Assembly (NCBI RefSeq): GCF_025751575.1
Contig: NZ_JAOWLA010000023.1
Location: 1-36,527 of the forward strand
Length of the DNA: 36,527 nt
Reading direction: 5' to 3'
Origin: Albidovulum sediminicola
GTDB taxonomy: Bacteria; Pseudomonadota; Alphaproteobacteria; Rhodobacterales; Rhodobacteraceae
The notes below the pieces were generated by a model. The model saw only the letters and a list, made by a program, of their open reading frames with translations, did no database searches and had not been told where the DNA came from. The translations under genes were made by a program, and so were the position numbers. The stretch's first letter is position 1. Every line of letters starts with the position of its first letter. This document shows positions 1-36,527 of this stretch, piece after piece.

Positions 1-1
1 C

Positions 2-54
2 GCAATCGCCCGTCCCGCTGCGCGAGATGAAAGCTCCGCGCGACGGGCGATTGC
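2..54. repeat. 13-bp perfect inverted repeat at the left edge
   Basis: GCAATCGCCCGTC at 2-14 is exactly repeated in reverse complement at 42-54, with a 27-base spacer. The long loop and the lack of a T tract make it a weak terminator candidate. It could also be the hairpin after a gene lying left of the window, or part of the mobile-element scar that follows. Confidence 0.4.
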
Positions 55-105
55 TCAACCCGCGCCAATAGGCGTAAATAACCACCGGGCTCCGGTCGTG
101 GCTGG

Positions 106-639
106 ATGAAAGACCAGTGGCAGGTCATGCGCCACCGGGGCTTCCACATCAGCCAGGAGACCATGCGGTTCAGGCGGGACCGCCTCGGCCCGATGTTCGT
201 TGCCAAGATCATGCGCGACAGGCCGAACGCCTGCGGGCCGGACCCAATTGAGCTTGCACCTGAACGGGATCTTCGTGACGATCAACGGCGAGCGGCACTA
301 CCTGTCGCTCTCCGTCGACCACGAGGGCGAGGTACTCGAACGCCTCGTGTCCACGGCGCGAGATCGGAAGGTCGCGTTGAAATTTCTCAAGAAATCGCTG
401 TGGCGCTGTGATTGCGCCGCCTTGCGCGAGCGTGGGATACGGGATCGGCAACGAACCGGCCGCTAGGGTGAACAACCGGGCGGAAAACACGCATCAGCCG
501 CTCCAAAGGCGGGAATGGCTGAAGCTGCGGTTCCGGCAGATGCGAAGTCTTCAGACGTTCGCCGCCGTCCACGCCTCGGTCCACAACCCCGTCAGCCAGG
601 ATCGCTTGCTCGCCTCCCGCACTGTCTTAAAGCTGAACT
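106..639 (+). pseudogene. IS6-family transposase relic, frameshifted
   Basis: Three consecutive plus-strand frames carry pieces of one IS6/IS26-type DDE transposase. The first (about 124-240) reads MRHRGFHISQETMRF and RLGPMFVAKI. The second (about 245-400) reads NGERHYL, VDHEGEVLE and RDRKVALKFLKKS. The third (about 455-639) reads VNNRAENTHQPLQRRE, LRFRQMRSLQTFAAVHASVHN and a tail ending DRLLASRTVLKLN. The order matches the family, but at least two frame changes and a deletion in the middle make it non-functional. The start is also missing, since family members have about 40 residues before HRGFHIS. No terminal inverted repeats were recognised. The right end abuts an IS3-type fragment, so the copy was probably interrupted or recombined there. 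Confidence 0.85.
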
Positions 640-695
640 GCAATCTGCTGCACCGCGTCCCGCTTGAACTCGTCGCTGTAGTTGCTTGTCCCCAT
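595..695 (-). pseudogene. IS3-family OrfA N-terminal relic
   Basis: Read on the minus strand from ATG at 695, the sequence encodes MGTSNYSDEFKRDAVQQIAV and then stops. This is the typical beginning of the helix-turn-helix OrfA protein of IS3-group elements. A neighbouring frame continues with a VREASKR piece, where the family has VREVSKRLGV, so a frameshift follows about residue 20. Only the first 30 or so codons survive. The fragment meets the C-terminal relic of the IS6-type transposase tail to tail near 640. It cannot encode an active product. Confidence 0.6.
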
Positions 696-1181
696 CTCGG
701 CCTCCTTGCCTCAACGTGAGGGGGCAAAGCGTCTATAAATCTAGGGGCACCTCAGAGACCGCTCATGCACTAACAATCAAACTCGACCAATCAGGTAAGG
801 CTGCTCATCTCCTTGGGCGATGCCCTTGAAGAAGGCTCGGGGTCGCATCCTGAGTCAAACTGGTTACACGGAAAGGCTTTCGCCCGGATCCGTGGCGGCG
901 TGGAAAAGCGGTGAGAGGGCGTCGAACGGGATCGGCCTACTTTTTCGGCCCCTCGGGCAAGCCCCGCCCTGCCACCGATTGGAACTGCGCGCACCTGTCG
1001 CCGAAAGACCCAGAATGTGGGCGCGCATGCCAGCCCGACAAAGAGAGGTCGTGCTTCCGCCAAATGCCGAAGGGACAATTGCGCGTGAATGCCGATCCTG
1101 ACAGAGTGGATCATCGCGCAACTCGAGGCTGGTTTCCCAAAGGAGTGCCCAGGTGATTGCTTCATCCTGTTTAGAAGCCGG
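696..1181. other. Stretch without a recognisable gene
   Basis: About 485 bases separate the transposase relics from the first intact gene. Open frames exist on both strands, but none shows a family motif, a convincing ribosome binding site or sensible composition. An AT-richer patch (about 733-795) could hold a promoter or an element end; no consensus boxes are convincing. It may be further decayed mobile DNA. Confidence 0.5.
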
Positions 1182-1718
1182 ATGGACGAAATGACGGGCT
1201 CGACCGATGGATCGATCGTCGGAAAACGGGCGGCGGGCGAAGCCGCGATCGCAGGCCTGCCGCGCGAACTGATCGCCCTTGCCCAAGGGGGCAGCGGTGT
1301 TGCCATCGCTGCATGCGGCAACGATGGCCGACCGGTCCTGGGGCTCGGTGTCGGGTGCCGCGTGATCGGAGAGCACCGCTTCCGCGTCATCCTTGGCCGC
1401 CGCGCCAATGAGGTCCTGCTCTCTGCCCTGAAGGATGGGAACATGGTCGCCGTGACCTTCACCGCGACCCGCGACCACACCTCCTTCCAGGTGAAATCCT
1501 CCGTTGCCAGCCTGCGCGACTGCTGTTCTGACGACTTTCCCGAAGTCGACAGACAGAACGCCTTGTTCCAGGACGGGCTGGTCGAGATCGGCTACTCCCG
1601 CCGGCAGGCGGCTGGTTACAGTTCCTACGATCACGACGATCTCGTCGCGCTCGAATTCGTCCCCGAGCAGGTGTTCACCCAGACGCCCGGCCCCGGCGCA
1701 GGTGCGGAGATTTCGTGA
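1182..1718 (+). CDS. Flavin split-barrel (pyridoxamine-oxidase-like) protein
   Basis: This protein of about 178 residues looks like a PNPOx-like FMN split barrel. The core includes FRVILGRRANEVLLSALKDG, followed by VAVTFTATRDHTSFQVK, which resembles the paired strands that hold flavin or heme in this superfamily. A CC pair sits in the middle (SLRDCCSDDF). No signal peptide or membrane segment is seen, so it should be cytoplasmic. The start is uncertain: ATG codons at 1182 and 1191 are in frame, neither has a strong Shine-Dalgarno sequence, and the frame is open upstream to 1089. The stop overlaps the next start (TGATG at 1716-1720), so the two proteins are probably translationally coupled and act together. 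A flavin- or heme-dependent reductase or stress-sensing role is an inference; no substrate can be named. Confidence 0.7.
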   Translation: MDEMTGSTDGSIVGKRAAGEAAIAGLPRELIALAQGGSGVAIAACGNDGRPVLGLGVGCRVIGEHRFRVILGRRANEVLLSALKDGNMVAVTFTATRDHTSFQVKSSVASLRDCCSDDFPEVDRQNALFQDGLVEIGYSRRQAAGYSSYDHDDLVALEFVPEQVFTQTPGPGAGAEIS

Positions 1719-3070
1719 TGCCCGAACTCTGCGTAGACGGGCTGCGGCGCGCGCTGGAGGGCGTGATGGCCTCGGTACTGGCGACCTGCGGCCCGGACGG
1801 GGTCCCGAACGTGTCGATGATCAGCCAGGTCCATTACGTCGATCCCGGACGGGTCGCACTCTCTTACCAGTTCTTCAACAAGACGCGCCGCAACGTCATG
1901 GCGACGCGCACCGCGAGTGTCCTGGTGACCGATCCCGAAACGCTCCGCCACTACCGGCTCGAACTCGCCTACGAGGAGACGCAGTCCAGCGGCCCACTCT
2001 TCGAAGGCATGAAGGCCAAGCTCGCGGGCATCGCCTCCCATCACGGGGTGGCAGATGTCTTCCGGCTTCTTGGCGCCGACATCTACCGGGTCCGCTCCAT
2101 CGAACCCCTTCCCGGCCCCGCGTTGCCGCCCACTTCCGAGGGCCCCTCCCTTCTGGCCGCGACCCGGCGCGCATGTGCCCGCCTCGACATCGCCAATGAC
2201 CTGGAGGAGCTTTTCGACGCCGCGACATCGGCGCTGGAAACCGAATTCGGGATCAGGTGGTCGATGGTGCTGATGACCGGGGGGGACGAAGACACCCTCT
2301 ACACCGTCGCCTCGCGCGGGTATCCCACCAGCGGCGTGGGCGCCGAGGTGGCGCTTGGCGAAGGGGTCATCGGCGTGGCTGCGCGCGAAATCGCGCCGAT
2401 CCGGATCGGCCACATGACGCGGGAATACCGCTATGGCGCCGCGATCAGCGACCTTGCGCGCCGCAGCGGCGTGGTGTTCGAGCCACCCCGGCTGATCCCG
2501 TTTCCCGGCCTCGCCGCACCGCGCAGCCAGATCGCGCTGCCGATCACCGAATGCGGTGCTCTTGCCGGCGTCTTGTTCGCCGAAGCCGACGAGATCAACA
2601 GTTTCGGCTATGAGGAGGAAGACGCGCTGGCGCTCATGGCGGGGCATCTTGGTGCACGGATGGCGCTCTTGCGTCAGGAGGCGCAGGAGATCGAGGTCGA
2701 AGCCGCCCCGGTTCCGAAGCCGGCCGACACCCAGATCGTGGTCAGATACTTCCCGGTCGACCAGAGCGTCTTCCTGGGGGCTGACTACCTCATCAAGGGG
2801 GTCGCGGGCGCGATCCTCTGGCGGCTCCTGCGGGAGCACGCCGCGACCGGGCGGACCGAGTTCACCACCCGCGAGCTTCGGCTCGATACGACGCTAAGGC
2901 TGCCGACGCATTCGGAGAACCTCGACGCCCGGCTGATCCTGCTTCGCAAGCGCCTGGACGAGCGCGGCGCACGCCTGAGGATTGAGAAGGCCGGCCGTGG
3001 CCGGTTCAGACTGGTCACGACCTGTGGCGTCCGGCTTGACGAACAGGGCGGCGCCGAGGCGGCGATTTAG
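1718..3070 (+). CDS. PNPOx-GAF-winged-helix fusion protein
   Basis: Translation most likely starts at ATG 1718, overlapping the previous stop, with GGAG at 1706-1709; a GTG at 1715 is the alternative. The 450-residue product has three parts. Residues about 5-130 form a PNPOx-like split barrel (SVLATCGPDGVPNVSMIS, then YVDPGRVALSYQFFNKTRRN). Residues about 145-315 form a GAF domain (GEGVIGVAA, SQIALPI, AGVLFAE). Residues about 325-440 resemble a winged-helix DNA-binding or signalling domain, ending in RLRIEKAGRGRFRL. It has no signal peptide. The architecture suggests a cytoplasmic sensor that combines flavin/heme binding, small-molecule sensing and an output module. Domain assignment is by motif reading; the C-terminal domain is the least certain. 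Its target may be the FAD-oxidase/cytochrome genes 200 bp downstream. Confidence 0.75.
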   Translation: MPELCVDGLRRALEGVMASVLATCGPDGVPNVSMISQVHYVDPGRVALSYQFFNKTRRNVMATRTASVLVTDPETLRHYRLELAYEETQSSGPLFEGMKAKLAGIASHHGVADVFRLLGADIYRVRSIEPLPGPALPPTSEGPSLLAATRRACARLDIANDLEELFDAATSALETEFGIRWSMVLMTGGDEDTLYTVASRGYPTSGVGAEVALGEGVIGVAAREIAPIRIGHMTREYRYGAAISDLARRSGVVFEPPRLIPFPGLAAPRSQIALPITECGALAGVLFAEADEINSFGYEEEDALALMAGHLGARMALLRQEAQEIEVEAAPVPKPADTQIVVRYFPVDQSVFLGADYLIKGVAGAILWRLLREHAATGRTEFTTRELRLDTTLRLPTHSENLDARLILLRKRLDERGARLRIEKAGRGRFRLVTTCGVRLDEQGGAEAAI

Positions 3071-3076
3071 CAATCT

Positions 3077-3116
3077 CTTAGCATTTGTGAGTATTCCGCG
3101 AAGGAACACTTAGCAT
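3077..3116. promoter_or_regulatory. Direct repeats flanking a dyad upstream of the FAD oxidase
   Basis: CTTAGCAT occurs at 3077-3084 and again at 3109-3116, a 32-bp period. Between them lies a dyad, AGTATTCC (3090-3097) against GGAACACT (3103-3110), with one mismatch and a 5-base spacer. The stretch is AT-richer than its surroundings and sits about 160 bp before the FAD-oxidase start. It looks like an operator for that gene; which regulator binds is unknown. Confidence 0.4.
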
Positions 3117-3275
3117 GCGCCCGCAGCACGGCCGGGCTATCTGACTGTCACCCCGGGGACAACCGGCGCGACATTCGGAACCACGCCTGAGCCCCCGCTT
3201 ACATACCAAGGCAGGACAACCCCAACCCGCCGATCGCGGCCGGGCGGATGTCCCTTTGCACAGAAGGTTAGAAAG

Positions 3276-4634
3276 ATGGCTCACGACATCCTGAAGGCCC
3301 GCATCCGCGGCACCGTCATCACCCGGTTCGACCCCAACCATGCCGCCGCCAGCGACGAGCTGGTCTGGAACGGGCGGAAACCCGAACGCCGGGCGCAACT
3401 GATCGTGCGGGCAGCCAATGTCCGCGATGTGCAGGAGGCGGTCCGCTACGCCTCCGAACACGGCCTGACGGTCTCGGCGCGCGGCGGCGGTCACCAGTTC
3501 ACCGGTATTGCTGCCCGCGCCGACATGGTGATCGACCTCGGCGCCCTCGACAGCTTGAGGATCGATGTGGAGGCGCGCACCGCCGAACTCGGTCCGGCTG
3601 TCACGAACATCCGGCTGGCCTCGGCGCTTGAGCGGCATGTGCTGGGCTTTCCCACCGGACATTGCGGCGATGTCACGGTGAGCGGCTACCTGCTCGGCGG
3701 TGGCGTTGGTTGGAACTCCAGCGCCTGGGGCATCGCCTGTTTCTCGGTGTTCGAACTCGATGTCGTCATGGCCGACGGGCAGCTTCTGACGGTGAATCAA
3801 GACAGTCATCCCGAGATCTTCTGGGCAGCGCGCGGCGCGGGCCCCGCGTTCTTCGGCATCGTGACGGCGTTCCGGGTCCATCTCTACGAAGGGCCGAAGG
3901 CTGCGAACTCGCTGGTCAGGGTCTATCCTGCCAGCGCGGCGGAGGTCGTCGCAGATTGGGCCGAACGCGCGGTGGCGCGATCCCCCGCCCATGTCGAATT
4001 CACCGTCAAGATCGACCAGACCCCGGATGGGGCGATCCTGGCCGCAATCGCCAACATCTTCGCAGTCGATCCGGCCGATGCCGAGGCGATCGGGGTCGAT
4101 CTTTGGCATGACGCGCCCGCCGGGACGTTGGAGCTTGCAGGGCCGATGCCGACCCCGATCCCGTCGCTCTACGCGATGACGGCGGCGTCCACCCCCACCG
4201 GCAGCCGCTACGGTGTGGACGCTCTCTGGTCCGAGGGGAGTTTTTCTGAAGCGCTGTCGGCAAGCCTGCTTGCCATCCAAAGCGCGCCGTCGCCACAAAG
4301 CTTCGGCTTGGTCTCCCTGCGCTCGAACGCTGAACCCCTGCCCGATACCGCAGCCTTTTCCGTGACGGGCCGGGTCTTTTCGATCCTTTACGGGATCTGG
4401 GCGGAGGCTGAGCAGGATGAGCTAAACCTCACCTGGCTGCGGGAGGCCGTCGCGCGGTTCCGGAGCTTCGCCACCGGCACCTATGTCGGGGAAGCTGACC
4501 TTGACCGACCGGGACCGTCCATCCCGACCCTGTCTGACCCATCCGCAGCGCGCCTTGCCGAGCTTTCCCGCCGTTACGATCCACATGCGCGCTTCGCGTC
4601 TGCCTCGCTCACCCTGCACCGATCGGCCGCTTGA
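3276..4634 (+). CDS. FAD-linked oxidoreductase (PCMH/BBE type), predicted bicovalent flavin
   Basis: This 452-residue protein has the PCMH-type FAD domain (about 35-210) and a C-terminal berberine-bridge-enzyme-like segment ending near RRYDPHARFAS. R-GGGH at 69-73 supplies His73, the usual 8-alpha histidyl attachment site. GHCGDVTVSGYLLGGGVGW puts Cys130 exactly where bicovalent members (gluco-oligosaccharide oxidase, berberine bridge enzyme) have their 6-S-cysteinyl residue. WAARGAGPAFFGIVT matches the family's W-x-x-RG-G-x-x-FG motif. The start has AGAAGG at about 3261. No signal peptide is visible, although the next gene encodes an exported cytochrome c. The family oxidises alcohols or C-H/C-N bonds of sugars, alkaloids and related compounds; the substrate here cannot be read from the sequence. 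Confidence 0.85.
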   Translation: MAHDILKARIRGTVITRFDPNHAAASDELVWNGRKPERRAQLIVRAANVRDVQEAVRYASEHGLTVSARGGGHQFTGIAARADMVIDLGALDSLRIDVEARTAELGPAVTNIRLASALERHVLGFPTGHCGDVTVSGYLLGGGVGWNSSAWGIACFSVFELDVVMADGQLLTVNQDSHPEIFWAARGAGPAFFGIVTAFRVHLYEGPKAANSLVRVYPASAAEVVADWAERAVARSPAHVEFTVKIDQTPDGAILAAIANIFAVDPADAEAIGVDLWHDAPAGTLELAGPMPTPIPSLYAMTAASTPTGSRYGVDALWSEGSFSEALSASLLAIQSAPSPQSFGLVSLRSNAEPLPDTAAFSVTGRVFSILYGIWAEAEQDELNLTWLREAVARFRSFATGTYVGEADLDRPGPSIPTLSDPSAARLAELSRRYDPHARFASASLTLHRSAA

Positions 4635-4683
4635 GGCTTGATCGCCCCCAAACCATAGACCCGTTTGCAAGGAACACACGAAG

Positions 4684-5187
4684 ATGACTAAACGACCCCA
4701 TCACATCCTTCTTCCCCTGCTGCTTGGCGCCCTGCCGTTACCTGCCCTTGCCGACGCAAGCGCTGGTGCGATCGAGCGCGGCGCGTATCTCGCGCAGATC
4801 ATGGATTGCGCGGGCTGCCACATGCCCCGAGGCGCCGATGGCGCACCGATGCCCGAACTTGGGCTTTCCGGCGGCAGCGTGGGGTTCGAGATCCCGGGCC
4901 TCGGCATCTTCTGGCCGCCGAACCTGACGCCGGCTGTCACCGGGCTCGGCGGCTGGAGCGACGAGGAGATCGCCGCCGCGATCCGCACTGGGGTCACACC
5001 GGACGGGCGCATCCTCGCCCCGGCGATGCCATGGGCGGCCTATGCCGCGTTGTCCGATGACGACGTCATCGCGATGATCGCCTATCTGCGCGCCCTTTCC
5101 CCGTTGGAAACGCCGCGCCTTGGGCCGGTGGCGACCGCTGAAGCGGCCCCTGCCCCATTCTACCGCGTAACGTTCCCGGCGCCCTGA
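4684..5187 (+). CDS. Exported single-heme c-type cytochrome
   Basis: The 167-residue product begins with a Sec signal peptide (basic MTKRPHH, hydrophobic LLPLLLGALPLPALA, cleavage likely after ADA). It has one heme-binding CAGCH motif about 40 residues in. The sixth ligand is probably a Met in the LAPAMPWAAYAALSDDD segment, a typical class I axial-Met context, followed by the usual C-terminal helix (DDDVIAMIAYLRAL). It therefore acts in the periplasm as an electron carrier. It starts 49 bp after the FAD oxidoreductase, so the pair is likely one operon and the cytochrome may accept electrons from that enzyme or its pathway. A strong hairpin follows at 5207-5234. Confidence 0.9.
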   Translation: MTKRPHHILLPLLLGALPLPALADASAGAIERGAYLAQIMDCAGCHMPRGADGAPMPELGLSGGSVGFEIPGLGIFWPPNLTPAVTGLGGWSDEEIAAAIRTGVTPDGRILAPAMPWAAYAALSDDDVIAMIAYLRALSPLETPRLGPVATAEAAPAPFYRVTFPAP

Positions 5188-5206
5188 CACCAGGGTGTGC
5201 ATCTCT

Positions 5207-5234
5207 GGCTGTCGGCCTGCTGGGGCCGACAGCC
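5207..5234 (+). terminator. 11-bp hairpin after the cytochrome gene
   Basis: GGCTGTCGGCC (5207-5217) and GGCCGACAGCC (5224-5234) form a perfect 11-bp stem with a 6-base loop, 20 bp after the cytochrome stop. No T tract follows, so it could be an imperfect terminator or an mRNA-stabilising hairpin before the small gene at 5265. Confidence 0.6.
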
Positions 5235-5264
5235 CCAACTGACCCCGAAAAGGACCAAACCGCA

Positions 5265-5495
5265 ATGCCCTGGTTCCGCCGCTTCTCAAGCCTGACGAAC
5301 GCCGCTCAGATTTCACCCCGCAGGCCGGGGGATCTGGGCGCGCACCTCCTCAGGGACATCGGACTCGACCCCCCGTTCGGTACATGTCGCAACGACGCAG
5401 ATCGCCTGCAAGCATCGCCGTCCCTCAGACGGCTTTCTGCCACGCCTTTTCTGAAAGGCGAAAAGATGCAGGCGATGCCCCGATCTCCTTCTTGA
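5265..5495 (+). CDS. Small RDIGLD (DUF1127-like) protein
   Basis: This frame of 76 codons starts at ATG 5265 with AAAAGGA about 11 bases upstream. It encodes an Arg-rich protein whose middle reads DLGAHLLRDIGLDPPFG, close to the (H/D)LLRDIGL signature of DUF1127 (YjiS-like) proteins. The N-terminus MPWFRRFSSL is also typical of such peptides. The last 24 codons overlap, antisense, the 3' end of the AraC gene, which suggests the tail is not under strong constraint. DUF1127 proteins are small and poorly understood; some have been tied to RNA metabolism or phosphate and carbon physiology. A second protein with the same RDIGLDP core is encoded at 15579-15728. It is supported by motif and ribosome binding site only. 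Confidence 0.55.
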   Translation: MPWFRRFSSLTNAAQISPRRPGDLGAHLLRDIGLDPPFGTCRNDADRLQASPSLRRLSATPFLKGEKMQAMPRSPS

Positions 5496-6381
5496 AGACC
5501 CGGCTGAAGGCCGATTCCGAGGCATAGCCAGAGATCTCCGCGGCCTCCGCCACCGACAATCCGCGGGCCGACAACGCTTCGCGCGCGATCTGCATACGCC
5601 AGGCTGTCACGTAGGCCATCGGGGTCACGCCCAGAAGTGTCGTGAACCGTTCCGCAAAGCCGGTTCGCGAGAGCCCGGCCTCCCGCGCCATGTCGGCCAC
5701 CGACCAATTCGCGGCAGGCCTCTGGTGGAAGGCTTCCAGCGCCCGGGCCAACTGCGGATCGGCAAAGCCTGCGACGCCCTCGCCGCCAGCGGCCGACTGC
5801 TCGATATGGGCGCGGATCGCCTGCGCAAAGATCGCTTCCGACATCTTCAGCGCGATCAGGTCACCGCCCAGGCGCGTGCCGCCGGCTTCGGCACCGATAA
5901 CCTTCAGCGTGGCCTCAAGCCACGGCCCAGCCTCATCGCCATAACCGCGCAGGTGGATGATGGGCGGCAACCGGTCGAACAGAAGATGCCGGGACCCTTC
6001 GGCCAAGGCGAAATGGCCGCAGATGAGCTGCGTGTCGCGCAGTTTGTCTTCGCCGCCCCAAACCAGTGTGCCGTAACCGGGAAACTCGGACCGCGTGAGG
6101 ACGTCGTCAAGCGGCAGCGCTTCCTCCGGTCCGGTGTGCCGACAGGACAGCACATGCGCGGCGCCATGTGGAATGATGACCAGATCACCCTGCGCCAGCA
6201 CCACGGGCGCCGCTTGGCCCGCGACGCGCACCAGCGCTTCACCACGGTGCGCGAAGTGGAAACGCGCCACATGCCGAAGGGCAGGCACCCGCACCCCCCA
6301 GGGCTCGGTGAAGCTAGTGCGGAAGTAGAGCGTGCCGCGAAACGACAGGCGGGTGAGGATATCGCTTAGGAGGTCCAACAT
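5425..6381 (-). CDS. AraC-family regulator with cupin-type sensor domain
   Basis: The 318-residue protein has an N-terminal AraC-binding/cupin-like domain (about 10-190: GEALVRVAG, VLAQGDLVIIPHGAAHVLSC). The C-terminal AraC double helix-turn-helix spans about 210-310 (WSVADMAREAGLSRTGFAERF, then SVAEAAEISGYASESAFSRVFKKEIGASPASFR). It is a cytoplasmic transcription factor, probably responding to a small organic effector. It is transcribed away from the YHS gene across a 215-bp gap containing two dyads, the natural place for its operator. The neighbouring FAD oxidase/cytochrome and YHS/GST genes are its likely targets, by position only. Its ATG at 6381 has no strong ribosome binding site. Confidence 0.9.
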   Translation of the reverse strand: MLDLLSDILTRLSFRGTLYFRTSFTEPWGVRVPALRHVARFHFAHRGEALVRVAGQAAPVVLAQGDLVIIPHGAAHVLSCRHTGPEEALPLDDVLTRSEFPGYGTLVWGGEDKLRDTQLICGHFALAEGSRHLLFDRLPPIIHLRGYGDEAGPWLEATLKVIGAEAGGTRLGGDLIALKMSEAIFAQAIRAHIEQSAAGGEGVAGFADPQLARALEAFHQRPAANWSVADMAREAGLSRTGFAERFTTLLGVTPMAYVTAWRMQIAREALSARGLSVAEAAEISGYASESAFSRVFKKEIGASPASFRLSEKAWQKAV

Positions 6382-6410
6382 GCGGCCATCTTGCCGTGAT
6401 TGGCTTCAAG

Positions 6411-6454
6411 CGTCCAGATGCTTGGACGATCAAGCATGATTGTCGGATTATCCG
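6411..6454. promoter_or_regulatory. Two dyads between araC-type regulator and YHS gene
   Basis: CGTCCA (6411-6416) pairs with TGGACG (6423-6428), and CGGATTATCCG at 6444-6454 is a perfect 5-1-5 palindrome. The hexamer TCAAGC also occurs directly repeated around the first dyad. Both lie in the divergent intergenic region, so they are candidate operators for the AraC regulator or a second factor. Confidence 0.4.
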
Positions 6455-6596
6455 GCATTCAAACACCGACGGTATTGCGATTAGTTGGCGCAACGCAAAA
6501 CACCTTCGGCAACAGCCATCCCGACCGCCCAAGGCATTTTGCGTCGCCGGTTCGCATGGATCGGTGCCGATCTCAACTATCCCGAAAGGAACTCTG

Positions 6597-7082
6597 ATGT
6601 CTCGCAAACTCACACTGGTCGCCGTCACCGCGCTGAGCGCGCTCTGCGCCGCGGTCCCGGCCCTGGCCGCCGATGAGGCCAATGTCGCCCCCGGCCTCAC
6701 CTACGGCGGCGCGCCGCTTGGCCTGCATGGGGCCGATCCGGTGGCGCTTCTGGACCAAGGCACCAACACCGAGGGCAACGCCAGCTACGCGGCGGCCCAT
6801 GAAGGTGTTGCCTATTACTTCGCCTCCGAAGCGAACCTTCGGGCCTTCGAGGCCGACCCCGCGCGTTATGCGCCGCAATACGGCGGCTTCTGCGCCTTCG
6901 GCGTGTCGGTCGGCAAGAAGTTCGACGGCGACCCGCGCTTCGCCGCGGTGCTGGAGGACAAGCTCTACGTCTTCCTGAACGAGGATGTCTACAAGGCCTA
7001 CCTGAAGGATCAGTCCGGGACGATCGCGAATGCCGAGGGCAACTGGACCAGCATTGAGCACACCGCCGCAATCGATCTTTGA
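6597..7082 (+). CDS. Exported YHS-domain protein
   Basis: Start ATG 6597 follows GAAAGGA with good spacing. The 161-residue product has a clear Sec signal peptide (MSRKLTLVAVTALSALCAAVPALAADE). The mature part carries a YHS domain: YYFASEANLRAFEADPARY, then APQYGGFCAFGVSVGKKFDGD. The GGFCA(F)G cysteine is the conserved one. Known YHS proteins are small metal- or ligand-binding periplasmic proteins often found near oxidoreductases or metal transport. It is divergent from the AraC regulator and is followed by a strong terminator just before the GST gene. Its precise role is unknown. Confidence 0.88.
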   Translation: MSRKLTLVAVTALSALCAAVPALAADEANVAPGLTYGGAPLGLHGADPVALLDQGTNTEGNASYAAAHEGVAYYFASEANLRAFEADPARYAPQYGGFCAFGVSVGKKFDGDPRFAAVLEDKLYVFLNEDVYKAYLKDQSGTIANAEGNWTSIEHTAAIDL

Positions 7083-7095
7083 TCGCTGCGCAGCA

Positions 7096-7133
7096 CCGGG
7101 TCGGCCGTCTCCCAGCCGGCCCGGACCTTTTTT
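7096..7133 (+). terminator. Rho-independent terminator just before the GST ribosome binding site
   Basis: CCGGGTCGGC (7096-7105) and GCCGGCCCGG (7115-7124) form a 10-bp stem with one G-U pair and a 9-base loop. ACC and six T residues follow (7128-7133). It is the best intrinsic terminator in the window. It ends two bases before the GGAG (7136-7139) that serves the GST gene, leaving no room for a promoter between them. Confidence 0.8.
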
Positions 7134-7145
7134 ACGGAGATGGAC

Positions 7146-7832
7146 ATGCCCACCCCCATGACACTCGTCAGCCACGCGCTTTGCCCTTACGTCCAGCGCA
7201 TCGCCATTGCGCTGGACGAGAAAGGCCTGACCTACGAACGTCGCACCGTGGATCTTTCAAACAAGCCCGCGTGGTTTCTGGAGCTTTCGCCGCTTGGCCG
7301 CACGCCGGTCCTCCAGGTGGGCGAGACCGCGCTTTTCGAGTCCTCGGCGATCCTGGAATTTCTTGAGGATACCCAACCCCATCCCTTGCACCCCAGCGAC
7401 CCAATCGAACGGGCGCTTCACCGCGCCTGGATCGACTTCGGCGCGGAATGCCTGCGCGACATCGCGGCCTTCTACTCGGCCACCGATCACGCCGCGCTCG
7501 ACATGAAGGCCGCCGCGCTGCACGCACGTTTCCGACTACTGGAGATGCATCTGGGGGCCGGCCGCTGGTTTGGCGGCGATCGGTTCAGCCTTGTCGATGC
7601 GGTTTATGCGCCGGTGTTTCGCTATTTCGACAGCTTCGACCGGATCGGAAATTTCGGCGTACTTGACGGCCTGGAACGGGTTCGCGCCTGGCGCGCCAAC
7701 CTTGCCGACCGTCCCTCTGTCCGCCGAGCCGTCGGACCGGAGTATGACAGCGCGCTGGCGGATTTCCTCACGCGGCGCGGCGGCTTGCTTTCGCGGCTGG
7801 CGGAGCAGGCCAGGTTCGCCCAGGCATCGTAG
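7146..7832 (+). CDS. Glutathione S-transferase family protein
   Basis: The 228-residue protein has a thioredoxin-fold N-terminal domain with SHALCPYVQR (Cys13 as catalytic candidate, as in omega/beta-like GSTs). The glutathione-site motif LGRTPVL and LFESSAILEFLED follow. The all-helical C-terminal domain runs from about residue 85 (FGGDRFSLVDAVYAPVFRYF). ATG 7146 is chosen over 7140 because GGAG at 7136-7139 is spaced 6 bases from it. It is cytoplasmic and probably conjugates or deglutathionylates electrophilic substrates. Expression seems to depend on read-through of the terminator immediately upstream, or on a promoter inside the YHS gene. Confidence 0.9.
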   Translation: MPTPMTLVSHALCPYVQRIAIALDEKGLTYERRTVDLSNKPAWFLELSPLGRTPVLQVGETALFESSAILEFLEDTQPHPLHPSDPIERALHRAWIDFGAECLRDIAAFYSATDHAALDMKAAALHARFRLLEMHLGAGRWFGGDRFSLVDAVYAPVFRYFDSFDRIGNFGVLDGLERVRAWRANLADRPSVRRAVGPEYDSALADFLTRRGGLLSRLAEQARFAQAS

Positions 7833-7852
7833 CAACGAAATTTGAACTGCAC

Positions 7853-8449
7853 ATGGGACACAAGGCAATTGAACCGCACGCGAGTCATCGGCACCGGCGA
7901 CGTCCGCATGCCGTCACCTTCGCCAGGCTGACCGAGGTTTCCCCGGATCTGCTCGCCGCCCACATGTCCGATCCGCGCATGGCAGCGCACATGCCGCTCC
8001 TGACCGAGCCTTGGGACCGGGGCGTCGCGGAGCGATTCGTCGCCGCCAAGGAAGCTTGCTGGCAGCGCGACGGGCTTGGGCACTGGGCGTTCCTTGCGGA
8101 CGGCCTCTACGTTGGCTGGGGCGGTTTTCAGAAAGAGGGTGAGGAGTGGGATTTCGGTCTTGTCCTGCGCCCTGCAGCTTTCGGCCTCGGGGCGCTGATC
8201 ACGCGCCAGGCCCTTGAGTTTGCCCGCGCGGACCCGCGCATTCCCTTCGTGACTTTCCTGTTGCCGCCCTCGCGTCGAAACCTTGGCGCACTCACGCGCC
8301 TCGGCGCCCGGTTTGAGGGAGAGGTTGTCGAGGCCGGTGCGGCCTTTCGGAAGTATCGCCTCGAAACGCCATGCACCCGGATTTCGTATCCAAAGGGTGC
8401 TGGCGATGCGCCGAGCAGTCGCCGGAGTGGCACCGCAGCGATCCCTTAG
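7853..8449 (+). CDS. GNAT-family N-acetyltransferase
   Basis: Roughly 198 residues with the layout of RimJ/RimL-like acetyltransferases: ARLTEVSPDLLAAHMSDPR at the start of the fold, GHWAFLADGLYVGWGGFQKE as the beta strands, and FGLGALITRQALEFA at the acetyl-CoA site. The expected Q/R-x-x-G-x-G/A loop appears as AFGLGALI. The acceptor is unknown. The first 20 residues are basic and poorly conserved-looking, and no good ribosome binding site precedes ATG 7853, so the true start may be nearer the domain. It is 20 bp after the GST gene and may be co-transcribed. A hairpin at 8483-8508 follows. Confidence 0.75.
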   Translation: MGHKAIEPHASHRHRRRPHAVTFARLTEVSPDLLAAHMSDPRMAAHMPLLTEPWDRGVAERFVAAKEACWQRDGLGHWAFLADGLYVGWGGFQKEGEEWDFGLVLRPAAFGLGALITRQALEFARADPRIPFVTFLLPPSRRNLGALTRLGARFEGEVVEAGAAFRKYRLETPCTRISYPKGAGDAPSSRRSGTAAIP

Positions 8450-8482
8450 GTCGATGTTCCGCAGCCCCGACGACAGCGCGAT

Positions 8483-8508
8483 AGTGCTGGGGGTTTAAGC
8501 CCAGCACT
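8483..8508. terminator. 9-bp hairpin between convergent genes
   Basis: AGTGCTGGG (8483-8491) and CCCAGCACT (8500-8508) form a perfect stem with an 8-base loop. It lies between the converging acetyltransferase and dehydrogenase genes, consistent with a bidirectional terminator, though no T tract is present. Confidence 0.6.
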
Positions 8509-8630
8509 GCGTGGTTGCGAAGGCCGGCGCTCGTGGCGATGGGCTGCTTTCTGGACCGGGGCCGATCGAAGAGATCTCCGCGTTCACGGGAATACCCAAG
8601 GGCGGGAGCCGCTGGCAGAACCGGTCTCTC

Positions 8631-11042
8631 TCACGCCTTCTGACGTGCGTTGGCGGCATCCCACGCGGGTTCTTCCAGCACCGTGAAGCGGTGGCGTTCG
8701 CCAAGGACGACCACTTCGAGGTCGCCGGAGACCTCGGGGTTCACATAGGCGAAGGCGAGGCTCTTTCCGGTCGCGTGGCCATAGCCGCCAGAGGTGCAGA
8801 CCCCAACGACCCGGTTGCCCTGCATGACCGCCTCCCCGCCGTAGATATCGCAGTCGGTGGCCGCGACCGCTCCGTAGACCAGCCTTGTCGCGACGCCCTT
8901 ATGGCGCACCGCCTCTGTTGCCTCGCGCCCGCGGAAGTCGCCCTTTTCGGGCGCGTAGAAGCGGGCGCAGTCAGCCTCGATCAGAGTGATCTCATTGGTC
9001 AGTTCCGCACCGTAACCGCGATAGGCTTTCTCCATCCGCAGGCTATTGACCGCGAGCGCACCGAAATCGGCGATGCCATGCGCCACGCCAGAGGTCCAGA
9101 TCGCATCGTAAAGCCGCGCCAACGCCCCCATCGGTGCGTGGAGTTCCCAGCCCAGTTCGCCCACGTAGGTCACGCGCAGCGCGCGGACCGGCACGCCCGC
9201 GATGGTTATCTCCTGCCCGGATAGCCAGCGGAACGCCGCGTTGGACAAATCCGCGTCGGTCAGCGGCGCGAGCACCTCCCGCGCTTTCGGGCCAGCCACG
9301 ACAATCATCCCAAGGTCGTCGGTCACATTTGCGATGGTCACGTCATCCCCCGCCGCGAAGCGCAGATGGTCAATCGCCTGACGCTCGCTCCCCGCGCCCG
9401 AAAGCACGTAGAACCGATCGGGTCCCAGCCGCGTGATCGTCCATTCGCCCTCGACCCGGCCGCCGTCAGACAACACATGGGTCAAGGCGATACCGCCCGG
9501 CCGCTTCGGCAGTCGGTTGGCCGTCAGACGGTCGAGAAGCGCCTCGGCGCCCGGGCCGGTCACATCGAACTTCGCAAAGCTTGACAGGTCCATGATGCCG
9601 ACGCGCTCTCGCACCGCCCGGCATTCGGTCGCCACCAGATCGAAGACGTTGTTGCGCCGGAACTGGAGTTTTTCGACGAAGCCCGCAGGGGCGAAATACT
9701 TCGGCCGCTCCCATCCGTGGACCTCGGTGTAGGCGGCGCCCTTGGCCTTCAGCCGCTCATAAAGCGGCGTCACGCGGCTGGGGCGGCCGGCCTGGATCTC
9801 GCGTCCCGGCAACGGGGTCTCGAACATGTTGTGATAGTCGTCGAAGCTCTTGGCACGGGTGTAGGCGGCGTCGGCATAGCGGCCGAAGCGGCGTGGATCG
9901 ACGCTGGCCATGTTGATCTCGGCGTTGCCGTGAACCATCCACTGAGCGAGGTACTTTCCGCACCCTGCGCCCTGGGCGATGCCAATCGAGGAGCCGCAGC
10001 ATTGCCAGACGTTCGGAACCCCATGGGCCGGTCCGACAAGCGGATTGCCGTCGGGCGTGTGCGGGATTGCGCCGTTGATGACACGCTTGATGCCCGCTTC
10101 CGCGAAGATCGGCATCCGTTCCAGCGCCCTTTCGAGCCAGGGCGCAATGCGATCGATATCGCCTTCGAAAAGTTCGTTCTCGCTTTGCCACTCGGGCCAG
10201 CCGCCCCGCGCGGCCCAGGCCTCTTTCGCCCCGGTGTGCTCATAGATACCCACCAGGCCCGCCTTCTGCTCCTGCCGATAGTAGCCGGCCGTCACCGGAT
10301 CGCGCATGACCGGCAGTTCGGTGTCGATGCCCTTGAACGCCGCAAGCGGCTCGGTCACGAGATACTGGTGCTCCATGTTGCTGATGGGCGTGTCGACGCC
10401 GAGCCAGGATCCCACTTCGCGCGCGTAGCAGCCGCCAGCGTTGACGACGTGTTCGCAGATGACCTTGCCTTGCTCGGTCACCACCTCGAATTCGCCCGAG
10501 GGCAGGCGGTTGATGCCGGTTACCCGATTGCGCCGAATGATCGTCGCGCCCAGTTGCCGCGCGCCTGCCGCCATGGCGTTGCAGGCGCTGGCCGGATCGA
10601 CATGCCCGTCCATCGTCGTATGCGCCCCGGCGAGGATACCGTCAGTGACAAGCCATGGGTTCAGTTCCTTGATCCGGTCCGGACCGATGATCTCCATCTC
10701 GAAGCCGATATTGGCGGCGAACCCGGCGACATGGCGGAACCAGTCGACCTCTTCGGGGGTGGTGGCGAGCCGGATGCCGCCGCAGCCGTGCCAGCCGGTC
10801 GGGTGGCCGGTCAGTTTCTCCAGCCGCGGATAGAGCGTGTTGGAATAGTGGTGGATCTTGGCCATGTTGTAGTTGCCGATGAAGGACGGGCACTGCCCGG
10901 CCGCATGCCAGGTCGAACCGCTGGTCAGTTCGCCCTTCTCGATCAGCAGCACATCCTTCCAGCCCTCCTCGGCCAGATGATAGGCAAGGCCCACCCCCAT
11001 CATGCCGCCACCAACGATCACGACCCTTGCATGTGACTGCAT
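8631..11042 (-). CDS. Dimethylglycine/sarcosine-dehydrogenase-like FAD-GcvT protein
   Basis: The 803-residue enzyme has an N-terminal DAO-type FAD domain (VVIVGGGMMGVGLAYHLAE near the start, then LTSGSTWHAAGQ). The His in STWHAAG (residue 46) is the usual covalent FAD site of dimethylglycine dehydrogenase. It is followed by an FAO-M linker and a C-terminal aminomethyltransferase (GcvT) half (from about residue 430; GELGWELHAP, NSLRMEKAYRGYGAELTNE). The family oxidatively demethylates N-methylated glycines and passes the one-carbon unit to tetrahydrofolate. It has no signal peptide. ATG 11042 is preferred over TTG 11048, with GGAAAGG upstream. It begins 24 bp after the MttB-family gene, so one operon is likely, acting after removal of a first methyl group from a quaternary amine. 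Confidence 0.9.
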   Translation of the reverse strand: MQSHARVVIVGGGMMGVGLAYHLAEEGWKDVLLIEKGELTSGSTWHAAGQCPSFIGNYNMAKIHHYSNTLYPRLEKLTGHPTGWHGCGGIRLATTPEEVDWFRHVAGFAANIGFEMEIIGPDRIKELNPWLVTDGILAGAHTTMDGHVDPASACNAMAAGARQLGATIIRRNRVTGINRLPSGEFEVVTEQGKVICEHVVNAGGCYAREVGSWLGVDTPISNMEHQYLVTEPLAAFKGIDTELPVMRDPVTAGYYRQEQKAGLVGIYEHTGAKEAWAARGGWPEWQSENELFEGDIDRIAPWLERALERMPIFAEAGIKRVINGAIPHTPDGNPLVGPAHGVPNVWQCCGSSIGIAQGAGCGKYLAQWMVHGNAEINMASVDPRRFGRYADAAYTRAKSFDDYHNMFETPLPGREIQAGRPSRVTPLYERLKAKGAAYTEVHGWERPKYFAPAGFVEKLQFRRNNVFDLVATECRAVRERVGIMDLSSFAKFDVTGPGAEALLDRLTANRLPKRPGGIALTHVLSDGGRVEGEWTITRLGPDRFYVLSGAGSERQAIDHLRFAAGDDVTIANVTDDLGMIVVAGPKAREVLAPLTDADLSNAAFRWLSGQEITIAGVPVRALRVTYVGELGWELHAPMGALARLYDAIWTSGVAHGIADFGALAVNSLRMEKAYRGYGAELTNEITLIEADCARFYAPEKGDFRGREATEAVRHKGVATRLVYGAVAATDCDIYGGEAVMQGNRVVGVCTSGGYGHATGKSLAFAYVNPEVSGDLEVVVLGERHRFTVLEEPAWDAANARQKA

Positions 11043-11066
11043 GACCAAGCCCTTTCCTTGTCTCGG

Positions 11067-12620
11067 TTACCAGACGCCGTTGCCGGCGCGCATCCGGGCC
11101 GTCGGCAGAACGATATTGTAGGTTTCGCGCAGACGCGCATCGACGCTTTCTGCGATGTGTCCGGGGTAGTGTTCGCTCAGGATCCGGCGCACCCGGTCGC
11201 GCGCCACGGCGCGGGCATCGCGGGCGCCGGCCTCCTGCCACTCGCTGATGCTGCGGCGATCGGCGATCTCGGGGTAGACATAATCGGTCTTCATCCGGGC
11301 GAAGGTCTGCGGGTGACCGAGGTAGTGGCCAGCACCCATGACCACATCGCGGACCACGTCGAAGTTCAGCGTATCCTCGCTGACCTCGACCCCCTTCACG
11401 GTGCGCAGGATCGCGCCCAGAAGGTCGTTGTCGAGCACATAGCTTTCCAGGGTGGTTCCCATCAGGCTGCCCTGCATCCCGGCGCATTCGTGGATCATCG
11501 TGGCCCCGGCATGGGCGGCCAGCGAGATCGTGTAGCCCTTCTCACCCCCTGCCTGCACGTCGGGAAGCTTGCTGTCGGTCATGCCCGCGGGGACCGAGTT
11601 CGGCAGGTCGTAGAACCCCGCCATCTGCGCGCAGGCCGCCGACAGAAGCGCCTGTTCGCCCGAACCGCCGGACATCGCGCCGGTGCGCAGGTCGGAGACG
11701 AAGGGCCAGGCCGCGAAGATGCCCCGGCAATGCGGGTCGACAAGGTTGCACAGGATCAGCCCGGCCAGCACCTCGGCGCAGGCCTGCGCCACCGCGCCTG
11801 CGAGGGCCGCCGGGGCGGTCGCCCCCGCCTGCCCGGCGGAAACCAGAAGGATCGGCATTCCCGCAAGAACCGCCGCCTCCAGCGCATCGCAGCTTTCGGT
11901 GGCAAATCGCATCGGCGGAACGACATGGCAGCAGACGGCGGTGCAGAACGGCCGCTCGCGAAACTTGCCCTCGCCACCCGCCACCATGTCGAGCATCGGC
12001 TGCACGGCGCGCACGCTGTTGCCGTCGGTGTAGCTGACGGCGATCGATTTCGTGGTGCCAGAGAGGCAGGCATAGGTGGTGTTGATGTCGAGGTCTAGAA
12101 TCGTGTCGGTGTCGCGCGCCACGACTGAGCGGTGATACCAGTGGATGTTGTCCAGCCGGTCCACCAGCCGGGCGATGTCATAGAGGTCGGCGACCGTGCT
12201 TTCACGGTACCGGCCGCTGTCGAAGTCCATGATGGTCGGGGCCGCTCCGCCGGTTCCCGTATGGACGCGCCTGCCCCCGATCTCCAGATCGTGGACCGGG
12301 TCGAGCCCATGCAGGGTGAACTTGCGCCGGGTGCGGGCGATCACGTCCTCGACCAGCGCGCGTGGGAAGCGAAGGCGGCCGGTCTCGTCAACCCGGCAGC
12401 CGGCCTCCACCGCGCGGCGTTCGAGGCTGGGCGTGACCTGCGAGAGGCCAAGGTCCTCAAGCAGACGCAGGACCAGGTCGTGGATGCGCTCCATCTCGGC
12501 CTGGGTCAGCGGCATGTAGCGACCGCCGACCATGCCCGGGGTGATCGGCGCGACGCCAAAAGCTGGGGGCACGGCCCCACGCGCGAGGCGCCGCGTTCGG
12601 CGAAGAGAGAGATCGGACAT
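11067..12620 (-). CDS. MttB-family (non-pyrrolysine) methylamine/betaine methyltransferase
   Basis: The 517-residue protein matches the trimethylamine-methyltransferase MttB superfamily over its length (MTQAEMERIHD-like start, VHTGTGGAAPTIMDFDSGRYR, GGSGEQALLSAACAQMAGFYDLPNS, AGMTDSKLPDVQAGGEKGY). The frame is continuous with no internal amber codon, so it belongs to the non-pyrrolysine branch, whose characterised members demethylate glycine betaine, proline betaine or carnitine-type compounds with a corrinoid protein. No corrinoid protein or reactivase gene is in the window. Start ATG 12620 is used; a TTG at 12632 is the alternative. Being directly before a dimethylglycine-dehydrogenase-like gene, it probably feeds a betaine-to-glycine route. 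Confidence 0.88.
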   Translation of the reverse strand: MSDLSLRRTRRLARGAVPPAFGVAPITPGMVGGRYMPLTQAEMERIHDLVLRLLEDLGLSQVTPSLERRAVEAGCRVDETGRLRFPRALVEDVIARTRRKFTLHGLDPVHDLEIGGRRVHTGTGGAAPTIMDFDSGRYRESTVADLYDIARLVDRLDNIHWYHRSVVARDTDTILDLDINTTYACLSGTTKSIAVSYTDGNSVRAVQPMLDMVAGGEGKFRERPFCTAVCCHVVPPMRFATESCDALEAAVLAGMPILLVSAGQAGATAPAALAGAVAQACAEVLAGLILCNLVDPHCRGIFAAWPFVSDLRTGAMSGGSGEQALLSAACAQMAGFYDLPNSVPAGMTDSKLPDVQAGGEKGYTISLAAHAGATMIHECAGMQGSLMGTTLESYVLDNDLLGAILRTVKGVEVSEDTLNFDVVRDVVMGAGHYLGHPQTFARMKTDYVYPEIADRRSISEWQEAGARDARAVARDRVRRILSEHYPGHIAESVDARLRETYNIVLPTARMRAGNGVW

Positions 12621-12691
12621 GGCGGCCCCCAAAGGACTGTCGACGGCCGAGTTGACTGCGCTTCGGGCGAAGCTTCAAACGATCATTTCGA

Positions 12692-12724
12692 ATGCGACGC
12701 ATGCGCCTGGATCATGCGTGATCC
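12692..12724. promoter_or_regulatory. Two palindromes upstream of the methyltransferase gene
   Basis: ATGCGACGCAT (12692-12702) is a perfect 5-1-5 palindrome. GGATCATGCGTGATCC (12709-12724) is a perfect 6-4-6 dyad that covers the stop codon of the LysR gene. They lie 70-105 bp before the MttB-family start, a plausible place for LysR binding or for a small terminator. Confidence 0.4.
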
Positions 12725-13632
12725 GGGCACCCAGCGACTTCATCCCTGATCCACGCGAGAAAACTAGCAATCACGGGAAGGTCCGCGTTCGCCTCCAATG
12801 CGCCCGCGTAATAGCCATCTTTGGTCTCGAGCGTCCTGTCGACCGGGCAGACCAGCCGCCCGTCGGCCAGCATTTCGTCGGTGATGTAGCTCCAGCCGAG
12901 GGCGATCCCGCGGCCAGCCAGGGCCGCCTGGAGGATCATCGGATAGCTGTTCAATCGCACACCGCGCCGCACTGGCTGCCCCGAGACACCCTGCGCCAGA
13001 AGCCACACGCGCCAGTCCACGCCGCCCCAGATGTTCCCGCCGCCATCCAGATGCAGAAGCGTCTGGTCGAGCATGTCGGAAGCTGTGCCAAGCTCCGGAT
13101 GCGTGCGCTGATAGGCGGGGCTGCAGACCGGGTAGACCCGCTCGCCGAACAGAAGGTGCGTCCGCACCCCTTCCCATCGCCCCTCCCCGTAGAAGATCGC
13201 CACGTCCACGCCTTCCTGACGCAGGTCTACGCGCTGATCGGTCGCAAGGACCCTGAGGTCGATCTCCGGATGCCGGGCGGCGAACCGTTCCAGTCGCGGC
13301 ATCAGCCAGAAGTAGGAAAAAGCCACCGATGCGGCGACGGTGATCTGCGGGTTTTCCGCCGCCGCCGTCAGACCGGAGACGCAGGTCTCGATCTCCTGCA
13401 ATCCCCGCGTCACCGCTTCGTAGAGCCGCTGCCCCTCCGCCGTGGGTTCGATCGCCCTGTGCAGGCGCCGGAACAGGGGCAGGCCCAGCTCATCCTCAAG
13501 CGCCTTGATCTGCCGGCTGACGGCGCTTTGCGTCAGGCATAGCTCATTCGCTGCGAGCGTGAAGCTGCGCTGCCGGGCAACGACCTGGAAAGTATTGAGC
13601 AACGACAGAGGCGGCATTCGGTGTTTTCTCAA
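12712..13632 (-). CDS. LysR-family regulator, GcvA-like
   Basis: The protein of about 306 residues starts with the GcvA-type N-terminus (RMPPLSLLNTFQVVARQRSFTLAANEL). The winged helix-turn-helix is LTQSAVSRQIKALEDELGLPLFRR, and the periplasmic-binding-like effector domain runs from about residue 95 (ITVAASVAFSYFWLMPRL, HPEIDLRVLATDQRVDL). I place the start at TTG 13632 because GGGAGGA precedes it by a few bases and the family usually has a few basic residues before the first Pro. ATG 13617 is the alternative. It lies upstream of, and in the same direction as, the MttB/dehydrogenase pair and is probably their activator. Confidence 0.88.
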   Translation of the reverse strand: MRKHRMPPLSLLNTFQVVARQRSFTLAANELCLTQSAVSRQIKALEDELGLPLFRRLHRAIEPTAEGQRLYEAVTRGLQEIETCVSGLTAAAENPQITVAASVAFSYFWLMPRLERFAARHPEIDLRVLATDQRVDLRQEGVDVAIFYGEGRWEGVRTHLLFGERVYPVCSPAYQRTHPELGTASDMLDQTLLHLDGGGNIWGGVDWRVWLLAQGVSGQPVRRGVRLNSYPMILQAALAGRGIALGWSYITDEMLADGRLVCPVDRTLETKDGYYAGALEANADLPVIASFLAWIRDEVAGCPDHA

Positions 13633-13771
13633 TCCGTCCTCCCTGCGCCCAATCCGCGGCGCCGTGACCGGGCCGAATCCCGTCGGCACATCAAAACGCT
13701 TCGCTCCGGTCGAGAGAAGATACCGAGACGACGCCTTCGCCAAGCCTTCTGGATCTTTCCGGGATAGATTA

Positions 13772-13787
13772 GACATCGGAAGATGTC
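13772..13787. promoter_or_regulatory. GACATC-N4-GATGTC dyad before the cation transporter
   Basis: A perfect 6-4-6 inverted repeat lies 22 bp before the cation-transporter ATG, in the region divergent from the LysR gene. The sequence TAGATT just before it could be a -10 box, which would put the dyad over the transcription start as a repressor site. This is inference. Confidence 0.4.
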
Positions 13788-13808
13788 AGGATCACGGAGG
13801 CGTCCCCG

Positions 13809-14639
13809 ATGACAGAAGCGATACGATACCGCGTTAGGGGCATGGACTGCGCTTCCTGCGCCGCGAGGATCGAACGTGCCGTTCTGTCCGCAGGTGTCGC
13901 TGATGCGATGGTTTCGACCGCGTCCCAGATCCTTTCGCTCCCGGTGCCGGCGAATGACCCACGCATCGCGGCGGTCGAGAAGGCCGTGAACGAGGCCGGG
14001 CACCATCTGGACCGCCTCGACGTGGTGGCCGGCGACGACCGGATCCCTAGCCCAGCTTCGCACACGACGCCCGCCTATCGCCGGGCGCTGTGGATCGTGA
14101 TCCTCCTGAACCTGGGCTATGGCCTCATCGAGATGATCGGCGGGTTCATCGTCGGATCACAGGCCTTGAAGGCAGATGCGCTCGATTTCATCGGGGACGG
14201 GCTCATCACGTTCCTCGGCGTGCTCGCCATCGGGTGGAGCTTGCTGTGGCGGGCCCGGTCCGCGTTGGTGCAAGGGCTTTTTCTGGCGGCGCTCGGCCTG
14301 GGCGTGACGGCCAACACGCTATGGCGGGTCTTCTCTCAGCAACCGATCGAGGCGGGCTTGATGGGGGCGCTCGCCTTCGTGGCGCTGGCCATCAACATCT
14401 CCGCCGCCCTGGTGCTTGTCCCGCACCGCGCCGGAGACTCGAACGTGAAAGCGGTCTGGCTCTTTTCCCGCAACGATGCGATCGGCAATGCCGCGGTTGT
14501 GGGGGCGGCGGGACTGGTCGCATGGACCGGCTCCGCATGGCCGGACCTGCTTGTCGCCTTTGCCATCGCCGGGCTTTTTCTTCATTCCGCCTGGATCATC
14601 ATTCGGGATGCGCGCGGGGACATCGCGACCGCGCGCTAG
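13809..14639 (+). CDS. HMA-CDF fusion cation transporter
   Basis: The 276-residue protein joins an N-terminal heavy-metal-associated domain (RYRVRGMDCASCAARIERAV, with the CxxC metal site) to a six-helix cation-diffusion-facilitator membrane domain (about 95-270). The C-terminal cytoplasmic CDF domain is absent. In TM2 the usual H-x-x-x-D site reads D-x-x-x-D (ADALDFIGD), and in TM5 the expected His is replaced (FSRNDAIGNA). The metal specificity therefore probably differs from zinc transporters such as ZitB. GGAGG precedes ATG 13809 by about 9 bases. It resides in the inner membrane, presumably exporting a transition metal; the copper genes at 18-20 kb are not adjacent. Confidence 0.85.
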   Translation: MTEAIRYRVRGMDCASCAARIERAVLSAGVADAMVSTASQILSLPVPANDPRIAAVEKAVNEAGHHLDRLDVVAGDDRIPSPASHTTPAYRRALWIVILLNLGYGLIEMIGGFIVGSQALKADALDFIGDGLITFLGVLAIGWSLLWRARSALVQGLFLAALGLGVTANTLWRVFSQQPIEAGLMGALAFVALAINISAALVLVPHRAGDSNVKAVWLFSRNDAIGNAAVVGAAGLVAWTGSAWPDLLVAFAIAGLFLHSAWIIIRDARGDIATAR

Positions 14640-14711
14640 GTTTGATCGAGACGCCCGGCCAGCACGTCGAACGCTTGCCCCCACAATGGCAGAGCTGGTC
14701 TTCCCATGCCG

Positions 14712-15557
14712 TCATCGGTTCGCACGCTGACCGGCCCAGACCGAGCCCAGGACGACCACGGCCCCCAGAAACTGAAGCGGCGTCAGGGACTGGTCGAGCC
14801 AGGCCCAACCGAGGATTACGGCCGTCACCGGGCTCATCATCCCGAGCATGGAGACGGCGCCAGGTTCGAGACGCGCGACGCCTCGGAACCAAAGCACATA
14901 TGTCGCGGCTGCTCCGATCAGGCCGAGCCACAACAGGCCCACGAGATTTGTGGACGAGAGCGGGGGCAGCGGCGGCTCCGAAACAAGCGCGAACGGCACG
15001 AGGATCAATCCGCCGGCGGTCAACTGCCAAGCGGTGAAGCTGAGCGCCGAAACGGGGGGCTGCCACTTCCGGCTCAGCACGGTTCCGGCCGCCATTGACG
15101 CGGCGCCACCCAGACCTGCCAAGACGCCGACGGGGTCGAGCCGCGCCTGCGGGCTGATGAGCAGGACTGCGACGCCGAAAGTGCCGGCCGCCGCCGCGAC
15201 GACCGCGCCCGTCCGGACGGGCGTACCAAGCCAGCCGCGCGCCATGATGATGACGATCATCGCCTGAAGGGATCCAAGCGTCGCCGCAACCCCACCCGGC
15301 AATCGGTAGGCCGCGACGAAGAGCAGCACCCAGAAGAGCGCGAAATTGAAGCTGCCCAGCAGAAAGGCGCGACCAAGCCAGGCACGCGGCGGCAGGCAGC
15401 GTGTGACGGCGAGCAGCAAAAGCCCAGCCGGCAAGGCGCGCAGAACCGCGAGCGTGACGGGATAGCCGGCCGGCAGCGCCTCGGTCGTGACGAGATAGGT
15501 GCTGCCCCAGACTGCCGGGGCGAGTGCGGTCAACAGGACATCGACGGTACGTGACAT
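14712..15557 (-). CDS. EamA/DMT-family transporter
   Basis: A very hydrophobic protein of 281 residues with ten predicted membrane helices in two EamA repeats. The first has WGSTYLVTTEALPAG, VLRALPAGLLLL and GGVAATLGSLQAMIVIIMA; the second has WQLTAGGLILVPF, YVLWFRGVARLEPGAVSMLGMMSPVTAVILGW. It is an inner-membrane drug/metabolite exporter of unknown substrate. It is the last gene of a tight minus-strand run (WrbA, DsbA/FrnE-like, RDIGLD peptide, DMT), starting 21 bp after the small gene, with AGGAG just before its ATG. Confidence 0.9.
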   Translation of the reverse strand: MSRTVDVLLTALAPAVWGSTYLVTTEALPAGYPVTLAVLRALPAGLLLLAVTRCLPPRAWLGRAFLLGSFNFALFWVLLFVAAYRLPGGVAATLGSLQAMIVIIMARGWLGTPVRTGAVVAAAAGTFGVAVLLISPQARLDPVGVLAGLGGAASMAAGTVLSRKWQPPVSALSFTAWQLTAGGLILVPFALVSEPPLPPLSSTNLVGLLWLGLIGAAATYVLWFRGVARLEPGAVSMLGMMSPVTAVILGWAWLDQSLTPLQFLGAVVVLGSVWAGQRANR

Positions 15558-15578
15558 GGATGAACTCCTGACCCGGTC

Positions 15579-15728
15579 TTACCAGAGCGGATGAAACCGG
15601 CGGGACGCCGTTTCGGGCCAGGGATCGAGGCCGATGTCGCGCATGATGTGGGACGGCAAATCGCGGGGCAGTTCGTGCGGAATGCCCTGGGAACGCCGGA
15701 GGTTGCGGCGGAGAAACGGAATGATCAT
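15579..15728 (-). CDS. 49-residue RDIGLD (DUF1127-like) protein
   Basis: This small gene sits in the 183-bp gap between the DsbA/FrnE-like and DMT genes. ATG 15728 has AAGGAT seven bases upstream. The product begins MIIPFLRRNLRRSQG, contains ELPRDLPSHIMRDIGLDPWP and ends FHPLW. The Arg-rich start and RDIGLDP core are like the protein at 5265-5495 and like DUF1127 peptides. Spacing of 12 and 21 bp to its neighbours, plus the ribosome binding site, argue that it is translated as part of the operon. Its function is unknown; both copies stand next to redox enzymes. Confidence 0.65.
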   Translation of the reverse strand: MIIPFLRRNLRRSQGIPHELPRDLPSHIMRDIGLDPWPETASRRFHPLW

Positions 15729-15740
15729 GGACGTATCCTT

Positions 15741-16379
15741 TCAAGCGGCGGCGCGAAGAGCCGCGTGCATCTGCGCGGCCAGGTCTTCACGCGATCCGTT
15801 GACGAGCCGGGTGCCCGTCTCTCGGACGACAAGTGTCGGGATTACGCGGACCTGAAGCGCGCGGGCGAACTTGCGGTCGGCGTGGACGGCTTGGGCGGTG
15901 GCGGGGTCATCGAAGACATCGGCAAAGGCTGCGGCTTCGAAGCCGAGATCACGTGCCGCCCGCGACACCGTTGCAGGATCGGCGACGTTGCGGGCCTCGG
16001 CTAGATGGGCGCGCTGCAACCTGTCGAACATGTCCCAGTGGGCTGCCTGCCCGCCGATCCGCTCCGCCGCCTTGCAGCCAAGCGCGGCGGTCATCCCGTG
16101 GGGGTAGTCGAACCTTGCCGCGCGCATGGCGTCGATGTCGATGCGTTCGGGCTGGTCGCTGGATTCCCGACACTGCGACCAGTGCCCGAGAATGGTTTGA
16201 CGAGCTTCCTCTGGCCTGCCCCAGCGTTCGGCCATCTCGGCGCGGTCTGCCTGAAGAACGAAGGTGCGGTGGCGGAGGTCGAGGTCGAAATCCTCCGCGA
16301 GGCCACGCATCCTCGACGAGATGTTGAAACACCAGCAGCAGACGACATCATGAAAGAAATCGATCGTGAGCGAGGCCAT
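15741..16379 (-). CDS. DsbA-family (FrnE-like) oxidoreductase
   Basis: A cytoplasmic protein of 212 residues with the DsbA/FrnE thioredoxin-like fold: ITDFFHDVVCCWCFN-type start with a C14-C-W-C17 active site, a helical insertion containing ARFDYPHGMTAALGCKAAERIGG, and the cis-proline strand VRVIPTLVV. FrnE-like proteins act as disulfide isomerases or polyketide-type oxidoreductases and are often linked to oxidative stress. ATG 16379 overlaps the WrbA stop (TGATG), so translation is coupled; GTG 16382 is the alternative. An extra Cys directly inside the active-site motif (CCWC) is unusual. Confidence 0.85.
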   Translation of the reverse strand: MASLTIDFFHDVVCCWCFNISSRMRGLAEDFDLDLRHRTFVLQADRAEMAERWGRPEEARQTILGHWSQCRESSDQPERIDIDAMRAARFDYPHGMTAALGCKAAERIGGQAAHWDMFDRLQRAHLAEARNVADPATVSRAARDLGFEAAAFADVFDDPATAQAVHADRKFARALQVRVIPTLVVRETGTRLVNGSREDLAAQMHAALRAAA

Positions 16380-17002
16380 CACGCGGCCTCCGCTTGCAGA
16401 CTAGCGCCCTTGAGGCGCGCGGCAATGCGCGCCACATGCGCACCCTGAAAACGCGCCCCGGCAAGGTCAGTTTCGGACGGCGCGCGGCCACCATCCGCCC
16501 CGGCGATCGTACCCGCGCCATAGGGCGCACCGCCGACAATCTCACTGGCCGTTGTCTGGCCGGCGAACGTATAGGGCATGCCGGCAATCAGCATCCCGAA
16601 ATGCTGAAGCGGGATCTGGGTGGAGAGCAGCGTCGCCTCATGCCCGCCGTGCTGCGATCCGGTGGAGGCAAAGACGGCCGCGACCTTGCCCACAAGCGCG
16701 TTGCGCGCCCAGAGACTGCCGGCCTGGTCGAGGAAGGATTTCATCTGCCCGGCCATCATCCCGAAAAGCGTCGGCGTGCCGAAGATGACCGCATCGTAGG
16801 CTTCAAGGTCGGCCGGCGTCGCAACGGGGGTCTCGTCCGCGGCGAAACCTGCTTTGTGCCGGATGCTCTCAGGCACGGTTTCGGGAATGCGGCGCGGGTC
16901 AACCTCCGTGCCGGGCACGCTGCGGGCCCCCTCGGCCTCCGCCTGCGCGAGGGCACGGACGTGGCCGTAGCTGGAGTAGTAGAGAACGAGTATGCGGGTC
17001 AT
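16379..17002 (-). CDS. wrbA: NAD(P)H:quinone oxidoreductase, WrbA type
   Basis: The 207-residue flavodoxin-like protein begins MTRILVLYYSSYGHVRALAQA, the FMN phosphate loop of WrbA. It contains AVIFGTPTLFGMMAGQMKSFLDQ, AAVFASTGSQHGGHEATLLS and MPYTFAGQTTASEIVGGAPYGAGTIAG. WrbA reduces quinones by two electrons, protecting against redox cycling. ATG 17002 with GAGAGGA upstream is preferred to the longer in-frame start at 17029. It lies 106 bp downstream of, and in the same direction as, a LysR gene that may control it, and it is translationally coupled to the DsbA-like gene. Confidence 0.93.
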   Translation of the reverse strand: MTRILVLYYSSYGHVRALAQAEAEGARSVPGTEVDPRRIPETVPESIRHKAGFAADETPVATPADLEAYDAVIFGTPTLFGMMAGQMKSFLDQAGSLWARNALVGKVAAVFASTGSQHGGHEATLLSTQIPLQHFGMLIAGMPYTFAGQTTASEIVGGAPYGAGTIAGADGGRAPSETDLAGARFQGAHVARIAARLKGASLQAEAA

Positions 17003-17054
17003 GGGATCCTCTCGGGCTTCGGGTTTCATTGCCCAGGAAGATCGTGCAAGCGTG

Positions 17055-17104
17055 CGGCCGGAATAACCGGCCGGCTCTCACTTCATTCTTTACTCCCGTT
17101 GAAT
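17055..17104. promoter_or_regulatory. Dyads between LysR gene and wrbA
   Basis: CGGCCGG (17055-17061) and CCGGCCG (17067-17073) form a 7-bp stem with a 5-base AT loop. ATTC (17085-17088) and GAAT (17101-17104) are a 12-base-spaced dyad of the general LysR-box shape. Together they could be the LysR terminator and the wrbA control region. Confidence 0.35.
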
Positions 17105-17108
17105 AATC

Positions 17109-17996
17109 TCAGGATCGCAGCGCCACGCGAAGATGGTCGAGAAATGCCGTCACCTTCGCATCGATGCCCAGCCGCGAGGCCGTCAGCGCAAAGATTTCCG
17201 GCGCGGGAAGCTCCCAGTCGGGCAGCACCCGCACCAGATCGCCCCGCTGTTCGGCATCGTTTGATACGAAGTCCGGCAATGTGCCGATCCCCTGCCCCGC
17301 GATCAGGAGATCGCGCAGCACCAGACTGTTACCGACCCGAACCGGCGGATCGAGCGTGACGGTGTGTGGCCCGGCCGGACCCTTCAGGGTCCAGGCGGTC
17401 AGGTGATCGGCCAAGAGAAAGCCCACGATCTTGTGGTGTTGGATCTCGTCGGGCGTTTTCGGGGTTCCCGCGCGTCGCAGGTAACTTGGCGCAGCGAAGA
17501 TCCGCTGGCGCATGGTTCCGACCCGTCGCGCGACCAACGCCGAGTCCGGCATCGCGGGCCGAATGCGGATCGAGACATCGAAACCGCCCTCGACCATGTC
17601 CACCACCCGGTCGTCGAGGGAGAGTGTGAGCCGAAGGTCGGGAAAGGCGTCGAGAAAGCCCGGCAGCATCGGCGCGATGACCATCTGCCCGAACGAGCTC
17701 GATGCGTTGACCTTTAGGTGACCGCGCACAGCCCCTGCCCCGTCGCGTATCCGGCTTTCCACGAGGCTGACAGCATTCAGGATGCTGCGCGCCTCGTCGT
17801 AGTAGAGCCGCCCGGCATCGGTCAGCGACATGGCACGCGTCGTCCGGGTCAGCAGCGTGCAGCCCAGGCTTTCTTCAAGAAGCTTGATCTCGCGGCTCAG
17901 AAGCGCGGGTGATACGCCCAGGTCTTCCGCCGCCCTCGCGAAGCTGCCGCGCTCGACGATGCGGCGGAATGCGTGCATGACAGATAGCTTGTCCAT
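17109..17996 (-). CDS. LysR-family regulator
   Basis: The 295-residue protein has the winged helix-turn-helix at its N-terminus (MHAFRRIVERGSFARAAEDLGVSPALLSREIKLLEESLGCTLL). The effector domain starts at about residue 90 (GHLKVNASSSFGQMVIAPMLPGFLDAFPDLRLTLSLDDRVVDMVEGGFDVSIR). The DQ-type layout is that of the large CrgA/YafC-like subgroup. ATG 17996 is taken because the domain begins right there, although the frame stays open upstream to 18155. It probably controls the downstream wrbA operon, which is transcribed in the same direction. Confidence 0.9.
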   Translation of the reverse strand: MDKLSVMHAFRRIVERGSFARAAEDLGVSPALLSREIKLLEESLGCTLLTRTTRAMSLTDAGRLYYDEARSILNAVSLVESRIRDGAGAVRGHLKVNASSSFGQMVIAPMLPGFLDAFPDLRLTLSLDDRVVDMVEGGFDVSIRIRPAMPDSALVARRVGTMRQRIFAAPSYLRRAGTPKTPDEIQHHKIVGFLLADHLTAWTLKGPAGPHTVTLDPPVRVGNSLVLRDLLIAGQGIGTLPDFVSNDAEQRGDLVRVLPDWELPAPEIFALTASRLGIDAKVTAFLDHLRVALRS

Positions 17997-18167
17997 ACCT
18001 GTGGCGCCTCTTTTTCGCTCGCCTCGCGCAATCGGGTCGGTTGAGCGAGCCAGGTTTAGGGTACCCGGGCACCGGCCAAACGGCACGGCGAGCGCCCACT
18101 CTCGTGTGAACGCTACAGGGGTTCGCCGGAAGACCCAAGCCGCGCGCTTGGCCAAACTCAGATCGCC

Positions 18168-18193
18168 GCTGGCACCATTGCGATGGCGCCAGC
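18168..18193. terminator. 11-bp hairpin downstream of the multicopper oxidase gene
   Basis: GCTGGCACCAT (18168-18178) and ATGGCGCCAGC (18183-18193) pair with one mismatch around a TGCG loop. It lies 60 bp past the oxidase stop on the minus strand. No T tract follows. The rest of the 255-bp gap (17997-18252) should contain the LysR promoter, but no boxes stand out. Confidence 0.45.
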
Positions 18194-18252
18194 CAGCGTT
18201 GCGGGAGTGTCGGGGCCATCGTGGACTTCACGAGGCCCCAACGACGGGCGCA

Positions 18253-19746
18253 TCAGGCGGCCGCAGTGACCGCGAACTCGGTCATCATGCCGGTTGCCAG
18301 ATGCGGCATGTGGTGGCAGTGCAGCATCCAGCGCGCGGCCTCGCCCGCGTCGAGCGCGACTGTCACCATCGACATCGGCGGGACATAGACCGTATCGCGC
18401 ATTGCGCCGGAGAGGCGGCGGCCGTTGATCTCGACCACCTGAAAGACATGCCCGTGCAGATGCATCGGATGCCCCATCATCGACATGTTGTGGAACATCA
18501 GTTCCACCCTCTCGCCGGATCGGGCGCGCACCGGGGCGTGATTGCCCCAGGTTTGCCCGTCGATCGTCCAGACATAGGGCTGCATGGACCCGCCGAGCAT
18601 GAGCATCCGGTTGCGATCGACGGCGCGCGCCGGCAGGCCGCCCCTGGCAACCAGGCGCGCCTCCTGCGCCAGGTCGATGTCGAAGGCCGGGGCCTCCGCA
18701 TCCGCCAGTGGCTCGATCCGGCGAATATCGGCCCCCTGCGTCGCCAGGATAAGCCCGGTGCGTTCCCGCGCGCCTTCCCGCACCGCAAGGATCGGCCAGG
18801 CACCGCCTTCGTTCGGCAGATCGATCTCGATGTCGAGGCGCTGGCCCATCGCCACGCCGAAGCGGTTGCCTGGCAGCGGCTCCACGCCATGCCCGTCCAC
18901 CGCCACCAGACGCGACGCGGCGGTTCCGGTGTCGATCCAGAACACGGTCGCGGCGGAGGCGTTGATCACACGCAGCCGGACGCGTCCGCCGCGCTCGACG
19001 CTCACCACCTCAGGGTCGGCCAGCGTGCGGTCGTTCGCGAGATAGGCATCCCAATCGTAGTCGTTGAGGTCCATCTCCATCGCCATGCCGCCCATCGCCA
19101 TGCCTGCCATACCAGGTGCCATAGTGGATGGATCAGTAGGCGCGTCGGGTGCCATGCCCTGAGCCCCGTGCCCGCCGTCATGTCCGCCGCCATGGCCACC
19201 GCCATGGCCGCCGGTGATCTCTGCCAGAACCTCCTCGGGGTCCTTGAAGGAGAAGTCGTGCAGGAACAGCACCACCTCTTGCCGGTCTTCGGCCGCCTCC
19301 TCGGCCGAGCGCACGATCAATGGCGCGGCCAGCAGCCGCATCTCCTGCACGGGGATATGGCTGTGCATCCAGTGCGTGCCCGTCCGCGGAACGAAGTCGT
19401 AGTCGCGCGTCTCGCCCGGGGCGAGCGTGGGCATCGGCATGTCGGGCACACCGTCCTGCACATTGGGCGGGATCTGCCCGTGCCAATGCACAATGGTCGG
19501 CTGATCGAGCGCGTTCGTCAGCGCCACCCGAAACGGTGCCCCCGGATCCAGGATGAGGCCTTGGCCGCCGTCGGACCGCGCCAAGCCCCAGACACTGGCG
19601 GCTCGGCCGTTCACCTCGATGGTCCGGCGCACCGCTGACAGCGCGACGGGCGCGGCGGTCTGGGCCCGCGCAACGGCGGGAAACCGGGAAACCGCGCATG
19701 CGGCGCCCCCTGCGGCCAGGAGGCCGCGTCTCGTGAATGTCGTCAT
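18253..19746 (-). CDS. Tat-exported multicopper oxidase (CueO/CopA-like)
   Basis: The 497-residue protein starts with a twin-arginine signal (TFTRRGLLAAGGAAC). Its cupredoxin domains carry all four copper motifs: HWHG (87-90), HSH (128-130), HPMHLHG in the C-terminal domain, and HCHHMPHLATGM (476-487), in which Cys477, His482 and Met487 are the type 1 copper ligands. Between domains 1 and 2 lies a His-rich stretch (about 181-193, GGHGGGH units) followed by a Met-rich stretch (about 198-225). Such regions typically bind Cu(I) in CueO and CopA. It should oxidise Cu(I) in the periplasm. GAGGAGA precedes ATG 19746. It follows the small secreted protein gene by 68 bp. Confidence 0.95.
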   Translation of the reverse strand: MTTFTRRGLLAAGGAACAVSRFPAVARAQTAAPVALSAVRRTIEVNGRAASVWGLARSDGGQGLILDPGAPFRVALTNALDQPTIVHWHGQIPPNVQDGVPDMPMPTLAPGETRDYDFVPRTGTHWMHSHIPVQEMRLLAAPLIVRSAEEAAEDRQEVVLFLHDFSFKDPEEVLAEITGGHGGGHGGGHDGGHGAQGMAPDAPTDPSTMAPGMAGMAMGGMAMEMDLNDYDWDAYLANDRTLADPEVVSVERGGRVRLRVINASAATVFWIDTGTAASRLVAVDGHGVEPLPGNRFGVAMGQRLDIEIDLPNEGGAWPILAVREGARERTGLILATQGADIRRIEPLADAEAPAFDIDLAQEARLVARGGLPARAVDRNRMLMLGGSMQPYVWTIDGQTWGNHAPVRARSGERVELMFHNMSMMGHPMHLHGHVFQVVEINGRRLSGAMRDTVYVPPMSMVTVALDAGEAARWMLHCHHMPHLATGMMTEFAVTAAA

Positions 19747-19814
19747 CTTCGTCTCCTCGGGCCGCATTGGCCCGGTTGTAATGGGGGGATATGGCCCTTG
19801 TGGACCTGGCCTGT

Positions 19815-20153
19815 TCAGACGAAGACCGCCCTTGGCGGACGTTCGTCCACCTCCGGCACCGTTCCATGCGGCGCGATCCACCGGGCCATCACGAACCCGT
19901 CCCAGCGCCAACGCAACCTGAGGGGATGGTCGCGCAGCACCGAAAACTCAACGGTGGCCGCACAGTAGATCTGGCAGGCAACGGCTCCGCCATGGCGCGT
20001 GGTCTCTTGCGGGCTGTGCATTCCCATGTGACCGCCCCAGTCCGCTCTGGCATGCCGATCGACGGCATTGGCCGCTACGCCGTGCGACAGCGGTGCCGCG
20101 ACCAGTGTCGCGAGAAGGAGAATCGACAGGGCAATCGCCAGGAAACGCTGCAT
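19815..20153 (-). CDS. Small secreted His/Met/Cys protein, copper context
   Basis: A 112-residue protein with an N-terminal signal peptide (MQRFLAIALSILLLATLVAAPLSHG). A short metal-ligand-rich segment follows (GGHMGMHSPQETTRHGG), then ACQIYCA with Cys60 and Cys64. The C-terminal half is rich in Arg and Trp (LRLRWRWDGF) and ends in a basic/aromatic tail. I do not recognise a named family; it resembles small periplasmic proteins found beside copper oxidases. It stands between the HMA chaperone and the multicopper oxidase on the same strand, which suggests a copper-binding or copper-delivery job. No strong ribosome binding site precedes ATG 20153. Confidence 0.7.
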   Translation of the reverse strand: MQRFLAIALSILLLATLVAAPLSHGVAANAVDRHARADWGGHMGMHSPQETTRHGGAVACQIYCAATVEFSVLRDHPLRLRWRWDGFVMARWIAPHGTVPEVDERPPRAVFV

Positions 20154-20323
20154 GGGACTGAGGATAGAACGGTTTCCGGCACCTCTGCATCAAGTCTTCG
20201 TAGGGTGTGCGGGTGGACCGCTCTTGTGCCGCGCGGCCCACGCGATCGTTTTCAGTTTGCCGCATGGTCGGGGCTGTGCCCATCCGTTCTAGTTTGGCGC
20301 TCGCCTGGCACCATTTGCCCCCG

Positions 20324-20524
20324 TCACGCGGCGTCGCGGGTGGCGGGGTAGCCTGCCTCGGCGAGCACCGCCTCGATCTCGGCACGCGCGGCCGAGGTCT
20401 CGACCGCGATGGCGCGGTTCTCGGGGTCAGCTTTGACGACAGCGCCCTTGTCGACCGACTGGATCGCCTTCGTCACGCTCCGGGCGCAGCCGAAGCAGGT
20501 GAAGTGCGGGATGTGGAATTGCAT
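20324..20524 (-). CDS. HMA-domain copper chaperone-like protein
   Basis: The 66-residue protein is a single heavy-metal-associated domain with HFTCFGCARSVTKAIQ (Cys10, Cys13 as the CxxC metal site), then VETSAARAEIEAVLAEAGY. This is CopZ-like in length and layout, so a cytosolic Cu(I) carrier is likely. GGGAGG is well placed before ATG 20524. A MerR-type promoter lies 30-60 bp upstream. No copper P-type ATPase or MerR regulator is present in the window. The 170 bp between its stop and the next gene shows nothing convincing. Confidence 0.9.
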   Translation of the reverse strand: MQFHIPHFTCFGCARSVTKAIQSVDKGAVVKADPENRAIAVETSAARAEIEAVLAEAGYPATRDAA

Positions 20525-20554
20525 GTTTGCCTCCCTTGTTTGCTTGGCGAGGCA

Positions 20555-20586
20555 AGACCTGGGCGCTCCCAGCATTGGAGGGTCAA
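20555..20586 (-). promoter_or_regulatory. CueR/MerR-type metal-responsive promoter
   Basis: Read on the minus strand, TTGACC (20586-20581) is followed by the imperfect dyad CTCCAATGCTGGGAG (20580-20566). A CAGGTC box comes 19 bp after TTGACC. The 19-bp spacer with a dyad inside it and the TTGACC-CTCC start are hallmarks of CueR-type copper promoters. It sits directly upstream of the HMA chaperone, fitting copper-induced transcription of the chaperone, small protein and oxidase. Confidence 0.55.
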
Positions 20587-20829
20587 GAGAGGCGTTCAGA
20601 TTCTTTTTCTCGCGGGCGGAATCGGCCCTGGCCCTACCGATCCCGCGCATCGGAGAACGCGTGCAAGGCGGGCGCCGCGCTGACCTTCGGGCCGGGGGCA
20701 GGTCTCAGGTTGCGGCGACCGTGATAGGGTTCGACACCCGCACGCGAGCGATGATGCGGTGCGCTGAAGCCGTTCCAATGGGGCGTACGGCCGGGCGCGT
20801 GTTGTCCCGGAACGCCAGAGCCTGCACCT
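20587..20829. other. Intergenic stretch without a recognisable gene
   Basis: Together with the promoter region this gives about 305 bases between the HMA gene and the ankyrin gene. I see no conserved small ORF, hairpin with T tract or repeat here. It must contain the 3' end of the ankyrin transcript. Confidence 0.4.
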
Positions 20830-21504
20830 TTAGTCTAGGCTTTCCAGGCGCTCGACCATCTTCTGGAACCCCCGCGCCCGCGCATGCTGAAGCGGTGACA
20901 CGCCGTCGCGATCGGCCAGTGTCCGGTCGGCGCCGGCCTCAAGCAAGGCATCTAGAACGGCCAGGTGGTCGGGCCCGCCGTCGCCCAGGACAACCGCCTC
21001 CATCACCGCCGTCCAGTGCAGGTTGTTGATGTGATCAAGCGGTGCGCCCGCCGCGATCAGGCGCCGCACCACCTCGACATGACCCAGATGTGCCGCCGCG
21101 ATCAGCGCGGTGCCCTCATAGGGGCTGGTCGTCAGGCCGGGATCGTTGCCAAGCGCGATGGCCAAGGACATCAGCGCGGGATCGTCCGCAACCGCCGCGA
21201 TGGTCACCACGTCGTAGGCGCGGCCCTCAAGCGCGTTCATATCGGCCCCGGCCTCGGCAAGCGCCCGCAGCGCCTCGTCCTGCGAGGCGAAGGCCGCGAC
21301 ATGGGCCGGGGTACGCCCCCTGGGATCACGCGCATCGATCTCGGCACCCTCAGACAGAAGCCGCCGGATCGCCTCCACATCGCCTGCATGCGCAGCTTGG
21401 AAAAGCCCGTCATAGGCGGCAACCTCGCCCGCGGACGGCGCTGTTTGCGCGTCCGCTGCCGCAGACAGGCTGGCCAGAGCCACGATCAGCGCCAAACGTC
21501 TCAT
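20830..21504 (-). CDS. Exported ankyrin-repeat protein
   Basis: The 224-residue protein has a signal peptide (MRRLALIVALASLSAAADAQT) and then ankyrin repeats. Recognisable units are YDGLFQAAHAGDVEAIRRLL, RTPAHVAAFASQDEALRALAEAGADMN, TALIAAAHLGHVEVVRRLIAAGAPLD and HLAVLDALLEAGADRTLADRDG. Such exported ankyrin proteins are presumed to bind other periplasmic proteins; in some bacteria they protect against peroxide beside catalase, but no catalase is here. It is the last gene of the kinase/regulator/HbpS-like run, 69 bp after the HbpS-like stop. Confidence 0.85.
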   Translation of the reverse strand: MRRLALIVALASLSAAADAQTAPSAGEVAAYDGLFQAAHAGDVEAIRRLLSEGAEIDARDPRGRTPAHVAAFASQDEALRALAEAGADMNALEGRAYDVVTIAAVADDPALMSLAIALGNDPGLTTSPYEGTALIAAAHLGHVEVVRRLIAAGAPLDHINNLHWTAVMEAVVLGDGGPDHLAVLDALLEAGADRTLADRDGVSPLQHARARGFQKMVERLESLD

Positions 21505-21573
21505 GCCGGGAACCTCGCAATCGTGGGGAAACGGAGGCGGACCGCACCGGTGGGGCACGGTCCGCCGAGCGCG

Positions 21574-22056
21574 TCACTCGGCGCCGATGGCGTCAAGTCC
21601 GGCCCGTGCGCAGGCCGCGTCGAGGTCGCCGCCCGGCGCGCCGCCGACACCGATCCCGCCGACGAGCGCGCCACCGATACGGATCGGCAGGCCGCCGGCC
21701 TGGATGACCAGACGCGGGTCCATGTCCCGCAGACCCTCATTCTGCGCATTTTCGCCGATGAACTGGGCAAGACCCGCCGTATCGCGGCCCAGAGAGGCAG
21801 AGGTGAACGCCTTGCCCTGCGCGCTTCCAACGGTGTGGGGGCCCGAATTGTCGGCCTTCAGGTGCACCTTGGTTGCCCCGTCGCGCGCCACGATCGCGAC
21901 GCTCACGGCGTAGCCATCCGCCGCACAGGCCTCAAGCGCGGTATTCGCGGCTTTCGCGGCCAGCGTCAGCGGCAGATAGGGGGCGGTCGGAAGTTCTTGC
22001 GCGGTTGCGGCCAGGGGTGCGGCCAGGGCGGCCATGAAGACGGTAGCTTTCAGCAT
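21574..22056 (-). CDS. Exported GlcG/HbpS-family (DUF336) protein
   Basis: The 160-residue protein has a signal peptide (MLKATVFMAALAAPLAATAQE) and a single DUF336 domain: AANTALEACAADGYAVSVAIVARDGATKVHLKADN, KAFTSASLGRDTAGLAQF, then GGLPIRIGGALVGGIGVGGAPGGDLDAACARAGLDAI. HbpS, a Streptomyces relative, binds heme outside the cell and modulates the SenS/SenR two-component system. Here the gene stands immediately downstream of a sensor kinase/response regulator pair on the same strand, with GAAGGAG before ATG 22056. That arrangement suggests an accessory sensor or target of the pair, which is inference. Confidence 0.88.
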   Translation of the reverse strand: MLKATVFMAALAAPLAATAQELPTAPYLPLTLAAKAANTALEACAADGYAVSVAIVARDGATKVHLKADNSGPHTVGSAQGKAFTSASLGRDTAGLAQFIGENAQNEGLRDMDPRLVIQAGGLPIRIGGALVGGIGVGGAPGGDLDAACARAGLDAIGAE

Positions 22057-22135
22057 GACGGTTCTCCTTCGCTGGTGATGAGGAGAGTCTTACCGGATGC
22101 CGAACCATATCCCCATTCGTGGACCGGCCACGGGG

Positions 22136-22152
22136 CCTCAGTAGTTCTACGG
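22136..22152. promoter_or_regulatory. 17-bp element, copy 2, upstream of the HbpS-like gene
   Basis: On the minus strand this reads CCGTAGAACTACTGAGG, with core GTAG-N2-CTAC. It overlaps the stop codon of the response regulator gene and lies about 80 bp before the HbpS-like ATG. It differs at one base from the copy at 24383-24399 upstream of the kinase. It is a candidate binding site of the adjacent response regulator. Confidence 0.6.
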
Positions 22153-22755
22153 AGTGTCTTCTGCCTCGATCCAGAGACGGGTCATCTCCGCCGGGGATGT
22201 GGTGCCCAGCTTGGCGCCGATCGCGGCGCGATGGCTCTCCACCGTTCGGGGAGAGACGGCCAGGGCCGTGGCAATGTCGCGGGTCGCAAAGCCCCGCGCG
22301 ACAAGCGACAGGACCTCATGTTCGCGGGGCGTCAGGCCGGCGATGAGCGCGCGCGTCTCCTCGCGCTCCGCTTGCTTCGCCGCCGCCTTGCCAAGCGCCG
22401 TCTGGCCCTTCTGTATCGCGTCGATCAGGTCCTGTTCGTCGACCGGCTTCGACAGGAAATCAATGGCGCCGTTGCGGAACGCCTTTCGGCAGGCCTCGAT
22501 ATCACCATGGCCGGAGATCACGACCGTCGGCCAGTCCACGCCCGATCCGGCAAGCCTTTCCTGCAGCTTGAGGCCCGAAATCACGGGCATCCGGATATCC
22601 AGGATCAGGCAACCGGGTTCCAGCGCCGGCAGGGCTTGCAGGAACTCCTCCGGCCCCGGAAAGGATCGCACGTCGATACCCACGGTCGACAACAGAAGGC
22701 AAAGCGCGTCCCGCACCGCCCGGTCGTCATCGACAAGATAGACCGGCGGGCTCAT
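22147..22755 (-). CDS. FixJ/NarL-type response regulator
   Basis: The 202-residue protein has an N-terminal receiver domain (VYLVDDDRAVRDAL, phospho-acceptor Asp53 in CLILDIRMP, Ser81, Lys103 in FLSKPV). A C-terminal LuxR-type helix-turn-helix follows (LTPREHEVLSLVARGFATRDIATALAVSPRTVESHRAAIGAKLG). It is a DNA-binding transcriptional activator phosphorylated by the kinase encoded just upstream; the start overlaps the kinase stop (ATGA at 22752-22755), so both are made together. The length and SPRTVE helix are those of the FixJ/TtrR class. The 17-bp repeats flanking the pair are its probable target. Confidence 0.94.
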   Translation of the reverse strand: MSPPVYLVDDDRAVRDALCLLLSTVGIDVRSFPGPEEFLQALPALEPGCLILDIRMPVISGLKLQERLAGSGVDWPTVVISGHGDIEACRKAFRNGAIDFLSKPVDEQDLIDAIQKGQTALGKAAAKQAEREETRALIAGLTPREHEVLSLVARGFATRDIATALAVSPRTVESHRAAIGAKLGTTSPAEMTRLWIEAEDTP

Positions 22756-24254
22756 TCCGCGACCGCCTGGCGTGGCTGGCCAAGCGGCAGGCTGACCCGG
22801 AAGCGGGCGCCGCCCTTCGTCTCCATCAAGACAAGATCGCCCCCTGCCCGCTCGATCAGCCGCTGACTGAGCGTGAGGCCAAGGCCCGTGCCGTTCTCCC
22901 GCGTGGTCACGAAGGGGGTGAATATCCGGTCGCGAACATCGGCTCGGATGCCGGGGCCGGTGTCAGCGACCTCGACCTCGGCGATGCCATTGTCCACCGT
23001 CAGGGTTACGCTGACCAGGCGTGCGCCATCAACCTCCCTCACCGCATCGAGCCCGTTCCGGATCAGGTTAAAGAGCACCTGTTCAACCTCAACCCGGTCC
23101 ACCACGACGGGCACCCGCAAAGCGGGCACGTTAAGCCGCAGATCGGCGTCGGCCGCCCGGGCCTGATCGCTGAGCAGGGTCTTCGCGACCTGAAGGCAAT
23201 CGCGCAGGTCTATCGGTTCGGGCCGTCTTTGCTGCGGGCGGGTCCAGGTCCTGAGCCGCTCAAGGATGGCCGAGGCGCGCTTGGTCTGGTCGATGACACC
23301 CTCCAGGACCGGAGCAAGCTTGTCGGTGTCACCGCGCATCGCGAGCCGCCGCGCGGCCTGGGCCTGGGCTAGGACCGCCGTCAGCGGTTGGGTCAGTTCA
23401 TGCGCCATGCCGCTGGCCATCTCACCAAGCGCATTGACCCGCGACGCGTGGCTGAGGCGGGATTCGAGCCCACTGAGTTCCGCGCGCCGCTCAGCCTCGC
23501 GCATTTGCGCCCTTTGGCGCATGATCGCCCGCAAGCCGAAGACGATGATGGTGATCAGCGCGAGCGCCATCGCAACACTGCCGGGCGGCAGAAGGTCCGC
23601 CGGTGTCAAGGTCAGTACCGTCTCAAGCAGAAGCGGCTGGGTATTGCTGGAAAGCGCCCGCGCAAACTGCGGCACGGCAAGACCCGCACCGTCTGCCAAC
23701 AGCGGGGTGCCGTCCGGCAAGGACAGTCTGCGCGCTGTCTCGGGGCGACCCCAATAGTCTGAATCGCCGTCGAGAAGGGCTGCGGCATCGATCACCAGCG
23801 CTAGGCCGTATCGGGGTGCATCGCTGTTGGGGCTGCGCTTGACGATCAGATAGGCCCCGGTGTCCCCGGGCCGTTGAACAAGAACCGGAGCACCGTTCGA
23901 GCGCCGGGCGGCATCTCGGATCAGGCCAGCGACATCGTCGCCCGCGACGCCGATCTCCAACACGCCGCGATCCTCGGCCAGCGGGACCAGCAGAACCCCG
24001 ATCACCCTGGGATAGAACCGTATGACCGCGCCTGCCACCTCACGGAAAAGGTCGGGGCGGCTTTCGGCACCGGCAACCGCGATGGCCGAAAGCGCGGTCA
24101 GGTGCGCGTCATGCTGGTCAACACGTTGGGACGCCACGCCATGAAGCCGCGCGCTCTCAGCGGTCAGGGTCGAGAGACGGGACGCGCGCTCGCTCACCCA
24201 GATCGCGGCGAGCGCGAGAAGGCAGGCGAACGCCCAACCGATGAACCATGTCAT
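22752..24254 (-). CDS. Membrane sensor histidine kinase
   Basis: About 500 residues from ATG 24254, though an upstream GTG near 24299 is possible since neither has a strong ribosome binding site. TM1 (about 2-20) and TM2 (about 224-243) enclose a periplasmic sensor region of about 200 residues with no family I can name. The kinase core has an ERRAELSGLESRLSHASRVNALGEMASGMAHELTQPL dimerisation helix-type region, split here as phospho-His285 in MAHELTQPL. The ATPase has N box (FNLIRNGLDA), G1 (VADTGPGI) and G2 (GTGLGL). This is the FixL/DctB-like class with a NarL-type partner. Stimulus unknown; the exported HbpS-like protein downstream is a candidate partner. Confidence 0.92.
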   Translation of the reverse strand: MTWFIGWAFACLLALAAIWVSERASRLSTLTAESARLHGVASQRVDQHDAHLTALSAIAVAGAESRPDLFREVAGAVIRFYPRVIGVLLVPLAEDRGVLEIGVAGDDVAGLIRDAARRSNGAPVLVQRPGDTGAYLIVKRSPNSDAPRYGLALVIDAAALLDGDSDYWGRPETARRLSLPDGTPLLADGAGLAVPQFARALSSNTQPLLLETVLTLTPADLLPPGSVAMALALITIIVFGLRAIMRQRAQMREAERRAELSGLESRLSHASRVNALGEMASGMAHELTQPLTAVLAQAQAARRLAMRGDTDKLAPVLEGVIDQTKRASAILERLRTWTRPQQRRPEPIDLRDCLQVAKTLLSDQARAADADLRLNVPALRVPVVVDRVEVEQVLFNLIRNGLDAVREVDGARLVSVTLTVDNGIAEVEVADTGPGIRADVRDRIFTPFVTTRENGTGLGLTLSQRLIERAGGDLVLMETKGGARFRVSLPLGQPRQAVAE

Positions 24255-24382
24255 CGGATGCGGCAAAGCCCTTTGCGCTGAAGATCTCGTCTCTGTCACC
24301 TGCCCGGCCCGTTCGGGCGACCCCGCGGGGGGTCGCGCTCTGTTGGCGACGATAACATAAGCGGCTGGCCCTGCATTGAAAT

Positions 24383-24399
24383 CCGTAGGACTACTGAGG
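24383..24399. promoter_or_regulatory. 17-bp element, copy 1, upstream of the kinase gene
   Basis: CCGTAGGACTACTGAGG on the plus strand, about 130 bp before the kinase ATG. It matches copy 2 (22136-22152, reverse strand) at 16 of 17 positions and has the same GTAG-N2-CTAC core. The position suggests autoregulation of the two-component genes. Confidence 0.6.
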
Positions 24400-24489
24400 T
24401 TTCTGGCAGGCCCCCGTGAAACCGCGCGGTGGTCCGAGCCGTCCGGGGACGCGTTCAAGGTTCGTGACGACCTCTCCCGGTCAGAATCC

Positions 24490-24777
24490 CGGCGCGGGCC
24501 TTCGAGGCGCGCCGCGCCCGGGTCTGCCCATGCTTGCCGGGCCGGATCAGCATGCCATCGGGGTCCTCCAGAAGCGCCCCTTGAAGGAGCCGAGCGCGCA
24601 AACGTGCTTCATCCCGCAGGTGATAGCGACATTGCTGCCCCCGAAAGTGTAGCAGAGCTTTCCCCATGTCACGGTCTCTGCGAGACCGCAGGCGCGGCGA
24701 AGGTTGCGCAGCCTTCGACGCTCATCCCAAAACATCCGCATGTCCAGCAGATCCTGCACGTCGCGATCTTGAGCCAC
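24490..24777 (-). pseudogene. DUF1801 (YdeI-like) gene relic, frameshifted
   Basis: From GTG 24777 the minus strand encodes DVQDLLDMRMFWDERRRLRNL, then GLAETVTWGKLCYTFGGSNVAI and CALGSFKG, the order of motifs seen in YdeI/DUF1801 proteins (W-x-x-EL..LR, EEVKWGKPCY, ALGFFKGALL). After the FKG codons the frame is lost. The adjacent frame continues with ALLEDPDGMLIRPGKHGQ, so one base is missing near 24590. The C-terminal part found in full-length members is not recognisable. It is most likely a decayed gene; a sequencing error could explain the frameshift but not the missing C-terminus. Confidence 0.7.
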
Positions 24778-24872
24778 GGTCGAGGCTTTCCGGCCCTATC
24801 CTTGACCTGACAACATCCCGGGCAAATGACGTCTTGCGTCATGCGCCGACCCGCATATGGCCCGTCCTGAGA

Positions 24873-25685
24873 CTACGTCACAGTGCAGGTGAAGATTGTC
24901 GACTCCAGCGGCATGGTCATGTCGGTCGGACCAAACCTGGCCTCAAGCGCCTCAAGGACGGCGCCGGCGACGGTCTCCGGATCGACGTTGCCGCGGGCCC
25001 GGATCTCGTCGATCAGCGGGTTGCCGAAGACGAGTCCCCTGGCGAAAGCCTCGGCATCCACGATCTTCTTCCTGAGCCGGATCGTCTCATGCCTGACATC
25101 CTGCCATCCCCCGGCCCTCAGGTCCGCACGCACCACCTCCGGGTCGCCATAGTGAAACGGAACCTTATAGAAACCCGGCGGGTTTTCGGGAAAGAAGCGG
25201 GCCGGAACCTCATAGGCGATTTGCGAATACGGGTTTTCCTGCATGCGGCTGAAGGCGTTGAACACGTAGCGTCCCCCGGGCTTCAGGACGCGGCGCGCTT
25301 CGCGGAAAGAGGCGGGTTTGTCGGGGAAGAACATCACCCCGAACTGGCAGACCATCAGGTCGAAGGTCGCATCGTCGAACTGCAGGTCCATCGCATTCGC
25401 GACCTGGAAGCTGACGTTCTCTCCTTCCGTGAACTTGCGCCGGGCAACCTCAAGCATCGGCGCGTTGAGGTCGCTCACCAGAAGCGGCACGGCGGGGTCC
25501 AGCCTGTCGCGCAGCTTCCGGCTGACGATGCCCGTCCCGGCCGCAAGTTCGAGGACGTTCGTCGCCCTGCCCTCGCATGCCGCATCGGTCAACCTGTCCG
25601 CGAAATCCACGAAGATGTTCGGGCCGAGCCCACGGTCGTAATGCCCGGGAATGTCCCCGATGAACTTGGCCGAATTGTCCGACAT
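24873..25685 (-). CDS. SAM-dependent methyltransferase (class I)
   Basis: The 270-residue protein has a Rossmann-type methyltransferase fold. Motif I is NVLELAAGTGIVSRKL, the acidic post-I strand is LLVSDLNAPMLEVARRK, motif II is ATFDLMVCQFGVMFFPD and the post-motif is EARRVLKPGGRYVFNAF. This is the UbiE/Methyltransf_11 type; the substrate cannot be read. ATG 25685 with GGGGA upstream is chosen because the family usually begins SDNSAKFIG-like shortly before the GDIPGHYDRGLGP segment. It has no obvious partner; the next gene on its strand is the DUF1801 relic. Confidence 0.9.
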   Translation of the reverse strand: MSDNSAKFIGDIPGHYDRGLGPNIFVDFADRLTDAACEGRATNVLELAAGTGIVSRKLRDRLDPAVPLLVSDLNAPMLEVARRKFTEGENVSFQVANAMDLQFDDATFDLMVCQFGVMFFPDKPASFREARRVLKPGGRYVFNAFSRMQENPYSQIAYEVPARFFPENPPGFYKVPFHYGDPEVVRADLRAGGWQDVRHETIRLRKKIVDAEAFARGLVFGNPLIDEIRARGNVDPETVAGAVLEALEARFGPTDMTMPLESTIFTCTVT

Positions 25686-25804
25686 GCTGGTGATCCCCGA
25701 AGCGCGAGACAAAGGCATCGGCTCACGGTAGCACGAATGGCCGCCGTTCTCAATTTGGCGCGGCCAGTGCAAAGCGCGCGCCGTCGATTGTCGGCCTGCG
25801 CGGA

Positions 25805-26023
25805 TCAGGGTCCGGACGGTGCGTCGATCCGGCCACGAACCTTCGCCACCGGGTGGCGCGGCGGCTGCGCGAAGACCGCCGCGACAAAGGCCAGGAACGC
25901 CGCGCGACGGGCTGCGCGACGGGCGGCACGAATGGCACGGAGCGCCGCGCGCTCATGCGCGGTCGGGGCGGTGAGGGCGGCGGGGGGGTGCTTCATAAGG
26001 TCGGTGTTGAAGGGGGCCATCAT
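25805..26023 (-). CDS. Small Arg/Ala-rich hypothetical protein
   Basis: ATG 26023 is preceded by AAGGAGA at ideal spacing, which is the main evidence that this frame of 72 codons is real. The product reads MMAPFNTDLMKHPPAAL, then a strongly basic run (RAIRAARRAARRAA) passing into a hydrophobic helix (FLAFVAAVFA). I recognise no family. The basic helix plus hydrophobic patch could associate with membrane or nucleic acid. It is transcribed divergently from the winged-helix hydrolase gene, 136 bp away, which may regulate it. Confidence 0.5.
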   Translation of the reverse strand: MMAPFNTDLMKHPPAALTAPTAHERAALRAIRAARRAARRAAFLAFVAAVFAQPPRHPVAKVRGRIDAPSGP

Positions 26024-26159
26024 GGCTTTTCTCCTTGGCTGATGGGACCAGAATGCCCCGCCCGGGGCCGTTCCGCTTGAGGACAAGCCTTGGAAACCCC
26101 TGTGATCTGCCTTGGATTTTGCTGGGGACGCCAAGCCAAATCTTGGTAGAGTTCATGCC

Positions 26160-27338
26160 ATGGAGCATCGTTTCGCCAACTGCATCCTCGACGACGCGCG
26201 GATGACCTTGACGCGGGGCGGCGCGCCCGTGGCGCTGGAGCCGCGCGTCTTCGACCTGATCCACCTTCTGGTGCGCAATGCCGGGGATCTCGTCACCCGC
26301 GACCGGCTGATCGATGAGGTCTGGCAGGGCCGCATCGTGTCGGAAAGCGCGATTTCGGCCTGCATCGCCGCCGCGCGCCGGGCATTGGGCGACGACGGAA
26401 AGGCGCAGGCGGTGATCCGCACCGTGGCACGGCGCGGGCTGATGCTGGTGGCCGAAGTCGCTTCATCAGCGCCAGAGCCATCCCTTTCCGAACCACCCGC
26501 CATCGTTCAGCGCGTGCGCCACCTTTCCGGAAATCACGGTGAAAGCATCGTCTATGCGGTCAACGGCACCGGGCCGCCGCTCTTGCGCGTCGATGCCCCG
26601 GCCTGGGACATCGAGGCGGAGTGGAACGCCCACTACTGGCGTGATGCGACGGAAGCCCTGGCGCAGTTCTATCGTGTGGCGCGCTTTACCCGGCGTGACT
26701 TCGGGAAAGGGCGCGACGGGGCGCCGAGGATCGACTACGACGCAATGGCGGAAGAGCTTGCGCTTGTGGCCGATGCCGTGGGATTTGACCGCTTCGCGAT
26801 GTTTTCACAGTCGGGCGGCGTCCATGCCGCATTGCGCTTTGCGGCGCGCTACCCGGCCCGTGTCAGCCGGCTGGTGATCGCTGGTGGCTATGTCGAGGGC
26901 CGGTCACGCCGCAGCGGGACGGAGGTGGCGGACGACGCCTTTCGTCATCTCGTGGCCGAAGGCTGGCGTGCGGAGGCCGAGGGGATCGGCGCCGCCTTCA
27001 TGCTTGCCTATCTCCCCGAGGGGCCGCTGGAGGCCATCATGGCCGCGGCCCGCAATTTCCAGGATTCGGTCTCGAAGGAAACCGAACTGGCGCTCAGGGA
27101 TGCGATCAACACGGTGGACAACGGTCCGCTCTTGTCTCAGATCCGATGCCCGACGCTCATCGTCCACGCCCGTCATGACGCCGTGCACCCGCTTTCGGAG
27201 GCCCGCAAGCTTGCAGCCGGGATCGCGGACGCGGAACTGCTTGTCCTCGACACGGCCAACCATCTGCCATTGCCCGGAAACCCTTCGTGGGACGTGTTCC
27301 TCTCGGCCTTTCGCGATTTCCTTGGAACCTCGCCCTGA
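26160..27338 (+). CDS. Winged-helix (CadC/OmpR-type) alpha/beta-hydrolase fusion
   Basis: The 392-residue protein has an OmpR/CadC-like DNA-binding winged helix at about 1-100 (VALEPRVFDLIHLLVRNAGDLVTRDRLIDEVW-type region, here within residues 25-55, then SESAISACIAAARRALGDDG). It is followed by an alpha/beta hydrolase (about 130-390). The nucleophile elbow is FSQSGG with Ser218; Asp340 (HARHDAVHP) and His368 (TANHLPL) complete the triad. No membrane segment joins the domains, unlike CadC. It could be a regulator whose hydrolase domain binds or cleaves its own effector. ATG 26160 is taken because the domain begins there. The divergent small gene is a candidate target. Confidence 0.85.
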   Translation: MEHRFANCILDDARMTLTRGGAPVALEPRVFDLIHLLVRNAGDLVTRDRLIDEVWQGRIVSESAISACIAAARRALGDDGKAQAVIRTVARRGLMLVAEVASSAPEPSLSEPPAIVQRVRHLSGNHGESIVYAVNGTGPPLLRVDAPAWDIEAEWNAHYWRDATEALAQFYRVARFTRRDFGKGRDGAPRIDYDAMAEELALVADAVGFDRFAMFSQSGGVHAALRFAARYPARVSRLVIAGGYVEGRSRRSGTEVADDAFRHLVAEGWRAEAEGIGAAFMLAYLPEGPLEAIMAAARNFQDSVSKETELALRDAINTVDNGPLLSQIRCPTLIVHARHDAVHPLSEARKLAAGIADAELLVLDTANHLPLPGNPSWDVFLSAFRDFLGTSP

Positions 27339-27446
27339 CCGAGTGTCACAGCAGTCGCGAACCGGCATGAAGAACGGGTCGGGGTCCGGTCGGCCTGTGG
27401 CCCTCGCCTCGGCGCAAGACAACAAAAAAGTGTATTCTGGCCACAG

Positions 27447-27465
27447 TTTCCCGCACATTTCCCGC
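27447..27465. repeat. TTTCCCGC direct repeat, 11-bp period
   Basis: TTTCCCGC occurs at 27447-27454 and 27458-27465, one helical turn apart, about 105 bp before the outer-membrane factor gene. Same-face direct repeats of this kind are typical operators. An A-rich run (27424-27430) lies just upstream. Otherwise the 229-bp gap shows no clear promoter. Confidence 0.3.
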
Positions 27466-27567
27466 CAAGCTATCGAGACGATCATGTCGATGCTACTCTG
27501 CCCACAACGGCAGCCCTGCCGGAAAAGAGCGGGGCGCCCCGAGGCAGAGTAATGGCAGGCAACACCG

Positions 27568-28971
27568 ATGGCGCGATTCCAACGGAACTTCCCCATATTG
27601 CTGATCTCCTCCTGTCTGGCGTTGTCGGCCTGTTCGAATGGCCAGGCCCAACGTCTGGCAACGCTGAACTTGCCGTTTCTGACACCGGTCAGCGCCATTC
27701 CAGCCCCCGATCTGTCCCACGACGCCTGGTGGACGGGGTTCCGTGATCCTGTGCTGGACGATCTGATCCGGCGCGGCTTGCAGCAGAACCTGAGTATCCG
27801 CGAAGCGCGCGAAAGGGTGATCGCAGCCGATGCGATTGCCCGAAGCGCTGGCACGGTCGTGTCGGGCGATGCGAATGCGGGCCTGACGCGCGCCGATCAG
27901 GCGGGCGATGCCCCGGTAAACGAACGGCGGTTTGACCTTGGCGCGTCCTGGCTTCTTGATTTCTTCGGCCGTGCGCGCTCTGAACGCGAAAACAGCCGGC
28001 AGTCGGCGGAGGCCCGTCGCGCGGATGCCGACAATGCCGCGCTCGCCTTCCTGGGCCAACTCGCGACGGCCTATATCGACCTGCGCTTCTATGAGACGGG
28101 TATCCGGCTCAAGACCCGCGACCTTGCCTCGCGCCGCAAGACGCTGGAGCAGACCGAAGCGCTTGTCCGGCTAGGCAACGCCACCGAGCTTGACCTTGCG
28201 CAGGCCCGCGCGCTTCTGAACACCACGCAGTCGGAAATCCCGGTGCTGGAGGCCCGGGCGCGCGCCCAGCAGAACCGGATCGCGACGTTGCTGGCCGTCC
28301 CGGCGGGGACGCTCTCCCTTGTCGCAGCGGGCGAGCAGCCGGCGCCGCGTGGCGGCATCCCCGCATCAATCACGGCGAATCTGGTGCGCGGCCGTCCGGA
28401 TGTGCGCAGCGCCGAGCACAGCTATGCCGCCGCCGTCGCCCGCATCGGCGTGGCGGAGGCGGAGCTTTACCCCTCTATCCGACTGGGCGGCAGCATCACC
28501 GCCAGCAACAGCGCGGGCGTCGATACGAGCGGCTGGAGCTTCGGCCCCACCCTGACGGTCCCGATCTTCAACCGCGGCCGCCTTTACGCCAATGTCGATG
28601 CTGCGGAATCCGGGGCCAGAGAGGCGCATCTGGCCTGGCAGCGCACCGTTCTCGAAGGGGTGAACGACGTCCAAAGCGCGCTCTACGCGCTTCAGAAATA
28701 CAACGCGGCGGCGGGCGCGGCTGCCGGTGCAGTCGACCAGTACACGAAATCGCTCGATCTGTCGCGAACACTGGCGGAACGCGGCAATATCACCACGCTC
28801 GACCTGATCGACGCCGAACGCCAGATTTCCGATGCGCGGGAGACCCTTTCCGAGGCGCGACGCCAGGTGGCGCTGCAATATGTGCTGCTCAACGTGGCGC
28901 TCGGGGCTGGTTTTGCGGCCGGGCAGCCTCCTGCGATGGCGTCGGCGGTCGGCGAAGGGCCCGCGAACTGA
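27568..28971 (+). CDS. TolC/NodT-family outer-membrane efflux lipoprotein
   Basis: The 467-residue protein has a lipoprotein signal (ILLISSCLALSAC, lipobox cysteine 22) and two OEP repeats. The first has WWTGFRDPVLDDLIRRGLQQNLSIREARERV; the second has RPDVRSAEHSYAAAVARIGVAEAELYPSIRLGGSI and FGPTLTVPIFNRGRLYANVDAAE. It ends with long coiled-coil-forming helices (LVRLGNATELDLAQARA, LAERGNITTLDLIDAERQISDARE). This is the NodT-type outer-membrane channel. It converges with the adaptor and ABC exporter genes, the stops being one base apart, and probably supplies their outer-membrane exit. Confidence 0.92.
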   Translation: MARFQRNFPILLISSCLALSACSNGQAQRLATLNLPFLTPVSAIPAPDLSHDAWWTGFRDPVLDDLIRRGLQQNLSIREARERVIAADAIARSAGTVVSGDANAGLTRADQAGDAPVNERRFDLGASWLLDFFGRARSERENSRQSAEARRADADNAALAFLGQLATAYIDLRFYETGIRLKTRDLASRRKTLEQTEALVRLGNATELDLAQARALLNTTQSEIPVLEARARAQQNRIATLLAVPAGTLSLVAAGEQPAPRGGIPASITANLVRGRPDVRSAEHSYAAAVARIGVAEAELYPSIRLGGSITASNSAGVDTSGWSFGPTLTVPIFNRGRLYANVDAAESGAREAHLAWQRTVLEGVNDVQSALYALQKYNAAAGAAAGAVDQYTKSLDLSRTLAERGNITTLDLIDAERQISDARETLSEARRQVALQYVLLNVALGAGFAAGQPPAMASAVGEGPAN

Positions 28972-28972
28972 T

Positions 28973-30391
28973 CTAACTGTCGCGGAAGCTTTTGCGCAGG
29001 CTTTCCGCGATGGGACGCAGCAACAGATCGGCAAGCGTCGTCTCGCCCGTCAGGATCATGACATCGACCGGCATCCCCGAGACCAGATCGACCGTCCCCC
29101 CCAGCTTGTCGATTTCTTCCGGCGGCACCTCGATCTTGGCAAGGAAATAGGCCTCGCCGTTCCGCTCATCGACCAGCCGGTCGGCAGAGACGGAGCGCAC
29201 CCGTCCGAAGATCTGCGGCATGAAGCGCTGGTTATAGGCGGTCAGGACCACGCGCGCGCGCATCTCGGGACGAACGGACTCGATATCGAGGGGACGCACG
29301 CGCGCATCGACGATCAACCGGGCGTCCTCGGGCACGATGTCGAGGATCGGCGCGCCCGGGCGAAGCACCCCGCCCGCCTCTGTCGTGACCTGCACATTCA
29401 TCACCATTCCGCTGATCGGCGCGGACACCTGCGTCCGCGCCAGAACGTCGGCCCGCTCGGCCAACTGGTTGCGCAGCGATGCAAGCTCCCCCCGCGCCTC
29501 GGTCAACTGTCTGCTCGCCTCTTCGCGGATCTGCTGGCGGGAGGCGAGCAGCTGAAGCTCCGCCTCGGCGATCTGCTGGCCGTTGCGCGCGATCGCCGCC
29601 TTGTTCGAAGCCTGGCTGGCGTGGATATCGGCGCGCTGCCGCTTCAACTCCAACACACGCGGAAGCCGTTCGAGCCCCTGCTGATAGAGGTCGAGCGCCG
29701 CGTCCATCTCTTGCGAGATCAGGTCGAGTTGTTCGTCCTGGACCGCGATGACTTCGCTCAGGCCGAGGTTCTCCTCCTCAAGCTGCGCGACGCGGCGGCT
29801 CAGGATATCCTCCCGCGCCCGCTGGGTCTCTCGCCGATCCTGGAAAAGAGCGTCCTCGCTGGCCATCGCGATCACTCCGGTCGCATCGTCGTCGCGGACC
29901 AGGGCCGGATAATCGACCGTGTCTTTGCCAAGCTGTTCGGCGGTCAGGCGCGCCTCGGCCGACAGAAGGTAGATCTGCCGCTCGCGCAGATCCTCGTAGC
30001 GCGACAGGGCCCGCGTTTCCTCCAGCGCGATCAGGGGCTCGCCCGCGCGCACATGGTCGCCCTCGCGCACATAGATCTGGCGGATGATGCCGCCGTCGAG
30101 GTGCTGCACGGTCTTGCGCGATCCGTCCGGGCTGACAACACCGGGCGCGAGCGCCGCACTGGACAGCGGCGCGATCACGGACCAGACGCCAAATCCCCCG
30201 AAAAAGACGGCGATCACCGCGAAGCCGAACAGGCGCGGCCCCCGCGTCAGCTGCGAAAGGTCCGTCATCTCGCTATCGGGCGCCCGCCCGGTCAGGTGAC
30301 GGCGCAGCAGGCGGGCCGCTGCAAAGACCGCCACCACGATCAGGCCGGCGATGAGCATGCCCCATCCGCTCACGCCAGCCCCCTCATCCAT
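28973..30391 (-). CDS. HlyD-family type I secretion adaptor (PrtE-like)
   Basis: About 472 residues: an N-terminal region with a short hydrophobic helix (GWGMLIAGLIVVAVFAAARLL), then the main membrane anchor (PRLFGFAVIAVFFGGFGVWSVIAPL). The lipoyl half-motif KTVQHLDGGIIRQIYVREGDHVRAGEPL follows, then a long coiled coil (about 150-330). The second lipoyl half and beta barrel come last (VSAPISGMVMNVQVTTEAGGVLRPGAPILDIVPED). The extra first helix is unusual for the family. ATG 30391 overlaps the ABC gene's stop (30384-30386), so the two are translationally coupled. It bridges the inner-membrane ABC exporter and the outer-membrane channel. Confidence 0.94.
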   Translation of the reverse strand: MDEGAGVSGWGMLIAGLIVVAVFAAARLLRRHLTGRAPDSEMTDLSQLTRGPRLFGFAVIAVFFGGFGVWSVIAPLSSAALAPGVVSPDGSRKTVQHLDGGIIRQIYVREGDHVRAGEPLIALEETRALSRYEDLRERQIYLLSAEARLTAEQLGKDTVDYPALVRDDDATGVIAMASEDALFQDRRETQRAREDILSRRVAQLEEENLGLSEVIAVQDEQLDLISQEMDAALDLYQQGLERLPRVLELKRQRADIHASQASNKAAIARNGQQIAEAELQLLASRQQIREEASRQLTEARGELASLRNQLAERADVLARTQVSAPISGMVMNVQVTTEAGGVLRPGAPILDIVPEDARLIVDARVRPLDIESVRPEMRARVVLTAYNQRFMPQIFGRVRSVSADRLVDERNGEAYFLAKIEVPPEEIDKLGGTVDLVSGMPVDVMILTGETTLADLLLRPIAESLRKSFRDS

Positions 30392-32117
30392 CGCTCTTGG
30401 CTCCGCCACGGCGCGACTGGAAGCGCACGGGTTCCCGGACCTCCTTCTCAGACGCGGCGGGATGGATCAGACGCTTCAGGATCTCGTCGCGCGGTCCGAA
30501 CGCGGCGGAGCTGCCGTCCTTCACGATCAGGACCTTGTCGGCCCAGCGAAGCATATTGGGCTGATGCGCCACGATGATCGTCGTGATCTTGCGGTCCTTC
30601 AGCGCCTTCAACACGCCCATCAACGCGATCTCTCCGTCGCCGTCGAGATTGGAGGCCGGCTCATCCAGAACGACCAGCGCTGGCATCTGGTAAAGCGCAC
30701 GCGCCAGGCCGATCCTTTGCTTCTGCCCGCCCGACAGGAGGATGCGGCCATCGCCCAGCATGGTGTCGTAGCCGTCCGGCAGCGCCAGGATCATGTCGTG
30801 TGCCTGCGCCGCCCGAGCCGCGGCGATGATCTCCTCATCCTTGCCGCCCTTCATGCGGGCGATGTTCTCCGCCACCGTGCCGGGCAACAGATCGACATGC
30901 TGCGGCAGGTAGCCGACAAAGGGGCCTCGCAGCTCACTGTCCCATTGCGATACATCGACGGAATCGAGCCGGATGGTACCGACCGATGCCTGGTAGGCCC
31001 CGGTGATCAGCTTGCAAAGCGTCGACTTGCCGGAGCCGGAGGGGCCGATGATCCCGCAGACCTCGCCCGGCTTCAGCGCGAAGCTGACCCGCTTGAGCAC
31101 CGGCGTCCGGCTTTCGGGGGTGACATACCCCACCCCCTCCACCGTCAGCGCGCCACGCGGCCGCGGCAGGATCGTCGCGTCCACCTCGAACCTGTGCGAA
31201 AACAGTTCCGTCAGCCGGGCGCGCGCGGCCTTGTAGGCCGTCCAGCTGCGCCAGGACACGATCGAGCGTTCCACCGGCGCCAGCGCCCGGCCAAGGATCA
31301 GCGAGGACGCGATCATGCTCCCGGAGGTCATCTCCGCCGCGACGACGAGCGAGGCGCCGACGCCGATGATCATGATCTGAAGGCCAAGCCGGATCACCCG
31401 CGACAGGTTGTAGAGCCGCGTGTTGGTGTCGGCGAGCGCAAGCCCGTCGCTGCGCGCGCTTTTCTGCCGCTCCGCCCATCGGTTGACCACCGCCGCCTCC
31501 ATGCCAAGCGCCGAGATCGTCTCCGCGTTGTCAAAGAAACTGCGGACGGCGGCATGTTCCTGCCGGACCTTTCCGGTATTCGCGATCTGTTGGCGTCGCG
31601 TCAGCACATCGTTCAGGACGGCGATCGCGAAAAGCACCACCGCGCCGATGACCGCGACCGCCCCAAGCATCGGGTGGATGATCCAGATGAGCCCGATGAA
31701 GATCGGCGTCCAGGGCGCATCGAGCCACGCCAGGATCGCATCGCCGCCAAGAAAGCCGCGCACGTCGCTGACATCACCGATCGAGGCCAGTTCGCTACCA
31801 GTCGCAAGGCGCGCGCGCATGGCGCGCTTGAGCACCTCGGGCGAAAGCTCCAACTCCACCCAAGAGCCGATCCGCGTCAGCATCTTGCGCCGCGACTGTT
31901 CGATCAGCCCGTAAACCACGGTTGCCGCGACCGCCATGGCGGAAAGCCAGATCAGCGTGTGCACCGATCCGCTGGAAAGCACCCGGTCGAAAACCTGGAT
32001 CATGTAGACCGAACTGACCAGAAGCAGCAGGTTGGCAAAGAAGCTGAGCGCCAGAAGCGCCGGCAACTGCCGTTGGGCGGCCGAAATCACCCGCTGGAAC
32101 TTAGTCCTGCCCTGCAT
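30384..32117 (-). CDS. Type I secretion ABC exporter (PrtD-like)
   Basis: The 577-residue half-transporter has six membrane helices (about 15-290: FFANLLLLVSSVYMIQVFDRVLSSGS, DAPWTPIFIGLIWIIHPMLG). The nucleotide-binding domain has Walker A GPSGSGKST (358-366), Q-loop YLPQ, signature LSGGQKQR (461-468), Walker B LVVLDE (481-486) and the H-loop IVAHQPN. There is no N-terminal peptidase (C39) or C39-like domain, so it is the PrtD/RaxB-minus class that exports proteins with an uncleaved C-terminal signal. ATG 32117 is chosen over GTG 32153. The acidic surface protein at the right edge is the obvious candidate substrate. Confidence 0.95.
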   Translation of the reverse strand: MQGRTKFQRVISAAQRQLPALLALSFFANLLLLVSSVYMIQVFDRVLSSGSVHTLIWLSAMAVAATVVYGLIEQSRRKMLTRIGSWVELELSPEVLKRAMRARLATGSELASIGDVSDVRGFLGGDAILAWLDAPWTPIFIGLIWIIHPMLGAVAVIGAVVLFAIAVLNDVLTRRQQIANTGKVRQEHAAVRSFFDNAETISALGMEAAVVNRWAERQKSARSDGLALADTNTRLYNLSRVIRLGLQIMIIGVGASLVVAAEMTSGSMIASSLILGRALAPVERSIVSWRSWTAYKAARARLTELFSHRFEVDATILPRPRGALTVEGVGYVTPESRTPVLKRVSFALKPGEVCGIIGPSGSGKSTLCKLITGAYQASVGTIRLDSVDVSQWDSELRGPFVGYLPQHVDLLPGTVAENIARMKGGKDEEIIAAARAAQAHDMILALPDGYDTMLGDGRILLSGGQKQRIGLARALYQMPALVVLDEPASNLDGDGEIALMGVLKALKDRKITTIIVAHQPNMLRWADKVLIVKDGSSAAFGPRDEILKRLIHPAASEKEVREPVRFQSRRGGAKSDG

Positions 32118-32198
32118 CCCACCACCCAAACAGCCACCCGGTAACCATAACACAATTCCACAAGACGCCAGAAACGTTTGAAAATCCGATCCTGACGC

Positions 32199-32906
32199 TC
32201 AGCGCCCCGTTCCAACGGCGCGGGTCAGCCGGGCAACATTGTCGAGCGAGTGAAGGTGCAGGTAGGCAAGCTCAAGCCATCCGGCGCGATGGAAGCGCTC
32301 GACCTCGGCGGCAGGCAACTCGGCCAGCTTCTGGCGGTCGATCACCTCGAACCCGCCAAGGGTCTGATCCTTGTGGTCAGCGCCATATCGAACCACCATC
32401 CGTTGCAGCAAACCGGCCGATTTCAGCGCCCGCCCGAATTCGAGCGTCTGTAGGCTCTGGCGGTGGTATTCCTTCAGGAACGACAACGCCTGCTTGAGCT
32501 GTTCGGTCTCGCCCCCCTCTTCGTCGAAGATCCGCGGGCCTGGACCGCCGTCATCAAAGGCGGTCTCGTCGATGCAGACGACGAACTGCTGCTCCTCACC
32601 CGGCCTTGCAAGGACAAAGGGATACTGTCGAAGAAAACCGGGGATATAGCCCCCGGTCCACTCACCGTTTCCAGAAACGCAAAAATTCTCGTCGTCGCGC
32701 AGGCCCAGAATCGCCATCGGCGCGACCGCATCGCCCGTTGCAGGGCCGAAAACGATCGGGTGATCGTGCGCGACCTTGTCGAACTCAGCCGTGACGATGG
32801 GCGCTGAGTTGATCTCCCGCGCGAACCCGTAGCCGAGGGGTTGCTTCAGTGAGAACCGCGCGTGCCGCTCTTTCGACAGCGGGACGGAATTGCGGTGAAG
32901 TCGCAT
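32199..32906 (-). CDS. SapC-family protein
   Basis: The 235-residue protein follows the SapC family (named from S-layer-associated loci) from end to end: HARFSLKQPLGYGFAREINSAPIVTAEF, VFGPATGDAVAPMAILGLRDDENFCV, WTGGYIPGFLRQYPFVLA, VCIDETAFDDGGPGPRIFDEEG and the C-terminal QTLGGFEVIDRQKLAELPAAEVERFHRAGWLELAYLHLHSL. No signal peptide or membrane segment is present. SapC genes commonly accompany S-layer or type I-secreted surface proteins, and this one is 81 bp upstream of the ABC exporter on the same strand. The biochemical role is not established. Confidence 0.92.
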   Translation of the reverse strand: MRLHRNSVPLSKERHARFSLKQPLGYGFAREINSAPIVTAEFDKVAHDHPIVFGPATGDAVAPMAILGLRDDENFCVSGNGEWTGGYIPGFLRQYPFVLARPGEEQQFVVCIDETAFDDGGPGPRIFDEEGGETEQLKQALSFLKEYHRQSLQTLEFGRALKSAGLLQRMVVRYGADHKDQTLGGFEVIDRQKLAELPAAEVERFHRAGWLELAYLHLHSLDNVARLTRAVGTGR

Positions 32907-33037
32907 ACCAATAACCCCACAAATGCCTTGTTTTCCTCAGTCTAGTTGAAAGATCCGGGCCCCGCCAAAGAAATTTGGCCTTTTTGCCCTGGCCCGCCAT
33001 AGACTGGTCGTGAGGCTGCGATCGGTCCTGGCTGACG

Positions 33038-34198
33038 ATGACAGAGGAAACGGAAAAGCGGGTTCTTCAGGCGATCAGCCTTGGCCGTGCGGCTGAGGCC
33101 GAAGAGATCGCGGCGGCGGCGCTTGCCCTCCATCCGCAGGCACAGTTCCTGCGCGAACTGCATGGCCGCGCGCTACATGCCCTGGGACGGAACAAGGACG
33201 CCGCCGCGGTTCTTGGCGCATTACACGGCACTCTCGAAACGAACGGCGGAAACCGGGGCGCGCTAATCCGGTGCAAGCACATGCTCGGCGTGTCGCTAAA
33301 CGGGCTCGGGCGCTACGACGAGGCCGCCGCCCATCTGCGCGAGGCGATCGAGCTTGGCGGGGATCGCGACACGCTATGGGCCGCAGCCTCCAAGGCTTTC
33401 TACAACCTCGGGGAAATGGCCATAGCGCGCTATCACGGCGCCCACGCGCTCCGGTTGCGCGACAGTTCGGCCGACGCTGCGGCGAAGCGGTCCGGCGCGG
33501 TCGATCCCGCGCGACCGCGCCCGTTCGATCCGGCGGCGCGGCAACGCAACATCATTGCCTACAGCCTCTTCGGATCCAATCGCTACTACCAGGATTGCGC
33601 CATCATCAATTCCCGCATCGCCCAGGCGAGCTTCCCGGACTTCACGGCGCGCTTCTACTGCGCCGCCGATGTTCCGCGCACCGTGCTGGATGAACTTGTG
33701 CGCAACGGGGCGGAGGTCAAGCTGGTCCCCAAACAGACCGCCTCCTGGGAGGGGCTCTTCTGGCGGTTCTGGGCCTTCGACGATCCGGAGGTCAACGTCG
33801 TCCTCGTCCGCGACGTGGATTCCCCGCTGACGGCACGCGAACGGATCGCGGTCGAGGACTGGCTTTACAATTCCGACCTGCCCTTCCATGTGATGCGCGA
33901 CCACATCTTCCACTGCACACCCATCATGGCCGGTCTCTGGGGCGGGTTCGCGGGCCTGCTTCCCCCGCTGACCCGCATGAGCCGCCAGTGGCTGCGCAAG
34001 TCGAACTCCCGCTACACCGATCAGGCGTTTCTAATCGAGGCCGTCTGGTCGCGGATACGCGACGCGGCGCTTGCCCACGATTCACATTATGCGCTGCGCG
34101 CCTCGCGCGATTTTCCGCCCTGGGGCCGCGTCGCACACGGCGTCCACGTCGGCTGGTCCTGGCCCTGGCGCGGCAAGCTGCGCAGGCCGCCGACCTGA
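33038..34198 (+). CDS. TPR protein with glycosyltransferase-like domain
   Basis: Residues about 5-140 of this 386-residue protein are TPR-like helix pairs (AISLGRAAEAEEIAAAALALHP, HGRALHALGRNKDAAAVL, LGVSLNGLGRYDEAAAHLREAIELGG). The rest (about 170-380) looks like a glycosyltransferase fold: NIIAYSLFGSNRYY, VLVRDVDSPLTARE with a D259-V-D261 motif of the DxD type that binds metal and nucleotide sugar, FHVMRDHIFH, and GLWGGFAG. It has no signal peptide. It is divergent from SapC and convergent with the repeat protein gene, so modification of that secreted protein in the cytoplasm is a plausible, unproven role. The start is the first ATG, with a weak ribosome binding site. Confidence 0.7.
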   Translation: MTEETEKRVLQAISLGRAAEAEEIAAAALALHPQAQFLRELHGRALHALGRNKDAAAVLGALHGTLETNGGNRGALIRCKHMLGVSLNGLGRYDEAAAHLREAIELGGDRDTLWAAASKAFYNLGEMAIARYHGAHALRLRDSSADAAAKRSGAVDPARPRPFDPAARQRNIIAYSLFGSNRYYQDCAIINSRIAQASFPDFTARFYCAADVPRTVLDELVRNGAEVKLVPKQTASWEGLFWRFWAFDDPEVNVVLVRDVDSPLTARERIAVEDWLYNSDLPFHVMRDHIFHCTPIMAGLWGGFAGLLPPLTRMSRQWLRKSNSRYTDQAFLIEAVWSRIRDAALAHDSHYALRASRDFPPWGRVAHGVHVGWSWPWRGKLRRPPT

Positions 34199-34213
34199 GC
34201 GGCGGCGGCCTGC
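34182..34213. terminator. 11-bp hairpin between convergent genes
   Basis: GCAGGCCGCCG (34182-34192) and CGGCGGCCTGC (34203-34213) pair perfectly across a 10-base loop that contains the TPR-gene stop codon. Lying between converging genes, it is probably a bidirectional terminator despite the missing T tract. Confidence 0.55.
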
Positions 34214-34231
34214 GGCGCGCGATCCGAACGT

Positions 34232-36527
34232 TCAGAGCCCGTCGAAGCTTGAAACATCCGTATCGCTGACCTCGAAATCGACGATCGCGAATTTCTGCGA
34301 CCCGGTCAGGTCGAGGTCATGGGAATCGTACAAGGTGCCATCTTCATCATAAAGTTCGACGATGTAGCCCTTCAGCCCCCCTTTCGGCGTGAAGTCGACC
34401 GCCCACCAACCGTCATCGTCGGTTTCCACACCGTCCGCGACGACGTTGCCCTTGCTGTCGATGATCTTGACGTAGGCACCGGTTCCGCCGATGTCGATCC
34501 CCTCGCCGCCATCGAACCCGCCGCTGTGATCGGCGTCGTTCCAGACAAAGCCCGCGAGGCCCCCGCCCTTGCCGCCACCCTTGAAGATGTTGTCGTTGAA
34601 GACAGAGTCGGAAAAGTCGGTTTCGCTGTCTGCGCCGTCCTCGCTCAACGTCGCGTCGAACAGATACTCGGTGTTGTCGAGAATGGAATCCGGCACATAG
34701 CCGACTTTCGTCCCATCATCGAAAAGATCCGGCCCATCGACCGCGTCCTCGCCCGATTTGGACCAGCTTCCGGTTCCCTTGGTCTCGTAGTCGAGATGGA
34801 TGTTGACGTAGGTCAGCCCGTCCAGGTCGTTGTTCCCGAAGTTGATGACGACATCGAACGACCCGTCCTCGTTGTAGACATATTCGATCGTGTAAAGATC
34901 GCGCGAAATCTCCTCGCCCGGAACCAGGCACAGCATCCCGTCATGGATCTCGGTCGTCACGGAATCGTAGACATGCACCGCCTGCTCAAATTCCGCGTCC
35001 GGCGATTGCAGTTCGAACCCGTCGGGAATGTGCAGTGTCAGGATGTTGTCGCCGCCTTCCTCGCTGAATTCCTCGTCATAGTCGAAGAACACGTTGTAGA
35101 AGAACTGCCCCGGGTTCGTGGCGTTCTGCGTGAACCCGCCCGACTTGCTCTGTGTGAAGAGTACGTTGAAATACTCCCCGAAGTCGCAGAGCGCGGAATT
35201 GGTAACCATCCCTGGCGGCAGTACCGTGAAGCCCGAAGTGTCGGAATCCGACACCGTGCCCTCGCAGGGGCCATCGGCCGTCACGACAACCTCGTTTTCG
35301 TAGGACAGAAGGTCATCCGGTACGACATAGGCGGGCGTTGACTCGAATTCCCACGTCTCACCCACATCGAAGACACCGTCCATGTCGGTGTCACCGACGT
35401 TGAACCCTCCGGCCTCCACCCCGATGATGCCGCCACCCGACAGGCTGAAGTCGTCCGACGTATCGGCCGCCGTGCCGTTGTCATCGACGATTTCGAGGTT
35501 CTCCAGCGTGACGTTGCCCGAATTGGTCACATAGTAACCCCAACGCACCTCGTCGCCGCCGACCACGCCCATCAGGCCGTCGCCTTCGACCCCTTCGTGG
35601 CGGGTGACTTTTTCGACCTCGATCCCGGGCTCGTAGTCGACGGGCACCGAGGCCGTGTCGCTGTCGCTCGCGCTGCCGCCGAAGCCGTCCACGAAGACCG
35701 CGGAGGCGAGGTTGTCCAGCGTTCCGTCGCAGTCGCCGCCGTTGCTGTCCAGGTCCTCCTGCGTCACCGAATGGCTCGACGTGTAGGTCCAGGTCTCGCC
35801 CACCGAGAGAACCCCGTCATCGCCCGCGTCGCTCGTCGGGTCCAGGGCCAGAACCTGGTCCGCCCCCTCCAGCGCGTCCGACACATCGCTCGCCGTCAGC
35901 GCCACGTTGCCGGTGTTCTCAACCGTCACCGTGTAGGTGATCACGTCCCCGACCTCGTCCACCGTGGCCGTGTTGTTCTCCCCGTCGCCCGGGTCCGCGT
36001 CCGTGATCGCGTAGATCTTCTCAACATCAATCGCGGGCGCCGCGCCGAAGTAATGCGCCTGGTCGCTGTCCGAGACCGTCTCCTCCTCGCATTCCGCAAG
36101 ACCAGAGGCCACCGCCGTGTTCTCGTGCTGGCCCTCCTGCCAGGTCACCCCCGTCACGATCAGCGTGTCGCTCGCCCCCGGCGCCAGCGTCCCGACGTCC
36201 CAGATGTCGTCGTCATCGTCCCCGGCGCCCGCGTCGAGCGCGAAGTCGCTGTCCGAGACCGTCACATTCTCCAGCGTGATGTTGCCGCCGTTCGTCACCG
36301 TGAAGCGGAACTGGACCTCGTCGCCGTCATGCGCCACCGGACCCGTCGCGCTGTTCGCGTCATGCCAGGTCAGCCCGCCATCGACCGAGACCTCCTTCTT
36401 GACCTCGATCCCGGGCTCGTAGTCGACGGGCACCGAGGCCGTGTCGCTGTCGCTCGCGCTGCCGCCGAAGCCGTCCACGAAGACCGCGGAGGCGAGGTTG
36501 TCCAGCGTTCCGTCGCAGTCGCCGCCG
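34232..36527 (-). CDS. Acidic repeat surface protein, 3' part (partial at right edge)
   Basis: The frame is open from the right edge to the stop at 34232, about 765 residues. The true start lies outside the window. The sequence is very acidic. It holds DUF11-like modules (VEVQFRFTVTNGGNITLENVTVSDSDF-type at about 36300, ITYTVTVENTGNVALTASDVSD at about 35900, VTNSGNVTLENLEIVDDNG at about 35500). A unique domain follows (about 35200-34600: FFYNVFFDYDEEF, VINFGNNDLDGLTYVNIHLDYE). Then comes an SdrD-B-like module (GFVWNDADHSGGFDGGEG, about 34540-34310). The C-terminus SDTDVSSFDGL is short, acidic and hydrophobic-tipped, as in T1SS substrates. It is probably exported by the nearby ABC/HlyD pair as an adhesin or S-layer-like protein. 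Confidence 0.85.
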   Translation of the reverse strand, partial: GGDCDGTLDNLASAVFVDGFGGSASDSDTASVPVDYEPGIEVKKEVSVDGGLTWHDANSATGPVAHDGDEVQFRFTVTNGGNITLENVTVSDSDFALDAGAGDDDDDIWDVGTLAPGASDTLIVTGVTWQEGQHENTAVASGLAECEEETVSDSDQAHYFGAAPAIDVEKIYAITDADPGDGENNTATVDEVGDVITYTVTVENTGNVALTASDVSDALEGADQVLALDPTSDAGDDGVLSVGETWTYTSSHSVTQEDLDSNGGDCDGTLDNLASAVFVDGFGGSASDSDTASVPVDYEPGIEVEKVTRHEGVEGDGLMGVVGGDEVRWGYYVTNSGNVTLENLEIVDDNGTAADTSDDFSLSGGGIIGVEAGGFNVGDTDMDGVFDVGETWEFESTPAYVVPDDLLSYENEVVVTADGPCEGTVSDSDTSGFTVLPPGMVTNSALCDFGEYFNVLFTQSKSGGFTQNATNPGQFFYNVFFDYDEEFSEEGGDNILTLHIPDGFELQSPDAEFEQAVHVYDSVTTEIHDGMLCLVPGEEISRDLYTIEYVYNEDGSFDVVINFGNNDLDGLTYVNIHLDYETKGTGSWSKSGEDAVDGPDLFDDGTKVGYVPDSILDNTEYLFDATLSEDGADSETDFSDSVFNDNIFKGGGKGGGLAGFVWNDADHSGGFDGGEGIDIGGTGAYVKIIDSKGNVVADGVETDDDGWWAVDFTPKGGLKGYIVELYDEDGTLYDSHDLDLTGSQKFAIVDFEVSDTDVSSFDGL
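35615..35741. repeat. 127-bp perfect direct repeat, copy A (period 786 bp)
   Basis: This segment is identical at every base to 36401-36527. The two copies are 786 bp apart, exactly 262 codons, and encode the same linker ending each module pair (GGDCDGTLDNLASAVF and the acidic SDSDTASV stretch). Identity continues to the window end, so the repeat unit and copy number extend beyond what is visible. Confidence 0.95.
36401..36527. repeat. 127-bp perfect direct repeat, copy B (runs off the edge)
   Basis: Second copy of the repeat at 35615-35741, cut by the right edge. Divergence begins immediately on the low-coordinate side, inside the EVEK/EVKK codons, so recombination or selection has homogenised only this part of the modules. 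Confidence 0.95.

Follow-up and report, generated by a model that had tools for sequence, protein, structure and literature searches.

The redox-sensing HbpS-SenS-SenR system of streptomycetes places the gene of a secreted HbpS-fold protein beside those of a membrane sensor kinase and a DNA-binding response regulator (PMC4991794, PMC3754957), and one of these papers gives the SenR-site consensus as the imperfect repeat CGGGCCGCGTCCCG (PMC4991794). A protein containing the DUF336 domain, EfgA, is described as a cytoplasmic formaldehyde sensor without conserved genomic context (PMC8153426). The locus analysed here, which lies in a 36,527-nucleotide stretch of Albidovulum sediminicola DNA (the window), has the same kind of neighbourhood as the streptomycete system (export of its HbpS-like protein was judged by eye). 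Among solved structures, its HbpS profile matches S. reticuli HbpS best (3fpv, E 6.4e-30), whereas the EfgA structure is reached only with an E-value of 2.7e-6.

The operon and its distribution

The four genes are transcribed from the minus strand in the order kinase, response regulator, HbpS-like gene (hbpS) and ankyrin-repeat gene (ank), and the start of the regulator overlaps the stop of the kinase (Table 1). The open frame of the kinase was listed from TTG 24458; since the relatives align only from residue 44 or later, its start is most likely GTG 24299, which would place the centre of the site upstream of the kinase about 90 bp from the start, like the site at hbpS. The sensor of the kinase is predicted to be an extracytoplasmic dCACHE domain; a sequence search of the sensor profile against the PDB gave no convincing relative, and the rows shown for a fold search with the whole kinase were mostly catalytic domains. 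The N-termini of both the HbpS-like and the ankyrin protein resemble signal peptides (judged by eye only), and both proteins may be exported. Three residues of the HbpS-like protein, C44, H74 and C149, are invariant in all 81 loci compared below. Downstream of the operon (18253-20650, minus strand) the window encodes a multicopper oxidase and a protein with a heavy-metal-associated domain, neither of which was matched in the stretches fetched from ten family relatives, and at 26112-27338 on the plus strand it encodes a predicted fusion of a Trans_reg_C winged helix with an alpha/beta hydrolase.

Table 1 Genes and putative promoter elements of the operon (positions in the window)
Feature	Position	Strand	Basis or remark
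Sensor histidine kinase, HisKA and HATPase_c, predicted dCACHE sensor	22752..24299	-	start GTG 24299 inferred
Response regulator, receiver and LuxR/GerE-type DNA-binding domain, FixJ-like	22147..22755	-	domain matches
HbpS-like protein, PF03928 (DUF336)	21574..22056	-	PF03928, 98.6 bits
Ankyrin-repeat protein	20830..21504	-	downstream of hbpS, same strand; start ATG 21504 inferred
Putative operator of the kinase promoter, TCAGTAG-TC-CTACGGA in kinase direction, then TT	24382..24397	-	site search and alignment
-10 element TATGTT of the kinase promoter (inferred role)	24354..24359	-	29 bp after first base of half-site CTACGGAT
Putative distal operator of the hbpS promoter, TCCGTAG-AA-CTACTGA	22138..22153	-	consensus TCCGTAG-N2-CTACGGA
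Proximal half-site CCACGAAT	22115..22122	-	7/8 against consensus CTACGRAT; offset 30 from operator start
-10 element TAAGAC (inferred role)	22087..22092	-	TA exactly 30 bp after first base of half-site

At E ≤ 1e-40 the kinase was found in 11 of 198 family genomes, its own included, and the four genes are syntenic in the ten others; an HbpS profile (E ≤ 1e-30) returned 13 of the 198, namely the same 11 plus two weak matches (G004 and G048), while a class-level search with the kinase profile (E ≤ 1e-60) matched 5 of 385 genomes. From a scan of named genomes the best 80 of 328 relatives, chosen by kinase similarity, were kept, which with the window make up a set of 81 loci; they are not a random sample, some are near-copies, and the 80 already contain the DNA of six family loci out of ten (L017-L022). 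Matches to kinase, regulator and HbpS occur together in all 80 of these retained loci (best 80 of 328), which come mainly from Rhodobacterales and Rhizobiales and include two Burkholderiales-labelled records (L108 and L152). An ankyrin gene lies directly 3' of hbpS in 48 of the 81 loci, the window included, and was undetected in 33, among them Brucella/Ochrobactrum, Agrobacterium, Ensifer and several Paracoccus (the L139 stretch ends too early to judge). When neighbouring open frames were clustered across the 80 loci, the largest cluster beyond the kinase, regulator, HbpS, ankyrin and overlapping antisense frames comprised 18 of 80, and the regulator was the only DNA-binding protein gene found at all loci. 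In several alphaproteobacterial families, one HbpS subfamily is tied to one kinase-regulator pair and one promoter, and nothing further accompanies them reliably.

The locus closest to the window, L073 (kinase 75% identical), comes from a Rhizobiaceae metagenome-assembled genome, a label that may reflect either horizontal transfer or mis-binning. In L134 (Sulfitobacter brevis) the regulator match is split at about 7766-10247 into pieces some 2.5 kb apart, apparently by an insertion, and the HbpS promoter is present downstream. A second ankyrin-repeat gene stands near the operon in L174, L178, L111 and L141; genes for amidohydrolase, allantoicase or nucleoside deaminase lie close by in the two annotated records L174 and L178, a weak hint at purine-related ligands.

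Two matching elements and the hbpS promoter

The sequence-only reading of the window had pointed out two elements, CCGTAGGACTACTGAGG upstream of the kinase (24383-24399, plus strand) and CCGTAGAACTACTGAGG upstream of hbpS (22136-22152, minus strand), and re-reading the window confirmed their positions, their agreement at 16 of 17 bases and the GTAG-N2-CTAC core common to both. With up to three mismatches they are the only matches in the window, for which shuffling gives an expectation of 0.08 matches and two matches in none of 100 shuffles (the pattern was derived from the two sites themselves), and with up to two mismatches they are the only matches in the whole genome (4,128,694 bases in 70 contigs). 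Relative to transcription the two sites are mutually reversed, with CCGTAGAACTACTGAGG before hbpS and CCTCAGTAGTCCTACGG before the kinase. Alignment of the relatives revealed that the elements are better described by a 16-bp palindrome, TCCGTAG-N2-CTACGGA, as the conserved unit; in this genome the right arm of the HbpS-side copy is degenerate. The motif put forward earlier, CCGTAG-N2-CTAC-TGAGG, is conserved in its palindrome core, but of the loci compared only the one in this genome has the TGAGG tail (it lies 3' of the HbpS-side site in 1 of 80 site-bearing loci, the window itself). A stem-loop or terminator reading of the element was rejected by eye (two-base loop, no T-run).

The HbpS-side site scores at least 10/12 in 80 of the 81 loci, the window included (12/12 in 46, 11 in 27 and 10 in 7; the lone degenerate site, that of L140, scores 8/12). 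None of 810 simulated 150-base stretches reaches 10/12, and 66 of 67 promoters retain the site once near-copies are removed. In every one of the 81 loci, 84.5-91.5 bp separate the centre of the palindrome from the HbpS start (where several in-frame starts were available, the one nearest to 88 bp was taken). Downstream of the palindrome, at an offset of 29 in 77 loci and 30 in the other 4, stands the motif CTACGRAT, matched at 8/8 positions in 65, 7/8 in 14 and 6/8 in 2 of the 81 (at least 7/8 occurs in 1.7% of 1,620 simulations), and in every locus the distance from its first base to a TA is exactly 30 bp. The conserved TA would mark the start of a -10 element, and CTACGRAT would be a second, proximal half-site. 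The presence of the motif upstream of HbpS orthologues, for which the sequence-only reading had asked, was thus found in 80 of the 81 loci and in seven loci outside that set (see below).

One could ask whether the similarity is due to chance, or is a by-product of the Pro-stop codons of the regulator gene. In the window, the HbpS-side site includes the final codon and the stop of the regulator (CCG TAG); in most loci the site overlaps the regulator end, and the stop is TAG in 72 of the 81. However, the equally conserved right arm is outside the gene, and 10 of the 81 sites lie wholly past the stop, so that coding of the regulator end does not explain the palindrome; moreover, neither the window's kinase-side site nor the sites of two orphan hbpS-ank pairs (see below) stand at a regulator end. 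Already refuted by the orphan promoters and the fixed spacing, this explanation has virtually no chance of being correct.

The promoter also recurs outside the 81 loci. Of the 19 plasmid records in which a related HbpS was found, seven were examined, and all seven fit, with a site of 11 or 12/12, a half-site of 8/8 and the TA 30 bp on. One of them, L175, lies on a Pseudosulfitobacter plasmid that was typed as conjugative and is 99.95% identical over 8,342 bases around the operon to L143 of Thalassobacter stenotrophicus, an identity across two genera that reflects recent horizontal spread; since L143 belongs to the set, six plasmid loci were counted as new. The pattern is also found in L156, from another family of the class and with a kinase only 35% identical, which brings the new fitting loci to seven (L155 fits as well but is identical to L089, and was rejected as an independent test). 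No site of at least 10/12 was found in the stretches of L157, L172 and L173, which lack the full module: in L157 the kinase is 38% and the regulator 42% identical, with no HbpS in its 3.7 kb, and L172 and L173 have distant HbpS genes with no kinase or regulator match in their 3.5 kb.

Plasmids of Shinella zoogloeoides (L179) and Roseateles sp. XES5 (L180) carry hbpS-ank with the complete promoter and without an adjacent kinase or regulator, and neither record is among the 19 plasmid matches to the regulator. These two pairs are what one would expect if a different transcription factor bound the palindrome and the two-component system were a mere neighbour. Yet no other gene recurs at all loci, the site also precedes the kinase in two clades, and none of the 187 sampled family genomes without the system contains the exact palindrome, which makes a different factor quite improbable. 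Because the regulator is the sole DNA-binding gene at all loci and the exact palindrome tracks the system across the family genomes, we infer that the regulator binds the site: exact CCGTAGWWCTACGG occurs in 5 of the 198 family genomes, each time at the regulator/HbpS junction, that is, in 5 of 11 genomes with the system versus none of 187 without it (a reversed control pattern matches many of the same family genomes).

In the genome itself, exact CCGTAGNNCTACNG was not found beyond the two sites; allowing one mismatch gives 26 hits, and the two sites, each hit on both strands, account for four of these. Stop-free frames were rejected as a test of the weaker hits, since the genome is rich in G+C and long frames of this kind also enclose both true sites. 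When the palindrome was relaxed and searched in 16 family genomes (10 with and 6 without the system), additional hits were scattered, and some fell in genomes without the system. A regulon wider than the two sites is not supported by these searches, though further targets may exist.

The kinase-side site and proposed self-control

Upstream of the kinase, the palindrome scores at least 10/12 in 35 of the 81 loci, which form two clades, the window's included (versus 0.7% of 810 simulations), and in 29 of 67 once near-copies are removed; among the plasmid stretches with a kinase it is present in two of five and missing in three. The two clades differ in the distance from the site to the kinase start (about 88 versus about 42 bp) and in flanking sequence. 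In that of the window (21 loci) the palindrome occupies the proximal position of the kinase promoter, with TATGNT 29 bp after the half-site, and for the L022-L025 clade, in which site and kinase start are about 42 bp apart, no -10 element can be recognised. A conserved CTGCGAT, which resembles a half-site, stands between palindrome and kinase start in L022-L025. On a tree of the regulator (80 rows; L134, with too few filled columns, was omitted) the kinase-site label changes 3 times, against 26 in shuffles, and one of the three changes is L084, which has a 9/12 site at the same place that was scored as absent. The tree alone is compatible with two gains or with one gain followed by losses; because spacing and sequence differ between the clades, two gains are favoured, and the comparison suggests that the kinase-side site arose twice.

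In the remaining 46 loci the kinase-side site is below 10/12, and 45 of these 46 have an HbpS-side site of at least 10. Because the loci without a kinase site thus retain the HbpS-side one, driving hbpS appears to be the general role of the system and control of its own kinase operon a lineage-specific one. The sequence-only reading, which had proposed an autoregulating regulator that also drives the exported DUF336 protein, is therefore supported in its hbpS part, whereas autoregulation would hold for the 35 loci with the site, including the window's clade, and not for the clades without it.

The same sites could also serve a repressor, with negative autoregulation at the kinase and hbpS repressed until a signal arrives. 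A repressor would suit the L022-L025 clade, where no -10 element fits downstream of the kinase site. At hbpS, however, the half-site lies just upstream of the expected -35 and the palindrome beyond it, as is typical of activators, and across the hbpS promoters the -35 is poorly conserved and the TA fixed; repression is a genuine contender, but an unlikely one.

A candidate sensing module and its relation to known systems

We consider it likely that the FixJ-like response regulator encoded next to the elements uses them as its operators and that the circuit as a whole is activating, with feedback. A small molecule in the periplasm would be sensed by the dCACHE domain, alone or with HbpS, and would switch the kinase, after which a dimer of the phosphorylated regulator would bind TCCGTAG-N2-CTACGGA. 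At hbpS, the regulator would sit both on the distal palindrome, whose centre is about 53 bp 5' of the -10 element, and on the proximal half-site CTACGRAT, which starts about 30 bp upstream of the -10 and next to the expected -35, and would recruit RNA polymerase so that hbpS-ank is transcribed from a promoter internal to the operon. In front of the kinase, the one palindrome in the proximal position would allow the system to raise its own level in the window's lineage; this would close a positive feedback loop, and no further strong site was seen in the genome. More tentatively, the operon may be a self-contained, partly plasmid-borne proteobacterial module, hitherto unrecognised, in which HbpS acts as a co-sensor that captures a ligand in the periplasm and passes it to the dCACHE kinase, in which the invariant cysteine pair is a possible redox or ligand switch, and whose main or only target is itself; if so, it would be a further HbpS three-component system, the second, put together independently of the first and with its promoter fully specified. 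The exact operator offers a ready reporter (an hbpS promoter fusion could be used to screen for the signal); direct handles for testing are provided by the invariant cysteines and by the dCACHE pocket.

A search of open-licence papers gave no description of a kinase-regulator-HbpS system among the matches listed, and a search for both half-site strings gave nothing relevant by title among the matches listed. Operators of the NarL/LuxR type consist of inverted 7-bp arms 2 bp apart (7-2-7); the geometry here is the same, whereas the arm sequence differs from the NarL heptamer. The likeness to FixL-FixJ concerns the catalytic part of the kinase and the regulator: the best NCBIfam match is FixJ for the regulator (NF006900, 174 bits against a curated cut-off of 255) and FixL for the kinase (NF041777, 157.3 bits over the catalytic half against a curated cut-off of 850). 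Both scores are far under the cut-offs and the N-terminal sensor is predicted to be dCACHE; by score, the system is not FixLJ. EfgA is of the same domain family and acts as a small-molecule sensor (PMC8153426); the HbpS-like protein differs by its signal-like N-terminus and by standing in a constant two-component context. With the dCACHE sensor kinases the operon shares, by prediction, the dCACHE fold in the extracytoplasmic sensor.

As for HbpS-SenS-SenR itself, we take SenR to be a response regulator of the LuxR/NarL class, and an adjacent kinase and LuxR/NarL-class regulator are present here in all 80 named loci (best 80 of 328). SenS is presumably of a different kinase type and without a dCACHE sensor, whereas the kinase here is HisKA-type with a predicted dCACHE sensor. 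The gene order here is kinase-regulator-hbpS; for the Streptomyces system, the name suggests hbpS-senS-senR. The SenR-type operator CGGGCCGCGTCCCG is unlike TCCGTAG-N2-CTACGGA, and the positions of the profile here that align with the core iron-binding motif of HbpS, E78xxE81, are not Glu, whereas C44, H74 and C149 are invariant (81/81). Because operator and iron motif differ, the operon is not filed with HbpS-SenS-SenR and, judging by these motifs, is not a member of it. It is best read as a closed-loop sensing module that would work like HbpS-SenS-SenR without belonging to it.
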